64,000 nucleotides of DNA from Methylacidiphilum infernorum V4. Its GTDB lineage: Bacteria; Verrucomicrobiota; Verrucomicrobiia; Methylacidiphilales; Methylacidiphilaceae. The stretch lies in contig NC_010794.1 in assembly GCF_000019665.1 (NCBI RefSeq), forward strand, positions 248,001 through 312,000, in the 5' to 3' direction. Positions within the stretch are counted from its first letter, which is position 1. Every line of letters begins with the position of its first letter. This document shows positions 1 to 64,000 of the stretch, one piece after another. The notes under the pieces are model-generated. The model did not search any database. It worked only from the letters and a program-made list of their open reading frames with translations, and was not told where the DNA came from. The translations under genes and the position numbers were made by a program.

Positions 1-37
1 TATTTCCAACGATCGGCTGAAGGTTTTTCCTTGTAAG

Positions 38-490
38 TTAATGTTCTGCATCGGGTTGGGTGGCGAGTAAAACGGAAAGGTTTTGAGCCAAGAAAAGATT
101 GGTCAGTTCTATAATACAGGCTTGGGGGACTTCTTTGTCGGCCTTGATAATAACCATCTGGTTTGGATGCTGGGATGCAAGAAGAGGGATCATTTTTTTT
201 AACTCATCAAGGCTGACCTCTTGATCGTTGATGTAGAAAAGAGCAGCTCTTTTCGTTGCCGTGTTTGAGGGAAATTCATTTTTTTCCGGTTCAAGAAAAA
301 CAGAAACAATCAAGTTACTTAAAGGAACACTTATTCCAAAAGGACTTTTAGGTAATTCGACAACGATGCCCGGTAAAGTAATAAAAGAAGAACCAACCAA
401 GAAGAAAAAAAGGAGCAAAAGCACGACATTAACAAGAGGCACAAAGTTAATTGTGCCTGTCATAAGGTTCAGTCTTGGGCGTAATTTCAT
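38..490 (-). CDS. ExbD/TolR-family protein with Asn in place of the channel Asp
   Basis: This 150-residue protein has the ExbD/TolR layout: a short basic N-terminus, one membrane helix (about residues 14-36) and a periplasmic domain that ends near the stop. ExbD and TolR form a proton-driven inner-membrane motor with ExbB/TolQ. The helix starts with the family pattern FVPLVNVVLLLLFFF. The position normally held by the essential membrane aspartate is Asn21, encoded AAT. The gene overlaps the end of the upstream ExbB-like gene by 44 bases, so the two are almost certainly co-translated. The family is clear, but proton coupling is doubtful because of the substitution. Confidence 0.85.
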   Translation of the reverse strand: MKLRPRLNLMTGTINFVPLVNVVLLLLFFFLVGSSFITLPGIVVELPKSPFGISVPLSNLIVSVFLEPEKNEFPSNTATKRAALFYINDQEVSLDELKKMIPLLASQHPNQMVIIKADKEVPQACIIELTNLFLAQNLSVLLATQPDAEH

Positions 491-1217
491 GGGCTTGGTC
501 TTCTTCTTCCAAAACTTGGTTGTTTTGCCATCGGTATTCTATGATAGCGTGAATCAGTTCTGTGGAAACTCTTTCAATGTCTCCAAGAATAGCCGAAAGC
601 CGGGTAATCAAAAAATTATATGCAATTTGGGTGGGGATGGCAACGGATATCCCCGCAGCGGTACTCACCAAAGCCATCCATATCCCGGACGCCAAATCGG
701 TTACCGATACCGCTCCTGAGGCCCTGTTCATTGCTAGGAAAGCCTCGATCATTCCATTGACCGTTCCCAGTAAACCGAGTAGGGGGCTGATCGATGCAAT
801 AGTTGAAAGAATAGGAAGGTGGGCTTCAAGCCGAGGGATTTCAAGTTGGGCTGCATTTTGAGCCGCTTCCCTCAATTCTGATAAGGGAAGATAATGAAAT
901 AGAAGGATTTGTCGTATAACTCTCCCCACAGGACCATGAAAAGAAGAAGATCTCAGGAGAGCCTCATCGAAATTGCCTTTAAAGATCAAGTTTTTAATCC
1001 CAGGTAGCGTTTCTTCAACAGCTAGCTCCGATTTCCGGTAGGTAACAAGCCTTTCAAAAAATACGGCTAGGGCTAAAATGCTGCAAAAGAGAATCGGCCA
1101 CATGATTAGCCCCCCTTTATGGACAATGTCAAAAAGTGACATGGCCTCGGGAACGACTCGGGGATTTTGCTTCGCCGCTAAGAAAAGCTGATTATATAAG
1201 AGGAAGGCCACTTTCAT
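447..1217 (-). CDS. MotA/TolQ/ExbB proton channel family protein
   Basis: This is the ExbB/TolQ partner of the following ExbD-like gene. The ATG at 1217 is preceded by AGGAAAG at good spacing; a TTG start at 1283 would add 22 residues without a clear ribosome site. The 256-residue product has a first membrane segment in GLIMWPILFCSILALAVFF. A central cytoplasmic region follows, then two further segments around LPILSTIASISPLLGLLGTV and ALVSTAAGISVAIPTQIAYN, which match the conserved TolQ/ExbB pore helices. It should sit in the inner membrane and form the pentameric part of an energy-transducing complex. No TonB or TolA gene is visible nearby, so the substrate system is unknown. Confidence 0.88.
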   Translation of the reverse strand: MKVAFLLYNQLFLAAKQNPRVVPEAMSLFDIVHKGGLIMWPILFCSILALAVFFERLVTYRKSELAVEETLPGIKNLIFKGNFDEALLRSSSFHGPVGRVIRQILLFHYLPLSELREAAQNAAQLEIPRLEAHLPILSTIASISPLLGLLGTVNGMIEAFLAMNRASGAVSVTDLASGIWMALVSTAAGISVAIPTQIAYNFLITRLSAILGDIERVSTELIHAIIEYRWQNNQVLEEEDQAHEITPKTEPYDRHN

Positions 1218-1332
1218 CGTCTTTCCTAAGGCTGTTTTTATTATTGGAGTTTGTCGTTGCCTTTGTGCATTGCGGTGCCTCAAGTTTTAAAAAAAGCAGC
1301 GGATTAAAAAGATCGTAGTCCATACCCGGTGG

Positions 1333-1857
1333 TTACCAAATAAAAGATTTGACTTGAGCTACAATAGTATTATTTCTCAAAACGGAAAATCTCCAGGCAA
1401 AAACGGTGCCGTTGGTAAAGTAAGTATCCCCAATGACTTTAAAAATCGAATCGATCGCTCCATGAGCCTTAGGATAATAAATGGATTGGGACCATGTTTG
1501 TTCTTTAGTGTTCAGTTGCCTGAATTCAAATCGAGCAGTGAGCGGTTCTGCTTGTCCTCCTTTTTTCCATGCAATGATATAAATTTGGCCTGATCGAGCC
1601 CGAAAGTCCGAAGGGACGATCGCCCCCCAATTCCAATAGGCTCTTTCATATATCAAGGATTGCAACCCACCAGCCTTGAGTTTTTTATCGTTGAGAATTT
1701 CCAGCACCTTGATTATTTTAATTTTTTTATCTGGAATATAGGGCTCTTGCCCGTTCTTGGGATCGTTTTCCGGCTCTCCAAGGGAACGAGGGGTATATAC
1801 AACGAAAGAAAAAAGCAGAAGAAAAAAGAAATATTTTATGAAGCTTGAAAAAGACAT
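1333..1857 (-). CDS. exported protein of unknown function
   Basis: The 174-residue product opens with a hydrophobic signal-like stretch (FIKYFFFLLLFSFVVYT), a probable cleavage region near LGEPEN, and then a soluble domain. No family is recognised. The C-terminal half is rich in aromatic residues and beta-like segments (IYIIAW, RFEFRQL, VFAWRFSVLRNN), suggesting a small beta-rich periplasmic domain. It lies between rsmI and the exbB/exbD pair on the same strand. A functional link to the ExbB/ExbD complex is possible but unproven. Confidence 0.7.
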   Translation of the reverse strand: MSFSSFIKYFFFLLLFSFVVYTPRSLGEPENDPKNGQEPYIPDKKIKIIKVLEILNDKKLKAGGLQSLIYERAYWNWGAIVPSDFRARSGQIYIIAWKKGGQAEPLTARFEFRQLNTKEQTWSQSIYYPKAHGAIDSIFKVIGDTYFTNGTVFAWRFSVLRNNTIVAQVKSFIW

Positions 1858-1894
1858 AAGAACAATAAATTCGATATTAAAGTCAATATAATTT

Positions 1895-2725
1895 TTATGT
1901 TATCTCGTTCAGGGTGTCTGTCGATAATTTTTGTGCTTTTTCTTTGGTATACCCATAGCCATCGACAACGATACAGAACTCACCCTTTATTTTTATTTCT
2001 TGAAGCTGGGCTAGCAGTTCCTTCGGTTTTCCCCTAAGAACTTCTTCAAACTTTTTTGTCATTTCTTTGGCAAGACAAAGAAGGCAGTCGGGAATAGTTC
2101 CACAGGCATCATCCAAGGAAGAAAGAAGCCGGTGAGGAGATTCAAAATAAACTGAACTATAGGGCCTTGTAGCCGCCTCTCTCCATTCGGATTTTCTTGC
2201 TTTTGATTTTATCGGAAGAAACCCACCGAAATAGAAGGGAGTTGTTCGAAATCCCGATAGGACAAGAGCCTGTAAGACAGCCGAAGGTCCTGGAACGACT
2301 TCAAAAGGAATCTGTTTTTCGATGCATTTTTTTATCAGCCGCTCTCCAGGGTCCGAAATGCAGGGCATGCCCGCCTCGGATACAAGGGCTATATTTTTCC
2401 CTTTCAGAAGAGATTCGATAAGCTTTAAGGCTTTTTTCTCTTCGTTTATCTTATTATAAGTAAAAAGAGGTCTTTTGATTTCCCATTTTTGGAAGAGAAT
2501 AAGGGTTTTTCGGGTGTCTTCGGAAGCAACGATATCGACTTCTTTAAGTATTTTTATTGCCTTATAAGTGATGTCCTCAAGGTTTCCTATGGGGGTACCT
2601 ACTACAAAAAGCCTCCCCACAGTCTTATTAATATTCTTGATAGTCTCGATCATTGGCGATGCCGTTTTTATAGACCCTTCAGTTTTGTAATATAATAGAA
2701 AACGAACGACTATTCTTACACTCAT
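1895..2725 (-). CDS. rsmI: 16S rRNA (cytidine-1402 2'-O) methyltransferase RsmI
   Basis: The protein carries the RsmI signature: GRLFVVGTPIGNLEDITYKA, then EDTRKT, then VSEAGMPCISDPGERL and VPGPSAVLQALVLSGF. RsmI uses S-adenosylmethionine to 2'-O-methylate C1402 in the ribosomal P site, together with RsmH. The family-homologous part begins near residue 37. The ATG at 2725 has AGGA upstream, while an ATG at 2653 would give a more typical length with a poorer ribosome site, so the start is uncertain. The C-terminal domain is shorter than in E. coli but the catalytic part is complete. Confidence 0.93.
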   Translation of the reverse strand: MSVRIVVRFLLYYKTEGSIKTASPMIETIKNINKTVGRLFVVGTPIGNLEDITYKAIKILKEVDIVASEDTRKTLILFQKWEIKRPLFTYNKINEEKKALKLIESLLKGKNIALVSEAGMPCISDPGERLIKKCIEKQIPFEVVPGPSAVLQALVLSGFRTTPFYFGGFLPIKSKARKSEWREAATRPYSSVYFESPHRLLSSLDDACGTIPDCLLCLAKEMTKKFEEVLRGKPKELLAQLQEIKIKGEFCIVVDGYGYTKEKAQKLSTDTLNEIT

Positions 2726-2819
2726 TTGTTCCTGGTTTTTTATTTAGCGGTGCCCGAGAAAAAGAATAAAAAATAGTTTTTTGATCTATTATTTTTGTTT
2801 ATTTTTTTAGCTGAAAAGA

Positions 2820-2901
2820 GGGCTTGTGGCGGAATTGGCAGACGCGCTAGACTTAGGATCTAGTGGGTAACACCGTGCGGGTTCAAATCCCGCCAAGCCC
2901 A
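2820..2901 (+). tRNA. tRNA-Leu (anticodon UAG)
   Basis: The acceptor arms GGGCTTG (2820-2826) and CAAGCCC (2894-2900) pair perfectly and are followed by discriminator A. The anticodon stem CTAGA/TCTAG encloses the loop CTTAGGA, giving anticodon TAG, which reads CUA/CUN leucine codons. The T-arm shows GGTTCAAATCC. The long variable region expected for a class II tRNA is present but short. The 3' CCA is not encoded. The gene stands alone between rsmI (opposite strand) and a methyltransferase gene. Confidence 0.96.
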
Positions 2902-3240
2902 AGAGGCTTCCTAGCGGTTAAAAAAGGAGAAAGAGGGGGCATGCTGTTCGAGAGTACCCCATGATGGCCGCATGGAGCGGTTTGGAGTTTTGTAGCCAAA
3001 TTATCCAGTAGCCGTTGAAGGTTGTTTTTTATTCTTTCAAGTCCATATTCTTGCCACCGGAAGAAAGTAAGCAGACTTAAAAAGAGCGTTTTTAGAAGCG
3101 TTCTTTATTCCCATCTCGGTTGACTCCTTTTTTTAAGCCTCCTTCGACATTATCAAAAAAAGCTGTAAAGGGGAAATCCACTAAAAAGCCATTTTGAGAA
3201 GCACTTGACGCTTCGGATGGGTTTTGTTCTATTGTCTTTA
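2902..3240. other. intergenic stretch without recognised features
   Basis: About 340 bases lie between tRNA-Leu and the methyltransferase start. No convincing coding frame, clear terminator hairpin or repeat was seen. It probably holds the promoter of the downstream gene, but no strong -35/-10 pair stands out. Confidence 0.5.
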
Positions 3241-4035
3241 ATGAGCGAAAATGAAGCGGATTATATTGAGATACAAAAGCGTTCTCAACAGCATTTTTCA
3301 TCTTGTGCGTCTTTCTACCAGAAAGGACATATCCTGACCAATATTGAAGATTTAGAAAAGACATTTGAGGATATCCCCCTTCAGAAAGGAATGAAAGCCC
3401 TGGATGTGGCTACGGGAAATGGTTACACGGCTTTTTTTCTTGCCAGGCAGGGTGTTGAAGTAACCGCCTGTGATATCACGGAAAAAATGTTCGAAGGAGC
3501 AAGGAAAATAGCGGATGAAGAAGGCCTGCCCATCCGGTTTTGCATTCATAGCGCAGAAAAACTTCCTTATCCCGACCGTTGTTTTGATTTAGTGACTTGT
3601 AGGTATGCAGCCCACCATTTTGCCGATCAGGAAGCATTCGTTCGTGAATCTTCAAGGGTTCTTAAAAAAGATGGACTTTTTGTACTCATCGATGGAACCG
3701 TTCCCAACGGGGAACAGCAAGCCTATGATTGGTTGGATAAAGTCGAAAAATTAAGAGATTATAGCCATGTGGGATATAGATTTGAAAGTGAATGGAAAGA
3801 GTATTGCCTTCAATCAGGACTGACGCCCTTAAAGAGTTTATTTATTCCTTTTAAACAGGATGATATTGAGTGGTATTTTCAATCGGGAGGAACGCCTAAG
3901 GATAATCAGGAAAAAATCTATCAGATGGTCAAAGATGCCCCCCAAGATGCCAAAAGAGTCTTGAAAATCGGTTGGGAAGAGGGCAGGCCGGTATGGTGGT
4001 GGATTAAATTGTGCTTGGTGGCTCGAAAGGGCTAA
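3241..4035 (+). CDS. class I SAM-dependent methyltransferase (UbiE/Methyltransf_11 type)
   Basis: The product shows the class I SAM-binding motif I (ALDVATGNGYTAFFLA), the acidic end of the second strand (VTACDIT), motif II (CFDLVTCRYAAHHF) and post-motif SRVLKKDGLFVLIDG. This matches small-molecule methyltransferases of the UbiE-like superfamily, about 264 residues long. The ATG at 3241 gives the usual N-terminus; upstream TTG and ATG codons at 3205 and 3217 are in frame, and no start has a strong ribosome site. The substrate cannot be inferred. Its stop lies only 5 bases from the end of the convergent AsmA-like gene. Confidence 0.85.
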   Translation: MSENEADYIEIQKRSQQHFSSCASFYQKGHILTNIEDLEKTFEDIPLQKGMKALDVATGNGYTAFFLARQGVEVTACDITEKMFEGARKIADEEGLPIRFCIHSAEKLPYPDRCFDLVTCRYAAHHFADQEAFVRESSRVLKKDGLFVLIDGTVPNGEQQAYDWLDKVEKLRDYSHVGYRFESEWKEYCLQSGLTPLKSLFIPFKQDDIEWYFQSGGTPKDNQEKIYQMVKDAPQDAKRVLKIGWEEGRPVWWWIKLCLVARKG

Positions 4036-4040
4036 CGAGC

Positions 4041-5405
4041 TCAAGGGAAATTAGGGAGGATGTTCCTGAAAATTCTTCCTGGAACTTGTTTTTGAATCTC
4101 TCTTTCAATCCCTCTTTGCAATATTCCCTGCACGGCATTGTTTAAACGGGGAGAAAAATCTTCGTGGATGTCGTTGAGTGTTCCTGAAAGATGGATTTCC
4201 GTCCAAAAATACCCCCCTTCTCCAGGATTAAACAATTTGCCGCCTAGCCCGGGGAGCCTGGGGATCCAATCGGCCCGAATACCCAGGAGGAGAGTTCCAC
4301 TGACCGCTTTGCCTGCCAAGGTAATCCACCCCGTCATTTTCATAGTATTTTCAGATTGCCAGTCGATATTATGCAGTTTAATGATGTTGGGTTCTAAGCT
4401 AATAGAATTATGGGCCACGGTCAGGGGTATATCTTCGAGCTGATGAAGCTTCAAAAAAGAATCAAGGCTCGTCAAAAATGAAACATGAACCAGCCTGCCT
4501 CGATCGATATACAGTTCTCCCTCTCCATGGTAAGATTTCATAAGATCGTTTGTTGCATTAATGCCTATGGTGCCCCGGAGATCTCCTCGGAGTTCATTTT
4601 TTAAGGGTTCAGTTAATATAGCTTCCAAGGGGATCTCTTTTAATGAAAGATTAAGGTGGGTATTGTGAGTGGGAACAAGCCCGATGCTTCCTTCTGTTGA
4701 TACAAGGGATCGAGGGAAGGCCTGAAGATGGAGCTTTGCTTCTGATAAATCGATAGAGGATCTACTTAAAAGAGCCTTGATTTTTTCGATTGACAATGGA
4801 GGAATCGATTGGAGCCGAGCAAAACCTTTGCTCCCGTAGATGAGCCAGTTTGCTTGTTGAGAAGAAATGTTAAGCTCAATGTCTTTGATTTCTCCTCCTC
4901 CCCCCATAGAAGGAGGCCATTTAAGATCTAGTGATTTCACATGGATCTTTTCAATGCTCAGGGCTTCTTCCTTGTTCGGTGAAGAAGCCAAGGGAATTTT
5001 TTCCGTTTTCCTTTCAGGAGGAAGTTCGGGTGTTTGCAGATCGATCGATAAATCGCCCAGATCGATGGATCGAACGATCCAGGGGTGACCCAAAATTCCT
5101 ATTGAGCTTAATTGGACAGCTATCGGTTTTATGGAGATCAACTCAATGGGCGATTCTTTGCTTCCTCTTCCCTCGTAACCTCCCGTTTCTAGGCCAAAGC
5201 CGTAAAAGCTAAAAGGCTCAAAGCGACCGGATATTCCCGTATGTTTTTCGACAACCTTGGAGGCAAAATCGGCAAAAGCTCGGCTCTTTACGATCCCATT
5301 AACCCAAAAAATAAAACCGGTAATGCTAAGAAACAGGAGAGCGAAAAAAGCCAGCAAAAGCAAAAGAAATAGACGGCCCTTTTTTCTCTTCACCTTTTTT
5401 TCCAT
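4041..5405 (-). CDS. membrane-anchored AsmA-like protein
   Basis: The 454-residue protein has a basic N-terminus, a strong membrane anchor (LFLLLLLAFFALLFLSITGF) and a long beta-rich periplasmic part. Motifs typical of AsmA/DUF748-type proteins include an early HTGISGRFEPFSF and a late FNPGEGGYFWTEIHLSGTL. Relatives form elongated, lipid-bridging structures between inner and outer membrane. AAGGAGGT lies upstream of the ATG at 5405. The family call rests on architecture and weak motifs, so a more specific name is not justified. It is followed on the other strand by the methyltransferase gene, 5 bases away. Confidence 0.6.
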   Translation of the reverse strand: MEKKVKRKKGRLFLLLLLAFFALLFLSITGFIFWVNGIVKSRAFADFASKVVEKHTGISGRFEPFSFYGFGLETGGYEGRGSKESPIELISIKPIAVQLSSIGILGHPWIVRSIDLGDLSIDLQTPELPPERKTEKIPLASSPNKEEALSIEKIHVKSLDLKWPPSMGGGGEIKDIELNISSQQANWLIYGSKGFARLQSIPPLSIEKIKALLSRSSIDLSEAKLHLQAFPRSLVSTEGSIGLVPTHNTHLNLSLKEIPLEAILTEPLKNELRGDLRGTIGINATNDLMKSYHGEGELYIDRGRLVHVSFLTSLDSFLKLHQLEDIPLTVAHNSISLEPNIIKLHNIDWQSENTMKMTGWITLAGKAVSGTLLLGIRADWIPRLPGLGGKLFNPGEGGYFWTEIHLSGTLNDIHEDFSPRLNNAVQGILQRGIEREIQKQVPGRIFRNILPNFP

Positions 5406-5446
5406 TAAAAGGATACCTCCTTGCCGGCCATAATACCCTTCATCCT

Positions 5447-7966
5447 CTATTTATACCATAAAATTTCAGGAGCTTCCGTAGGGAGAAAAGCATCGGGATG
5501 ATAGGGCCTGATTCTTGGGGTAAAATCCTCTGGGGGCCGTTGGGTATTAACCGTGAGCCTATAAATAAATCCATTTAAAGCACCGACAAGGGCTTCTCCC
5601 TTTTCCATGATATTACAAAAAGGAGCAGTTTGTTCTTTGGCATCGGCATAGAGTTCAACAACGACCCAATCGGGGGGAATTTCATCGAGGTAAACTTGGA
5701 TGCTAAAGTGTATCTGGCCTTGATCCTGGACAGCATGAAAATTGCCAAAGTGGATAGAATTCCAATGTGTAACGATCGTTTTTTTCCACCTTTCTAGTTC
5801 TCGAGCAAGTTCTCCACTTTTTGCTCTTCTCTTTTCGGCTGCATAGCAAAGAGGAATGTAATAAGCATTAGCGTATTCTCTAACCATCCGATTGGCGGAA
5901 AAAAAGGGGGTCAGTCGAGCTGCACTTTCTCTTATTTTATTGACCCATTTTTGAGGGATGCCTCTTTCATCCCTATCATAAAAAGCAGGAATGATTTCAT
6001 TTTCCAAGAGAGAATAAAGTTGGTCAGCTTCGAACGCATCCCATGCCGGATCCTCTCCATGTTCTTTCCCATCCCCGATGGCCCATCCTAATTCAGCTGA
6101 ATAGGCTTCAGCCCACCAACCATCCAACTCGGAAAGGTTTAAACCACCATTAACCACGACCTTCATCCCGCTGGTTCCACTTGCTTCCCATGGTCTTCTA
6201 GGATTATTGATCCAGAGATCGATGCCTTGAACTAGATCCAAAGCAAGCCTCATATCGTAATCTTCTACAAAAACTACGCGGTTATGCAGCTCTTTTCTTG
6301 CAACAAAAGCCGTCCACTCTCTGATCATCGCTTTTCCTACCTGGTCTTGGGGATGAGCCTTACCTGCTACTACCAGTTGCACAGGCTTGTGAGGATCGGT
6401 AAGTATTTTGACCAGCCTTTCCTTATCATGGAGGAGCAGGGTAGGTCTTTTATAAGAAGCAAACCTTCTTGCAAAGCCTATCGTAAGAACGTTGGGATCG
6501 AATAAACAGCTACATTGAGACATGATGTCGGGGTGCTTACCCATCATGGCACAGTGACAGCGGGATCTTTTCCTCAAAGCAAGGATAAGATTGAGCCGAT
6601 TCTTTTTTCGCCATTCCAAAAGGGCACAGTCAGTTGCTGAGCGGAATTTTTCTTCTAATTTTTCGGTGGGTTGCCTCCACAGATCCTTGCCGCATATGCT
6701 GGCCCAAAGCTCATCGGTTTCTTGGGAATGCCAAGTGGCAACATGGACCCCGTTAGTCACCGATCCGATCGGTATTTGCCATGTTGGCCAGCGGGGAAAT
6801 AATCCCCGGAAGATAGTTTGACTGACTTTCTCGTGGAGTTTGCTTACCCCGTTTGTAGCTGCTGATCCCCTTAAGGCAAGATAAGCCATGTTGAAGGGTT
6901 CCTCCTTGCTCCTGTCCAGTTGCCCTAGGGCTAAAAGCTCTTCGGGGGCTATTTTGACATCCTGGCAAAAATCAAAAAAGTATTTTAAAAACAAGGAAGG
7001 GGCAAAGCGATCAAATCCGGCTTCAACCGGGGTATGGGTAGTAAAAATATTGCCCGAGCGTGTTGCCCAGAGCGCAGTCCAAAAAGAGGGCAAAGCCATT
7101 TGTTGCATGTAATCTTTAGCTCTTTCCAAGATGGCAAAGGCGGCATGACCTTCGTTGAGATGACAAATGCTGCATTCTATCCCCAACTTGGAAAGAAGTT
7201 TCCAGCCTCCTCTACCAAGGACAATTTCTTGCAAGAGGCGCATTTCGTTATCCCCGCCATAAAGAGTGCCGGTTATGGCTCTGTCCGATGGCATGTTTGC
7301 CGGATCATTACTGTCAAGAAGATAAAGAAAAACCCTACCCACAGTAACGTACCAGGGACGTAGGATGAGATTTCTTCCCGGCAGGGGAACCTCTATAGAA
7401 ATCCATTCTCCCGAATCATCCCTCAAGGGGAACACGGGCAGGAGCGCAGGATCGTTATAAGGATAAAATTCAACTTGTTCACCTTTGGAATCGATAAGCT
7501 GGCGAAAATAGCCTTGTTGATACAACAGCCCGATGCCCACGACAGGCAGTCCAAGATCACTGGCCGCTTTGAGATAATCTCCTGCTAGGATCCCCAGTCC
7601 TCCTGAATAGATGGGAAGCTCTTCTCCAAGTCCAAACTCCATGCTGAAATAAGCGATATGCCCTTTGAAATAGGGAAAGTTTTCTTCAAACCATGTTTTT
7701 TGTTCGAAATACCTTTTTCTTTCTTCCAACTGGCATTTAAAGAGGCCTTGGAATTCAGGATCTTGACTAAGAGCCTTTATTTTTTCTTTAGATAATCTTT
7801 CAAGAATAAACCAGGGATTGCTTGTAGATTCCCAAAGCAAGGGATCTATTTTTCTCCAAAGCCTTCTCGATCCAGAAACCGTATGCCATAACATGTCTGA
7901 AGCAAGGTCTTCTAAACCTTTCAATTCTTCAGGGATTTCAGGAAAAAGATAACGGGGGGATATCAT
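5447..7966 (-). CDS. glgP: alpha-glucan (glycogen/starch) phosphorylase
   Basis: This 839-residue protein is a GT35 phosphorylase of the short bacterial/archaeal alpha-glucan phosphorylase type. It releases glucose-1-phosphate from glycogen-like polymers. Diagnostic segments are YFSMEFGLGEELPIYSGGLGILAGDYLKAA in the N-terminal half, HLNEGHAAF, the phosphate/PLP region TIGFARRFASYKRP, and the PLP-lysine region ASGTSGMKVVVNGGLNLSELDGWW near the C-terminal third. The frame is intact and of family length. It is transcribed away from the ChaA-type gene, with about 150 bases between the two starts for both promoters. Confidence 0.95.
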   Translation of the reverse strand: MISPRYLFPEIPEELKGLEDLASDMLWHTVSGSRRLWRKIDPLLWESTSNPWFILERLSKEKIKALSQDPEFQGLFKCQLEERKRYFEQKTWFEENFPYFKGHIAYFSMEFGLGEELPIYSGGLGILAGDYLKAASDLGLPVVGIGLLYQQGYFRQLIDSKGEQVEFYPYNDPALLPVFPLRDDSGEWISIEVPLPGRNLILRPWYVTVGRVFLYLLDSNDPANMPSDRAITGTLYGGDNEMRLLQEIVLGRGGWKLLSKLGIECSICHLNEGHAAFAILERAKDYMQQMALPSFWTALWATRSGNIFTTHTPVEAGFDRFAPSLFLKYFFDFCQDVKIAPEELLALGQLDRSKEEPFNMAYLALRGSAATNGVSKLHEKVSQTIFRGLFPRWPTWQIPIGSVTNGVHVATWHSQETDELWASICGKDLWRQPTEKLEEKFRSATDCALLEWRKKNRLNLILALRKRSRCHCAMMGKHPDIMSQCSCLFDPNVLTIGFARRFASYKRPTLLLHDKERLVKILTDPHKPVQLVVAGKAHPQDQVGKAMIREWTAFVARKELHNRVVFVEDYDMRLALDLVQGIDLWINNPRRPWEASGTSGMKVVVNGGLNLSELDGWWAEAYSAELGWAIGDGKEHGEDPAWDAFEADQLYSLLENEIIPAFYDRDERGIPQKWVNKIRESAARLTPFFSANRMVREYANAYYIPLCYAAEKRRAKSGELARELERWKKTIVTHWNSIHFGNFHAVQDQGQIHFSIQVYLDEIPPDWVVVELYADAKEQTAPFCNIMEKGEALVGALNGFIYRLTVNTQRPPEDFTPRIRPYHPDAFLPTEAPEILWYK

Positions 7967-8116
7967 GGACGCACTCCTCTGTTAATCAAACAACGGGTTA
8001 TTAGGAGAAAAAACATGAGGGAAAAATTTGGTTTAATTTTCTTGTTTGTTCCTTTAGATAAAACTGGTGAAAATCGGTAAGGTTGCGTTTTGAAAAAATG
8101 AAAAGGCAGAAAACAA

Positions 8117-9262
8117 ATGGAGTTTTTAAGAAAAAAATTATCATTCTCAAGAAGGGCGAAAGAAAAAAGCTATCTTTTGTTTTTCCTCTCTCACAAGTCC
8201 CTCTTTTTTTCTCTTTTTTCTTTTATATTGTTTGTCTTTTTGCAAGAACAGTTCCATAAAATTGAAGGGTTTGGGGAATTTTTCACCGGTTTTCTTTGGT
8301 TCTTTAGTCTTGTTTTAACCAACGCGTTTGTGTCGGTTAAGCATGCGGAAAAGCTTGCCGATCACTATGGCGAGCCTTATGGATCCTTGATTCTTACCTT
8401 TGCTGCTACCGCCATAGAGTTTTCCTCCATTTGGGACATTATGTCTTCGGGAGAGAAAAACTTAACTTTTCCCAGGGACACGGTCTATTCCATCATCATG
8501 ATTGTTCTGGGAGGAATGGTTGGCACTACTTTACTGGTAGGGGGGATCTATCACAAGGAACAGAAGATTAACCTGGAGGGGGCAAAAGCTTTCCTCAGCG
8601 TTATTGTTCCCATGGCCGTATTGATTTTGATCCTTCCCAATTTTACCCGTTCCAGCCCGGGCCCGACATTTTCGAGATTTCAGACTCTTTTCTATTTGTT
8701 TGCTTGCGTTTTTCTTTATCTTCTTTTCCTGGTTGTCCAAACAATAAGCCATAGGAGATATTTTTTTCTGGATGATGGAGACGATCTAGAGCAAGCGGTT
8801 CATCGAGAAAAGATCGTTCCCTTTCATCATGGATTGATGCTGATCGTTTCTCTATTATTTGTTGTGTTCTTCGCCGAAAAGTTATCGATCGCGATTAATT
8901 TCGGGATAGAAAAATTAAAAATTCCCAAAGTCGTTGGGGGTTTTATTGTCGCCTTACTGGTGCTACTTCCTGAATCGATGTCGGCGATTAACGCCGCTAT
9001 TCATAATAGCCTGCAAAGATCGATGAATATTCTTTTAGGCTCGGTGTGTGCGACCATTGGTTTAACCCTTCCCTTGCTGCTGAGCATAAGTCTTTTGAAA
9101 AACGATACGATATTGCTTGGCCTTGGGCAGGTGGAAGCTACCCTTCTTGTATTAACTCTTCTCCTGTGCCAGATAACCTTCTCTGGAGCCAAAACGAATA
9201 TTTTGCAGGGCGCTGCCCATCTGCTCCTCTTTTTTTCTTACCTTATCATGATGTTTGATTAA
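8117..9262 (+). CDS. chaA: ChaA-type calcium/sodium:proton antiporter
   Basis: The 381-residue membrane protein has about 11 hydrophobic segments and the two inverted alpha repeats of the CaCA superfamily. The first repeat reads GEPYGSLILTFAATAIEFS and the second LLPESMSAINAAIHNS followed by NILLGSVCATIGLTLPLLL. Both match ChaA, which exports Ca2+ or Na+ in exchange for protons. The acidic residues of both repeats (Glu in AIEFS and LPES) are kept. Whether it serves calcium or sodium tolerance cannot be told from sequence. It is a single gene, divergent from glgP and convergent with metE. Confidence 0.88.
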   Translation: MEFLRKKLSFSRRAKEKSYLLFFLSHKSLFFSLFSFILFVFLQEQFHKIEGFGEFFTGFLWFFSLVLTNAFVSVKHAEKLADHYGEPYGSLILTFAATAIEFSSIWDIMSSGEKNLTFPRDTVYSIIMIVLGGMVGTTLLVGGIYHKEQKINLEGAKAFLSVIVPMAVLILILPNFTRSSPGPTFSRFQTLFYLFACVFLYLLFLVVQTISHRRYFFLDDGDDLEQAVHREKIVPFHHGLMLIVSLLFVVFFAEKLSIAINFGIEKLKIPKVVGGFIVALLVLLPESMSAINAAIHNSLQRSMNILLGSVCATIGLTLPLLLSISLLKNDTILLGLGQVEATLLVLTLLLCQITFSGAKTNILQGAAHLLLFFSYLIMMFD

Positions 9263-9319
9263 GCATAAGGAAATGATAAAGATCGTTGGGAGCAAAAAAT
9301 CCCATGTGGATTAAGTTTC

Positions 9320-11668
9320 CTAGGATTTTACCGCGGTTACCGCTTCGAATTCTTTTCTCAAAAGATGGGCAGCTTCGACCATGTTTCTTAGCGAAGGAAC
9401 GACCTCTTCGTAACTGCGGGTTTTAAGCCCGCAATCGGGATTTACCCATAAGGATTCTTTAGGAAGCACAGATAGGGCTTTTTTAAGGGTATCGAGGATT
9501 TCTTTGACGGTGGGAATCCTTGGAGAGTGAATATCCCAGACCCCCAGGCCGATGTCGTTGGGATATCTGAATCTTGCAAAAGAGTCGATCAATTCGAGGC
9601 CGGATCGAGAAGCTTCAAGGGATATAACATCGGCATCCAGTTTTGCAATGGCTTCAATGATATCTCCAAATTCAGAGTAACACATGTGGGTATGAATCTG
9701 GGTTGAATCTTCGACACAAGAAGAGGCGATCCTAAAACTTTCAATAGCCCACTCTAAATAGTCATTCCAATCGATTTTGCGCAAGGGCAAGCCTTCTCTT
9801 AAGGCGGGTTCATCGATCTGGATCACTCCCAGGCCGTTCTGCTCTAGATCCTTGACTTCATCCCTAATGGCCAAGGCTATCTGTTTTGCGGTAATTTTTC
9901 TGGGCTGGTCGTCTCGTACAAAACTCCATTGCAAGAGCGTAATGGGACCGGTTAGCATGCCCTTCATGGGTTTTGAACTGAGCGATTGAGCAAACTTTGA
10001 CCATTTTATGGTCATGGGTTGCTGCCTTGAAACATCACCATAGATGATCGGAGGCTTGACACAGCGAGACCCATAGCTTTGGACCCATCCGTTTTCTGTG
10101 ATGAGAAAGCCTTTTAGTTTTTCCCCGAAATATTCTACCATATCCGTTCTTTCGAATTCTCCATGGACTAAAACATCCAAGCCTATCTCTTCTTGCAAAC
10201 GGACGACTTTCTTAATCTCTTCTTGGATGAAGGTATCATATTGTTCTTGGGTAATGTGGCCGAGTCGAAATCGAGAACGCATTTTTCTTATTTCTGTCGT
10301 TTGAGGGAAAGAGCCAATGGTGGTAGTGGGAAAAAGAGGAAGGGAAAGTTTTTTGGCTTGAATTTCTTTTCTTATTCGATAGGGGTTTTTTCTAGAAAGA
10401 TCTGCCTCCTTTAGGGCTGCCAACCTTTGTTGAACAGACTGATCATGAATTAATCCACTTGTTTTTCTCTGTTCTATGGCTCGTTGGTTCTCCTTATACT
10501 GTTCGTCATTTTGATAATTTTCTACTAAAGCGAGTCTAGCGATAGTGGCCAGTTCTTCTATTTTTTCATCGGCAAAGGCAAGCCAACTTTTGATCTCCCC
10601 GCTAAGCTGTTTCTCCTCTTTTAAGCTGACAGGAACAAAAAGGAGTGAGCAGGAAGGGGCTAACCAAAGCCGTTCGACGGGGATGAACTCCAGGGCATGA
10701 TGAATAATTTTTAATGACTGGGAAAAATCATTTTTCCAAACATTTCTTCCGTCAATAATACCCAGGGAAAGAACCCTGTTTTTATTCCAGTTTTGGAGTA
10801 AACCCTGGAGTTCTTGACCTGCCCGGGTGCAATCGTAATGGAGACCATCGATAGGAATGGAACTCACTATTTCCCTGTTTTCTTTTAGAGCTCCAAAATA
10901 AGTGGCTAAAAGGATCTTCAGCGAAGGAACAGCCCCTTTGAGCTTGGTATAAACTTCATAAAAGGCTTTCTGCCACTCGGTGGAAATGTCTAGTGTTAAA
11001 ATGGGTTCATCTAGCTCAATCCAGTCAGCGCCCAAGCTGTAAAATTCTTTTAGAATTTCTTCGTAGATAGGGAGGATCTTAGCGATGAGTTCGGCATTTT
11101 TAATTGAGGGATCTTTTTTCTTACCGAGGAAAAGGAAGGAAATCGGCCCCAAGAGTATCGGTTTAGTCAAAAAGCCGAGGAACTTTGCCTGCTTAAACTC
11201 TTCAAAAGGTTTTGAAGAAGACAGAGAAAAATGCTGGTCTTTCTCAAATTCGGGAACGATATAGTGGTAGTTGGTATCGAACCACTTCGTCATCTCCATG
11301 GGATGAGGAATATTGGAACTATCCTGTCCCCTTCGAGATTTTTCCATTCCCCTAGCCATGGTAAAGAGAAGATCTAAGGAAATAGGCCCATTATGACTTT
11401 TAAACCGCTGGGGAACGGCCCCAACAAGGCATAGGGTATCTAGGACATGGTCATAAAAGCTGAAATCGTTGGAGCAGAGAAGGGAAATTTGAGCCTTGTG
11501 CTGTTTTTCCCAGGCTTCTTTTTTAATCCCCTCTGCCGCCTCTATCAGGTCATGAAGGGAACTCTCTCCTTTCCAGTAAGACTCTAAAGCAAATTTAAGT
11601 TGTCGGCGAGATCCAATGCGGGGATAACCAAGGATATGGGTATAGAGGTGATTTTTGGAACTACTCAT
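9320..11668 (-). CDS. metE: cobalamin-independent methionine synthase
   Basis: MetE transfers a methyl group from 5-methyltetrahydropteroyl-triglutamate to homocysteine. The 782-residue length is right for the two-barrel enzyme. The N-terminal domain starts LGYPRIGSRRQLKFALESYW. The C-terminal domain has TTIGSFPQTTEIRKMR, the methyl-folate and homocysteine regions, and the zinc ligands in HTHMCYSEFGDI and VNPDCGLKTRSYEE. No S-box, T-box or B12 riboswitch was seen in the roughly 130 bases upstream. Its presence implies methionine synthesis without B12. Confidence 0.97.
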   Translation of the reverse strand: MSSSKNHLYTHILGYPRIGSRRQLKFALESYWKGESSLHDLIEAAEGIKKEAWEKQHKAQISLLCSNDFSFYDHVLDTLCLVGAVPQRFKSHNGPISLDLLFTMARGMEKSRRGQDSSNIPHPMEMTKWFDTNYHYIVPEFEKDQHFSLSSSKPFEEFKQAKFLGFLTKPILLGPISFLFLGKKKDPSIKNAELIAKILPIYEEILKEFYSLGADWIELDEPILTLDISTEWQKAFYEVYTKLKGAVPSLKILLATYFGALKENREIVSSIPIDGLHYDCTRAGQELQGLLQNWNKNRVLSLGIIDGRNVWKNDFSQSLKIIHHALEFIPVERLWLAPSCSLLFVPVSLKEEKQLSGEIKSWLAFADEKIEELATIARLALVENYQNDEQYKENQRAIEQRKTSGLIHDQSVQQRLAALKEADLSRKNPYRIRKEIQAKKLSLPLFPTTTIGSFPQTTEIRKMRSRFRLGHITQEQYDTFIQEEIKKVVRLQEEIGLDVLVHGEFERTDMVEYFGEKLKGFLITENGWVQSYGSRCVKPPIIYGDVSRQQPMTIKWSKFAQSLSSKPMKGMLTGPITLLQWSFVRDDQPRKITAKQIALAIRDEVKDLEQNGLGVIQIDEPALREGLPLRKIDWNDYLEWAIESFRIASSCVEDSTQIHTHMCYSEFGDIIEAIAKLDADVISLEASRSGLELIDSFARFRYPNDIGLGVWDIHSPRIPTVKEILDTLKKALSVLPKESLWVNPDCGLKTRSYEEVVPSLRNMVEAAHLLRKEFEAVTAVKS

Positions 11669-11802
11669 AGATTTTATCCCTTTAACTTAAGATAATTGAA
11701 CGAAAAACATGAAGATAACCGTCATCATTGTAAAGAAGAATGAGTTTTTTTTTCAAATAAATTATTTTATCCCTGTAGGAATATCGTCATTTTAATTGGG
11801 TT

Positions 11803-12618
11803 GTGACATTGTTTGAGATTAAAAGCTTGTTATCTTCTAACCACCTTTCTCCAAGTAAGAAGTTGGGGCAGAATTTTCTCATCGATCAAAACTTGGCTAA
11901 ATTTATAGTAAGAGAGACCCTGGAGGGTGTACCTTTACCCCAGGAAATTTATGAAATTGGTCCCGGTCTTGGATCGTTGACCGAGTTTTTTTTGCAGCAA
12001 AATGTTTTCTTAAAGGCCATTGAAATAGATAGAGGATTTTGCAAGGTCTTGCTCGAAAGATTTAGTGCCAATCCTCGGTTTGAACTTATTCAAGCTAACG
12101 CTTTAGATTTTTCTTTTCCCCAATCGACCCATGGGAAAATCCTTGTAGGGAATCTTCCCTACACCATATCCAGCCCTTTATTGGCCAAGCTGGCTCTTCT
12201 TGCTGTTCCTTTCCCCAGAATGATCTTTACCCTGCAGCAGGAAGTCGCCTCAAGACTCATGGCAAAAACGCGAACGAAAGATTTTGGAGCACTCTCTGTT
12301 CTCATGCAGTATTTTTTTGAAATTAAGAAGATGAGAAAAGTTCCCAAAGAGGTGTTTTATCCTGTTCCAAAGATTGAATCGGCCGTTGTTTTCTTTGAAC
12401 CTAAAAATACGGCCTTTAGGATGGATGCCCCGGAGAAGTATTCTTTTTATGCTTTCGTCAGAAGATGCTTTTCTCAGCGTAGAAAAAAGCTTGGGAAAAT
12501 TTTGCATATCCCCTTAGACCACAGACCGGATGAAATCCCTCCTGAATGCTGGGCAAATCTATGGATGGAATTAAAAGATTCCCGCATGGAAAAAAGCGGG
12601 GGTAGCTGTAAAAACTAA
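11803..12618 (+). CDS. rsmA: 16S rRNA dimethyladenosine transferase RsmA (KsgA)
   Basis: RsmA dimethylates two adjacent adenosines in helix 45 of 16S rRNA. The 271-residue protein shows KKLGQNFLIDQNLA, the SAM loop YEIGPGLGSLTEFFL and the catalytic NLPY motif in VGNLPYTISSPLL. The C-terminal domain carries the family pattern FYPVPKIESAVVFF. The start is GTG at 11803. It diverges from metE. Two tiny membrane-protein genes follow on the same strand within about 70 bases. Confidence 0.95.
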   Translation: MTLFEIKSLLSSNHLSPSKKLGQNFLIDQNLAKFIVRETLEGVPLPQEIYEIGPGLGSLTEFFLQQNVFLKAIEIDRGFCKVLLERFSANPRFELIQANALDFSFPQSTHGKILVGNLPYTISSPLLAKLALLAVPFPRMIFTLQQEVASRLMAKTRTKDFGALSVLMQYFFEIKKMRKVPKEVFYPVPKIESAVVFFEPKNTAFRMDAPEKYSFYAFVRRCFSQRRKKLGKILHIPLDHRPDEIPPECWANLWMELKDSRMEKSGGSCKN

Positions 12619-12684
12619 ACTTTCTTTTCTTTTCATTCTGTTTTGAAATGACAAAAAGGAAGGATTTTTGTCCAGGAATTTCCT

Positions 12685-12837
12685 ATGAACGAAGATAAAA
12701 CAGAAAAAAAAGATAATCCCCGGAAAAAAAAATCGGTGGCGGCTGAAAATATTTATTTTTTCATCATCATGTTCTTGATCGGGCTGCTCTTTATATTCTT
12801 GATATTCTCGGTAATAAGCAAAAAAAGCTACATGTAA
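12685..12837 (+). CDS. small single-pass membrane protein A (50 aa)
   Basis: This short gene encodes 50 residues starting at ATG 12685, with AGGA eight bases upstream. A lysine-rich, highly charged cytoplasmic-looking tail of about 22 residues precedes one strong membrane helix (YFFIIMFLIGLLFIFLIFSV) and a short basic end. The next gene encodes a protein nearly identical over the helix (IYF-I-MFLIGLLF-FLIFSVISK) but with a different tail. The pair therefore arose by tandem duplication and both copies stay open. No known family is recognised. The conserved helix argues for real proteins rather than chance frames. Confidence 0.7.
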   Translation: MNEDKTEKKDNPRKKKSVAAENIYFFIIMFLIGLLFIFLIFSVISKKSYM

Positions 12838-12880
12838 AAAAAAAGCTTTTTGTTTTCTTAAAATGACATAACATTAGCTT

Positions 12881-13030
12881 ATGTCATCCAAGGATCCTAA
12901 AAATCGTCCGAAAAAGACCCTGGCGCCGGGAGATATATATTTCCTTATTGTTATGTTTTTAATTGGCCTTCTGTTCCTGTTTCTCATTTTTTCCGTAATC
13001 AGCAAAAGCACCGTTCATGTTCACGGATAA
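12881..13030 (+). CDS. small single-pass membrane protein B (49 aa), paralogue of A
   Basis: The 49-residue product has a short basic N-terminus and then a membrane helix (IYFLIVMFLIGLLFLFLIFS). It ends in SKSTVHVHG. Over the helix it matches the preceding microprotein with mostly conservative changes, while the flanks differ freely, as expected for paralogues selected on the membrane segment. No clear ribosome site precedes the ATG at 12881; it may be translated from the same message as the first copy, 43 bases upstream. Function is unknown. Possible roles include a small subunit of a respiratory or other membrane complex. Confidence 0.65.
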   Translation: MSSKDPKNRPKKTLAPGDIYFLIVMFLIGLLFLFLIFSVISKSTVHVHG

Positions 13031-13118
13031 AAACTTTAAAGACTCCTTTAAGGAAGCTTGAGGCGGCCAAAAGTCTTTTGTTCCTTTTTTAATAGCTAAT
13101 CTTCTCTATTATCTTGTT

Positions 13119-14600
13119 ATGGATTTGGCTGCATCTGTGGATATAGGATCACATAGCTTTCATTTGATCGTCGTCCAAGTGGAAAATGGATCTATTCGAG
13201 CCATCGACAAAATAAGAGATCCTGTTTCTCTGGCTGCGGGACTAGATGAGAACAGGTATCTGAGCAAGGAATCCATATCTAGAGCCGTTAATTCCCTGCG
13301 GAAATTTGGAGAAAGGCTAAGATCGATTCCTCCCCATCGGGTCAGGGCTGTTGGAACGAATACTCTTCGCACGGCTAAAAACAGGGAAGAATTTATAAAA
13401 AGTGCAGAAGAAGCCTTGGGCCACCAGATCGATGTGATTTCAGGTCATGAAGAGGCTCGCTTGATTTATCTTGGTGTTGCTCATTCCATGGAAGACGATG
13501 GCCAAAAAAGGCTCGTCATTGATATCGGGGGGGGAAGCACAGAACTTATTCTAGGAGAAGGATTTTTACCTCGCCGAGTGGAGAGTCTTTATATCGGTTG
13601 TGTAAGCCTCTCCAAAGCCTTTTTTTCTGAAGGGATCATTGCGGCTTCAAGATTGAGAGATGCAGAAATAATGGCATTGCAAGAATTAGAGCCGATAGCG
13701 AACATTTTTAAAAAACAGGGTTGGCAGAGAACAATCGGCTCCAGTGGAACGATTTTAGCTATTCAGGATATTGTCATTGCCGAGGGCTGGTCAAAGAGTG
13801 GTATCAGTGCCTCCTCGTTAAAAAAATTAAGGAAATATCTTTTGTCGGCGGGAAGCATTGAACGGCTTTCTCTCAAAGGCGTTGATTATGATAGAAAACA
13901 GGTTTTACCGGGTGGGTTTGCTATCCTTTCCGCCATTTTTGAGGCTCTTTCCATTGAGAATATGGAGGTATCCTCTGGAGCTCTCCGGGAAGGGGTAATT
14001 TATGATTTGTTAGGTAGACTTTATCAGAAAGATATTCGAGAGAAGACTGTAAGAGAGCTCATGAACCGTTTTCAAGTCGATGAGGCTCAAGCAGAAAGAG
14101 TTCGAGCCGTTGCCTTATCCTTTTATGAAAAAGTTAAAAAGGATTGGAAGATTGAGGGAGATTTTCAAAGAAGAATACTTATTTGGGCTTCGCTTCTCCA
14201 CGAAATAGGCCTGTTTGTTTCTTATAGCCAGTATCACAAACATGGACAATACCTTTTAAATCACCTCGACATGCCGGGTTTTTCTTTAAGAGATCAACAA
14301 TGCCTTTCTTTTCTTGTTCGTTCTCATAGGCGAAAATTTCCTCTTGCCGAACTTCAGCTCTTGAGGTCTGAAGACAGAGAGACGATGCGAAAACTTGGCG
14401 TTCTATTGAGACTGGCCGTTTTGATTAATCGGGTGCGTAACGATGATGAAACTCCTCAAATAGATATAAAAGCGAGCTCCAGTCTTATCAAGCTTACTTT
14501 TCCCCAGGGTTGGCTAAAGGACCATCCCTTGACTGAAGCAGACTTGGCCACAGAGGCGCAATACTTGGTTAATGCAGGTTTCTTTTTGCAATATAGCTAA
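13119..14600 (+). CDS. exopolyphosphatase / guanosine pentaphosphatase family protein
   Basis: The 493-residue protein is a Ppx/GppA phosphatase of the actin-like ATPase fold, with a C-terminal HD-type helical domain. Visible motifs are SVDIGSHSFHLIVVQV at the N-terminus, RAVGTNTLRTAKN, the catalytic region ISGHEEARLIYLGVA, and the phosphate loop VIDIGGGSTELIL. The C-terminal part holds SLLHEIGLFVSYSQYHKHGQY, typical of the helical domain. It would hydrolyse polyphosphate or pppGpp; sequence alone does not separate Ppx from GppA. It is convergent with zwf, with only 11 bases between the stops. Confidence 0.9.
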   Translation: MDLAASVDIGSHSFHLIVVQVENGSIRAIDKIRDPVSLAAGLDENRYLSKESISRAVNSLRKFGERLRSIPPHRVRAVGTNTLRTAKNREEFIKSAEEALGHQIDVISGHEEARLIYLGVAHSMEDDGQKRLVIDIGGGSTELILGEGFLPRRVESLYIGCVSLSKAFFSEGIIAASRLRDAEIMALQELEPIANIFKKQGWQRTIGSSGTILAIQDIVIAEGWSKSGISASSLKKLRKYLLSAGSIERLSLKGVDYDRKQVLPGGFAILSAIFEALSIENMEVSSGALREGVIYDLLGRLYQKDIREKTVRELMNRFQVDEAQAERVRAVALSFYEKVKKDWKIEGDFQRRILIWASLLHEIGLFVSYSQYHKHGQYLLNHLDMPGFSLRDQQCLSFLVRSHRRKFPLAELQLLRSEDRETMRKLGVLLRLAVLINRVRNDDETPQIDIKASSSLIKLTFPQGWLKDHPLTEADLATEAQYLVNAGFFLQYS

Positions 14601-14611
14601 GAGCTGTGAAA

Positions 14612-16123
14612 TCAATATCCTCCTTCATACCAGCTTTTCCCATCTTTAGCTATCAGTACTTGAGCAGCTTCTGGCCCCCAGCTCCCAGCCGGATAATTCG
14701 GAAAGTCGATGGGGGGAGTGTTTTCCCAGAACTCGAGGATAGGGTCAACAATAGACCAGGCTGCTTGAGCTTGATCAGCACGCATGAACAAGGTCCCATC
14801 TCCGATGATCACATCCCGCAGAAGCGTTTCGTAAGCCTCAGGAGAGGCTTTTTTAAATGCCTCTTGGTATTTAAATTGAAGGTTAACCGGGCTTAAACGG
14901 ATGACCGGACCCGGGATTTTGGCGTGGAATACAAGCGAGATACTCTCCTCAGGTTGGATATTAAGGATCATTCTGTTGGGGAGCCATTGATCAAGAGCCC
15001 GAGCGGGAAATGCTTGGTGAGGGATGGGTTTTAGAGTAACGACGATCTGGGTGACTCTTTTAGTCAGTCTTTTCCCTGTTCTGAGATAAAAAGGAACATT
15101 CTGCCAGCGCCAATTATCAATGAAAAGCTTGATCGCTGCAAAAGTTTCTGTAGAAGAATCGGGATTAACACCGGGTTCCTCTCTATAAGCTAGGACTTCT
15201 TTACCCTTTATCCATCCTCTGCCGTATTGTCCACGGACGGCAATCTGGTGGACCTCGTCAGGAGTGATCTTTCTGACCGCATGAAGAACGTCCACTTTTT
15301 TGTTTCGGATTTCATCGGAGTCAAAGGAAACCGGGGGTTCCATGGCTATGAGGCAGAGGAGTTGAAGCATGTGATTCTGGACCATGTCGCGAAGGGCACC
15401 TGCACGCTCGTAATACTCTCCCCGCAGTTCTACTCCCACTTCTTCAGCTACGGTAATTTGGACATGGTCGATGTATCGGCTATCCCAAATCGGCTCCCAC
15501 CAAGCGTTTGCAAATCTCAAGGCAAGAATATTCTGGACGGTTTCTTTCCCTAGATAATGATCTATTCTAAAAATTTGAGATTCTCTGAAAACTTTCCCAA
15601 GGCATTGGTCGAGCTCGTTGGCTGACTTCAGGTCATGACCGTAGGGTTTTTCGACGACGATCCTCGCTTCTCCAGGTGCTAAAAAGAGTTGAGCGATACC
15701 GATTTGGTTGACGACGGTCTGGATTAAACTAGGGGAGATGGCTAGATAAAATATCCAATTGGGTTTGGTTTCCCACTTTGATCCGATCTGTTCGAGGGTA
15801 TGTTTCAAAGATTCATAGAAAGCTTCTTCGGACAAGTCGGCGATCAAGTAGGACTCTATTTTTTCCGAAAAACTGGGCCATAAAGAGCTCTCATATTGAG
15901 GAGCAAACGATTCGATGCCACTTCTGATATGTTCGCGATAGGCTTCTAAATTCATTGATTTTCTATCTGCGGCGACAATGGCGAAATTATCGGGAAGCCA
16001 ATTTGATCTATATAAACTGTAGAGGGCTGGGAAAAGCTTGCGCCAACTGAGATCTCCTGCTCCTCCAAAAATGATGAAAATGGTCGAAGCGTTTTGATTT
16101 AATTTTTCAATGGTTCGGGTCAT
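14612..16123 (-). CDS. zwf: glucose-6-phosphate 1-dehydrogenase
   Basis: Zwf makes 6-phosphogluconolactone and NADPH from glucose-6-phosphate. The NADP-binding motif reads IFGGAGDLSWRKLFPALY, with Gly where many homologues have Ser. The active-site segment RIDHYLGKETVQNILALRFAN is complete, as is VVEKPYGHDLKSA. The 503-residue length is normal. No 6-phosphogluconolactonase or gnd gene is adjacent, so it is a single-gene unit here. It would feed the oxidative pentose phosphate pathway. Confidence 0.96.
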   Translation of the reverse strand: MTRTIEKLNQNASTIFIIFGGAGDLSWRKLFPALYSLYRSNWLPDNFAIVAADRKSMNLEAYREHIRSGIESFAPQYESSLWPSFSEKIESYLIADLSEEAFYESLKHTLEQIGSKWETKPNWIFYLAISPSLIQTVVNQIGIAQLFLAPGEARIVVEKPYGHDLKSANELDQCLGKVFRESQIFRIDHYLGKETVQNILALRFANAWWEPIWDSRYIDHVQITVAEEVGVELRGEYYERAGALRDMVQNHMLQLLCLIAMEPPVSFDSDEIRNKKVDVLHAVRKITPDEVHQIAVRGQYGRGWIKGKEVLAYREEPGVNPDSSTETFAAIKLFIDNWRWQNVPFYLRTGKRLTKRVTQIVVTLKPIPHQAFPARALDQWLPNRMILNIQPEESISLVFHAKIPGPVIRLSPVNLQFKYQEAFKKASPEAYETLLRDVIIGDGTLFMRADQAQAAWSIVDPILEFWENTPPIDFPNYPAGSWGPEAAQVLIAKDGKSWYEGGY

Positions 16124-16239
16124 GGTCGGATTCCTAAAAGCTTAAAGAAAGCATGAGGTTGGAAATAGAAATAGGATACATCACTCATAGAAACCCTTAT
16201 GTACGAAATAAAGTTGCAAAAAAAAGAAAGTGAAGGGAT

Positions 16240-16617
16240 TTATTTTTGAATCTTTTTAAGCACCACAGGCTTACCAAAAACCTTGTGATTAGGATCGATG
16301 AGCTCGTTGTCCCGGATGAGTAAAAGGGCAAAAACTTTGCCCGCCGACCCGATTAAAATTTTATCACCTTCTACTTTGTATTCCGCTTCCCACTCATCCT
16401 TTTCCTGGGGATTGGTGGGTGTTTTGGAACGACGTTCTGCCTTGGCTTTTCCCTCTTTACTCAGGTAAAGGGTAACACAGGTTAGAGTTCCGTTTTCTTC
16501 ATTCCAGCAACCCGTATACTTTCCTTCAGGATTGAGGGATGGAGGTTGCCGAGAACAACCGGCAAAAAAGGAGATGGAAGTTATCAATAAAAATAAGGAT
16601 AAAAAGAGATGTCTCAT
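16240..16617 (-). CDS. small lipoprotein of unknown function
   Basis: The 125-residue product starts with a lipoprotein signal peptide ending in the lipobox FFAGC, so Cys is the predicted lipidated residue. The mature part contains GKYTGCWNEENGTLTCVTLYLS and a beta-rich remainder, with two further cysteines that could form a disulphide. It resembles small extracytoplasmic beta-barrel lipoproteins such as those that respond to cell-envelope load, but no precise family can be named. It sits alone upstream of zwf on the same strand. Confidence 0.7.
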   Translation of the reverse strand: MRHLFLSLFLLITSISFFAGCSRQPPSLNPEGKYTGCWNEENGTLTCVTLYLSKEGKAKAERRSKTPTNPQEKDEWEAEYKVEGDKILIGSAGKVFALLLIRDNELIDPNHKVFGKPVVLKKIQK

Positions 16618-17023
16618 GGAAGATGGAGCCGCTTTTACTTTTCGATAAAAAACAATACAGCCGGGAGTAAAGATAATAAAGTATTTCTTTATTTTGTTTA
16701 TTCTTTGATACTTCCAGGATTCCCTTCATAAGAAGCTAAGAGCAAAGAACTTAAGAGGATTGTCCAACTACCTATTCAGACCCTTGTACATTCCCTAGCC
16801 CTCGGCATTTGCTGGCCCCATTTCTAATGGATCGGATTAAGAAGGAATAGAAAAACTTTAACTAGGTTCTCCGTGGAACCAGCAGCTGTTTTTGGAAATT
16901 CTTCCTGAGTTTTCATTTCTTTCTTTTCATTCTACCCTTGTTAATGACTACGGGAGAAGGGGAAAGAAAAGGCGATTTTTACAACCCTGTCCCAACGACT
17001 GAACGAATACAAAGGATAAGGAT
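16618..17023. other. intergenic region upstream of the oxidase gene
   Basis: About 400 bases separate the divergent lipoprotein and oxidase genes. A short inverted repeat, GGTTC/GAACC, lies at 16865-16880. No gene, CRISPR-like repeat or clear terminator was found. The region must hold promoters for both flanking genes. Confidence 0.45.
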
Positions 17024-18916
17024 ATGGACAATCAGGATTTTATTCATGCCGGCAAACAGGATGTTTCTCATCACCCAGAGGGGATAGCTACGGAAAATTT
17101 AGGTGGAAAACAGGCTGAAGGCCATCATGAACAGTTGCCCTGGTATCGCAAGTATCTGTTTTCAACGGATCACAAGGTTATCGGGATGCAGTACATGATC
17201 ACCTCCTTGATTATAGCCCTCTTCGGTTTTGGGCTGATGATCGTTATGAGATGGCAGCTTTCTTATCCTGGGAAGCCTATTCCTATTTTTGGGGGGATTT
17301 TAGAAAACATTTTTGGCCCTGAAATGTTTTCCGGGGGAGTGATGACTCCTCAAGCCTATAACTCCTTTGGAGCTATCCATGGGACGGTCATGATATTCAT
17401 GGCCCTTGTGCCAGCCCTCTTTGCCGGTTTTGGCAATTTTGTGGTCCCCCTGCAGTTGGGGGCTCCTGACATGGCCTTCCCGCGGCTAAACATGGCCAGC
17501 TTTTGGTGCTTTTTTGTAGGCGCGGTGATTATCATGGTGAGTTTTTTTGTTCCCGGAGGGGCCGCGAAATCGGGCTGGACTTCTTATCCACCCCTTGCTG
17601 ACTTGGCGGACTCCGGGCCCCATTTTCATCCCCTCTTTAATGGCCAGACTCTATGGCTTCTGGGTATGGCTTTCAACATCACGGGTTCTCTACTTGGAGT
17701 CATTAACATGATCACAACCATTTTTCAGTTGAGAGCCCCCGGGCTCAGTTGGATGAGGCTTCCTTTTTTTATTTGGACTGAGTTGGTCACAGCTTTTCTC
17801 ATGCTTCTGGCTTTTCCACCCTTGGAAGCGGCGGCTATAATGCAATTAATGGATAGATTGGCGGGCACGAGTTTCTTTTCTCCAGAGGGTTTGATCGTCA
17901 ACGGGCAGCATGTCCATTATAGTGGAGGAGGTTCCCCTCTGCTTTGGCAGCATCTTTTTTGGTTTTTGGGCCATCCTGAAGTGTATGTCCAGATTCTGCC
18001 TACGATGGGTATTGTGGCCGAGATTATAGCCAATAATACGCGAAAGCCTCTCTGGAGTTACAAGATCCTTGTATACTCCGTTTTGGCAATTGGTTTTGTA
18101 GGGATGATTGTCTGGGCACACCATATGTACATGACGGGAATGGGGCAAGCCATTAGTACCTTTTTTCAGCTCTTTACAACCATTATTTCTATTCCATCGG
18201 TTCTCATCGGTACAGTTTTACTCATGTCTCTTTGGGGGGCTTCAATACGGTTTAACCTGCCTATGTTATTTGCTTTGGCTTGGTTGCCCTTATTTGGAAT
18301 CGGGGGGTTGACGGGTCTTCCCTTGGGATGGTCTTCTTCGGATATGGTTTTACATGATACTTATTACGTCATCGGTCATTTTCATTACATGATGGCTCCA
18401 ACCTCGATTATGGCCCTTTTTGCCGGAATATATTATTGGTATCCAAAGGCAACGGGGAGAGAAATGAACGTTTTTTTGGGAAAACTTCATTTTTGGCCTA
18501 CATTTATAACCTTTAATGGAGTTTTTTTCCCCATGTTGATCCAGGGTTTTGCAGGTGTCCATAGAAGATGGTATGACGGTGGGCAGGGTTGGGAAATGGC
18601 TCAAGGGGTGTTGTGGCTCAATCAGGTTATGTCTGTTTCATCGTGGCTGCTTGCTCTTGCTCAGATTCCTTTTATTATCAATTTCTTCTGGAGTCTTTTT
18701 TACGGAAAGAAAGTCCAATCGGATAATCCATGGCAGGGAACAACCCTGGAGTGGGCGGCACCGACGCCTCCCGGGCATGGAAACTTTCTTTCGGCTCTCA
18801 CCGTTTATCGAGGTCCGTATGAATATAGTGTTCCCGGCGCCGATAAAGATTATTCTCCTCAATGGGAGCCCGATGCAAAGCCAAAAATTCCCCAAGCTAA
18901 AGTAGCAAAAGTATAG
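17024..18916 (+). CDS. heme-copper cytochrome c oxidase subunit I, lacking the K-channel lysine
   Basis: The 630-residue, twelve-helix protein is the catalytic subunit of a terminal oxidase that reduces O2 and pumps protons. Ligands are in place: low-spin heme His119 (GAIHGTVMIF) and His454; CuB His317, with the cross-link Tyr321 in GHPEVYVQILP; the His366-His367 pair in VWAHHMYMTGM; and heme a3 His452 in GHFHYMM. The D-channel aspartate (GAPDMAFP, Asp149) and Glu319 are present. The K-channel lysine position, canonically in VPTGIK, is Ile395 in SIPSVLIG. AAAGG precedes the ATG. No subunit II or III gene is adjacent. Confidence 0.94.
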   Translation: MDNQDFIHAGKQDVSHHPEGIATENLGGKQAEGHHEQLPWYRKYLFSTDHKVIGMQYMITSLIIALFGFGLMIVMRWQLSYPGKPIPIFGGILENIFGPEMFSGGVMTPQAYNSFGAIHGTVMIFMALVPALFAGFGNFVVPLQLGAPDMAFPRLNMASFWCFFVGAVIIMVSFFVPGGAAKSGWTSYPPLADLADSGPHFHPLFNGQTLWLLGMAFNITGSLLGVINMITTIFQLRAPGLSWMRLPFFIWTELVTAFLMLLAFPPLEAAAIMQLMDRLAGTSFFSPEGLIVNGQHVHYSGGGSPLLWQHLFWFLGHPEVYVQILPTMGIVAEIIANNTRKPLWSYKILVYSVLAIGFVGMIVWAHHMYMTGMGQAISTFFQLFTTIISIPSVLIGTVLLMSLWGASIRFNLPMLFALAWLPLFGIGGLTGLPLGWSSSDMVLHDTYYVIGHFHYMMAPTSIMALFAGIYYWYPKATGREMNVFLGKLHFWPTFITFNGVFFPMLIQGFAGVHRRWYDGGQGWEMAQGVLWLNQVMSVSSWLLALAQIPFIINFFWSLFYGKKVQSDNPWQGTTLEWAAPTPPGHGNFLSALTVYRGPYEYSVPGADKDYSPQWEPDAKPKIPQAKVAKV

Positions 18917-18986
18917 CGATGGAAAAAAACTCCCTCAAAAGCATCTTATGTTATAGGAGGGTGAATTTAAAGGGGAGTGGAGTTTA

Positions 18987-19079
18987 ATGCTTGGAGAATT
19001 TAAAAAAGAAAGCCTTTTTTTGTTGGGCATGGTGGGGAATAGGGGATTCTGCTCCACGGCCTGGCCTTATCCATGCTAG
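18987..19079 (+). CDS. possible 30-aa small protein
   Basis: A frame starting at ATG 18987 encodes 30 residues beginning MLGEFKKESLFLLGMVGN and containing two cysteines. It has a GGAG-type ribosome site upstream and lies between the oxidase gene and the next small membrane protein. There is no homology support, and it may be a chance frame. It is listed because small subunits often follow oxidase genes. Confidence 0.2.
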   Translation: MLGEFKKESLFLLGMVGNRGFCSTAWPYPC

Positions 19080-19100
19080 AGGAGAAAAGAGGATCAAAGG

Positions 19101-19331
19101 ATGATGAGCGGGAAAGAATGGGTATTTAGTTTTATTGAACTGGACGAAAGGCTAAGCATTGCGGCCATGTTCTCTGGGCTTTTTCTCATTGGATTAGTGT
19201 TGTTTCTTCTTGTCCTTTTTATCATTTTTGCATGGAATTTAAAGAGGAAAGAAACACAACTGCCCCCCGCTTATTCTGAATTTCTTTTTTCTGACGAACC
19301 ATTCGAAGAAGAAGAGCATTGGCAAGAGTAA
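19101..19331 (+). CDS. small single-pass membrane protein
   Basis: The 76-residue product has a charged N-terminus, one long membrane helix (IAAMFSGLFLIGLVLFLLVLFIIFAWNL) and an acidic tail rich in Glu and Phe. A GAGG-type ribosome site precedes paired ATG codons at 19101 and 19104. It follows the orphan oxidase subunit I on the same strand and could be an accessory or assembly subunit. That is inferred from position only, and no family is recognised. Confidence 0.6.
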   Translation: MMSGKEWVFSFIELDERLSIAAMFSGLFLIGLVLFLLVLFIIFAWNLKRKETQLPPAYSEFLFSDEPFEEEEHWQE

Positions 19332-19352
19332 ACAACGGTCAAAAAAGAAAGC

Positions 19353-20726
19353 CTAAATAGCTATCGGTTGTCCTGGAGAAGGAATCACGAGGTTAATCTG
19401 AGGGCTTTCTTCCTCTAGTCTTTGTTTGAACCAATCCAGAGCGTTGGGATCCCCGTGGACCAGAATACATGTTCTTGGCTCAAGGAGTTGGATGTAAGAT
19501 AAGATGTCCTCTCTTAAGGCGTGGCTGGTAAGATCAAAATGATCCACTTCACAAAGGACCGGTTGAGGTTTGCTTGAGCTGTTGAGCACAACAAGATTTC
19601 CTCTAGGCGTGGCGAGAAGTTGACCGGCTGGAGAGTCTGGATCACAATAGCCGACAAAAAATATGGAGTTTTTTTCGTTGGGCAAGAATTTTTGAGCCAA
19701 GATATTGGAAATGGTATTTTCATTCATCATCCCGGAGGTAACGAGATAGATTTCCCCTTTTGCCGGTTGAATACGGTGGGTTTTTTTCCCATTGATGACT
19801 ATGGGAGCTATGGTATCCAGGATTTTGAATCCCGGGTATCTCCTTAAAGATCTTGAAGAAAGTTTATCGTAAATTTCAGAAAAACTTCTACTTAATCCTC
19901 CAATGTAGATGGGACATTTTCTCAGCCTGCCCTCTTGTTGTTCGAAAAAAAGGGTAGTCAGGGTTTCTTGGGTTTTCCCGAGAGCAAAAATCGGGATGAG
20001 AACCGATCCTCCCCTATCGAAAGTATTTTCTATGCTCTCGACCAGTCTTTGAATTTCTGTCTGTCGGGTTACTCCCTTCTCCATTTCAAGGGCACCCCGG
20101 GTGGATTCGATGATAAGGACATCTATTCCCTCTGTAGGGAAATCCGCGGGAAGCATCAGGGTTTGTTCTTTGAAGCTGACATCTCCGGTATAAAATATTC
20201 TTCTCCCTCGGTGGAATATACGAACTCCTACAGCTCCAAGTATATGTCCACTCGGGTAAAACCGAAAAGTCAGGGGTTCATGCTTGGGATTGGGATAACC
20301 ATTTAAGGACCATTCCTTATTAATGTGACAGGCTTGCCATCGTTCCGTACCCTGATCAATCTCTTTATGAGTATAAAGAGGATATTCAGGAAGTTGCAGA
20401 GCAAGCCTCTGTTTAAGCATGACTTCAACAGAATTGTGAAGGAGGGGAGGAGTTAAATAATAGGTGGGTTCGCTTAAGAAGACCTTGAGGTTTGGATATT
20501 TTCTGAGATATAAGGGCAAAGCTCCCGTATGGTCATGATGAGCATGGCTTATGATAAGGCAATCTATTGGATAGTCTTCCAAGCTTTGAAAATTTGGCGT
20601 AGCCAGTTCTCCTTCAATTTTGGGGTGAAGCCCCGCATCGAGAACTATTCGACCGTCCTCTCCAAAGTCTAAAAAATAAGAATTGGCCCCTATTTCTAGA
20701 GAACGTGTTAAATTTATAAATTTCAC
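19353..20726 (-). CDS. metallo-beta-lactamase/beta-CASP RNA-processing nuclease
   Basis: The 457-residue protein has the MBL signature HAHHDHTGALP and later metal ligands (FYPSGHILGAVG, YTGDVSF). It also has the beta-CASP insertion with LIPIFALGKTQETL and the closing LTSHALREDILSYI and LVHGDPNALDWF. These belong to the CPSF73/YSH1-like RNA-processing exonuclease family. Such proteins cut or trim RNA, acting in the cytoplasm. The start appears to be GTG at 20726. It is a single-gene unit, convergent with the small membrane protein gene. Confidence 0.88.
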   Translation of the reverse strand: MKFINLTRSLEIGANSYFLDFGEDGRIVLDAGLHPKIEGELATPNFQSLEDYPIDCLIISHAHHDHTGALPLYLRKYPNLKVFLSEPTYYLTPPLLHNSVEVMLKQRLALQLPEYPLYTHKEIDQGTERWQACHINKEWSLNGYPNPKHEPLTFRFYPSGHILGAVGVRIFHRGRRIFYTGDVSFKEQTLMLPADFPTEGIDVLIIESTRGALEMEKGVTRQTEIQRLVESIENTFDRGGSVLIPIFALGKTQETLTTLFFEQQEGRLRKCPIYIGGLSRSFSEIYDKLSSRSLRRYPGFKILDTIAPIVINGKKTHRIQPAKGEIYLVTSGMMNENTISNILAQKFLPNEKNSIFFVGYCDPDSPAGQLLATPRGNLVVLNSSSKPQPVLCEVDHFDLTSHALREDILSYIQLLEPRTCILVHGDPNALDWFKQRLEEESPQINLVIPSPGQPIAI

Positions 20727-20872
20727 TAAACTAAACGATAAAATGGAAAAACAATTCTTTTTTTGTGGGTAGTTAATTTTTTAGTTAATTTATTTTTCGT
20801 TATAAATCAAGGGAAAATCAGCATTTTTCTTCGGCTTGGTTGCCCTTAAAATATAGGAAAATAGTTATCCCC

Positions 20873-21886
20873 ATGAAAGCCTTGTTGTTAACAACTCCCT
20901 CTGCGATAGAAAAGCAGCCCTTGCGGTTAGAGCAAGTCGATATCCCCTATCCCAAGGAAGATGAAGTGTTGGTTAAAATTGAAGCGTGTGGAGTTTGTCG
21001 ATCCAATCTTCACATGATCGAAGGAGAATGGCTACAAAGAGGAATTCCCGCAAAACTTCCCATTATTCCGGGACACGAGATCGTGGGTAGGGTGGAGGAT
21101 GTGGGCGATAGGGTTAGGCATTTCAAAAAAGGAGATCGCGTGGGGCTACAACCGCTTTGGCTCTCTTGTGGTCACTGTTCCTATTGTTGGACAGGTAGAG
21201 AAGAACTTTGCCCGGAGAAAGAGATCACGGGAGAAACCGTAGATGGAGGGTATGCGGAGTATGTATTGGGTAAAGAAGATCATTTATATCCAGTTCCTGA
21301 AACTCTTTCGGCTATGGAAGCAGCGCCTTTATTTTGTCCTGGAATTACCGCTTACCATGCGCTCAAAAGGGTGGGTAACGTGATGGGCAAGCGGGTAGCC
21401 ATTTTTGGTATAGGCGGGGTGGGGCATATGGCCCTGCAGTTTGCCCGAGTTGCCGGAGCGACCACCATTGCTATTTCTAGAAATCCTATTCATTTGCAGG
21501 TCGCAAAAGAGTTGGGTGCAGAAGAGTGCATTCATGGAGAAGATAGAAGCGCTCTTGAAAAATTAAAAAGAGAGGGAGCTGTAGACTGTGCGATCGTTTT
21601 TGCCCCTTCAAGCGCTGTGGCACAGTTGGCAATCTCTTTAGTCAATGCCGGGGGAAAGGTTGTTTTAGGGGTCAATGTTGAGCTTGGCAGCTTTTCTTTT
21701 GTCGAGGAAAAAACCGTTTTAGGGACGGTCATTGGATCAAGAGAAGAAATGAGAGAAGTCCTTCGACTTGCGGAAGAACGCAAAGTCAAGCCGATCAGCC
21801 AGGGCTTTTCCCTTGAAGATGCCCCGGAGGCTTTAATGAAGCTTAAAAAGGGCGAAATTATCATGCGTGCTGTCCTGGTGTTATAA
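20873..21886 (+). CDS. zinc-dependent alcohol dehydrogenase
   Basis: The product belongs to the medium-chain Zn alcohol dehydrogenase family. The catalytic-zinc region ACGVCRSNLHMIEG is followed by PGHEIVGRVEDVG and the structural-zinc cysteines in CGHCSYCWTGREELC. The Rossmann NAD(P) motif is VAIFGIGGVGHMALQFA. The catalytic-zinc pattern has Arg-Ser where many homologues have His/Arg-Thr. The ATG at 20873 fits the family N-terminus; a TTG 33 bases upstream is also open. In a methanotroph it might oxidise secondary alcohols or reduce aldehydes, but the substrate is not deducible. Confidence 0.88.
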   Translation: MKALLLTTPSAIEKQPLRLEQVDIPYPKEDEVLVKIEACGVCRSNLHMIEGEWLQRGIPAKLPIIPGHEIVGRVEDVGDRVRHFKKGDRVGLQPLWLSCGHCSYCWTGREELCPEKEITGETVDGGYAEYVLGKEDHLYPVPETLSAMEAAPLFCPGITAYHALKRVGNVMGKRVAIFGIGGVGHMALQFARVAGATTIAISRNPIHLQVAKELGAEECIHGEDRSALEKLKREGAVDCAIVFAPSSAVAQLAISLVNAGGKVVLGVNVELGSFSFVEEKTVLGTVIGSREEMREVLRLAEERKVKPISQGFSLEDAPEALMKLKKGEIIMRAVLVL

Positions 21887-21925
21887 CCCATTTCTTCGGT
21901 TGATGATTGTTCAAGCCGTTTTCTT

Positions 21926-22732
21926 TTAAGCTAGTTCTTTCAATATCTTTCCCCAGGGGTCGTTCGCAAGAATAGGGTTATTCAATTGCAGTTTTGATAG
22001 ATTCTGCACCAGGCCGAGGAATTTTTTAAGGTCTTCGGGGAGAGGAGAATAGAATTGCTTCTTATCTCCTTTCCAAAAAAAGGAAAGGTAAGCAGCGTGT
22101 AAGGCATGCCTTGGTAGAAGCAAAACTTTTTCCATCTCTTCGGTCCATCCCCGTTTTGCAAATTCTAGAAAAAATGAAGGATTGGGGCCGTAAAGTTTAT
22201 CTCCCACAACCGGGTGTCTTATCGTGGAAAGATGCACCCTGATTTGATGCAACTTCCCGGTAAGAGGTCTAACCCAGAGCAAACTATACCCTCCGCCATG
22301 TCCAAGAGGATAAATTTCTGTTACGGATTGGGTTCCATGGGGAACTATCCCCTGGCGAATAACAATCTCGTTACCCTTAGCTCCTCCCAGGTATCCAAGG
22401 GGAGCTTCGATTTTTAAATAATCCGCTTTGAGTTCTCCCCAACTAATGGCCAAGTATCCTTTTTGAATGAGCCGTTTTTCCATCTGCCTCCCGAAATAAG
22501 CAGCGGCGGCGGAATTTTTGGCTACCACTAACAGTCCGCTTGTTTCCCGGTCTAGTCTATGGATGAGTTTAAAGGAAATTCCTGGATGCAGGTTTTGCAG
22601 CCATTCCAAAATACTTGGACCTTTCTTTTTCCTCGTGGGATGGGAGAGTAAAAAAGGGGGTTTATCGACGATGAGATAATCCTGGCATTCTTCAACAATA
22701 CGGGGTAAATAGGGAGGCTCAGGTGAAATCAT
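21926..22732 (-). CDS. RluA-family RNA pseudouridine synthase
   Basis: The 268-residue protein carries the RluA catalytic motif IHRLDRETSGLLVVAKN, with the essential Asp, and the C-terminal pattern TGKLHQIRVHLSTIRHPVVGDKLYG. It isomerises uridine to pseudouridine in rRNA or tRNA. No S4 domain is present at the N-terminus, so it is the short, RluA/RluC-core type, and its exact target site is unknown. It is convergent with the alcohol dehydrogenase gene. Confidence 0.9.
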   Translation of the reverse strand: MISPEPPYLPRIVEECQDYLIVDKPPFLLSHPTRKKKGPSILEWLQNLHPGISFKLIHRLDRETSGLLVVAKNSAAAAYFGRQMEKRLIQKGYLAISWGELKADYLKIEAPLGYLGGAKGNEIVIRQGIVPHGTQSVTEIYPLGHGGGYSLLWVRPLTGKLHQIRVHLSTIRHPVVGDKLYGPNPSFFLEFAKRGWTEEMEKVLLLPRHALHAAYLSFFWKGDKKQFYSPLPEDLKKFLGLVQNLSKLQLNNPILANDPWGKILKELA

Positions 22733-23062
22733 AAGAAAGAGGCCAGGTTATTTTTCAATAGAGCTCCTTTTGAATCAACATAAAGTAAAAAGCTTTTGAA
22801 TTTCTTAGGCTATCTCAAAATAGAACGCCAGGGCCCAACTGCCCTCCCTTTTTAGCCTTTTAGACCGTATTTTAAATAATAAGGGAAAACAGAACAAAAG
22901 GCTTTTATTTATGAAAAGCCAACCTGCAAGAAAAAAAATGCAAAGGATAAAGCTATCAAAAGCTCATTATCCACCGGCAGAACCGCGGAGCATTGACATC
23001 CAAGAAGACTTGAAGCTTACGCATGGAAGTCGGTGGCTTATTGCCGGACTATCCAAATAAGC
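22733..23062. other. intergenic region without recognised genes
   Basis: About 330 bases lie between the pseudouridine synthase start and the end of the small periplasmic gene. A GGGC-rich patch occurs near 22830. No coding frame with a plausible ribosome site, tRNA or convincing hairpin-plus-T-run was found. Confidence 0.4.
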
Positions 23063-23422
23063 CTATTGGACTATCTCGGCATTTTCAATTAAATTGAATC
23101 CCTCTTTGCTCACCACTTTTCCTTTGACCGTAATCACTTGTTGTGCTTTTGAAACCAATTCCTTATTTATTGGCTTGTGTTCCCCGACAATGATGTAAAG
23201 CTTTCCATCCTCTCCCTTCAATCCCACAGGTAATCCCGATTCAATACAGGTTTTAGCGCACTTTAAGTGTTTTTCCCCTTCGGCGCCATGGTCAAGATAG
23301 CAGACCAGGTCTATAACTTTTCCTTTGATGACGGTCTTCTCTTCCTGGGCCTTAGAGATCACGCAGAATGGACCGAAGAACACTAAAAACGAAAAGATAA
23401 GAGAGAAACAGATTTTTTTCAT
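23063..23422 (-). CDS. small exported protein with paired cysteines, unknown function
   Basis: From ATG 23422 the product is 119 residues, with a clear signal peptide (MKKICFSLIFSFLVFF...) and a probable cleavage after SKAQ. The mature part reads KGKVIDLVCYLDHGAEGEKH, then CAKTCIESGLPVGL and a small beta-barrel-like end. Similar proteins occur in verrucomicrobia and other bacteria, with an absolutely kept Cys-Tyr-Leu-Asp...His...Cys...Cys pattern. That suggests metal or heme-associated chemistry in the periplasm, but no biochemical function is known to me. Upstream in-frame starts would bury the signal peptide. Confidence 0.7.
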   Translation of the reverse strand: MKKICFSLIFSFLVFFGPFCVISKAQEEKTVIKGKVIDLVCYLDHGAEGEKHLKCAKTCIESGLPVGLKGEDGKLYIIVGEHKPINKELVSKAQQVITVKGKVVSKEGFNLIENAEIVQ

Positions 23423-23694
23423 ATCGGTAAAAAGCTTAATATGATCTGAGGTCATTTTCAATAATGATCGTAGAAAAATACAGATATTCACTTCCAGAAA
23501 AATTCTTAGATCTGGAAGGATCAATTCGTTGAAAAAAATGGGGTTTTATTTCGAACCTCGTTATAGAAGCAAAACCAAAACCGGGTTAAAAAGAGTTTTT
23601 TTTTGGTCTTATTCCTTTCTCGAAGAATTCCCCAGCTAATGGGAACGGACTGTGTTTTGTGTGAAATGGAGAACGGTATGGGCTAATTTTGCAT

Positions 23695-24581
23695 GGATTT
23701 TTTTTAACCTATAGTAGCGGTTTTGGAAGCGAAAGGGCTATTCTTTTTTCCATGCTGGGAGAAGACTCTTTGGTTGTCCCGAGCTGAGTAAAGAAAAAGA
23801 AGTTCAAAAAATACCACATCGACTATCTTTTCCCCGATAACTACGACTACAGGAGTCTTGAGTCTTGGGAAAGCGAGGAAGAAAGGAAGGAGTGGATGCA
23901 CCCTTCTTATTTTTTCTTCGGGAGGGAGAGTGATTCTATTTCTGATACCTTCATGTACGATCTTCAAACCGGCCTTTTCCACTGGTGCGAAGCTCTTATT
24001 CCGGTAGGGGGAGAATTTGTTTATCCGGACTTTTATTCTTTTTTGAAACACAAAGTGTTTGGTGAGATGAAAAAGGTGTTATGAGCGGGGAGGAAGGGGA
24101 AAAAAATAAAAAGGGCTTGTCCTATTTAAAGAATAAGGAGGACAAGCCAGGTGAGCGAGCCGGATGAAAGAAAACTGACTTATTTCTCTTATAAAATTGT
24201 AGAAGTAAAGCGCATTGATCCCAAGGAAGGAGATGAACTCGAAAAAAAGTTCAAGAATGAGGTTCATGGAGAATTCCTTAAGTACTTGGCAAAAAACAAG
24301 CGGGAGAACCTGCTTCAGTGGGGGTTCACGGAAGATCAAATTAAAAACGATTTTCTAAACGGCAAGCTTCCTCGATTTCAAGATGATAACCGTTGGAGCG
24401 TAGACCACCGGATCCCCCTATTCCTTTCGGGCAACCTCGAGGACCCCAACAGCTTTGAGAACCTCGATTTTCTTCCGAACCCGCTTCACGATCTCAAAAC
24501 AAAGCTCATCGAGAATAAGATTGATCGGGTACTAAATAAGCTAGCAGGAAAGTATGGATCCTACGGCTTTCCCAAAAATGG
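23695..24581 (+). repeat. direct repeat copy A of the SUKH/HNH locus
   Basis: This segment matches 25433-26316 over about 880 bases at high identity. It covers the end of a SUKH domain, a 66-base spacer with the ribosome site, and the first ~143 codons of the HNH gene. The offset is 1744 bases across the spacer and 1735 after a 9-base length difference near 24380. Homology stops abruptly at the palindrome at 24561-24592. Confidence 0.9.
23698..24084 (+). pseudogene. truncated SUKH (SMI1/KNR4) domain relic
   Basis: In frame with the stop at 24082-24084, this stretch translates to the C-terminal SUKH domain seen in the intact gene at 24710-25828. Examples are SSGFGSERAILFS against SNGFWTEGAILFS, followed by a long near-identical tail from SWESEEERKEWMHPS to the end. 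An internal TGA at 23785-23787 and the missing 5' half show it is dead. Only the second SUKH repeat is represented. It precedes the first HNH gene exactly as the intact copy precedes the second. Confidence 0.88.
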
Positions 24582-24690
24582 GAAAGCCGTAGCGTTGGCT
24601 CACTCTCCTTTTTCGCATTATTGCGAACCGAAAACCTTGAGGATAAAAACAACCGTTGACGGGTCTTGGAAAAGCACAAAGCTTAAATGA
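24151..24690 (+). CDS. truncated HNH-type nuclease protein (copy 1)
   Basis: The 179-residue product starts at GTG 24151 after a strong AAGGAGG site. Residues up to about 143 match the N-terminal domain of the longer protein at 25895. They include the HNH-like core: VDHRIPLFLSGNL, then NLDFLPNPLHDLKTKL, with Asp-His, Asn and a distal His. After the palindrome at 24561-24592 the sequence departs completely and ends 30-odd residues later. It thus keeps the nuclease core but lacks the glycine-zipper and coiled parts. The SUKH gene starts 19 bases downstream, the usual toxin-then-immunity order. Confidence 0.7.
   Translation: MSEPDERKLTYFSYKIVEVKRIDPKEGDELEKKFKNEVHGEFLKYLAKNKRENLLQWGFTEDQIKNDFLNGKLPRFQDDNRWSVDHRIPLFLSGNLEDPNSFENLDFLPNPLHDLKTKLIENKIDRVLNKLAGKYGSYGFPKNGKAVALAHSPFSHYCEPKTLRIKTTVDGSWKSTKLK
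24561..24592. repeat. perfect 14-bp inverted repeat with 4-base loop
   Basis: CTACGGCTTTCCCA and its exact reverse complement flank AAAA. It lies inside copy 1 of the HNH gene exactly where homology with copy 2 ends. Copy 2 has an imperfect version, with GGCTTTCCCA on the left and TGGTGAAGGC on the right. The perfect form looks like a template-switch product that templated the right arm from the left. It has no T-run, so a terminator role is unlikely. Confidence 0.85.
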
Positions 24691-24709
24691 AATAAAAAAG
24701 AGGTATAGG

Positions 24710-25828
24710 ATGAACAAAGAATCCAAGCTAAAAAACCTACTGGAGACCTTGAGGTCTCACCAAGTAGAGCATCCCTACATTGAATTTAACCCACCGGCTT
24801 CCCCTCAGGCCATAGAGGAGGCGGACAGAAAATGCCAGGAAAAATTCGGCATTGCTTTACCCCGGGATTACAAGGAACTTCTTGGCTACGCCAACGGGTT
24901 TAGCTTTGGCTACGGTTACTTTTATTTCGCTGCCGATCACCGCACCTCTTGGTGGCAAAATCGGTCTTCGAATGCCATTTTTTTCCTGCGGTCTGATATT
25001 TACCGGGACCTGTTGGAGGAAAACGAAGGAAATAGAGAATTTTATAAAGGAAGCAAATCGAAATGGAACAACCCGAACTTTCTTTTTTTGGGAAGGACTC
25101 AAGGCGGCAGTCGCGAATATATCTATGACGTGCGGCTGAAGTGCTACCGGCGTGGATGTCTTGAAGATCAAGAATACAATTTTACTCCATTTGATACGCA
25201 AGAAGAAAGGCTGTACGAGGATTTCTACTCGATGCTTGAGGGGGAGCTGGCCTATTTTTTTGAGGTGTTAGGGCCCGCTCCAAGGCTGCTTGAACCGAAA
25301 GTGATCCACTTATTGCAAACGGTAAGGAGAAGCCGGTTTACAAACGAACGGTCGTTTCTTCCCCCGGCAAGCCCACGGGCGATCGAGGAAGCCGACCGGC
25401 GTTTCAGGGAGGAGCTGGGAATTTCCCTACCCGATTTTTACAAGGCATTCTTAGCCTTTAGCAACGGGTTTTGGACTGAAGGAGCTATCCTTTTTTCCAT
25501 CCCGGACGAAGACTCTCCCGTGGTCGCGTTAAGAAAAGAACAAGAAGCTGAAAAGTACAACATAGAATATCTTTTCCCCTATAACTACGACTACAGGAGT
25601 CTTGAGTCTTGGGAAAGCGAGGAAGAAAGGAAGGAGTGGATGCACCCCTCTTATTTTTTCTTCGGGAGGGAGAGGGATTCTTTTTTTGATACCTTCATGT
25701 ACGATCTTCAAACCGGCCTTTTCCACTGGTGCGAAGCTCTTATTCCGGTAGGGGGAGAATTTGTTTATCCGGACTTTTACTCTCTTTTGAAACACAAAGT
25801 GTTTGGTGTGATGGAAGAGGTGTTATGA
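24710..25828 (+). CDS. double SUKH-domain (SMI1/KNR4) putative immunity protein
   Basis: The 372-residue protein consists of two SUKH repeats, each starting with PPASP(Q/R)AIEEADR and running through ALPRDYKELLGYANGF or SLPDFYKAFLAFSNGF. SUKH proteins are known immunity factors that bind and block nuclease toxins of polymorphic toxin systems, and some have other scaffold roles. AGAGG precedes the ATG at 24710. It lies between two HNH-type genes and downstream of a dead SUKH fragment. The immunity role is inferred from the family and neighbours. Confidence 0.82.
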   Translation: MNKESKLKNLLETLRSHQVEHPYIEFNPPASPQAIEEADRKCQEKFGIALPRDYKELLGYANGFSFGYGYFYFAADHRTSWWQNRSSNAIFFLRSDIYRDLLEENEGNREFYKGSKSKWNNPNFLFLGRTQGGSREYIYDVRLKCYRRGCLEDQEYNFTPFDTQEERLYEDFYSMLEGELAYFFEVLGPAPRLLEPKVIHLLQTVRRSRFTNERSFLPPASPRAIEEADRRFREELGISLPDFYKAFLAFSNGFWTEGAILFSIPDEDSPVVALRKEQEAEKYNIEYLFPYNYDYRSLESWESEEERKEWMHPSYFFFGRERDSFFDTFMYDLQTGLFHWCEALIPVGGEFVYPDFYSLLKHKVFGVMEEVL

Positions 25829-26316
25829 GCGGGGAAGAAGGGGAAAAAAATAAAAAGGGCTTGTCCTATTTAAAAAATAAGGAGGACAAGCCAGGTGAGC
25901 GAGCCGGATGAAAAAAAACTGACTTATTTCTCTTATAAAATTGTAGAAGTAAAGCGCATTGATCCCAAGGAAAGAGATGAACTCGAAAAAAAGTTCTATA
26001 ATGAGGTTCGTGGAGAATACCTTAAGTACTTGGCAAAAAATAAGCGGAAGAGCCTGCTTCAATGGGGGTTTACGGAAGATCAAATTAAAAAATATTTTCT
26101 AAACGGCAAGCTTCCAGAAAAGTGCGGTTGGGACGTAGACCACCGGATCCCCCTATTCCTTTCGGGTAACCTTGAGAACCCCAACAGCTTTGACAACCTC
26201 GATTTTCTTCCGAAGCCATTGCACGATCTCAAAACAAAGCTCATCGACAGTAAGATTGATCGGGTACTAAATAAGCTAGCAAGAAAGTATGGATCCTACG
26301 GCTTTCCCAAAAATGG
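25433..26316 (+). repeat. direct repeat copy B of the SUKH/HNH locus
   Basis: This is the intact counterpart of copy A (23695-24581). It holds the 3' end of the double-SUKH gene, the conserved 66-base spacer with AAGGAGG, and the 5' quarter of the full-length HNH gene. Differences from copy A are mostly point changes plus small indels, so the duplication is recent relative to the divergence outside it. Confidence 0.9.
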
Positions 26317-27667
26317 TGAAGGCATAAGGCTAGGCTATCCCTCTGTAACTTTTTCCTCCAAGGATCTTAGCAAAATAGAGAACATCGGTCAGGAGCTTTC
26401 CAAATATCCTTACGAAAAAATTGTTAAATCCACTCTGGGGAAATTAGAGAACGACGTTCAGAAGATAGCCAAAGGAGAAGAACGAACATTAGTTACCAAA
26501 TTTCTTAGAGAAAATGGCTACCTCAAGGGCTTGATGGGTTGGCTTGGAGGCCTGCTAGGCATTTGGGGTATTGGCCAAGAAGTACAGGCGGCGGTGAAGG
26601 AAGGCAGGGAGACGGGCAGGTGGGGTTTGGCCTTGGGCAAAGCGGGGGGAAGGATAGGCTTTTCTTACGGGGCGAGCATGCTCGGAGGGATAGGAGGAGC
26701 GGCCGTAGGATCGCTGTTCTTGCCGGGGATAGGAACGGTGGCCGGGGGTATCGTGGGAGGCCTCTTCGGGGGTTATGCCGGCCAACGGCTTTCGGAGCTA
26801 CTATCTGAAGGGATGGAAAAGGTTACTCTTTCGTCCCCTTTTCATCCCCGGGGTCTTGGGGAAGAAGCCCATGCCCAAGGGATCCAGGAAAGATTCAAGA
26901 GCCCAAGCCAAGAAAAGATCGAAAAGACTGCCTGGGAAAGAGAAAAACCGGCGGACAATCTCCTTGGAGAAGTAGCCAAAGGGGTGGAAAAGAAAATCGA
27001 GCAGCCGGAAAAAGAAGGCGGGCAAGAAGATCCTACTTTTGGCTTTGTTAAAAGGGCTACTGGGAAAAGCGCGGAGCTTGGAGTAAGCCTGGGGTTTCCC
27101 ACGGCTGTGACTCCTCTCCAGGCGGTGATGAGGTTAAAGGAAGAGTTGGGGGGAGGAAGAAAGGAAGGGAAAAGACTTGAGCTGGATCGGTTGGATGGCT
27201 GTGGTCTTCTCCAGGCGGAGGGAAGGAAGCTAGCCGATCTAAAAACGATCGAAAAGACCAAGGCGGCAGCCAAGCAAAGGCTTGAGCAGGCGGTCCTTTC
27301 TGCCTCGGACCCAGAGAAAATGGACCATGAAAAACTAAAGGCTTTCCTGGAAAAAAACAACAAGAGGATAAGGGATAAAGACTGGAGGGGGTTGGCCCAA
27401 AGGATAGAAGAGGTGGTGGAGCAAAAGAAAACCGAGGGCATACTGGCTTACTGGAACCTGCCCGGGATAGGAAAAGGACCGCTTTTCCCCGGTTCCTTTT
27501 GGCAGAAGGCCTGTGAGGCAAAAAAGAGGGTAGAAGAGCTAGAAAAACAAAGGGAAGAAGCTCCCCTTTTTAAGGCTGGAGGATTGACCCCAAATCCCTT
27601 CCCCGGCCTGTACCATTCCCCTACCCTAGAACTGGAACAAAAGAAGATTCGGGATAAACAGCGCTAA
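25895..27667 (+). CDS. HNH-nuclease plus glycine-zipper protein, putative effector
   Basis: The 590-residue product starts at GTG 25895 after AAGGAGG. An N-terminal domain (residues 1-140) holds the HNH-like motif: Asp82-His83 in VDHRIPLFL, Asn101 and His110 in PLHDLKTKL. Residues 248-297 form a glycine-zipper membrane segment (MLGGIGGAAVGSLFLPGIG and TVAGGIVGGLFGGYAG). The C-terminal half is charged, with coiled-coil-like Lys/Glu-rich stretches and a final Pro-rich segment. Glycine zippers are common in effectors that insert in membranes. The nuclease at the N-terminus is the reverse of the usual C-terminal toxin tip. Function is inferred, not shown. Confidence 0.65.
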   Translation: MSEPDEKKLTYFSYKIVEVKRIDPKERDELEKKFYNEVRGEYLKYLAKNKRKSLLQWGFTEDQIKKYFLNGKLPEKCGWDVDHRIPLFLSGNLENPNSFDNLDFLPKPLHDLKTKLIDSKIDRVLNKLARKYGSYGFPKNGEGIRLGYPSVTFSSKDLSKIENIGQELSKYPYEKIVKSTLGKLENDVQKIAKGEERTLVTKFLRENGYLKGLMGWLGGLLGIWGIGQEVQAAVKEGRETGRWGLALGKAGGRIGFSYGASMLGGIGGAAVGSLFLPGIGTVAGGIVGGLFGGYAGQRLSELLSEGMEKVTLSSPFHPRGLGEEAHAQGIQERFKSPSQEKIEKTAWEREKPADNLLGEVAKGVEKKIEQPEKEGGQEDPTFGFVKRATGKSAELGVSLGFPTAVTPLQAVMRLKEELGGGRKEGKRLELDRLDGCGLLQAEGRKLADLKTIEKTKAAAKQRLEQAVLSASDPEKMDHEKLKAFLEKNNKRIRDKDWRGLAQRIEEVVEQKKTEGILAYWNLPGIGKGPLFPGSFWQKACEAKKRVEELEKQREEAPLFKAGGLTPNPFPGLYHSPTLELEQKKIRDKQR

Positions 27668-28175
27668 AAACAAAACATGATGGAGGACGAAAGCGGAAGC
27701 TTGGAATAAAGGAGAAAACGCGAAAAGAGGATTGGTTCCTATTGAAGGGCACGGAATTCTTTCATTAAAACTCTTTTAGAAAGGTAGGCTTTATAAGCCC
27801 GGAAAGCCTTGGGTAGTTCTGTAGAGCACAACGGTAGGTGGGTCGGAATGGCTGCGCCAACGAACGCATCTTTTGCCAAATGCGCCCATTTGGATCTAAA
27901 GACGAAAGGATCGGAGGGGAAACTAAAAAGCTTTGAGGATCTTTAGGCATTAAAGGTGAAGGAAAAAAGAAACAAAAGAGGCTTTAATCTTGATGTCCTT
28001 TTCGACATTTTTAAGTGGCCTTAAAGAATCCGACTCCTCGGATGCTTAGGAGCCAGGCTCTAGTATTGCAAGCGCATTAATGTATAATGGTGATCATGGA
28101 AGGGCGATGAACGCAGAACGGCTGGCAACAGCAACTTCCCTACCCCTTACGAGTCCTTGGCAATCCATTGTAGCG

Positions 28176-28204
28176 CTACGACAGAGAGGGTTTCTCTGCC
28201 GTAG
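28176..28204. repeat. imperfect 12-bp hairpin in non-coding DNA
   Basis: CTACGACAGAGA pairs with TCTCTGCCGTAG around a GGGTT loop with one mismatch. No T-run follows, so it is not a standard terminator. It could be a remnant of a mobile-element end or part of an unknown RNA. Confidence 0.5.
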
Positions 28205-28436
28205 CCGGAAAAGGCAGGCCTCCCAGGTTACAAATGGGCTCGTCAAGACCCGTCTGGGCAGGAGGGAAACGGTGCGTATATTTGCACATGTTTTTGATAG
28301 TAGCTTAGGGCTCGAATAAGTTTTCTAGAGAGGACAACATCTTGGGAAGAAGCCCGGTATTGAGGAATCGATAGGGAAGAAAAGGATACAAAAAGAAATT
28401 CGCATGGTGATTAAGCGGTAGGGCACCAGCAAGGGC

Positions 28437-28565
28437 TTAAACCGGAGAATCCTGCAAAACGCTTCCATCTGGAGAAAAGAGAATGTCCAGTAATCTACGC
28501 GGGGAGCCCCTCCATGGGTTAAAGATTATACCTAGGTCAATCTCACCAGTCGAATAGGCGATCAT
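28437..28565 (-). pseudogene. short protein-like fragment, possible gene remnant
   Basis: The 42-residue frame begins MIAYSTGEIDLGIIFNPW and ends FSPDGSVLQDSPV. The same frame is open another 36 codons upstream through a Pro/Ser-rich stretch to an in-frame stop at 28674-28676. Composition resembles a real C-terminus rather than random sequence. No family was recognised, and the 5' part seems lost. Confidence 0.25.
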
Positions 28566-28759
28566 CCTATTGCCGTCTTCTCCTATTCTTGGAGGGGAGG
28601 GTGCAGTTGCCGAAGATGATGCCCCATGATAAAGGGATGGAGGGATAGGGGAGGCACGATGAGATTGGGCTCCTTAGGATCTGTAGATTACGAGGATAGG
28701 GATCTAGGCCCAGCCAAGCTGACCCTTTAGAAGTAGGTTTTATAGAAGCTCTTGGTTAT

Positions 28760-30781
28760 TTATTCCATTATCTCGATGGGAGCAGGGGGAATGGAATTAA
28801 GGAAAACCTTTCCGTAAGATTTTGAAAGTATTCTTGAATCAAGAATAGCTATGATTCCCTTATCTTCTTTGCTTCTAATTAATCGGCCTACCCCTTGCCT
28901 GAATTTTAAGACGGCTTCGGGAAGAGAGTAATGGGTAAAAGCATTTTTGCCCTGTTGTTCTAATTTTTCGCATTTAGCCTGGACTTGGGGGTGATCCGGG
29001 GCAGAAAAAGGCAGCTTGGTAATAATCACATTTCTGAGGGATTCTCCGGGAACATCAATGCCTTGCCAGAAACTGTCCATGCCAAAAAGAACGGCATGTT
29101 GTGCTTCTTTAAAAAGATTTAAAAGCTTGTGGCGCGGGGTTTTCCCATCTTGGACAAAAAAAGGAAAATTCAACGCTGTTAATTTCTGGCCGAGGGCTTC
29201 AGTCATAGTCAATAAGGTTTTACGGTTGGTAAAGAGGACAAGAGCAGATCCCTTGGTGTACCGGACCAATCTTTCTATCCAATAGGCTAGGGCTTCTTCG
29301 TATTGAGGAGACTGTGAAGGATCAGGCATATTTTTGGGTATAATGATCTTCATCTGCCTACCGTAGTCAAAGGGCGACTGCAATTGGAACGTCCGGCTGT
29401 AAAGACCCACGCGGTCTTGGAAATAGGAGAAATGACTTGCGACTTGTAAAGTAGCACTGGTCATGATTACCGAAATTTCTTTTTCGTAAAGGAGGGTTTG
29501 GAGTAGGGGACCTACCTCCAAGGGAGCGGCAAGCAGTTGTACGTTTCCTTCTGGATTCGAGGGATCGGAGAGCTCCACCCAATAAACGTGCTCCGGTATT
29601 TTCATTTCGACAAATTCAAGCAGGGCTCGTCTTTCGAGAGAGATTTTTTCCAGGCAATTCTCTATTTCCTCTTTGATTTCTTTGTCCTCGAGATTGATAA
29701 GAACGGAAGAGATTTCCTTGACAAGCCTTTCCAAGGTATCGGGAAGGGGATGGGGCAGGGACAAAGGAGCAAGAATTCTTTGTTCGGAGAGGGAATTTTG
29801 AACAAGCATCCGGCCGAGGGCTTGAAAAAGAGATTGTGCCTGTTCATAAGCTTCGATGTTTTTTGTTAAGAGCTTGCTTTCCTTTAAGCAAAGCAGTAAT
29901 CCTTTGCGGGTACTGGGATTGAAGAGGCGAGCTAGGTTGTTGAGCAACCGGTACTTGGAAACAGAAAATCCTAATTGGATTGAAGCTACTTTTTCAAGGG
30001 TGTGGGCCTCGTCAAAAATGACAAAACTTTCTCCAAAAGGAAGCCCTGTTTCTTTTTGAAACTCCGGGTCGACGCTTTGTCCAAGAAGAGAAAAATAAAA
30101 GGCATGGTTAACAATGGTTAAATCGGATTGAGCACTTTTTTCTCTAAATTTTTGATAAAAACAGCGGGGATTGTGAGAGCAGCTCCTGGAGTTGCATAAC
30201 CCGGGTTCCGAACAGATTTGACTCCAGAGCGAGGCAGAGGGGAGGGGATCGAGTTCTTCAACATCTCCGGTTGTTGTTCTCACAGACCAATCATAAATGC
30301 GCATCAGGTCATTGATCTCGAAATGAGAAAAGAGATCTGAGGCATGTTTCATTACTTTCTCTAGTCTTTTGGGACAGAAGTAGTTTTGACGTCCTTTAAG
30401 AAGGACGGCGGAAAAGTCTTGAAAAAAAGTCTTTTTTAAAAGGGGGATATCTTTATGAAGCAGTTGGTCCTGGAGATTGAGGGTATGGGTCGAAATGACA
30501 CCCCTTTGGGAAAATTGTTTACAATAAAGCAGGGAAGGGACGAGATAAGCGAGACTTTTACCCGTGCCTGTTGGAGCTTCAATAATCAGATGTTCTTTTT
30601 TTTCAAGGCTGCTATAGATCTCTTCTGCCATCTTCTCTTGTTGTGGACGGTACTCGTAGTGAGCGGCTTGAGCCAAGGGACCAGAGGGAGAAAAAAAAGC
30701 AGCAACTCCAGGGACAAAGGTATTTTTCTTGGAATTTTTTAGTTGACCATTTAAAAATCCATTTCGATCTTCCCTAGACAT
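28760..30781 (-). CDS. DinG-type ATP-dependent DNA helicase
   Basis: This 673-residue protein is an XPD/DinG-like SF2 helicase. It has Walker A (EAPTGTGKSLAYLVPSLL), the iron-sulphur cysteines clustered in CSEPGLCNSRSCSHNPRC, the DEAH box (VIFDEAHTLEKV), and late motifs FGMDSFWQGIDVPG and RQGVGRLIRSKEDKG. Such enzymes unwind D-loops, R-loops and RNA-DNA hybrids during repair. The first Fe-S cysteine is probably that in YFCPKRLEK. It lacks an N-terminal exonuclease domain. Upstream, dapL is on the same strand about 80 bases away. Confidence 0.9.
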   Translation of the reverse strand: MSREDRNGFLNGQLKNSKKNTFVPGVAAFFSPSGPLAQAAHYEYRPQQEKMAEEIYSSLEKKEHLIIEAPTGTGKSLAYLVPSLLYCKQFSQRGVISTHTLNLQDQLLHKDIPLLKKTFFQDFSAVLLKGRQNYFCPKRLEKVMKHASDLFSHFEINDLMRIYDWSVRTTTGDVEELDPLPSASLWSQICSEPGLCNSRSCSHNPRCFYQKFREKSAQSDLTIVNHAFYFSLLGQSVDPEFQKETGLPFGESFVIFDEAHTLEKVASIQLGFSVSKYRLLNNLARLFNPSTRKGLLLCLKESKLLTKNIEAYEQAQSLFQALGRMLVQNSLSEQRILAPLSLPHPLPDTLERLVKEISSVLINLEDKEIKEEIENCLEKISLERRALLEFVEMKIPEHVYWVELSDPSNPEGNVQLLAAPLEVGPLLQTLLYEKEISVIMTSATLQVASHFSYFQDRVGLYSRTFQLQSPFDYGRQMKIIIPKNMPDPSQSPQYEEALAYWIERLVRYTKGSALVLFTNRKTLLTMTEALGQKLTALNFPFFVQDGKTPRHKLLNLFKEAQHAVLFGMDSFWQGIDVPGESLRNVIITKLPFSAPDHPQVQAKCEKLEQQGKNAFTHYSLPEAVLKFRQGVGRLIRSKEDKGIIAILDSRILSKSYGKVFLNSIPPAPIEIME

Positions 30782-30861
30782 GATTTTTGCCCCTGGGGAA
30801 TCTCTCTATCCTTAACCGGGCCCCTCTTTCATGATGAGGATATAAAGATTGTCCATTTTCC

Positions 30862-32103
30862 TTACCATTCCCAACAGCAATCCGAAAGCCTTTCCTTAAG
30901 TTTTTGCATGATTTCTTTTTCTTTTTCTTCGCCTTTAGCGGGATACGTTACACTCCATCTGAGGAAGGATCCAGCATCATCCCATGGAACGGTCGAAATC
31001 AGTTTTTCCTGGATGAGCCATTGCGTACAATCTTCGGCGCTGGAAAAGAAAGTTTTTTTTCCTCCTCTACTTACAGCCTTGGGGGCTTCGGTATAAAGGA
31101 AAAAGGAAGCTTGAGGTTTTGTCGCTCTAAAGCCAAGACTACGAAGGGCTTCGACCATGAGATCCATTCTCCGGGAGTATTTGTGGGCTATCTTTTCGGT
31201 CATTTCACTGTGGTCTAGGCAATAGGCATAGGCATGTTGAATGGCAAGGAACTGGCCGGAGTCGGTATGGTCCTTGACATGCCCGTAAGCCTTAACGAGC
31301 TTGGAATTTCCAACCACAAAACCACAGCGCCATCCGGTCATGTTGAAGTTTTTACTTGCCGAATGCAGTTCAATCCCTACTTCTTTTGCCCCGGGTATGG
31401 ATAAAAAGCTAAGCGGCTTTCCTTCGAAGACAAGCCCGGCATAAGCAAAATCATGGATGACAACGATCCTGTTCTCAAAGGCAAAATCGACGACTTGCTC
31501 AAAAAATTCCCTGCTGGCTACCGCCCCTGTAGGGTTGTTTGGATAGTTAAGAACCAAGACCTTGGCTTTAGAGAGAACATCTTTGGGAATGGAATACAGA
31601 TCAGGAAGAAACTGGTTTTCTTTTAGCAGGGGAAGATTATAGACTTTGCCCCCATAATATTGAGCGTGCGTTCCGAATACCGGGTAACCGGGTACCGTCA
31701 TGATCGCGTAGTCGCCGGGATCGATCAGGGCAGCAGGAAGAATAGATAAGGCTGCTTTAATGCCAATCGAATGAATGATTTCCGATTGCGGATCAACCTC
31801 GACTCCACAAACCCTTTTCATGTACCGGGCGGCGGCTTCTTTCAATAATTGGCCTCCGTTGTCTGCATAAAAGCGGTTCTCGGGTTTAGCTGCTTCTTGG
31901 GCAAGGATGTCCACCACTTCAAGGGGGGCCGGTTCATCGGGTTCTCCAACTCCGAAATCCAGCAGTTCAACATGGGGATTTTTTTCTTTTGCATACCGTT
32001 TGGCTCTTTTAATCTTCTCAAATTTATAGATTTGAGTCGTCTCTCCAAAAGAGCTGCCTCCTATTCTTTGAGCAAAAAGAGACTGAATGTAATCCTTGTT
32101 CAT
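30862..32103 (-). CDS. dapL: LL-diaminopimelate aminotransferase
   Basis: DapL converts tetrahydrodipicolinate directly to LL-diaminopimelate for lysine and peptidoglycan synthesis. The 413-residue fold-type I aminotransferase shows LDFGVGEPDEPAP near the start and YPNNPTGAVAS. The PLP lysine lies in HSASKNFNMTGWRCGFVVGN. This DapL type is characteristic of verrucomicrobia, chlamydiae and relatives, which supports the taxonomic inference. A general aspartate aminotransferase is the main alternative, but the N-terminal signature favours DapL. Confidence 0.87.
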   Translation of the reverse strand: MNKDYIQSLFAQRIGGSSFGETTQIYKFEKIKRAKRYAKEKNPHVELLDFGVGEPDEPAPLEVVDILAQEAAKPENRFYADNGGQLLKEAAARYMKRVCGVEVDPQSEIIHSIGIKAALSILPAALIDPGDYAIMTVPGYPVFGTHAQYYGGKVYNLPLLKENQFLPDLYSIPKDVLSKAKVLVLNYPNNPTGAVASREFFEQVVDFAFENRIVVIHDFAYAGLVFEGKPLSFLSIPGAKEVGIELHSASKNFNMTGWRCGFVVGNSKLVKAYGHVKDHTDSGQFLAIQHAYAYCLDHSEMTEKIAHKYSRRMDLMVEALRSLGFRATKPQASFFLYTEAPKAVSRGGKKTFFSSAEDCTQWLIQEKLISTVPWDDAGSFLRWSVTYPAKGEEKEKEIMQKLKERLSDCCWEW

Positions 32104-32232
32104 GGTTAGTTGTTTTTTTTTCAGATTAAGAAGATTTTTTTCCTCATAGGACCCGAGGGTCGACGAATAAAAATCTTTTTTCTCTCTTTTTTAACAATGG
32201 AAAATTTCTTTTTTATATAATGAACAAAAATC

Positions 32233-32601
32233 CTAAATTTTTCCTGGTGTCCCAAACCAGAGCCGGTAAGCGGTATACAACAGAAAAAGAGAAAAGAGCT
32301 TTTTAGCCATACCGGCGGGTACTTTTTGAATGACTGCGACACCCACAACAGCTCCAATGATACCGAAAATAAGGGTTATTCCAAAAATAGTCCAGTCAAT
32401 CTTTTGTAGAAAGCCATTAAATATGCTTCCTGCCAGGGCAATGGGAATGATCAAAGCAAGAGAAGTGCCTACAGCCATTGGATAAGGTAAACCGAAAAAA
32501 AGGATAAGAGAAGGCACGATAATAGCCCCTCCGCCAATGCCGAAGCAGCCGCTTGCAAAACCGGATAGCAGTCCAAGAAGAATTAAACCGAGGATATTCA
32601 T
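32233..32601 (-). CDS. half-size TauE/SafE-family membrane protein
   Basis: The 122-residue protein has four membrane segments and the TauE/SafE N-terminal signature SGFASGCFGIGGGAIIVPSL with GTSLALIIPIALAGSI. Full-length members have two such halves (about 240-270 residues) and export sulphite, sulphoacetate or other organic anions. This one has a single repeat, so it would have to dimerise. Its ATG overlaps the stop of the upstream exported-protein gene by 4 bases (ATGA), indicating translational coupling. Confidence 0.82.
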   Translation of the reverse strand: MNILGLILLGLLSGFASGCFGIGGGAIIVPSLILFFGLPYPMAVGTSLALIIPIALAGSIFNGFLQKIDWTIFGITLIFGIIGAVVGVAVIQKVPAGMAKKLFSLFLLYTAYRLWFGTPGKI

Positions 32602-33413
32602 AAACCATCCTTTTTTATCACTTCGGGGTTCGAGTTGGTAGTAAGATGTTGCTGGGGGATATGATATTCTGAAATTCTGATCATTTCATGTTCTCTGATG
32701 CTTTTAAAGGGGAGGGCCAAATGATAAATAAAATCGATAATTCCGGGTAGGCTCCCTTCAGGAGATGACTGGGAGGAATAAAAAAAGGAAAGTTTTTCTA
32801 ATCGGGCAAGAAACCAGAATAGGTCAACAGGTTGGGTTAATTTTACCCTGGCCTCAGAGACCGAAAAATCTTTTTGACGGATTTTGAGCCTGCCCGTTAG
32901 AAAGTTGCAGACTTTTTCCATGCGGGTTCTATAGGGCAGGTTTTTTTTAGGAATAAAATCTATGATATAATAAGACTGTCCATTGGGTAGGGCTTCTTCT
33001 CCGATAAGTTTAAGATCAAAGCGGTAGATAGCTTGGTGCAAGGAAAAAAGGGTTTCTAGGGCTTCCCGGACAAGTCGAGCTTCAGAAACCACGAATTTTC
33101 TCTCTTTTTCCGGGAATCGATCTAAATTCAACGGGTTGCCTCCCGGGCCGATGAAAAAATGGATATCCGTAGAGGCATAAGGGTTCCAGTTGTGATCAAG
33201 CTTCTCTAAATGGATGTCTTCTTTGAAAGTACAGTTATGGATAAGATGGGCCATTTTTTCAGACTCATCGACCACATGCTGAGACAAGACATGAATGTCA
33301 GGATGAGAAAAAGAACGTCCACCAAAAGAAAACCAGAAAAGAAAAAGCAAGCTTTTTAAAGCCAAGCTAGGCCCTTTTTTACCCAGCCATCGTTGCCTGA
33401 GATCACCATCCAT
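32598..33413 (-). CDS. exported protein of unknown function
   Basis: The 271-residue product has a hydrophobic segment (LKSLLFLFWFSFGG) after a basic N-terminus, consistent with a signal peptide, and then a soluble domain. Notable segments are DHNWNPYASTDIHFFIGPGG and YYIIDFIPKKNLPYRTRME, reminiscent of outer-membrane lipoprotein-sorting folds (LolA-like), but the match is too weak to assign. It is co-translated with the half-size TauE protein, so both may handle the same exported compound. Confidence 0.6.
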   Translation of the reverse strand: MDGDLRQRWLGKKGPSLALKSLLFLFWFSFGGRSFSHPDIHVLSQHVVDESEKMAHLIHNCTFKEDIHLEKLDHNWNPYASTDIHFFIGPGGNPLNLDRFPEKERKFVVSEARLVREALETLFSLHQAIYRFDLKLIGEEALPNGQSYYIIDFIPKKNLPYRTRMEKVCNFLTGRLKIRQKDFSVSEARVKLTQPVDLFWFLARLEKLSFFYSSQSSPEGSLPGIIDFIYHLALPFKSIREHEMIRISEYHIPQQHLTTNSNPEVIKKDGL

Positions 33414-33481
33414 ATTTTATGCATTATTCAATTACATTCTTGAGAGGAATCAAAAGGATAGGCATCATCTAGGGCCCAATG

Positions 33482-34270
33482 CTAGGATGAGGGCAAAGAG
33501 AGTTGTATTCTTTCAATTTTTTTTGCTTTGCCGCTTTCTTCATCGATATCAATGAAAATACCATCAGCCCTTGGATTTTCTGTGGCTAGGATAAATTTCG
33601 TGGGTAATAAGGTGGTGTACCTGTAAATGATTGGAGCAATTTCCCTGCCGATGACCGAATCATGAGCTCCACAAAAACCGACATCCGTGATGTAGGCTGT
33701 ACCCCCTGGAAATATGGTCTCGTCGGCGGTTTGGACATGGGTATGGGTACCGACAACGGCGGAAACCTCGCCATCGAGGAACCTGCCAAAGGCTATCTTC
33801 TCAGAGGTTGCTTCGGCATGGAAGTCGACGAGAATGCAGGGGGTTTCTTTTTTCAATTCGGCAATGATTTTTTTAGTTGTTAAAAAAGGATTTTCTGTTT
33901 GCGGTAACATAAAGGTTCTACCGATTGCACAGACAACGGCGAGTTTTTTTGCGTTTCCCTTAACAATGATATGCCCTTCTCCAGGAGTTCCAGGAGGATA
34001 GTTGATCGGGCGCAGAAGCCTTGGCTCATCTTGGATGAAAGAAACGATCTCTTTTTGATCCCACGCGTGGTCCCCTAGGGTAATAACATCGATGCCCAGC
34101 CTGAGGAATTCATATGTAATTTTTGGAGTTATCCCGTTGCCTCCTGCCGCATTTTCTCCATTGACAACGATGAAATCAGGCTGATAAAGGGATCGAATTT
34201 TGGGAATAGCTTCTCTTAAAGTCTCTCTTCCGGTTTCACCGACAACATCGCCAAAAAATACTACTTTCAA
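33482..34270 (-). CDS. YmdB-family metallophosphoesterase (2',3'-cAMP phosphodiesterase)
   Basis: The 262-residue protein matches the YmdB family (TIGR00282). The metal sites are visible in FFGDVVGETGR, VVNGENAAGGNGI, GDHAWDQKE, VDFHAEATSEK and VGTHTHVQTAD. Bacillus YmdB hydrolyses 2',3'-cyclic nucleotides and affects biofilm and motility. The start is probably TTG at 34270, which aligns with the family N-terminus. It often accompanies rny in Firmicutes, but not here. Confidence 0.9.
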   Translation of the reverse strand: MKVVFFGDVVGETGRETLREAIPKIRSLYQPDFIVVNGENAAGGNGITPKITYEFLRLGIDVITLGDHAWDQKEIVSFIQDEPRLLRPINYPPGTPGEGHIIVKGNAKKLAVVCAIGRTFMLPQTENPFLTTKKIIAELKKETPCILVDFHAEATSEKIAFGRFLDGEVSAVVGTHTHVQTADETIFPGGTAYITDVGFCGAHDSVIGREIAPIIYRYTTLLPTKFILATENPRADGIFIDIDEESGKAKKIERIQLSLPSS

Positions 34271-34357
34271 GCGTTTTTCAATAAACCAATAAATTCTTTA
34301 ATGATAGGGGAAAGATGTCAATGAGATTTCTTTAAAGAAAACGGCTGCATGAACAGG

Positions 34358-34382
34358 GGGGGCAAATACAGGATTTGCCCCC
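34358..34382. repeat. perfect 10-bp hairpin upstream of ymdB
   Basis: GGGGGCAAAT and ATTTGCCCCC flank ACAGG. It lies between the end of the RRM gene and the start of the ymdB-like gene, both on the minus strand. No long T-run follows in either direction, so it may be a weak terminator, an RNA-stability element or a 5' leader structure. Confidence 0.6.
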
Positions 34383-34418
34383 AGCTGGTGAATTTAAAAA
34401 AAGATCAATAGAAGGATC

Positions 34419-34721
34419 TTATCCTCTGCGTGATCTTCCGGAATTTTCTCTATGTCGATGAGGTCTTTCTTCCCGAGGTTTTGCTTCGTTGACAACGATT
34501 TGCCGACCGCTAACACTTGATCCGTTAAGATTGTTGATGGCCGATTGAGCGGCTTGGGACGATTCCATCGTTACAAAAGCAAACCCCCTGGATTGTCCGG
34601 TCATTTTATCCACGATCAGATTGATTTCGTTAACTTGTCCATATTGTTCAAAAATCTCTCGAAGATCGTTTTCCGAAATTCGAAAGGGAAGATTACCTAC
34701 ATAGAGTCTTGTTCTATTCAT
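34419..34721 (-). CDS. RRM-domain RNA-binding protein
   Basis: From the ATG at 34721 the product is 100 residues: one RNA recognition motif and a short Arg/His-rich tail. RNP2 is RLYVGNLPF and RNP1 is SRGFAFVTM. Single-RRM proteins of this type in cyanobacteria and verrucomicrobia bind mRNA and are often cold-induced. In-frame upstream starts exist (34733, 34745), and none has a strong ribosome site; the chosen start fits the family. The frame ends with a glycine after SRRG. Confidence 0.9.
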   Translation of the reverse strand: MNRTRLYVGNLPFRISENDLREIFEQYGQVNEINLIVDKMTGQSRGFAFVTMESSQAAQSAINNLNGSSVSGRQIVVNEAKPREERPHRHRENSGRSRRG

Positions 34722-34942
34722 AAAAACTGACATTTCTTTTAACATTAATTCAAAACGGAGATCGGCATCTAACAACACTGCTAGCACACTTTTCTCCCTA
34801 AACTGTTTCTTTCCTGAAACCGAGTAGACCGGAAACAGGGCAAAAAACAATACTAAAAATTCTCTTAATTAAAAGAAAAAGTCAAAAAATCTTTTTCTTA
34901 AAAGAAGAGATTTTAGCCAAAACTCTATTTCTCCGAGGAATG

Positions 34943-35989
<1,047 letters not shown>

Positions 35990-36028
35990 CTAACGGTTAA
36001 AAAATTAAAATATATCATAAATCATCCT

Positions 36029-36862
36029 ATGACAGCCTCTTTCCATCGAGTAGAATGGTCAAAATCAGTCCTTGTTTTAGCCGGTCATGGTTCTTTATAT
36101 AACCCCGATGCCGCTTTGCCCGTATATATCAATGCAGAAAAAATTAGGAGAAAAAAAATATTCAAAGAGGTTTACGAGTCCTTTTGGAAAGAAGAACCAT
36201 CTTTTCATCAAACCCTTTTGTCTATTCAATCTCCCTTTATCTATGTTGTTCCCTTTTTTTTAAGCCATGGTTTTTTTACGGCAAGGGTTATCCCCACCGA
36301 GATGGAAATCGAAGGGTCCCTTTCAAGGAAGGGAGACAAAAGGGTTGGCTATTGTAAAGCCATAGGAGAAAATCCCAAGGTGGCCGAGATTATTATTCAA
36401 GCTGTATATCAATCCATCCAGGACAAAGAGGATGATATTATAAAAGATGGCGCCCTTTTATTAGTCAGTCATGGAACAAGGAAAAATGCCCACTCTAAGG
36501 AGACGGTGTACAAGCATCTGGATTGGATAAAGAAAAGAAACTTGTTTAGAGAATGCCACGTTTTTTTTCTAGAAGAAGAACCCAGGGTTTCCGGTTGGAA
36601 AGAACAGGTAAAGTCGAAATTTGTTTTCTGCGTCCCTTTTTTTATTTCCGAAGGCGATCATTCCTATGTTGACGTTCCCAGGCTTATGGGAGTCACCGTT
36701 AAAAAGGGCCTGCCTGCAGCTTATAGCCCCCAAAAAATCGATGGCTTTTACCTCTGGTACACAAAGTCTGTGGGAACCCTTGAAGGGATGGATCAAATTG
36801 TTCTCGAACAGGTAGCCCAATTTGATGAATATTTTGGAGTACTGGCAGGGTTGGCTTGCTGA
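36029..36862 (+). CDS. cbiX: two-domain CbiX-type chelatase
   Basis: CbiX inserts a metal (Co2+ or Fe2+) into sirohydrochlorin. The 277-residue protein has two CbiX repeats: the first starts VLVLAGHGSLYNPDAALP and the second ALLLVSHGTRKNAHSK. Each holds the SHG/GHG metal-binding histidine, and a second His follows in VPFFLSHGFFTARV. The following gene overlaps its end and encodes a cysteine-cluster protein, an arrangement resembling the fused DR2241 family. That raises the chance of an Fe-S-linked chelatase. Confidence 0.83.
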   Translation: MTASFHRVEWSKSVLVLAGHGSLYNPDAALPVYINAEKIRRKKIFKEVYESFWKEEPSFHQTLLSIQSPFIYVVPFFLSHGFFTARVIPTEMEIEGSLSRKGDKRVGYCKAIGENPKVAEIIIQAVYQSIQDKEDDIIKDGALLLVSHGTRKNAHSKETVYKHLDWIKKRNLFRECHVFFLEEEPRVSGWKEQVKSKFVFCVPFFISEGDHSYVDVPRLMGVTVKKGLPAAYSPQKIDGFYLWYTKSVGTLEGMDQIVLEQVAQFDEYFGVLAGLAC

Positions 36863-37418
36863 AAACCCTCTACCGATACAGGTAGGAGAGCTTCAGCTTT
36901 GGGAAGGATATTGGATTTGTCACAAAAAGGATGTTTTGACCGATCCCTTGGTTCCCATTCCTTCTTTACTCGATTTAAAATTAAAGCTCCGCATGGACTC
37001 TAAAGGCCTGTTTCGACCATTAAAAGGAAAGCCAGGAATGGTTCGAGGCTGGAAATTTGGTCCTCTTGACGCAGAAAGTCTTTTTTACGCCCTTGAGGGA
37101 ATATACCCCTTGGCTCTCACTCATTGGATTGGGTACAAAGAGAAAATACTGCTCCCGGTTGACTTTAAAAGTACGATCCAAAGACAAGTAGGGATGTACC
37201 AGATATTGGAAAAAGGGGATGAAACACTGATCGATCGAGCCACCAGGGAAATCTGCTTGGGTCAATGCCTCCGTCAAAATCTCTGGTGGTCTAACCAACC
37301 GCTGATTGGGAGCAAGCCCTCTTCAATTCCCTTGGTTTGCCTGGAAGCCTGCCCTTTTTTCTTGGAACAGGCCAGAAAACTCCTCCTTAAGAAAAGGCAA
37401 CCCCGCTGCTCTGCCTAG
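36825..37418 (+). CDS. DR2241-like putative 4Fe-4S protein
   Basis: The product starts at ATG 36825 inside the end of cbiX, overlapping by about 38 bases in another frame, and has 197 residues. Near its C-terminus four cysteines occur in the patterns CLGQCLRQ and VCLEACPFF, a likely 4Fe-4S site resembling the C-terminal domain of the DR2241 family, where it is fused to a CbiX part. Here the two parts are separate overlapping genes and are surely co-translated. The N-terminal half is of unknown fold. The DR2241 assignment is from memory of the family pattern and needs a profile search. Confidence 0.6.
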   Translation: MNILEYWQGWLAENPLPIQVGELQLWEGYWICHKKDVLTDPLVPIPSLLDLKLKLRMDSKGLFRPLKGKPGMVRGWKFGPLDAESLFYALEGIYPLALTHWIGYKEKILLPVDFKSTIQRQVGMYQILEKGDETLIDRATREICLGQCLRQNLWWSNQPLIGSKPSSIPLVCLEACPFFLEQARKLLLKKRQPRCSA

Positions 37419-37475
37419 GGGCTCTTTTCTTGATTAAAGGGAAGACAACTTCGAATCGATTTTTCTACTGATTGA

Positions 37476-38759
37476 TCAGTTCAAAGCTTTGTAAAGAACT
37501 TTCGATTTCCTTCCGTTTTTTTCATACTTTATTTTTCTTTCCAAGGGCAGGATGGAAGGATCGGCTTCCTTAAAACCACCTTTTTGCATGAAATAAACAT
37601 AGGCTCGAGTAGACAAGAGGAAAAGTTGCTTGAATCCTTGTTCGGAAGAGATTTTTTCGGCAAACTTCATCAGTTTTCTGCCTATACCTTGATTTTCGTA
37701 GTTTTTGGCTACCGAAAGACAGCCCAGTTCTGCCTGAGAAGTTTTCGGATAAGGGTAAATGGCTATGCATCCCACGATCTGATTGTCGCGTTCAAAGACG
37801 TAGTAAAAAGGAAGGTCCCGGGCAATATCGCTTCCTTTTCGGGGTAGAATTTCATCCGCTTCGATAGGTTCCTGGATCAGCTTTAAGATGGCGCCGATAT
37901 CTTTTTTGCGTGCCTGCCTAATGGACTCATATTGATTGGCATAAATCATCGTGCCGATGCCCCGATTGGAAAATATTTCGGACAAAAGCGCCTCATCCAT
38001 GCGCCCATCTAAAACATGGACACGGTTGACCCCATTTTTGCAGGCATGGATAGCATGTTCTAGTTTAGAGCGGATAACTTCGGGAAGCATCTTGGAACAG
38101 TTCTTGTGAAACTCTTGGGAAGCAGCCACATCCAGTTCTCGGATGAGTTTCCCCTCCTCGTTGAGTATTCCGGGATAGGGACAAAGATAGATCAGCTTTT
38201 CAGCATGAAGGGCTTCGGCAACAGACTGGGCGACCGCATCAGAATTAATCCTGTAGCTCTTTCCCTCGCCGTCATATCCAATGGGGCTTATCACCGGGAT
38301 AATATTTTTTTGTAATAAATGTTCTATAAAAGGCACATCAATTTTTTTGACACGTCCTGTAAGTTGATAATCAATGCCCCCGACGATTCCAAAAGGGTGA
38401 GCAACGATGGCATTGGTGATGCATGCTTTTAGGTCAGAAGAGGAGAGGGCTTCTAATATTTGGAAACTCACTTTTGAAGAAGCCATAAGACTTAATTCGA
38501 AGGTCTTTTGATCGGTTACTCCAATTCCCGTGGTATCGGATAAATCGGTATCTAGGAGAACGGCAAGTTGCTTTAATTGATGCGCTATGCCGTGGACAAG
38601 GACTACCTTGATAGCCACACTTCTCAACACAGCTAGGTCCAATACCAGGTTTGAAAAGTTCTCGCAGGCAACGATAGCTCCGTCAATGGCTATGACGAAA
38701 ACTTTTTCTCGAAATTGGGGGATATAAGCAAGGATTCCTCTTAAATCAGAAACGTTCAT
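37476..38759 (-). CDS. argA: N-acetylglutamate synthase (ArgA type)
   Basis: This classical ArgA combines an N-terminal amino-acid-kinase fold (VVLVHGIAHQLKQL; ISPIGYDGEGKSYRINSD; ALHAEKLIYLCPYPGIL) with a C-terminal GNAT domain (ELGCLSVAKNYENQGIGRKLM, the acetyl-CoA loop). It catalyses the first step of arginine synthesis, glutamate plus acetyl-CoA, and is usually inhibited by arginine. The 427-residue length is normal and the frame is intact. It may be transcribed with the pdxA/mfd group, though a 94-base gap separates it from pdxA. Confidence 0.93.
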   Translation of the reverse strand: MNVSDLRGILAYIPQFREKVFVIAIDGAIVACENFSNLVLDLAVLRSVAIKVVLVHGIAHQLKQLAVLLDTDLSDTTGIGVTDQKTFELSLMASSKVSFQILEALSSSDLKACITNAIVAHPFGIVGGIDYQLTGRVKKIDVPFIEHLLQKNIIPVISPIGYDGEGKSYRINSDAVAQSVAEALHAEKLIYLCPYPGILNEEGKLIRELDVAASQEFHKNCSKMLPEVIRSKLEHAIHACKNGVNRVHVLDGRMDEALLSEIFSNRGIGTMIYANQYESIRQARKKDIGAILKLIQEPIEADEILPRKGSDIARDLPFYYVFERDNQIVGCIAIYPYPKTSQAELGCLSVAKNYENQGIGRKLMKFAEKISSEQGFKQLFLLSTRAYVYFMQKGGFKEADPSILPLERKIKYEKNGRKSKVLYKALN

Positions 38760-38853
38760 CTTTATAATAGCTTAAGCATGAAGTCTACTTCTCTTAACCG
38801 AACATATTTTTTATCCTTCATCCAATGAAAAAGAGAAAAGAATAAAAAAAAAT

Positions 38854-39738
38854 TTATCCACCTTTTTCTCTGGGTATGAGTTTGCAAGCCAGCTTGATGG
38901 CGGAGATCAGGCTTCTTGGATCGGCTTTATTTTGGCCTGCAATGTCCAGGGCTACACCGTGGTCGGGAGAGGTTCTGATTAAAGGAAGCCCTAGGGTGAC
39001 GTTGACGCCGGAATAAAAAGAGACGAGCTTAAAGGGAATTAATCCTTGATCGTGATAAGAGGCAACAACGCCATCATATTTTCCGAGGAGAACTTCTCTA
39101 AAAACGGAGTCGGGAGAAACCGGTCCATGAACGGGTAGTTCTTGGTTTCTAAGCTCGTTGATAGCGGGAATGAAAGTTTCGTTTTCTTCATTCCCAAAAT
39201 TCCCTCCTTCGCCGCAGTGAGGATTGAGCCCAGATATGGCTATGGTGAGGTTCGATTTTTTCTTTATTTTTTTTAAGAATTCAAGGAGGAGAACCGATGC
39301 AAGCTTTATTTTATCTTTAGTTATAGACTTGATCGCCTGGTAAAGGCTAACGTGGGTGGATAACAAGGAAAGATTAATTTTTGGGCTGGACATGGCCATG
39401 ATCACTTTGTCCCGGGGAACCCCGGCCTTGGCTGCAAAAAATTCGGTTTGGCCGGGATAAGGGAATCCTATTTGGAAAAGATTATCTTTGTGGATGGGAG
39501 AAGTGACAATAGCTTGAATCTCTTTTTTTTCCCACAGCTTATAGGCTTCTTCTAACGCTTCCCATGCAGCGGCGGCTGAGGAAGAAGAGAGTTTGCCGGC
39601 TTCAAACTTTGCTTTCGGTCCTATGACTTTGTAGTCGAACCGCTTTGGGATCTGGTTTGATTTTAAAGCCTTTGCAACGATTTCAGGACCGATCCCTGCG
39701 GGTTCTCCCAAGGTAATGCCTATGGTGGGAATGCGCAT
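38854..39738 (-). CDS. pdxA: 4-hydroxythreonine-4-phosphate dehydrogenase
   Basis: PdxA oxidises 4-phosphohydroxythreonine in pyridoxal phosphate synthesis. Visible motifs are ITLGEPAGIGPEIVAKAL, the divalent-metal histidines in LLSTHVSLYQAI and SYHDQGLIPFK, and TSPDHGVALDIAG. At 294 residues it is about 30-40 shorter than E. coli PdxA, mostly in the early nucleotide-binding region, but all key residues are present. It is the third gene of an apparent mfd, SurA-like, pdxA operon. Confidence 0.92.
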   Translation of the reverse strand: MRIPTIGITLGEPAGIGPEIVAKALKSNQIPKRFDYKVIGPKAKFEAGKLSSSSAAAAWEALEEAYKLWEKKEIQAIVTSPIHKDNLFQIGFPYPGQTEFFAAKAGVPRDKVIMAMSSPKINLSLLSTHVSLYQAIKSITKDKIKLASVLLLEFLKKIKKKSNLTIAISGLNPHCGEGGNFGNEENETFIPAINELRNQELPVHGPVSPDSVFREVLLGKYDGVVASYHDQGLIPFKLVSFYSGVNVTLGLPLIRTSPDHGVALDIAGQNKADPRSLISAIKLACKLIPREKGG

Positions 39739-39777
39739 CTTACTTTATGAAAAATACTTAACAATTATAAAAAAAAT

Positions 39778-40776
39778 TTAAAACATTTTTATGAAAGCTT
39801 TGGCTTTTAAATTATCCAGCCATTGTTGTTGAAGTTTTTGCCGTTGTTCCTGGATTAAAAGCCCTTCGATTTGCGTCCGAACCTCTGAAATGGGTTTAAG
39901 TTTACCCTTGCGCTTGTCTTCAAGCCGAATGATGTAATAACCGTCAAGGGTTTCTATGACTCCACTGGTTTGACCTGGATACATGGAAAAGGCGGCCTCG
40001 GCTATTTCAGGCCGCAAACTATCCTTTGTTACCCAACCTAGATCTCCTCCATCCATCCTTTTCGGTCCCTCGGAGTAGCTCCTTGCCAGTTCGGCGAAAT
40101 CGGCTCCCAATTGCAGCTTGCTTAAGAGTTCGGTTGCCGTTTCCCTTGCCGGATCGTATTCTTCTAACTGCCCGTTGACCGTGGCTCGTTTATCTTTAAA
40201 AGAGGTTTTCTGTAAAAAAATGATCCGAAGTTTTACTTGGGGAGGCTCAAAAAACTGGGCGATATGATCCTGGTAATATTTTTCTATCTGGTATGGCGAT
40301 ATGATCACGGGTTCTGAGACGTTTTTCATTCTCATGGCTTGGACGATGATCTGTTCAAGAAGCTGCTGTTTATATTGCTCTTCACTTATGCCGCTTGCCT
40401 GGAGTGTCCTAATAAAGGCGATCCTATCCCCGTCAAACTGCGTGCGGATAATATCCCTGACCCTTGATTCGATGAAGGAGTCGGGGATAGCGTACTTTTT
40501 ACTTTTGAAATCCTGGATGATCAATTCCCTGTCGATGAGCGCTCTTAGGGCACTGAGGCGGGCTTCCTTGATGCGATTGACCAGTTCGGATCCCTGGTAG
40601 GTCTCTCTCAATACCGCTTCATTAGGTTCTACCTGTTTCCTGACTTGGGAAAAAGTGATAACCTTGTCGTTAACAATAGCAGCAATACCGTCACTCCCTT
40701 GAGTTTGGGAAAACAAGTTTTGTTGTAAAAAAAGGAGAAGAAAGAATGGAAATAAAACTAGAAGCTTTCTAACCAT
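39778..40776 (-). CDS. SurA-like periplasmic parvulin peptidyl-prolyl isomerase
   Basis: The 332-residue product has a signal peptide (VRKLLVLFPFFLLLF...), then the SurA N-terminal pattern IAAIVNDKVITFSQV. A parvulin domain is recognised by SEGPKRMDGGDLGWVTKDSLRPEIAEAAF and PGQTSGVIETLDGYYIIRLEDK. Such proteins fold outer-membrane proteins in the periplasm. Its start overlaps the end of mfd by 19 bases, so the two are translated together. Only one parvulin domain is visible, so it is of the short SurA/PpiC type. Confidence 0.9.
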   Translation of the reverse strand: MVRKLLVLFPFFLLLFLQQNLFSQTQGSDGIAAIVNDKVITFSQVRKQVEPNEAVLRETYQGSELVNRIKEARLSALRALIDRELIIQDFKSKKYAIPDSFIESRVRDIIRTQFDGDRIAFIRTLQASGISEEQYKQQLLEQIIVQAMRMKNVSEPVIISPYQIEKYYQDHIAQFFEPPQVKLRIIFLQKTSFKDKRATVNGQLEEYDPARETATELLSKLQLGADFAELARSYSEGPKRMDGGDLGWVTKDSLRPEIAEAAFSMYPGQTSGVIETLDGYYIIRLEDKRKGKLKPISEVRTQIEGLLIQEQRQKLQQQWLDNLKAKAFIKMF

Positions 40777-43700
40777 TTTTTTATTTGCAAAATCTTATCC
40801 TTGGGTTCGGCTTCTATCAAGCGGGGGAATTTGCCCTGCTTTGTAAATAAATAATCGTTGTTTTTTATAAGCTTCAACTTGTCTCTTTCTGTTTCAACTC
40901 TTTCTATGCCTTTGCGTGCGGCAATGATACGGATTTCGACAAGGGAAAAGAGATGTTCTACAGGTTCCGGCCATGGTCCGTATCTATCTTTCCAGCTTTT
41001 TTTGATTTCTTCCAACTCTTCTGGCTGGCTGGCTTCGGCTAACTGTCTGTAAGCATGGAGCCTCTCTTGCCTTCTTTCCATGTAGGAAAAAGGAATGTAA
41101 GCTAAAGCATGCCGTCCTCCTCCAGGCTCGGGGAGCAAAAAATCAAGGGACAGCCGACAGTCGATTAGAGGTTCGGTCTCTTTGCCTTGAATCTTTTGGA
41201 TGGCTTTTTTAAGCAGCTTGCAATAAAGTTCAAATCCGATGGAGGCGATATGACCACTCTGAGAAGTCCCTAGGAGGTTGCCGGCTCCACGTATCTCTAG
41301 GTCTCTTAGGGCGATTTGAAATCCGGTACCCAGTTGGGAATGTTCTTGCATGGCCTTTATTCTTTTCTTGGCGTCGGATTGTATGAACAAGTCCCTCGGA
41401 AGTAAAAGATAGGCATAAGCCTTTTGATTGGATCTCCCCACTCTTCCTCTTAATTGGTAGAGATCGGCAAGCCCAAAAAGATCGGCTCTGTCAATGATAA
41501 TCGTATTGGCATTAGGGATATCCAATCCATTTTCGATTATACTCGTGGCGAGCAGGACATCGATTTTGCCCTCTACAAATCTTTCCATGACCTCTTCAAG
41601 TTCATGTTTTTTCATTCTCCCATGTCCAATATCGATTTTAATCGAGGGCAAAAGGGATTTTAACCTCGAGGCCACCTTTTCTATGGTTCTTATTCGGTTA
41701 TGGAGAAAATAAACTTGTCCCCCCCTATTTAATTCCCTTTCAATAGCCTGCCGGATAACCCTTTCATCGTACGGGCCAACGATGGTTTCTATGGGGAAAC
41801 GGTTGGGGGGAGGCGTTTCAATCAGGCTCATGTCCCTGGCCCCGGCCATGGCTAAATACAAAGTTCTTGGTATAGGCGTTGCGGAAAGCAGTAAGACGTC
41901 TATAAACCTGAATTTTTCTTTCCATTTTTCTTTTTGCAGAACACCAAATCGTTGTTCTTCATCAATCACGATCAGCCCCAAATCCTTGAACTCTACATCT
42001 GCGGACAACAATCTGTGCGTTCCCACCACGACATCTACGGTTCCTTCTTTAAGGCCGGCAAGAATCTCCTTTTCTTCGCTGTTTTTCACAAATCGGCAAA
42101 GAAGAGCTGTGTGAATAGGATAATCGGCGAATCTTTCCCTGAGGGTATTGAAATGCTGCTTGGCAAGAACTGTCGTTGGGGTAAGCAAAACGGCCTGTTT
42201 GCCGCCCATCACCGCCTTAAAGATGGCCCGGATAGCTACTTCGGTTTTCCCAAACCCAACGTCCCCGCAAATGAGCCTATCCATGGGCCTTTTGCTTTCC
42301 ATGTCTTTTTTTGTCTCTTCTATGGCTTTTAGCTGATCTGGAGTTTCTTCATAGATAAAAGCCTCTTCGAACTCCTTTTGCCACTGGTCGTCTTGGGGAA
42401 AGGCAAATCCTTCGAGAACTTCTCTTTCCGCATTGATCTTGAGTAATTTTTCTGCAAGATCTGTAACCGCTTTTTGTGCCGCTCTTTTAGCTTTTATCCA
42501 CCTGTTTCCCCCCAAAGAATCGAGTTTGGGTAGTTTTTTGGTGCCCCCAATGTACCGAGCGATAAGATGAGCCTGGTCTATGGGGACATAGAGCTTGGCT
42601 TGCTGGTCAAACTCCAGTTCGACCATTTCGGTGTTCGTTCCCTCTATCGTTTTAATGCCTTTAAACTTGCAAATCCCTTTTTGCAGGTGGACGACTATGT
42701 CCCCTTCCTTCCATTGTTCGAAAATATCGCTACCCAGCGGAGCCCTGAAATAATCGTTTTTTTGTTGGCTACGCAGCAATATCTTCTGGTTTTGGTACCT
42801 GCCGAAGATTTCTGCATCTGTCAAAATCGAAAGCTTGGCTTCAGGCCAGCAAAAACCCCTTAAAAGGGGACTTTTGGAAAAGAGGATTTTTTCAGTGCTA
42901 ATGCCTTGGTTATTTAGGATTTCCTTGAGACGGGATTCTTCGCCTTCGTTATTGACAAAAATCACCACTTCCCATTGTTTTTCGATCCATCGACCCAGCG
43001 CCTCTAGAAATAACTGCCATCTTCTTTCCTGGTAAAACCAATCCCCTTTTGGAGTATCGAGAAAAAGGTGGCTCTCAAAATGGATGCCTACGTCGGGAAT
43101 CGGTATTTCTGGGGATTTCGACCAAAATGTTGGTATCGCTTGAGGCAGGTAATCATGGAGGCTGGCCCCGCTCTTCAGCATATCTTCTAAATTGAAAAAG
43201 CAAAGATGGGCTTGAGCAAGGGGCTTGAATGAACGTTGGGTGATGGGATCAAATTGTCTTAAGGAAATAAGCCGATTGCCTTCCCATTCCATCCTCAGCG
43301 GATAGCAACTGTCCCAGCAGAAAGTGTCGATAATCGCTCCCCGTACCGCAAACTGGCCCCTGCAATCGACGGAATCGACCCTTTCATACCCGGCGGTGAC
43401 CAGCTTTTCAATGACGGCCTTTCTATCAAAAGAATTTTCTACAGCAAGGGGCAGGCGCTTTTCTTTTAATAGCTCAGGAGAGGGAAGAGCTTCTTCCATG
43501 GCCTGTTCGGTAGTGATGATGATTCCAGAAGGAAAATCGAGAAGGCTGTAAGCCGTGCTTAGCCTTTCGGCTAAAAATGTCGGGTCAGGCAAGCTTTCTG
43601 CCGGCACAGGCTCAACTTCGGGAAGGATGAGATAAGGACTTCCCCAGCATTCTAAACCGAGGGCAATTTCGTTGGTTTTTTTTATGTTTTCAGCTATCAC

Positions 43701-43928
43701 TAAAAGGGGTCCACGGTATACCCTGAGGAAAGAAGCCAGAAAGAAAGACTGGCCCGATAGAGGCAAAGAATCGATTGCGCAGTTTCTTTGCTCAATAATG
43801 CGGTGATGAAGATTTTTTAACAAGGGATGGTCCAGCCACTTTTCGTAAGAAAAGGTCATTTCTTTGCTTGCTTGGCTCGGACAACTCCCTTCTTTATTAT
43901 TCTGTAAGTTTAAATTGAGAGTGGCCAT
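40758..43928 (-). CDS. mfd: transcription-repair coupling factor Mfd
   Basis: Mfd removes stalled RNA polymerase and recruits UvrA. The protein has the UvrB-like N-terminal part (RGQFAVRGAIIDTFCWDSCYPLR), the RNA-polymerase-interaction/CarD-like region (IFEQWKEGDIVVHLQKGICKFKGI), and the RecG-like motor with Walker A (RLICGDVGFGKTEVAIRA), DEEQ (LIVIDEEQRFGV) and LRGRVGRSNQKAYAYLL. It ends in a C-terminal TRCF domain. Length is about 1056 residues with ATG 43928; a TTG 12 bases upstream and an ATG at 43859 are alternatives. It is slightly short of the usual 1100-1150. Confidence 0.95.
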   Translation of the reverse strand: MATLNLNLQNNKEGSCPSQASKEMTFSYEKWLDHPLLKNLHHRIIEQRNCAIDSLPLSGQSFFLASFLRVYRGPLLVIAENIKKTNEIALGLECWGSPYLILPEVEPVPAESLPDPTFLAERLSTAYSLLDFPSGIIITTEQAMEEALPSPELLKEKRLPLAVENSFDRKAVIEKLVTAGYERVDSVDCRGQFAVRGAIIDTFCWDSCYPLRMEWEGNRLISLRQFDPITQRSFKPLAQAHLCFFNLEDMLKSGASLHDYLPQAIPTFWSKSPEIPIPDVGIHFESHLFLDTPKGDWFYQERRWQLFLEALGRWIEKQWEVVIFVNNEGEESRLKEILNNQGISTEKILFSKSPLLRGFCWPEAKLSILTDAEIFGRYQNQKILLRSQQKNDYFRAPLGSDIFEQWKEGDIVVHLQKGICKFKGIKTIEGTNTEMVELEFDQQAKLYVPIDQAHLIARYIGGTKKLPKLDSLGGNRWIKAKRAAQKAVTDLAEKLLKINAEREVLEGFAFPQDDQWQKEFEEAFIYEETPDQLKAIEETKKDMESKRPMDRLICGDVGFGKTEVAIRAIFKAVMGGKQAVLLTPTTVLAKQHFNTLRERFADYPIHTALLCRFVKNSEEKEILAGLKEGTVDVVVGTHRLLSADVEFKDLGLIVIDEEQRFGVLQKEKWKEKFRFIDVLLLSATPIPRTLYLAMAGARDMSLIETPPPNRFPIETIVGPYDERVIRQAIERELNRGGQVYFLHNRIRTIEKVASRLKSLLPSIKIDIGHGRMKKHELEEVMERFVEGKIDVLLATSIIENGLDIPNANTIIIDRADLFGLADLYQLRGRVGRSNQKAYAYLLLPRDLFIQSDAKKRIKAMQEHSQLGTGFQIALRDLEIRGAGNLLGTSQSGHIASIGFELYCKLLKKAIQKIQGKETEPLIDCRLSLDFLLPEPGGGRHALAYIPFSYMERRQERLHAYRQLAEASQPEELEEIKKSWKDRYGPWPEPVEHLFSLVEIRIIAARKGIERVETERDKLKLIKNNDYLFTKQGKFPRLIEAEPKDKILQIKKWLESF

Positions 43929-44361
43929 GTTTGCGGTCAATGATACAGATAAAGTCTCCCCTTCTGGGGATCGTGTAAAAGCCTTCCTCTTCTAGTTCTG
44001 AGCCGAGATGGCAACAGGCGGAGATGCACTCGTCAAAAAGAGCGCAAAATTTTACTTCGATAAAGTCGGGGTTAAAATGGTACTCTTCGATGTAAAACTG
44101 GACCGTTTTCGAGGGCCATCCCTCTTCGCAATACTTTTCCAGGGGCAGGGCGGTCGGCTGGGACTTAAGCCAGTCCAGGAATTTCAGCTTGAAGAAGGGA
44201 TCGTCTTCCTTGAGATCTATCAAAGGAAAAGCAGAACTTAAAAAAGTCATAAAAGTAATAAAAAAAAGGGAAAGTAGCCTAATTTTTTTATCGTCTAAAG
44301 GATTTCTTTTTAGCTTAACGCCATGTAAAAAATATCTAATGAGGAAATCATGGGAAATCAA
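43897..44361 (-). CDS. exported protein of unknown function
   Basis: The 154-residue frame overlaps the 5' end of mfd by 32 bases. A signal-like hydrophobic stretch (IRLLSLFFITFMTFLSSAFPLI) is followed by a cysteine-containing soluble part (KFCALFDECISACCHLGSEL) and the ending RGDFICIIDRKHGHSQF. The start is unclear: TTG at 44361 would overlap the divergent lipoprotein start, and ATG at 44250 would shorten the signal. No family was recognised. The overlap with mfd suggests co-translation. Confidence 0.5.
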   Translation of the reverse strand: MISHDFLIRYFLHGVKLKRNPLDDKKIRLLSLFFITFMTFLSSAFPLIDLKEDDPFFKLKFLDWLKSQPTALPLEKYCEEGWPSKTVQFYIEEYHFNPDFIEVKFCALFDECISACCHLGSELEEEGFYTIPRRGDFICIIDRKHGHSQFKLTE

Positions 44362-44754
44362 CTGCGCTTTTTATTGTTATGCTTTCTTAGCCTTCCCTTT
44401 TGGGGTTGCATCTACTCCCACTATCTTCCCGAAGAAGGATATGTCTATGGACTAAAGCTGGGAAAAGGACAAAAGAAGACTGTCGATGGAGTGGATGTAT
44501 GGATGGGATCTAGACCCGATCGTCCCTACCGGGTGTATGGAACTCTTTATGACAAAAGGGGTAACGGGCCTTTCGAAAAAGGTCCTACCTTGAAGGGACT
44601 GGTTAAAAAAGCTAAACAAAGAGGAGCCGACGGCCTGATTATTCTTGTAAAAGAAAGGCAGTATGTTGGGGATACTCTCTATGCAACAAAAGTGGGGAGC
44701 GGAACCACGGAAAGCTTTTACTCAGCTCTTCTTGTCCGCTACCTTCCAGAATAA
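44350..44754 (+). CDS. small lipoprotein of unknown function
   Basis: The 134-residue product begins with a lipoprotein signal peptide ending in the lipobox LPFWGC. GAGGAAA lies just upstream of the ATG at 44350. The mature domain includes RPYRVYGTLYDKRG and KAKQRGADGLIILVKER, a pattern similar to small bacterial YbjQ/DUF4156-like lipoproteins in which an early strand is followed by a K...GAD motif. The family call is tentative. It is divergent from the exported-protein gene. Confidence 0.65.
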   Translation: MGNQLRFLLLCFLSLPFWGCIYSHYLPEEGYVYGLKLGKGQKKTVDGVDVWMGSRPDRPYRVYGTLYDKRGNGPFEKGPTLKGLVKKAKQRGADGLIILVKERQYVGDTLYATKVGSGTTESFYSALLVRYLPE

Positions 44755-45482
44755 ATTTCCCTATCCACTGCTTAACGAAGAGACAATCACTTCCTTGAGG
44801 TTATAACCGATTAAACCGTTTCTTTAATAGGAGGGGACTTTTTTGGATATCATCCGGGCGGCCTTGTTCGGGCTTCAAGGATGCCATTAAAAACTGATCC
44901 TAGGCTTCTTAGCGCGAATTTTTACCCTTCTTAGGACCTTCCAACCAAGGAAAACTCCTTGCCAAGCATTCCAATAAGCCGACCGGGGGAATATCCAACT
45001 CTGCCGCCTTGTCAGCCGGAAGAAAGAGCTTTAAGCTTATTCCAATTCTTTTGCTGGATGCCTCTATAACCTCTTCTAGTGATATTTGGCTTTGGATGCA
45101 CCGGGGCCTAAAACCACAGCTCTTAGTTGCTTTATAGCCGCTATTCTTTGCCGCTTAAAAAACTGTGAAGATGCCCCGCCAAGTTTAAGCAGGCCCTTCC
45201 CATCAAAAACAAGCTCTTTTCCCATGGGTTTAATTCCCGGTTGAGCGGTAGGATTGCTCGAACTCTGCTCAGGCAAGCATTCTCCACTTTCTTTATTTCT
45301 CTATAGGGATAAAGAAAGCCTTCTTGATTACTTATCGCAATGCAAAGCTGATGCAGGGCAGGTTATGGTGAGCAGAAGCTTTCCGGTTCCTTCCAAGTCC
45401 TTGGACCATGAGAAAACCCTTTATAGGCAAAGGGGGGATTTTGAACTGGCTTTTATCCTTGCCAGGAGATGATCTTGAAGGC
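44755..45482. other. 730-bp region with a decayed minus-strand reading frame
   Basis: No intact gene fits here. On the minus strand a frame ending at 44909 reads like a genuine protein end, including QISLEEVIEASSKRIGISLK and ADKAAELDIPPVGLLECL. Going upstream it runs into a stop near 45150, where another frame (about 45076-45276) carries on, as expected after a frameshift. The source gene was not recognised. The rest looks non-coding. Confidence 0.4.
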
Positions 45483-45905
45483 TCAAGGGATAATTTTTTC
45501 TAGGGCATGCCATGGAAGGAGGGCACATTTTACTCTTGCCGGGAACTGCCTTACCCCTTTGAGAGGGAACAATTCTTCGGGGATTTCGGCATTCCTTTTT
45601 TCTTTGCCGGTCAAAAAAGCCTGGAAGTTTTCTATCAAAGTCTTTATTTCTTCAACCTTCTTCTGCCGCACCACTTCCGTCATCAAGGAAGCTGAAGCCA
45701 TGCAGATGGCACAGCCTCTGCCGAGGAAATGAACATCTTCGATCAATTGGTGAGGGAAGCCAATTTTGACAAAAACCCTGACAGAATCTCCGCAACTGGG
45801 ATTTGATCCTTCCGCTTCCCGGAATTCGCCCTCCGGTTTCCCAAAGTTTCGAGGATGGCGGCTATGATCGAGAATAATTTCTTGGTATAGGTCTTGTATA
45901 TCCAT
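45483..45905 (-). CDS. sufU: SufU-type iron-sulphur cluster scaffold
   Basis: From ATG 45905 the product is 140 residues, with the SufU/IscU layout: YQEIILDHSRHPRNFG, then NPSCGD (first Cys), GRGCAICMASASLM (second Cys region with Lys/Gly spacing) and RVKCALLPWHAL (third Cys). SufU is a zinc-dependent sulphur-transfer partner or scaffold that takes sulphur from SufS. sufS lies upstream on the same strand but is separated by an apparent mobile-element remnant. The upstream extension of the frame comes from that remnant and should be ignored. Confidence 0.92.
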   Translation of the reverse strand: MDIQDLYQEIILDHSRHPRNFGKPEGEFREAEGSNPSCGDSVRVFVKIGFPHQLIEDVHFLGRGCAICMASASLMTEVVRQKKVEEIKTLIENFQAFLTGKEKRNAEIPEELFPLKGVRQFPARVKCALLPWHALEKIIP

Positions 45906-45929
45906 GGTTAGAGTCAAGGGGCTATTGTG

Positions 45930-46260
45930 AACCTTTCCCTCCTCACGAACGGAGCTTCCGGTAGGGATGACTCCCACCCGGAAGAACCCAAGGAGTCCCT
46001 GCTTCTGCGAGGGATAGCCAACATACCTTTCCTAAGGTGCCATGCACAAGCACCTTCTCCACAGCCGTTGGCTGGGTTCACTCCACTCCTATCCCCACCC
46101 GTAAGGCGGGTGAGCTCTTCCTGCAATATAGGCCAATTGACAGCCTTTGTCTAGCTGATATTCCATGACGATAATCCAAGGCAGAACCGATTCCGCTTCA
46201 AAGCTCCTGTTGCGGGCGGCCCTCCACGGTATCGCCTCCCTTGACGCGAGGGGAGTTAAA
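45930..46260 (-). mobile_element. internally deleted IS200/IS605-type remnant
   Basis: Two ends of an IS605-like element appear fused. At 46166 an ATG starts MEYQLDKGCQL, matching the N-terminus of Y1 transposases (TnpA). Farther along the minus strand a frame at about 45914-46126 carries GVNPANGCGEGACAW and a long tail ending in APFV, which resembles the C-terminal tail of TnpB. Everything in between is missing. A stem-loop (GGGATGACTCC...GGAGTCCC, 45964-45999) lies where the right end would be. It is non-autonomous at best. Confidence 0.45.
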
Positions 46261-47482
46261 TTGAGTTAAAAAAGCGCAAGCAGCTCTCCATTATTGCAAT
46301 GAATTGATCCACTTCTTCTAAAGTATTGTAAAAATAAAAACTTGCTCGAACAGCAGAATCTATCCCTAGTTTTGACAGGAGAGGTTTGTTACAGTGGTGT
46401 CCCCCTCGTAAAGCTACACCGTAGCGGTCACAATAGCTGACAAAATCGTGGGGGTGCAGCCCTTTTATGGAGAAAGTAACGATACCCGCTCTCCTTTCCC
46501 TAGGACCTAGAGGAATGACACAGGGAAACGAAGAAATCTTGTTATAGGCATAAGAGCTAAGCTGTTCATCATGTGCAGCAATCCTATCCAATCCGATGCA
46601 ACAGAGATAATCTATGGCTGCTTTCAGGCCGATAGCTTCCGCAATGGGCAGGGTGCCCGCCTCAAATTTATGGGGAGGATCTTTCCACCGGCTATCAAAA
46701 AAACCAGCTTCTAAAACCATGTTGCCCCCGTATTGATAGGGAGGCAACCTTTGCAGCAGTTCCTTTTTCCCATACAGGACACCGATACCGGTGGGAGCAC
46801 ACATTTTGTGGCCAGAAAAGGCCAGAAAATCACACCCTATTTTCTGAACATCGATCGTCCTGTGTCCTGCGCTTTGGGCAGCATCCACAACGCTCAACAC
46901 CCCATGTTTGCTGGCCAGGGCACAAAAACTTTCTACAGGATTGATCGTTCCTAAGGTGTTCGATACATGGGTAAAAGAAAAAACGGCTATTCGGTTCTGA
47001 ACAAAAATCTCTTCAAGCTTTTCCAGCCTTAGTCGACCTTCTCTCCCTTCAATGGGAAGATAAAACAGCCCTAGGCCCCTTTTTTTAGCCAGTTGTTGCC
47101 AGGGTAGAAGATTGGAGTGGTGTTCCATTTCGGTCAAAAGAATACCCTCTCCGGGTTTTAGAAGGGAGCCTAAAGAGGAAGCCACAAGATTAATCGATTC
47201 GGTGGTCCCCCTTGTAAAAATGATTTCCTCGGGACTGCGGGCATGAATGAAACGGGCGATAAGCTCGCGGGACTCTTCCAAGAGTTCTGTCGCCTTGTTG
47301 CTGAGTTCATGAAGTCCTCGGTGAACATTGGCGTTGGAATAGAGAAAAAAATCTGAAAGAGCTTCGATGACGCAGCGGGGTTTTTGAGAGGTTGCTGCAT
47401 TATCGAAATAAATTAGGGGATAGCCGTTAATGCGTTGAGAGAGAATTGGGAAATCTTTTCTTAATGTTTCAATCTCTTCCAT
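46256..47482 (-). CDS. sufS: cysteine desulfurase SufS
   Basis: SufS is a group II PLP enzyme that takes sulphur from cysteine for Fe-S assembly. The 408-residue protein shows YLDNAATSQKP-like FDNAATSQKP, FTRGTTESINLVA and the PLP lysine in FSGHKMCAPTGIGVLYG. The active-site cysteine is in ALRGGHHCNKPLL. It pairs with sufU downstream. No sufBCD genes are in the window. Confidence 0.95.
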   Translation of the reverse strand: MEEIETLRKDFPILSQRINGYPLIYFDNAATSQKPRCVIEALSDFFLYSNANVHRGLHELSNKATELLEESRELIARFIHARSPEEIIFTRGTTESINLVASSLGSLLKPGEGILLTEMEHHSNLLPWQQLAKKRGLGLFYLPIEGREGRLRLEKLEEIFVQNRIAVFSFTHVSNTLGTINPVESFCALASKHGVLSVVDAAQSAGHRTIDVQKIGCDFLAFSGHKMCAPTGIGVLYGKKELLQRLPPYQYGGNMVLEAGFFDSRWKDPPHKFEAGTLPIAEAIGLKAAIDYLCCIGLDRIAAHDEQLSSYAYNKISSFPCVIPLGPRERRAGIVTFSIKGLHPHDFVSYCDRYGVALRGGHHCNKPLLSKLGIDSAVRASFYFYNTLEEVDQFIAIMESCLRFFNSI

Positions 47483-47546
47483 TTGAAAATTTATTCTTTA
47501 AGGGAGGAGGCTACAAAAATTATCTGAAATAAACTCCTCTCTTTTT

Positions 47547-48884
47547 TTATTCAAAGTAAAATTGATTAAGGGCTTTTAAGGCTTTAGCCCATAAGGGGAG
47601 TTTTTCTCTTTGATCCAAAGAAGATTCAGCCTTGAGATTGATTCTCTCTATCAGCTCTCCCGATTGGGTGTCATATCTAGAAAACACTTCTTCGAAATCA
47701 ACAAAAAGATCGGTATAGCGTTTTAACCCGGTAAACCAGTAAAGAAAAAGGTTTGTCGCCATTAACCGCCGGTAAGTCCCCCTTAGCGGTTTTCTAGAAT
47801 AAAGACAAGTTTCTTTACCGTGGTTACTAAAGCACCAGTTCAAAGAAAAACTCCCTTCAAAAGGGAAATATTGAAATACCCTGCCGAAGCGGTAGAGAAC
47901 AAGATGGTTTTTTTGAATCCATCCTATCGTTCCATCTGGTCCAAGCCTGGGGAGGCTTGATCCTGCAGTGTCTTTTATTACTTGTGCTCTCTGCTTTTGG
48001 TCGATTAAGATGATTTCTCCTTTTTTAGGGGAAACAGGAAACAACGCATCGGAGAGAATGAAGTTTGTCTTTTTTGTGTCTAGGCTGACGGCCAAGGGTA
48101 TATCCAGGGCAGAAATGTCTTTGGGATGAGAAAGCCTCACGGGCATGAAATCGAAATTGGAGGTGAGCAACCATTCCCAGTCCGGAGAAGATTCGCTGAG
48201 TTCACTTTCCTCAAGCCGGATGATTCTTTCCTGGCTCTCCAGTTCAAAGGCTTCGATGAGCGTAGATTGATCGTTGTTCTCCGTTAACATGCCGATGCAA
48301 TCGATCTCCCTGTTTTCTTGGGGGTCGATATACCTAAAAGGAACCACGCTTTTAATTTTTGGGTATTGTCCTTGAAAATAGTGAAAATAGACAGGAGTCG
48401 GATCCTCTTGATCGTGAATTTCGGCAGCGACCAACTGGGTGGATCCTCCTTGTCGAGATGAACCGGCAGGGCTATTTTCTTCGAGCCAAAGAATCCATTT
48501 GCCAAAACGAAAAAGCAGGTAATCTTTGGCATCGGGACTGAGCGTTTTCCAAAGCCCCCTTCCTTCGGCGAAGCCAAAAGGAATGTCAAGCGGTAAAGAA
48601 TCTTCAAAAACAGGGCTTTTTTTCAATAGCGAGGGCCAAAATTGCGGTTCAATAGCCAGGAGAAAAGTTTTAATTTCAGCGGGGGCTATCCATTGAACCG
48701 AATCATAAAAAGCATTGACTTCTCCGTAAAGAGTGGATCCGTTCCTTGGATTTATCCGGAGATCGAAAAGGGCCACGCGGGCTAGAGGTTTTATCCCTTC
48801 CTCTTGGTTGTCTTCATAAGCCCAAGCCACCAGAAGGAGGTTGAAAAAAACAAGGAGAAAAGACAATAAAAGAAAGTTTTTCAC
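47547..48884 (-). CDS. large exported protein of unknown function
   Basis: With a GTG start at 48884 the product has 445 residues and begins with a signal peptide (VKNFLLLSFLLVFFNLLLVAWA). The mature part has no recognised domain. It is rich in beta-like stretches (LVAAEIH, YFHYFQGQYP, NHLVLYRFGRVFQYFPFEG) and may be a beta-propeller or barrel-like periplasmic protein. A TTG at 48932 would put 16 extra residues ahead of the signal. It lies between ackA and sufS on the same strand without obvious functional links. Confidence 0.6.
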   Translation of the reverse strand: MKNFLLLSFLLVFFNLLLVAWAYEDNQEEGIKPLARVALFDLRINPRNGSTLYGEVNAFYDSVQWIAPAEIKTFLLAIEPQFWPSLLKKSPVFEDSLPLDIPFGFAEGRGLWKTLSPDAKDYLLFRFGKWILWLEENSPAGSSRQGGSTQLVAAEIHDQEDPTPVYFHYFQGQYPKIKSVVPFRYIDPQENREIDCIGMLTENNDQSTLIEAFELESQERIIRLEESELSESSPDWEWLLTSNFDFMPVRLSHPKDISALDIPLAVSLDTKKTNFILSDALFPVSPKKGEIILIDQKQRAQVIKDTAGSSLPRLGPDGTIGWIQKNHLVLYRFGRVFQYFPFEGSFSLNWCFSNHGKETCLYSRKPLRGTYRRLMATNLFLYWFTGLKRYTDLFVDFEEVFSRYDTQSGELIERINLKAESSLDQREKLPLWAKALKALNQFYFE

Positions 48885-49029
48885 GACACCCTGCTTTTCT
48901 TTGTTATTCAAAACTCGATGGTTATTAAACAATTTTTTAAGCTTATGGTTGTAAGGCTCTTAGCCGTCTGCCATGAATCATTCTCCGTCAGTTTAGCTCG
49001 ATCAAAAATAAGGAGCCATTAAAGTTGTC

Positions 49030-49043
49030 AGCAAAGCTTTGCT
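49030..49043. repeat. 14-bp perfect palindrome upstream of the exported-protein gene
   Basis: AGCAAAGCTTTGCT is self-complementary and lies in the gap between ackA (ends 49149) and the unknown exported-protein gene (starts 48884), on the upstream side of the latter. Palindromes of this size can be operator sites for dimeric regulators, but no regulator is indicated. It may be chance. Confidence 0.3.
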
Positions 49044-49148
49044 TATTGCCAGCTATTTGCCGGGTTCCCATGGAAATGCACTATAAAACTTTAGGATTAA
49101 GGGAATAAAGGAAAAATGGAGGGAAAAAAAGGTTTTGGGAAAAATAAA

Positions 49149-50345
49149 CTAAAGGGTTAAAGACCCTTGGCTGACCAGCTTAAATGTTTCCCTTGCAATG
49201 ACTGACTCTTCGTTGGCCTTGATAATTCTTATTTGGGAAGGAGAGCTATCCGTAGAGATAATTGCGGCATGAGATTCGTTTCTAGTGGTATCAAGCTCGA
49301 TTCCCCAAACATCCAAGTTTGCGCAGATTTTACCGCGGATCAGGGCCGAATGTTCTCCAATGCCTCCCGTAAATACGAGGATATCTATTCCATTCAAAGC
49401 GGTAATCAATGCTCCTAGGTGTTTTCTTGCCTGGTAAACAAAGATTTCTATGGCTTCCTTGGCTTCTTGGGTATTATCTTCGAGAAGATCTTTCATGTCC
49501 GAGCTTATACCGCTTAATCCCAGCAGGCCGGAGCGGTTGTTTAAAAGGTGATAGACTTCGCTCGCCGGCAGCCCTTTTTCTTTGACAAGATAAAGAACCG
49601 CCCCCGGGTCGATATCCCCGCAGCGGGTTTCCATGACTAAACCGGACAGGGGAGAAAATCCCATCGTCGTGTCCAGGCTTTGACCCTTGTAGACGGCCGT
49701 CATGCTTGCTCCGCCTCCTAGATGAGCTATAATCACTTTTCCCAGGGCTTTTTCTTTCGCCATTTTTTTGAGTTCTTCCATGACGTGTTCGCAGGACAAT
49801 CCATGAAAACCGTAGCGCACGATGCCCATTTCTCTCAGCGACTTGGGAAGGGCATACTGACGGGCATAATAGGGAATTGTCCTGTGAAAGGCGGTATCAA
49901 AACAGCCGATGTTTTTTACATGGGGAACCTGTTTGCGAAAAGATTCAATGGCCAGGATCTGGCTTGGTAGATGCTCGGGGGCAAGAGGGATCAGTTCCTT
50001 TAAGTTTTGCAGGGTTTCAGAGGTGATCAACCTTGGTTCCCTGTAAAGAGAACCCCCGTGGACTATCCGATGCCCTACGGCCAAAAGTTTTTCATCGAGC
50101 CGGTTTTTTTTAAGAAAGCTGAAAAGCTGGGCAATAGCCTCGTCATGATCTTTAAGCGGAAGGAAGAGTTCAAAAATTCTTTCTCCCTCTTTGTTTTTGA
50201 ACTGGATGTGGCTTTGCGGCAAGCCGATTCTTTCGATGTGGCCTTCAAGAAAAAGGGATTGGCTGTCGGAGCCAAAAAGACTGATCTTGAGGCTTGTCGA
50301 CCCACTATTAACAGTCAGGATAAAGGATCGATCTTTTCCTAGCAT
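49149..50345 (-). CDS. ackA: acetate kinase
   Basis: AckA interconverts acetate plus ATP and acetyl phosphate plus ADP. The 398-residue protein has the N-terminal LTVNSGSTSLKISLFG, HRIVHGGSLY, RYGFHGLSCEHV, the phosphate loop AHLGGGASMTAVYKGQSLDTTMGF, and GIDILVFTGGIGEHS. No phosphotransacetylase (pta) is adjacent. In this organism it may work with a phosphoketolase elsewhere. Confidence 0.97.
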   Translation of the reverse strand: MLGKDRSFILTVNSGSTSLKISLFGSDSQSLFLEGHIERIGLPQSHIQFKNKEGERIFELFLPLKDHDEAIAQLFSFLKKNRLDEKLLAVGHRIVHGGSLYREPRLITSETLQNLKELIPLAPEHLPSQILAIESFRKQVPHVKNIGCFDTAFHRTIPYYARQYALPKSLREMGIVRYGFHGLSCEHVMEELKKMAKEKALGKVIIAHLGGGASMTAVYKGQSLDTTMGFSPLSGLVMETRCGDIDPGAVLYLVKEKGLPASEVYHLLNNRSGLLGLSGISSDMKDLLEDNTQEAKEAIEIFVYQARKHLGALITALNGIDILVFTGGIGEHSALIRGKICANLDVWGIELDTTRNESHAAIISTDSSPSQIRIIKANEESVIARETFKLVSQGSLTL

Positions 50346-50388
50346 GGCCTTTGCGTGGATTTTTTATCCCCTCATCGATAAAAGAGGG

Positions 50389-51492
50389 TCACCGTTGGAT
50401 AAAAGATTTGCCCTTTTTTTCGGCTATAGCGGAATGAAACATCAAAAATTCGGCGATGTTTTCTTTTGTTAAAAGCCCAACTAGAAGGCCGTTGTCGGTC
50501 ACCGGGATAGCCGAGTAGGGAAGGGATTGGATTTTTGAGAATACCTCTTCGGCTTTATCCGAAGCTTCCACAGAAATGAAATCCCTGCTCATGACTTCAT
50601 CTACCGAAGCTTCTTGGCCTTTTTGCATGAGTCCCATGAGGAGATCCGCCCTGTAAAGCATTCCCACAAGCCTGTCATTGTCTATGACAGGAAAATCATG
50701 TTGTTGGCTGGCCAAGGTCATTTCAACGGCTTTGGCGAGGGTATCGTAGGGGGATAAAACGTGAAATTCCCGGAGCATGAGTTGACTGATGGATGTTTTA
50801 CTCAAAGTGAATTTCACCTCCGCCATGTTCGACTCTTGTGAAGCCCCAAACCAGACAAAGAGAGCGATTAAAATAAGGAAGGGATTGGAAAAAAGCCCGA
50901 TAAATCCAAAGACTAAAGCGATTGTCTGGCCCACGGAAGCCGCTATCCGGGTGGCATGCAAAAAATCCATTCTTATTCCCAGCAGCCCCCGCAAGATTCT
51001 TCCCCCGTCCATAGGGAAAGCGGGAATCAGATTGAAGCCGGCTAAAATGATGTTGGTCCAAAAAAACTGGGCAAGGAGATTGCCTCGAATGAGATCGAGT
51101 TGGGAGAGATCAAAGGGAACTCCACTGAGGATAATGAGAATATAGAAAAGCAAAGCCAAGATCAAGTTCACCGCGGGTCCGGCTACGGCAACAACAAGCT
51201 CTTGGATAGGATCTTCAGGAATTTTCTCGAGTCTTGCCACTCCACCTATGGGCAGTAAAGTGATGTCTTTTGTGGAAATTTTGAAAAAACGTGCCGCTGC
51301 GGCATGACCCAGTTCATGGAGAACGATGATAAAAAAAAGGGCCAAGGTAAAAAGAACTCCCAAAACCGCATCCTCGATTCTTCCCCTTTCAGAATAATGG
51401 ACGATGGCGATCCAGCCAAGAAGGATCAAAAAAGTGAAATGAACGTAGATTTGGATTCCAAAAATCGATCCTATTTTCCAGGAAAATTTCAT
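50389..51492 (-). CDS. site-2-type zinc metalloprotease with CBS domains
   Basis: The 367-residue membrane protein is an M50-family (SpoIVFB-like) intramembrane protease. The zinc motif is VLHELGHAAAARFF, the third ligand is in NLIPAFPMDGGRILRG, and about six membrane helices surround them. Two C-terminal CBS domains (around residues 240-355) may sense an adenosyl ligand or energy state, so cleavage activity could be nucleotide-regulated. Substrates are unknown; relatives release sigma or anti-sigma factors. It lies just upstream of ackA on the same strand. Confidence 0.9.
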   Translation of the reverse strand: MKFSWKIGSIFGIQIYVHFTFLILLGWIAIVHYSERGRIEDAVLGVLFTLALFFIIVLHELGHAAAARFFKISTKDITLLPIGGVARLEKIPEDPIQELVVAVAGPAVNLILALLFYILIILSGVPFDLSQLDLIRGNLLAQFFWTNIILAGFNLIPAFPMDGGRILRGLLGIRMDFLHATRIAASVGQTIALVFGFIGLFSNPFLILIALFVWFGASQESNMAEVKFTLSKTSISQLMLREFHVLSPYDTLAKAVEMTLASQQHDFPVIDNDRLVGMLYRADLLMGLMQKGQEASVDEVMSRDFISVEASDKAEEVFSKIQSLPYSAIPVTDNGLLVGLLTKENIAEFLMFHSAIAEKKGKSFIQR

Positions 51493-51593
51493 TCGAAGGG
51501 ATTTTTCTTATTATGATTTTTATTTGCAGAAAAATCATCTCCTATCTTTTAAAGAAGTCCTTTTTCCCGAGTTCACGATGAAGCGGTATAAGG

Positions 51594-53024
51594 TTAGCCT
51601 TTGATGCATATTAAAGGATCAAGCCGTGCCACGAGTTTGGCTAGCTCTGCCTTGTGGGCCGCTTCCACGACGTCACTCACGTCCTTGTAAGCCAAGGGAG
51701 CTTCTTCTGCAACTCCTCGTTCCGAAACCGCCTTGATGATAATGCCTTTTTGTTCAAGACTGCGGATGATTTCCTTGCCTTTCCATTCCTTTAAAGCCTT
51801 CGACCTGCTCATCGCTCTTCCCGCTCCGTGTACGGCCGAAGAAAAGGCTAACTGTTCACTCTGGGCCGTCCCGGCTAGGATATAAGAATGGGTGCCCATA
51901 CTGCCGCCAATGAGCACGGGTTGGCCCGCTTCTCGAAAATCTTCGGGAATTTCTGGATTGTTGGGGCCGAAGGCGCGGGTCGCTCCTTTCCTGTGGACGT
52001 AGAGCTCCTTGAAGTGTCCGTTGACCGCGTGTTTTTCTACTTTGCAGGTATTGTGGGAGACATCGTAAAGAATAGGCAGTTCAATACCGGGGAAGAAATA
52101 GGAAAAGACTTTTCTAATGAGCTGGGTAATGATCTGCCTGTTGGCCAGGGCACAATTGATCCCTGCGCGCATGGCCCCCAGGTACCTCCTGCCTAGCTCT
52201 GATGCAATAGGAGCGCAAGCCAGTTCCCTCTCCGGCAGATCAATTTTTAACTTTTGAGCACAAACAACCATCTCTTTCAAATAATCTGTGCCGATTTGAT
52301 GCCCCAATCCCCGGGAGCCACAATGGATGCTCACCACGATGTCTCCTAGATGGATAGAAAATATCTTGGCTAGGGCTTCATCAAAAATTTTCCCCACAAC
52401 CTGGACTTCCGCATAATGGTTCCCCGATCCGAGTGTGCCCATTTCTTTGGCCTGTCTTTCCTTGGCTAAATGAGAAACGGCCTGCGGATCAGCACCGGGC
52501 ATACATCCTTGCTCTTCTATTCGATAAAGATCCTTTTGTAGTCCATAACCTTTTGCAATTGCCCACTTCGCTCCTCCCTCAAGCATTTTGTCTATCTCCG
52601 TCTTATCGAGAACGATCTTGCCATGACTGCCTACCCCGGCCGGGATTTCTTTAAAAAGCAGTTCAGCCAGTTTATTTTTAATCGGTTGAATATCTTTTTC
52701 CTTGAGCCCTGTCAGCAGGGTTCTCACCCCGCAAGAAATATCAAAACCTACTCCTCCGGCGGAGATTACCCCTCCTTCCTCCGGATCGTAGGCGGCCACA
52801 CCGCCTATGGGGAATCCATAACCCCAGTGCGCATCAGGCATGACAAAGGAAGCCTTCACGATTCCCGGCAAGGAGGCAACATTAGAAGCCTGTTCGGCAA
52901 CCTTTTGATCCATTGCCTGGACTATTTTTTCAGAACCGTAAATAAGCACCGGAACGCGCATCTTTCCCTGGGGAGGGATTTTCCAACAGAAATCGGAAAC
53001 TTTTTCAAGGCCGGCTAACTCCAT
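51594..53024 (-). CDS. rtcB: RNA-splicing ligase RtcB
   Basis: RtcB joins RNA 2',3'-cyclic phosphate and 5'-OH ends using GTP and Mn2+. The 476-residue protein shows VVSIHCGSRGLGHQIGTDYL, the metal ligands in GSGNHYAEVQ and YDVSHNTCKVE, and the guanylate-accepting His near the end in FSSAVHGAGRAMSR. The frame is intact and the archease gene is upstream on the same strand, about 85 bases away. Bacterial RtcB is used for RNA repair. Confidence 0.96.
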   Translation of the reverse strand: MELAGLEKVSDFCWKIPPQGKMRVPVLIYGSEKIVQAMDQKVAEQASNVASLPGIVKASFVMPDAHWGYGFPIGGVAAYDPEEGGVISAGGVGFDISCGVRTLLTGLKEKDIQPIKNKLAELLFKEIPAGVGSHGKIVLDKTEIDKMLEGGAKWAIAKGYGLQKDLYRIEEQGCMPGADPQAVSHLAKERQAKEMGTLGSGNHYAEVQVVGKIFDEALAKIFSIHLGDIVVSIHCGSRGLGHQIGTDYLKEMVVCAQKLKIDLPERELACAPIASELGRRYLGAMRAGINCALANRQIITQLIRKVFSYFFPGIELPILYDVSHNTCKVEKHAVNGHFKELYVHRKGATRAFGPNNPEIPEDFREAGQPVLIGGSMGTHSYILAGTAQSEQLAFSSAVHGAGRAMSRSKALKEWKGKEIIRSLEQKGIIIKAVSERGVAEEAPLAYKDVSDVVEAAHKAELAKLVARLDPLICIKG

Positions 53025-53109
53025 ATCGGTTACCTCCTGTTAAAACAATAAGCTTGGAACAGGGAATTTTCAACGAGACGACAAAAGAACATCTCAAGGT
53101 ATTTCTCGA

Positions 53110-53553
53110 CTAAACGTCTACAATGCATTGGGCGATCCATTGGCCGTCTTTTGCCTGTCCGAAGAAAAGCTCGCTAAAAGTAGCTCCCTTGATTTCGACC
53201 GCCGGGGAATGTTTTTCTCTGTCTACCGTTTCTCCCCAAACAATCCCGCGCAGAACGGGGAGATTCAAGGTTATGTCAAACCGACAAAAAAGCATGTTCT
53301 CGGTAGCCATCTTGAAGATGAGACTATTTAACCAATCGTAAAGCAGCAGGTCATAACTGTCGGCTTCACAGCAAAGGGTTAGAGATTTCTGGGGATCTAC
53401 TTTTTGGGGATCGGTGATGACGGCAATCAGGGCATAAGAGACGGCTATGAGAGCTTCCCTGGGACTTTTGCCAAACCCCCTTATTCCAATATCCGCCATG
53501 TGGGGAAAAGTTTCCCACCGCAAGGAAGAGATCTCCTCTTTGTCAAGATCCAT
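53110..53553 (-). CDS. archease, RtcB activator
   Basis: The 147-residue protein matches the archease family: it has the N-terminal HMADIGIRGFG, then AVSYALIAVITDP, LYDWLNSLIFKMAT and a C-terminal beta-rich end. Archease promotes guanylation and multiple turnovers of RtcB. Its position directly upstream of rtcB on the same strand confirms the call. Confidence 0.92.
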   Translation of the reverse strand: MDLDKEEISSLRWETFPHMADIGIRGFGKSPREALIAVSYALIAVITDPQKVDPQKSLTLCCEADSYDLLLYDWLNSLIFKMATENMLFCRFDITLNLPVLRGIVWGETVDREKHSPAVEIKGATFSELFFGQAKDGQWIAQCIVDV

Positions 53554-53673
53554 AAGAGAATCTAATCCAAAAAGGAAAATTTTACCTCAAGCAAAATGTT
53601 TTTCTTTTATTTGGGCCGTAAAATCAGTTTATTTTCCAAGAGATGTAAAAAAGATTAACAGTCCAGGGAAAAG

Positions 53674-54327
53674 GTGAGAATCATTCTCCCCCAAATATCA
53701 GAAAAAAAATCGAGATGGGGAAAACAAAACCAAGGCCGGGCAGCCGACCTGCGCCGCCTTCACCTTTTTTTAAGAACTTATCATTGGTTTGCAAGGGTGC
53801 TGAAAAAAAATCTCCCTCATCTATCTACCGGTCTTTTAATAGGAGCGGGAGAGGGATTTTTAGGCCGTTTTCTTTATAACGATCCCCTCCTTCGTGAAAA
53901 AATAGAAATCATCGGGTTGGACATCGCTCCAAGACCGGTCAATTGGCCTCTTCCATGGAAATGGATCCATGGAGAACTCCTTAAATTTGACGGCTGGAAC
54001 AGATATTCTTTTATCCTAGCCAACTGGGTTTTTTATGCCTATGACGACCAGGATCTAAAAAAGATAGGGGAAAAAATCCTGGATAGCAACGCCTCCTTGT
54101 TGGTTTTTGCAGAGCCTTATCGATCCCGGGTCCACAGCCTAGGACTTCTGTTTTTTAGCACATTAGGCCTCATTCGTTCCTCTTATCCGGAAATTTCTAC
54201 CGCGGTACAAGCCGGATTTCAAGGAAGAGAATTAATCGAGGCCTTGAGGCTGGAAGATGGCCGTTGGAATATTTCCCTGAGTTCTCCTTTTTGGATTTCT
54301 CAAAGGTTAGTTGCCCGGCGTTTTTAA
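53674..54327 (+). CDS. probable class I methyltransferase
   Basis: The 217-residue product (GTG start at 53674) has a SAM-like glycine motif in TGLLIGAGEGFLGRFL and a following acidic strand end in EIIGLDIAPRP, then FILANWVFYAYDD and ASLLVFAEP. This layout resembles class I methyltransferases, often those of surface polysaccharide or small-molecule pathways. The substrate is unknown. It is divergent from archease and just upstream of glycosyltransferase genes, hinting at a cell-surface role. Confidence 0.65.
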   Translation: MRIILPQISEKKSRWGKQNQGRAADLRRLHLFLRTYHWFARVLKKNLPHLSTGLLIGAGEGFLGRFLYNDPLLREKIEIIGLDIAPRPVNWPLPWKWIHGELLKFDGWNRYSFILANWVFYAYDDQDLKKIGEKILDSNASLLVFAEPYRSRVHSLGLLFFSTLGLIRSSYPEISTAVQAGFQGRELIEALRLEDGRWNISLSSPFWISQRLVARRF

Positions 54328-54462
54328 CTTTCTTTTCGTAAGCTCTTTTTAAGCCGCCGTTTTTTTTCTCGATGAAGATCTTCTGCCCAACTCAAGCCAG
54401 GGGACAAGGCTCATCATCATCCTTCTTTTCCCGACTCGAGGGAAACCCCAGAAAGAGCTTGC

Positions 54463-55206
54463 TTAGGCTTCGTCCTTAGGGCGCCACTTGAGGACAAGAG
54501 AGCGGTTCTGCGCATCTTTATGGTAGGCCCGGGTGCTTTTCCCGAAGAGCAAGGGATCAAGTGCAGAACCGATGTCCAGGTAAACATGGTTGGGAGAGAT
54601 TTCCCAAAGGGCATGGATCAGGATCTTGCCTAAAGGACCGGCTGCAACTAAAAAGAGGGAATGATCCGACCGAGTGGCCATCCAATCGAGACGGCCCAAA
54701 ATGGCATTTTTATTTTTTTCCCAGAACCTTACGCAACTCCCTTCTATAGGAAAGATATCTTTTGCCCCGGTAATTTCACGGATGAGCCGAGGATTGATTC
54801 TAGAGTTGCCTATAAAACAGACTTCTTTTGGCCAATTTTTAATCCGCGGCAGGTATTCCTTGAGAAAAAGATCGTGGTTGGCATTGGCAAAAAGGGCGGC
54901 AAAGGTAACTTGGGATAGGGGAGCTTTGATGTAGTGCAATACCGTCCTGTGCATTTCTGGACTGGTGTCCCACGAAGGAACCCCGTAAAAGAACCGGCGG
55001 TCAGTTAAAAGGAGAGATTTTCTGAGGTCCGCTCTGAAAGAAAGGTTTTTGCGGGGGTTGTACTCCCATTCCCCCTTGCACCCTACCCTTTGATTGGAGA
55101 GGATTAAGGCTTCCCCGTCGTTGTAGCGGCTAAAGGCAAAAGGCTCTTTCTCATCCAAAAGCGAAAGCAGAAGGTAGAAATCTTTCCTGAAATCTTGGGT
55201 CATCAT
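54463..55206 (-). CDS. GT-D fold glycosyltransferase (DUF1792-like)
   Basis: The 247-residue protein has the GT-D hallmarks: FAFSRYNDGEALIL early (metal-binding Asp-Gly-Glu), and LVAAGPLGKILIHAL with VYLDIGSALDPL near the end. GT-D enzymes transfer hexoses in glycoprotein or polysaccharide assembly. Its ATG overlaps the stop of the upstream GT2 gene by 4 bases (ATGA), so the two are translationally coupled and probably build the same glycan. Confidence 0.8.
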   Translation of the reverse strand: MMTQDFRKDFYLLLSLLDEKEPFAFSRYNDGEALILSNQRVGCKGEWEYNPRKNLSFRADLRKSLLLTDRRFFYGVPSWDTSPEMHRTVLHYIKAPLSQVTFAALFANANHDLFLKEYLPRIKNWPKEVCFIGNSRINPRLIREITGAKDIFPIEGSCVRFWEKNKNAILGRLDWMATRSDHSLFLVAAGPLGKILIHALWEISPNHVYLDIGSALDPLLFGKSTRAYHKDAQNRSLVLKWRPKDEA

Positions 55207-56126
55207 GGTCGGGTTTTGTTTTGTTGCTTGGGGAAAAAATGGGAAAGGGCTTGGGATCGAATGGCTTCATACTTGCTTTTTCTTTCGAGCACTAAGGAGG
55301 GAGATAAAATGGCCTTCCCAAAAAAAAGAAGAAAAAGCTCCCAATGACTCTTGAGGAGTTGAAAAAAAGCGATGCGATCGATAGCTTGTTTTGTATAGTG
55401 CTTGTGGTAAAAAATGTACTCGGCTTTGAGCTTTCTTTCCCAGAGCAACTCTGAAGATAAAGTTTCACTGCTGTGCCCCCCAATGTGATAAGCTTGGATC
55501 TGGGGATAGTAAGCGAGAGAAAAACCCAGTTTGCGAATGCGCAGGCAAAGGTCCTGGTCTTCGCCGTAAAGAAAGAACTCTTCGTCAAAACCTCGGAGCC
55601 GATCGAGGATTTCTTTTCTTACGGCTAGGCAGGCTCCAAGGAGAGCCGCAATTTTCCCTGGAAATTTGGGTATGGATCCTTTAGCCCATTTTTGGTTGGG
55701 GTAAGTCAGGCTCATGCTTGGTTGTAGGGTGCCGTCCGGATAAAATAATGCAGGACCGATGGCTCCTGCTTGTTGTTCTTCATCGAAAAGGTGAGCTATT
55801 TTTTTTAAAAAATAAGGGTTTTTAATGATCACATCGGGATTAAGGAACAAAACGAATCGGCCTTTTGCCCTATCCAAGGGCATGTTCGCCGCTTGTGAAA
55901 AACCCCTGTTAGTGGGATTGCTGATGAAGATAATCTCCCGGGAATACCCTTCGAGGATATCTTGCGTCCCGTCGGTCGAGTTGTTATCTACGACAAAGAT
56001 CTCTAGCTTGGTGCCTTTTTGGGCAAACAGCGCTTCCAGGGCCTTTCTTATAACATTTTTGCTTTGAAAAGTGACGATTATAACCGACCAATCTAGAGAA
56101 TATTCCACTACCGGCTGCTCAATCAT
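55203..56126 (-). CDS. family 2 glycosyltransferase
   Basis: The 307-residue product has the GT2 fold signature: SVIIVTFQSKN, VVDNNSTDGTQDIL, GFSQAANM, the metal motif FLFLNPDV, and EEFFLYGEDQDLCLRIRKLG. The last matches rhamnosyl- or glucosyl-type cell-wall transferases. The ATG at 56126 is preferred over a TTG at 56162. The coupled GT-D gene follows directly. Confidence 0.88.
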   Translation of the reverse strand: MIEQPVVEYSLDWSVIIVTFQSKNVIRKALEALFAQKGTKLEIFVVDNNSTDGTQDILEGYSREIIFISNPTNRGFSQAANMPLDRAKGRFVLFLNPDVIIKNPYFLKKIAHLFDEEQQAGAIGPALFYPDGTLQPSMSLTYPNQKWAKGSIPKFPGKIAALLGACLAVRKEILDRLRGFDEEFFLYGEDQDLCLRIRKLGFSLAYYPQIQAYHIGGHSSETLSSELLWERKLKAEYIFYHKHYTKQAIDRIAFFQLLKSHWELFLLFFGKAILSPSLVLERKSKYEAIRSQALSHFFPKQQNKTRP

Positions 56127-56222
56127 GACACTATAGCCAAAACTGCCCCTTTTCTTTGTCAATAAAGAGTAAAGAATTTATTGTTGTTTGGATAACAACT
56201 GTGAAAATTTTAGCAAAAATTT

Positions 56223-57314
56223 ATGGAAATTAAACATCTTTATTTCCATTTCCCATTTTGTTCCACGGTTTGTCCTTATTGCGGATTTTACGTCACGACA
56301 GCCGCAAGAAAGGAAATTTACCTCGTCATTGAGGCCCTGATAAGAGAAGTGGAACTGCTCAGCACTACCTTTCGGTTAAATCCCCAAACTCTCTTTATAG
56401 GCGGAGGGACACCCTCGCTGGCCAAGCCGGCTGAAATAGATCGGCTGCTTGCGGCGATTCCCAAAGAAAACGTTAAGGAAATCACCATTGAAGCAAATCC
56501 CAGGACTGTGACCCTGCAAAAAGCGGTTCAATGGAAAGAATCGGGTATTAACAGGGTGAGCTTGGGTGTCCAGTCTTTGGATGAAAAGGAGCTTTTGATC
56601 CTTGGAAGAAGGCATAAACCTAAAGATGTTGTCGATTCGGCAAACGCTCTCAGAAAAGGAGGCATAGAAAATATTAACCTTGATTTTATATTTGGCATTC
56701 CTACCCAGGGTGTCGAATCTTTTAAAAGGAGCTTATACAGGGGTTTGGAATTATCCCCGAAACACATTTCTTTGTATTGCCTGAGCTACGAGGAGGGAAC
56801 ACCTTTTTTTGAAGAGATGAAAAAAGGAAGGTTCGTTCCGGATGAAAAAAAAGAGATCGAAATGATGGAGATGGCCTGCGAGCTTTTAGCTGACCATGGT
56901 TTTGTCCGCTACGAGGTCTCCAATTTTGCTTTGCCCGGCTATCAGTCCCTTCATAATAAGGCTTACTGGCAAGGAAAAGATTATTTAGGGATAGGGCCCA
57001 GTGCTTGTTCAACGGTCGGAAACAAAAGATGGTCCAACCTAAACGATTACATCCAATATGTCCAGGAGCTTCAAGAAGGGAGACTGCCCATTAAGACAAT
57101 GGAAAGTTTAGATGAAGAATTAAAAAAGAAAGAAAGGCTGTTTTTGGCTCTGCGTACGGACGAAGGCATAACCTTAGGGCAGGAGGGAGAAAAGGAAAAA
57201 AGGACCGTAGAATGGCTTGTTGAAGAAGGACTTGGGTATATCAAGGAAAATCGTTTCATTTTAACCAATCGGGGTTTTCTCCTCGCCGATGAAATTGCCC
57301 TTTACTTTTTATAG
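56223..57314 (+). CDS. hemW: radical SAM protein HemW
   Basis: HemW is a heme chaperone with a radical SAM core, formerly annotated as an oxygen-independent coproporphyrinogen III oxidase-like protein. The cluster motif is FHFPFCSTVCPYCGFY (C-x3-C-x2-C). GGGTPSL, SLGVQSLDEKELLILGRRH and NLDFIFGIPTQ follow, and the C-terminal HemW domain ends in the DEIALYF pattern. The frame is complete at 363 residues. It diverges from the glycosyltransferases and is convergent with ftsB. Confidence 0.9.
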   Translation: MEIKHLYFHFPFCSTVCPYCGFYVTTAARKEIYLVIEALIREVELLSTTFRLNPQTLFIGGGTPSLAKPAEIDRLLAAIPKENVKEITIEANPRTVTLQKAVQWKESGINRVSLGVQSLDEKELLILGRRHKPKDVVDSANALRKGGIENINLDFIFGIPTQGVESFKRSLYRGLELSPKHISLYCLSYEEGTPFFEEMKKGRFVPDEKKEIEMMEMACELLADHGFVRYEVSNFALPGYQSLHNKAYWQGKDYLGIGPSACSTVGNKRWSNLNDYIQYVQELQEGRLPIKTMESLDEELKKKERLFLALRTDEGITLGQEGEKEKRTVEWLVEEGLGYIKENRFILTNRGFLLADEIALYFL

Positions 57315-57484
57315 TCAAACTGGGATTCCCCATGGGGATAAGGGGTGAAAAAACTTTTTCTTTTGGGAATTCTTCCTTTTAAGAACGGTGAAAAAAAGCG
57401 GAGCTTCTTTTCGATAAAATTTCCTTTTTTTCCAATGAAGGCAACGGCAAAAGGCGGTTTTCTTTGCTGCGGTATGCTTTTAAG

Positions 57485-57859
57485 CTAGGGCTGTTTAGGG
57501 AGGGATTTTGGATTTTTTGTTTGTTTTATTTCTTTTCGACTGATCGGGACATACCCATAGGGATCAAAGCGGAAAATGATTTCACCCGGTTTGCCCATGT
57601 TAAGTCGATCACGGGCTATCCGTTCAATAAAAGCCGGATCATGCTTGAGAAGATCGAGCTTCCGGCTCAACTCCTTGTTCTTTAACTCCTCGGCCGCATA
57701 TTCCTTTGAGAGAAGTTCTTTTTTCTTTTCCAGTTGATCGATCTTCCGGATAATCGGAATGAAAAAGCTCAGGAGTAGGGCTAAAAGACTACAAAAGATG
57801 AGAAACTTGGTCCACTGGACGAAATAGATCCAGACGTTGAGACTCTTTAGTTTAATCAT
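57485..57859 (-). CDS. FtsB/DivIC-like septum protein
   Basis: From ATG 57859, with GGAG upstream, the product is 124 residues: an N-terminal membrane helix ([22 protein letters not shown]) followed by a coiled coil ([26 protein letters not shown]). The C-terminal [17 protein letters not shown] is the FtsB/DivIC signature. It acts in the divisome with FtsL and FtsQ. It overlaps the end of eno by 8 bases; eno-ftsB linkage is common in bacteria, which supports the call. Confidence 0.88.
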
Positions 57860-59150
57860 CTTTACTGTCTCCAAGCTTAATCCCATAGACCGCATTTTCA
57901 CCCAAGAGCTCTTCAATCCTGAGCAGTTGGTTGTACTTGCTTAGCCTGTCGGACCGGCAAAAAGAACCCGTTTTAATTTGTCCCGCATTCAAGGCTACGG
58001 CAAGATCGGCAATAAAAGGATCTTCACTTTCTCCCGATCTATGACTGACCATGACCCTGTATCCATGTTTTTTGGCCATCTCCACCGTTTGGAAGGTTTC
58101 CGTTAATGTGCCTACCTGGTTGACCTTGATGAGAATGGCATTGGCTATTTTTTCTTCAATGCCTTTTTTAAGAAATTCCTTGTTGGTAACAAAAAGATCG
58201 TCCCCGACCAGTTGCAGAGTTCCTCCCAGTTGTTGAGTCAGTTGTTTCCAACCCTCCCAATCATTTTCCGCCATTCCATCTTCGATCGATACAAGGGGAT
58301 ATTTTCGGGCAAGTTCCTGGTATAACTCGATCAGGTGGGAAGAGATCAGCTGTATAGGTTGGGATTTTTTAAATCCATACACCTTGGAGTTTTGATCGTA
58401 GAGCTCGGTGGCCGCTGCATCCAGGGCATAAAATACGTCTTTAGCCGGCTTATACCCGGCTTTTTCAGTTGCTTCCATAAGGAGACCGAAGGCTTGATCA
58501 GCAGAAGCAACCGAGGGGGCAAACCCGCCTTCATCTCCAATTCCCGTTCCCAATTTCTTTTCCTGGAGGATGGTTTTGAGGGCATGAAAGATTTCCACCC
58601 CGTACCTCAACCCTTCTTTAAAGGAAGGGGCTCCTAGGGGGACGACCATGAATTCCTGGAAGTCTAAAGGGGCATCGGAATGCACCCCACCGTTGATAAG
58701 GTTAGCAAAGGGAACGGGCAGGGTGATCGCTTGGGCCCCTCCAAGGTATTTAAAAAGGGGAAGACCTACGGCCTTAGCGGCTACGCGGGCGACGCAAAGC
58801 GATACGGCAAGTATAGCATTGGCCCCTAGAACGGACTTGTTCTTGGAACCATCGAGAGCAATTAAGATCCGGTCGATTTCAGCTTGATCGGTAGCATCCT
58901 TGCCGATGAGCTCCGGGGCGATTCTACTCTTGATATTGTGCACCGCTTTTCCCACTTCCTTCCCTCCATAGCGGCTTTTATCGTTGTCTCTTAACTCCAA
59001 GGCTTCATGGCTTCCCGTGCTCGCTCCGGAAGGAACTATAGCCGTAGCGCTTATCCCGTTGTCCAGGTGAATTTCAGCTTCAACCGTGGGATTCCCCCGG
59101 GAATCTAAAACCTGTCTTGCGAGCACCTTCCGGATCAATGTGTTGGTCAT
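57852..59150 (-). CDS. eno: enolase
   Basis: Enolase interconverts 2-phosphoglycerate and phosphoenolpyruvate. The 432-residue protein begins with [20 protein letters not shown] and contains [47 protein letters not shown] and [20 protein letters not shown], all canonical. AAAGG precedes the ATG at 59150. ftsB overlaps its 3' end. Confidence 0.98.
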
Positions 59151-59222
59151 AACAACCTTTAGAAAAACAGAAAAAAGAAGTCTTTCAAGAAAATAGAGTA
59201 AAAGTTTTTAAGATTCAAGCAC

Positions 59223-60803
59223 TTAATGCAAAGAACCGGCACCGGGTCGAGTTCCCCTTTTATCCTTGGCGAGCAGGAAAGCCAAGGGAATAGAAAAAAT
59301 GCAAATCCAACCCATGAACTGGAAAATTTCCATGTAGGCAAGGAGGTTAGCTTGGTTTATGAGCGTGGTATAGAATAGCCGCAGAGTTTGAGAGGCACCG
59401 GTGACGGTTCCATGCATCATGGCTATGTAGCTTTCAATGGCAGAAAGTCGATCGTTGTAATTGATGTTGTCCGGGGTATAATAGCCGACAAGGATGGTCT
59501 GATGGGCTTGGGCAAGTCTCTGGATAAAAGTTTGAACCATTGAAGTGCCTACACTGCCCCCTATGTTTCGAAACAGGTTAAAGAGTCCCGTGGCTGCCCC
59601 GATCTGTTCTTGTCTCAGGGTGACTACGGCAGCGGTCGTCAGGGGAATGAATACGAAAGGAGCCCCGATGCCGTTAATGATGTTAGGAATAACGATATTA
59701 ATTTTAGCGATTTCGAGATTGAAAAAGCCGATTTGGAGGGAGGAAAGGGCAAGCATAGAAAATCCTAGGGCAACGATAAGCCTTCCGCTCAAAACTCCGA
59801 GCAACCTGCCGGCTATGATGGCTCCTGCCACTGCCCCTATGCCTCTAGGACTAATGGCCAGGCCGCTTTGGTAGGCCGTATAGGAAATTAGGGTTTGCAG
59901 AAAAAGGGGTAATCCCGAAAGGGTTGCATAAAGAACGATCCCCACGATAAAAATCTCGAAAATCGCTACGGCAAAGTTTTTATCTTTAAAAATCTTCAGG
60001 TCAACAATTGGATTATCGGTTGTAAGTTCGCGGTAAATAAAACAGATCATTCCCAGGAGAGAAAGCCCGCCCATCCACCTGAGCCAGAGGGCATCAAACC
60101 AGTTGTCCTCTTGCCCCTTGTCCAGGAGAACTTGAAGACAACCCAACCACAAACAGAGAAAAGAAAAACCGAGGATATCTAGTTTTTTCGTTGCATTTCT
60201 TTGTAAATAGGGAGGATCTTCAACGGTTATTTTCGAGGCTATGATAGCCAGGATTCCCACGGGCAAGTTGATAAAAAAGCACCACCGCCAGTTGAGATTG
60301 TCCGTGAGCCAGCCTCCAAACACCGGTCCTAGGATGGGTGCAACGACTACTCCCAAGGCAAAAAGCCCCATGGCCTGTCCCCTTTTTTCAGGGGGAAAGC
60401 TTTCAAGCAATATTGCCTGGGAGATGGGTTGGAGCCCTCCTCCACCGGCCCCTTGGATAATTCTTCCCAAAATCAAGATCCCTAAATTTGGGGCAGCTCC
60501 GCAAAGGGCAGAACTTAGGGTAAAGGAAGCGATACAGCCGATCAGCAGTCTTTTTCTTCCAAAGGTTCTTCCGAGCCAGTCGGTCATGGGCAGGACGACC
60601 GCGTTGGAGACGAGATAACTGGTCAGGACCCAGGTGGCTTGGGAATTGCTTGCGGCAAGACCACCGGCGATATAGGGAAGAGCCACGTTGAGAATGGTCG
60701 TATCCAGGACTTCCATGAAAGTGGCCAACATCACCGAAAGGGCGATTATCCAGGGATTATGCCTGGGCTTCCAGGCAAGTTCGTTTGTCGACTGGCCATC
60801 CAT
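59223..60803 (-). CDS. DHA2-family (EmrB/QacA-type) multidrug MFS transporter
   Basis: The 526-residue protein has 14 predicted membrane helices and the DHA2 signatures: VMLATFMEVLDTTILNVALPYI in helix 1, LTSYLVSNAVVLPMTDWLGRTFGRKR (motif A), and GAGGGGLQPISQAI. Such transporters export drugs or cationic compounds, usually with an EmrA-like partner in Gram-negatives. No EmrA gene is adjacent. The C-terminal tail is basic. Confidence 0.92.
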   Translation of the reverse strand: MDGQSTNELAWKPRHNPWIIALSVMLATFMEVLDTTILNVALPYIAGGLAASNSQATWVLTSYLVSNAVVLPMTDWLGRTFGRKRLLIGCIASFTLSSALCGAAPNLGILILGRIIQGAGGGGLQPISQAILLESFPPEKRGQAMGLFALGVVVAPILGPVFGGWLTDNLNWRWCFFINLPVGILAIIASKITVEDPPYLQRNATKKLDILGFSFLCLWLGCLQVLLDKGQEDNWFDALWLRWMGGLSLLGMICFIYRELTTDNPIVDLKIFKDKNFAVAIFEIFIVGIVLYATLSGLPLFLQTLISYTAYQSGLAISPRGIGAVAGAIIAGRLLGVLSGRLIVALGFSMLALSSLQIGFFNLEIAKINIVIPNIINGIGAPFVFIPLTTAAVVTLRQEQIGAATGLFNLFRNIGGSVGTSMVQTFIQRLAQAHQTILVGYYTPDNINYNDRLSAIESYIAMMHGTVTGASQTLRLFYTTLINQANLLAYMEIFQFMGWICIFSIPLAFLLAKDKRGTRPGAGSLH

Positions 60804-60985
60804 AAAAGCTATATAAAGTGGTCAATCGATTATAGCAATAGAATAAAAGGGCTTGAGGTCTTTGCCAGGGAAAAGACTCTTTTTAAGAAAGGTCTCTTTT
60901 CTAAAAAGAGCTGTTAACAAAAAAGAAGAAATGTAGAATAAAAGTCTTTTAAATTGAAAGAAAAAAATTTATTTATTTTTTAAGG

Positions 60986-61507
60986 ATGGATTTAGTCCTT
61001 GTACAAAATGCGGAAGCTCTTCCTAAAGAGCAGGATCCGGATCGTCCCCTTACGGCTAAAGGCATTGAAACGGCTTCCCAGTTGGGCAAGTTTTTTAAAT
61101 CCATGGGTTTCAACCCAAGAAAAATTTATCATTCACCCAAGGAAAGAAGCAGGCAAACCGCCGAGATTATAGGCAAAGCTCTTTCAAACGAAGTCAAGCT
61201 CCAGCTTTTTAAAGGTCTTTTACCGGGAGACTCGATTGCCGATCTTCTCAAGGAGATAAAAAAAATAGGGGAAGATTCGATTATCGTTGGCCACGAACCC
61301 ACCCTTTCGAAGCTTTCAACAAGGCTCTTGGTAAAATCCAAGGTTTCTTCCTTTTTCCAGATGGAACCTTGCTGTTGTGTCTGGTTAAGTTACGATAACA
61401 AACACAAGGAATGTCTTCTCAAGGGTTTCTTTAGAAGCCAGGCTTTGTCCGCCCTGGAAAAAAGAATCAATGGGAGAACCAAGAAATCCACCCTCCAGCG
61501 GTCCTGA
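60986..61507 (+). CDS. SixA-like histidine phosphatase family protein lacking the catalytic His
   Basis: SixA belongs to the histidine phosphatase superfamily and normally starts with an LVRHGEA or VQHGEA motif. Here the N-terminus reads MDLVLVQNAEAL, so the His nucleophile is replaced by Asn8 (AAT). The rest of the core is kept: PDRPLTAKGIETA, YHSPKERSRQTAEI and the second His in IIVGHEPTLS (His103). The 173-residue length suits SixA. It is probably non-catalytic or has changed chemistry, possibly as a phosphohistidine-binding protein. Confidence 0.8.
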   Translation: MDLVLVQNAEALPKEQDPDRPLTAKGIETASQLGKFFKSMGFNPRKIYHSPKERSRQTAEIIGKALSNEVKLQLFKGLLPGDSIADLLKEIKKIGEDSIIVGHEPTLSKLSTRLLVKSKVSSFFQMEPCCCVWLSYDNKHKECLLKGFFRSQALSALEKRINGRTKKSTLQRS

Positions 61508-61961
61508 GGAAGGCACTCTCCAGCCTTAAGTCCCAGGAGCCATTGCCAACCGGTTCAGGCGGTGTGGTTGTAGGTCAGAGCTGGAAAAATCAATAGGGCT
61601 TGTGCATCCTTTGGCTACGAAAGAACATTTTTCGGTAGAAGCCTGCGATTCCTGGGGGGGTTATATTTAGCTTTCCCAACTTTGCGCTTTAGAAGTGAGT
61701 ACCAAAGTAAAGTGCAGGAAGGGGTGTGTAGGCGCGGTTACTCAAAAGCAATGTCTTGCGCCCATCAAGGAAATGAGCACTAGAAGTTTTGTATTACCCA
61801 AGAATCTTAAAATTGGAAACTTAACATTGGCTCTCCGCTTGCATTCTTCTTCATAACCGTTTTCCATCGCCAGGAAATCACCTAACCAATTGAAACACAA
61901 CATCATTTCAAAGAGCGGCACATCCCCGAGGGGGAGGAAACGGCGTTGATGAGGATTTCCT
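61508..61961. other. intergenic region at the border of GC-rich DNA
   Basis: About 450 bases lie between sixA and the GC-rich segment. Short minus-strand frames are open but lack ribosome sites and recognisable motifs. Base composition switches to GC-rich near 61950. No tRNA or clear direct repeat marking an attachment site was found. Confidence 0.5.
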
Positions 61962-63001
61962 CTACAGTCCCAACCGAGCCGCCACGTCCTTGTACTCCGG
62001 GTCCTCGGCACAGAGCTTCTCGAGCTCGCTGCGCGCCCGCTTCGGCTTCCCGAGCTCCTCGTAGACCAGGACCCGTTCGTACCGGAGTGTCCGGATCAGC
62101 TCCTCGGTGAGGGCTTTCCTCCGGCGCAGGGCACCCGCCAGGGTCTCCCGCGCCGCGTACAGGATCCCGAGCCCGCGCATGGCCCTGGCCTTGTAGATCA
62201 GCAGAGCGGCGTGGACCGGCTTCTTGTTCTCAATGCCTTTGGTCAACCGCACGATCTTCCGGCAGATGTTCTTGTCGCCTGGGCGGGCGGTGAGCATCAG
62301 TTCAGCGAAGGACAGCTTCACAAGCACGTCGTCGGGTTCGAGACGCTTGAGCCTCTCCAGGCAGGCAATCGCATCATCCCAGTGCTCTTGACGCTGTTAG
62401 ACCTCCACCAGGCTCAACAGCACGTCGCGGAGATCTGGGCCCACGTGTGCGGATACCTCGTCTGTGATGGGCGGTTCATGCTCGCGGAGATGCCGTACTT
62501 GGAGAAGTAGCGGCCCAGAAGGCTGTGCTTATCGGAAGCCGTCGCAAGGTAGTTCGCGGCTTCTTCCATCTGATCCTGCTTGAGTGCCAGGAAACCGGCA
62601 AGATACGCACCTTCGGCTAGGTGGACGGCTTTCTCGAGGTGTTCAAGGGCCTTCTCTTCGTTGCAAAGGACCAACTCTCGGCACCCGTCCACCAGGGCCT
62701 CCTTGTCGTCCGGCGTGATGAGCCGCTTGAAGAGATCCAGTGTCAGCCGGTCTTCCGGACGGACCATTGGGACGACCGGAGTTGAGTAGGACGCGCTTCT
62801 CCTGCCACCTGCCCTCCCGCTCGGAAGCATGGTCATGTAGAAAAGGCCTGTTCCTGGCATGCCCACCGGGGCCCGCTTGCCCCTCGGACCGATGGTAAAC
62901 TTCGCTCCGCACGGCCCGAAGGAGAGAGAGCCGCCCGGCTTGCTCAGGTTTAGGGTTACGCCCGGTGCGATCCTGATTCGTTTCCAGAAGCGGAAGCTCA
63001 T
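61962..63001 (-). pseudogene. DUF4236/TPR-repeat gene broken by frameshift and stop
   Basis: The start is ATG 63001, where MSFRFWKRIRIAPGVTLNLSKPGG matches DUF4236, followed by PRGKRAPVGMPGTGLFYMT. TPR-like helices follow. Near 62480 the frame shifts: the first frame stops at 62414, while the other frame continues SAHVGPDLRDVLLSLVEV, then an in-frame TAA at about 62398-62400 and QRQEHWDDAIACLERL to the end at 61962. A single-base change (TAC to TAA) explains the stop. Composition is much more GC-rich than the neighbours, pointing to transfer. Confidence 0.75.
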
Positions 63002-63015
63002 CCGGAACGTCCCTG

Positions 63016-63249
63016 TTACCCTTCTAGCGGATACGGATCCTTGCCGTATGGGTGTTCCGTCTGGATCGTGCTGTCCTGCTTGTGAATGATCACTTCTCCA
63101 AGCGCCTTCTTCTTCGCCGATTCCTTGGCATGGGCTATGGCCTCGGCCTTCGAATTGTGGCTGCTGGACAGCCTTGACGCATTTTCCACTTTGACGTTCC
63201 AGCCGCCGTCGGTTCGATGAGTCACATGGCAAGTCTTATGTCTTGGCAT
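63016..63249 (-). CDS. DUF2188 family small protein
   Basis: From ATG 63249, preceded by GGAGG, the product is 77 residues with the DUF2188 pattern: HVTHRTDGGWNVKVENASR, then HNSKAEAIAHAKESAKKKALGEVIIHKQD. DUF2188 proteins are small, widespread and of unknown function, often in mobile or defence-rich regions. It is tightly packed between the helicase and the broken DUF4236 gene on the same strand, so the three formed one operon. Confidence 0.82.
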   Translation of the reverse strand: MPRHKTCHVTHRTDGGWNVKVENASRLSSSHNSKAEAIAHAKESAKKKALGEVIIHKQDSTIQTEHPYGKDPYPLEG

Positions 63250-63268
63250 TGTTTCACCTCCATGCATA

Positions 63269-64000
63269 TCATTCCCTCAAGGTGCATCCTGTCTTCCCCC
63301 GCAGCCGGCAGTGCATGGTCTTGAGTCGACCACCATCGAAATATGGGAGCTCGATCTTCTCGTCGATGGTCGTGCAGTAGTTCTCAGCAAACAGTTGCAA
63401 GTGTGCTGCATCCCGAGCCACATCAGCGTCGGCGGGGAGGTGCTGAAGAATGGCGTTACTCACAAACATGATGAATTTGCTGCGAGCTCGGGTTAAAGTC
63501 ACGTTAAATCGCCTCGGGTTCAGAATGAATGCCTCTTCTGCGGCGACGAAATCGCGGTCAGCGACGACATAACTTGCTATCATCATGTCCCTCTCCTGGC
63601 CTTGGAACCTGTCTACCGTATCCACGAATGGGGGTGGTTCCATGGGCATCCCAGCTGCGTCTACCAGGAGGTTTCTGATAGTGGACATCTGCGCCCGGTG
63701 AGGTGTCACTATGCCTAGATGCTTGGACCAGAAATCATGGTCACCGGGACCGTTGCCGTCCTGCTCAAGGATGCGCCGGAACAGCAGGGCAAGAGCCGCA
63801 ACCATCTGGGCTTCGAACGGATTTGAAAGCGTCGACGTGTGAACGCCGTAACTGAGGACGACCACCGGTATATCCGGGTCGAGGATCTTTAGAAACAGGT
63901 CACTCCATGGCAGGTTTTCCGGCCACCCATCCGGTGGGCTGCCTGTTGCAGGGGGTAGAGTAATGTCGAGCCTTCGTTCTGGAAAAAACGCCTCGTATCC
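63269..64000 (-). CDS. C-terminal part of an SF1 (UPF1/Dna2-like) helicase, 5' end outside window
   Basis: The reading frame is open to the right edge of the window (64000), so this is only the C-terminal 243 residues of a larger protein. It shows SF1B motifs: LGIVTPHRAQMSTIRNLL, VDTVDRFQGQERDMMIASYVV (motif V) and LNPRRFNVTLTRARSKFIMF (motif VI). UPF1/Dna2-like helicases of this kind occur in DNA repair and in several phage-defence and mobile systems. The gene is GC-rich and lies upstream of DUF2188 and DUF4236 genes. Confidence 0.85.
   Translation of the reverse strand, partial: GYEAFFPERRLDITLPPATGSPPDGWPENLPWSDLFLKILDPDIPVVVLSYGVHTSTLSNPFEAQMVAALALLFRRILEQDGNGPGDHDFWSKHLGIVTPHRAQMSTIRNLLVDAAGMPMEPPPFVDTVDRFQGQERDMMIASYVVADRDFVAAEEAFILNPRRFNVTLTRARSKFIMFVSNAILQHLPADADVARDAAHLQLFAENYCTTIDEKIELPYFDGGRLKTMHCRLRGKTGCTLRE

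Follow-up and report, generated by a model that had tools for sequence, protein, structure and literature searches.

Paired single-pass membrane microproteins downstream of rsmA in Methylacidiphilum as possible helper subunits of a membrane complex

Introduction

The CydX-type microproteins of a membrane oxidase are short helper subunits with a single membrane pass. The type I toxins Ldr and Hok are also short hydrophobic proteins, which occur in tandem copies and have a structured start region. For the copper membrane monooxygenases, the sections of PMC10030591 available to us describe AmoX, AmoY, and AmoZ as extra small helical subunits of the archaeal ammonia monooxygenase, and an excerpt of PMC6688271 describes PmoD as a copper-binding membrane protein of methanotrophs. 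In an excerpt of PMC6189053, the activity of the isolated methane-oxidising enzyme, pMMO, is reported as below that of whole cells.

Here, we analyse 2 adjacent genes of about 50 codons, ORF A and ORF B, in a 64,000-nucleotide stretch (hereafter, the window) of the genome of Methylacidiphilum infernorum V4, which consists of one contig of 2,287,145 bases, the length published for the chromosome (PMC2474590).

Results

Two adjacent ORFs with a shared transmembrane helix

ORF A (12685..12837, plus strand, 50 residues, ATG start) and ORF B (12881..13030, plus strand, 49 residues, ATG start) are located between rsmA/ksgA (11803..12618, plus strand; TIGR00755, E = 9.1e-64; PF00398, E = 4.9e-47) and a gene encoding a Ppx/GppA phosphatase (13119..14600, plus strand; PF02541, E = 4.4e-81). 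These positions agree exactly with the first-pass annotation, which had placed 2 adjacent frames of about 50 residues after rsmA. Both proteins have the same layout: a short polar N-terminal flank with lysines or arginines (lysine-rich in A, K/R-containing in B), followed by one hydrophobic transmembrane helix and a short tail. The helix cores share 21 of 25 residues (84%), and the tails are KKSYM in A and STVHVHG in B (C-terminal ends SKKSYM and SKSTVHVHG, respectively); the description of a nearly identical helix with different flanks is therefore accurate. The AlphaFold2 model of ORF B is a single helix (residues 16–47) with a confident middle, the mean pLDDT being 95 for the block of residues 21–30 and 91 for the block of residues 31–40. 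According to the positive-inside rule, a positively charged flank stays cytoplasmic. On this rule, A and B should be oriented N-in and C-out, with the Lys/Arg-containing N flank in the cytoplasm and the tail in the periplasm.

Neither protein matched a Pfam-A or NCBIfam model near any curated cut-off. The best match, to Synaptobrevin (E = 0.067), is taken as one of transmembrane composition, and a sequence profile search of the PDB gave nothing useful (best E = 0.041, to a Pep12p fragment). The proposal that the pair belongs to no known family is thus supported for Pfam-A, NCBIfam, and PDB sequences. CydX, CcoQ, and other oxidase small subunits in Pfam or NCBIfam were considered as identities of A and B and rejected, a match to their family models being absent. 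In the literature searched, which was read in part, no paper was recognised as describing the 2 genes.

In a separate region of the window (24151–27667), a double SUKH/SMI1-domain protein (PF09346, E = 1.3e-13) is encoded between 2 related proteins that share a similar 'VDHRIPLFLSGN' stretch. These 2 proteins are HNH-nuclease-like by eye and gave no Pfam hit, and the region looks like a bacterial toxin/immunity cluster.

Conservation, duplication, and selection

A search with ORF B covered 60 genomes, that of V4 included. In all 5 Methylacidiphilum genomes, A and B are both intact, adjacent, in the same order, and at one site. One relative, which we designate C and whose tail ends in TVNIHGH, is present in all 7 genomes of the sister genus, Methylacidimicrobium included. 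When B was used as the single query sequence, these sister-genus copies were retrieved with E values of 1.9e-6 to 3.9e-3, and a 17-row profile retrieved them with E values of 5.9e-27 to 5.9e-22; because the profile itself was built with these copies, the single-sequence values are the independent ones. Stops or frameshifts in related genomes, which would have counted against the first-pass annotation, are absent from all 17 aligned members (the row of G006 is without its first residues and that of G009 has one extra N-end residue). Five helix residues are invariant across this alignment (F21, F32, L35, S38, and V39), and conservation shows no significant alpha-helical periodicity (543 of 5000 shuffles equally high).

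Comparison of the coding sequences revealed that (i) dN is far below dS between orthologs, with 0.051 versus 0.871 for full-length A (G000 and G002) and 0.119 versus 2.239 for B (G000 and G001); (ii) in V4, 4 of 5 comparable fourfold-degenerate sites differ between A and B, despite the 84% protein identity of the helix core; and (iii) within each Methylacidiphilum genome, 76–84% of core residues are kept between A and B, and 2–4 of 4–5 comparable fourfold-degenerate sites differ. Retention of the helix core while the fourfold-degenerate sites diverged indicates that the duplication is old, and under purifying selection, rather than recent. The dN/dS values and the A/B comparison together support the suggestion that selection has acted on the helix across the duplication.

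Chance ORFs or remnants without coding function would account for the missing family match and for the absence of an obvious Shine-Dalgarno sequence upstream of A or B by eye. That A and B are non-coding is, however, scarcely credible, since the sequence evidence (intact conservation and dN below dS) refutes it. We regard ORFs A and B as genuine, vertically inherited genes for predicted single-pass membrane microproteins.

In the sister genus, contig 82 of genome G010 carries an extra, degenerate microprotein copy (L075:5617-5764, minus strand) with one stop and a frame change; the same contig has resolvase-, ParA-, and transposase-like genes by eye.

Family members and distribution

The tail TVxxHG is common to B and the sister-genus copy C. 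B is the paralog closest to the single sister-genus copy, and A has lost this tail or replaced it. A third, dispersed relative, which we designate D, is a single-pass protein of 53–56 residues with the tail SSPYERMFHR and is present in all 5 Methylacidiphilum genomes (L033:9348-9518, minus strand; L034:7772-7939; L078:7697-7861; L079:8379-8540; L080:7453-7614). Profile–profile comparison of D with A, B, and C gave a probability of 95.8 and a score that was reached by 0 of 200 controls, in which columns were shuffled within the N flank, helix, and tail zones. At the 2 loci for which neighbours were listed, D is located between the gene of a Slp-type lipoprotein and one of glycosyltransferase type (assigned by Pfam on the V4 copies only).

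D was not found at E <= 0.1 in the 7 sister-genus genomes or in G005, the single genome of a third Methylacidiphilaceae genus. G005 also has no A, B, or C member at E <= 1, although it has one pmoC. Outside Methylacidiphilaceae, no convincing relative was found among the 387 Verrucomicrobiota genomes sampled. Weak matches in 6 of 47 same-order genomes (E = 0.02–0.09) and in 12 genomes of the wider search (E = 1.4e-4 to 0.0095) were taken as chance. None of 13 weak-match loci that were translated has the short layout of transmembrane helix plus tail; at least L052, L057, and L059 are out of register and thus uninformative, and for the same-order matches the translation check rests on L019. L058 and L060 resemble TolR/ExbD by eye. 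A pattern scan of GTDB r220, based on one peptide pattern that divergent relatives can escape, returned 160 stretches, of which 5 were confirmed, all from Methylacidiphilaceae: Methylacidiphilum sp. Yel, Methylacidimicrobium tartarophylax 4A, strain LP2A, and 2 Methylacidiphilaceae MAGs. As far as found, the family appears to be confined to methanotrophic Methylacidiphilaceae.

A hairpin at the start of ORF B

A 9-bp perfect stem with a 7-nt loop (12863..12887, plus strand) holds the ATG of ORF B inside its 3' arm. A stem of 9–10 bp covers the B start in all 5 Methylacidiphilum genomes, with one G-T pair in G003, and was equalled by chance in 0 to 9 of 300 shuffles. At the other gene starts in the window, a stem of at least 9 occurs in 2 of 31 cases, and none occurs at A. 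The hairpin alignment contains one pair changed on both sides and one G-U pair; covariation is not significant in this alignment, in which the G002 row is out of register (159 of 500 shuffles equally high). A DNA palindrome serving as a transcription-factor site was considered and rejected: the sequence pattern is matched in 4 of the 5 genomes (G003 has one G-T pair instead), and in these 4 it occurs at the B start and at no second site. Because of this single genomic occurrence, an RNA hairpin is preferred. The hairpin may be a candidate translational control element for B.

The hairpin, which covers the B start in all 5 genomes, is likewise compatible with type I toxin-like peptides, as are the small size, hydrophobicity, and single transmembrane helix of the proteins and the presence of tandem as well as dispersed copies. 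We nevertheless consider such a toxin very improbable. The genes occupy a fixed genomic site and are under strong purifying selection across the genus; a tblastn search of phage and plasmid records with B yielded no relative at E <= 0.01; the Rfam comparison found no antitoxin RNA at the locus, only a chance hit (E = 0.9); and 0 sigma-70-like sites were found on both strands of 12400–13300, a count obtained with a sigma-70-like model that may not fit this host. The promoter and terminator scan of the locus gave nothing useful.

Gene context and linkage to pmoCAB

The pair follows rsmA in V4 and G002, as seen in their gene lists, and in G001, G003, and G004, as seen in the alignment of upstream DNA. 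In V4 and G002, the pair is followed by a Ppx/GppA gene; in G001, G003, and G004, the DNA beyond the pair no longer aligns. In the sister genus, C follows the gene of an unrelated class I SAM-methyltransferase (Methyltransf_11 in the 2 copies tested) in all 7 genomes, with 80–117 bp between the matches in the 6 genomes measured. The stated position after rsmA is thus right and is specific to Methylacidiphilum; in the sister genus, the methyltransferase gene beside pmoCAB takes this place.

The unit of methyltransferase and C is divergent from pmoCAB in all 6 sister-genus genomes that could be tested (the seventh, G011, runs off its contig). The methyltransferase and pmoC matches are separated by 352–485 bases, and the distance from pmoC to the microprotein is 1.1–1.3 kb. 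Because a whole genus can inherit one arrangement, this linkage counts as one observation and probably reflects one inherited arrangement, not 6 events. In the 4 single-contig Methylacidiphilum genomes, the distance to the nearest pmoC is 90 kb to 1.06 Mb for A and B and 42–180 kb for D.

A small secreted-looking His-rich protein (EHHG...) is also conserved near pmoCAB in the sister genus (L031:10860-11276, minus strand; L032:13138-13614; L030:11618-12097, minus strand); the L031 copy, which was tested, gave no Pfam hit.

The methyltransferase gene immediately upstream of C raises the possibility that the microprotein is a membrane anchor or helper of this enzyme and that the two were later decoupled in Methylacidiphilum. 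The methyltransferase, however, has no close relative in Methylacidiphilum (partial-length matches of 26–34%, with E values of 2e-12 or weaker), and we consider such a role improbable.

A partner complex other than pMMO deserves more weight. The microproteins could be small regulators or assembly factors of, for example, a terminal oxidase, an efflux pump, or the Sec/YidC machinery, in a mode resembling that of CydX-like microproteins. The single transmembrane helix, the length of about 50 residues, the several paralogs per genome, and the missing pmo linkage in Methylacidiphilum are all consistent with such a function. By contrast, none of the small-subunit models in Pfam or NCBIfam is matched, and no gene of such a complex lies directly beside rsmA/ppx or beside the methyltransferase and pmo genes; COX1 occurs in the window no nearer than 4 kb downstream of B. 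We regard this alternative as quite possible, though with the odds against it.

Discussion

The suggestion that such microproteins act as regulators or as small subunits of membrane complexes is plausible. We propose that A and B are small helper subunits that would dock on a larger membrane complex, a reading to which we assign a probability of roughly 0.45. It draws on the intact conservation, dN below dS, the preserved helix with its invariant residues, the paralog D, the TVxxHG tail, the gene pair divergent from pmoC, and the restriction to one lineage. The co-located paralogs keep a near-identical helix and differ in their tails, which suggests a shared partner for the helix and a differentiating role for the tails. 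The conserved helix would pack against this complex. The paralogs would obtain separate positions or partners through their tails, which carry His in B and in C and read KKSYM in A and SSPYERMFHR in D.

For these helper subunits, pMMO is tentatively the best single candidate partner, because the single sister-genus copy sits in a 2-gene unit divergent from pmoCAB. Several observations count against this link: A, B, and D are distant from pmoC in Methylacidiphilum; G005 has pmoC and no member of the family; the helix periodicity is not significant; and A has no His tail. In its fullest form, the proposal is that the microproteins serve the verrucomicrobial pMMO as a small subunit that has escaped notice or as a helper in copper delivery. 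A single helix with a periplasmic His tail (HxHG or NIHGH) would dock on the PmoCAB trimer; duplication in Methylacidiphilum would have produced His-tailed B, tail-less A, and the third form D, and a hairpin would control the translation of B. Taken jointly, these elements make up a doubtful picture.

The analysis defines a small, selection-backed membrane microprotein family of acidophilic methanotrophs, which matches no entry of the family libraries searched and offers one lead to methane oxidation. If the pMMO link is true, the family would represent an additional subunit of the methane-oxidising enzyme; if it is false, the family is a modest addition to the lineage-specific microproteins.

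Among the systems known, the CydX-type proteins are short and single-pass, as are A and B; A and B differ in having no Pfam or NCBIfam match, and no bd oxidase gene was noted beside them. Ldr and Hok share with A and B the short, hydrophobic sequence, the tandem arrangement, and the structured start region, whereas A and B are at a fixed site and under strong selection, and the scans of their locus found no antitoxin RNA and no sigma-70-like promoter.

PmoD resembles the A/B family in having a single transmembrane helix, in its methanotroph-specific context, and in occurring either near or away from pmoCAB, but its helix is at the C-terminal end and 2 of the 4 PmoD proteins of Kam1 have a signal sequence, as given in the excerpt of PMC6688271. 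The PmoD-like proteins of the genomes examined here, assigned by position and appearance and without a Pfam hit, are about 230 residues long. A and B were rejected as PmoD: they lack the combination of a periplasmic copper-binding domain and a C-terminal transmembrane helix, because 49–50 residues with one helix leave no room for a soluble domain.

AmoX, AmoY, and AmoZ differ from A and B in size (9.6 kDa for AmoY and 12.8 kDa for AmoZ, both larger than A and B) and in that they co-migrate and cross-link with AmoABC in the sections of PMC10030591 available to us, whereas for A and B docking on a complex is a prediction. They resemble the A/B family in being small, mostly helical membrane proteins of one lineage only, with gene linkage to a copper membrane monooxygenase in some genomes only. 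AmoX, AmoY, and AmoZ establish that copper membrane monooxygenases can have small subunits specific to one lineage, and for A and B they would provide an analogy, not a membership.
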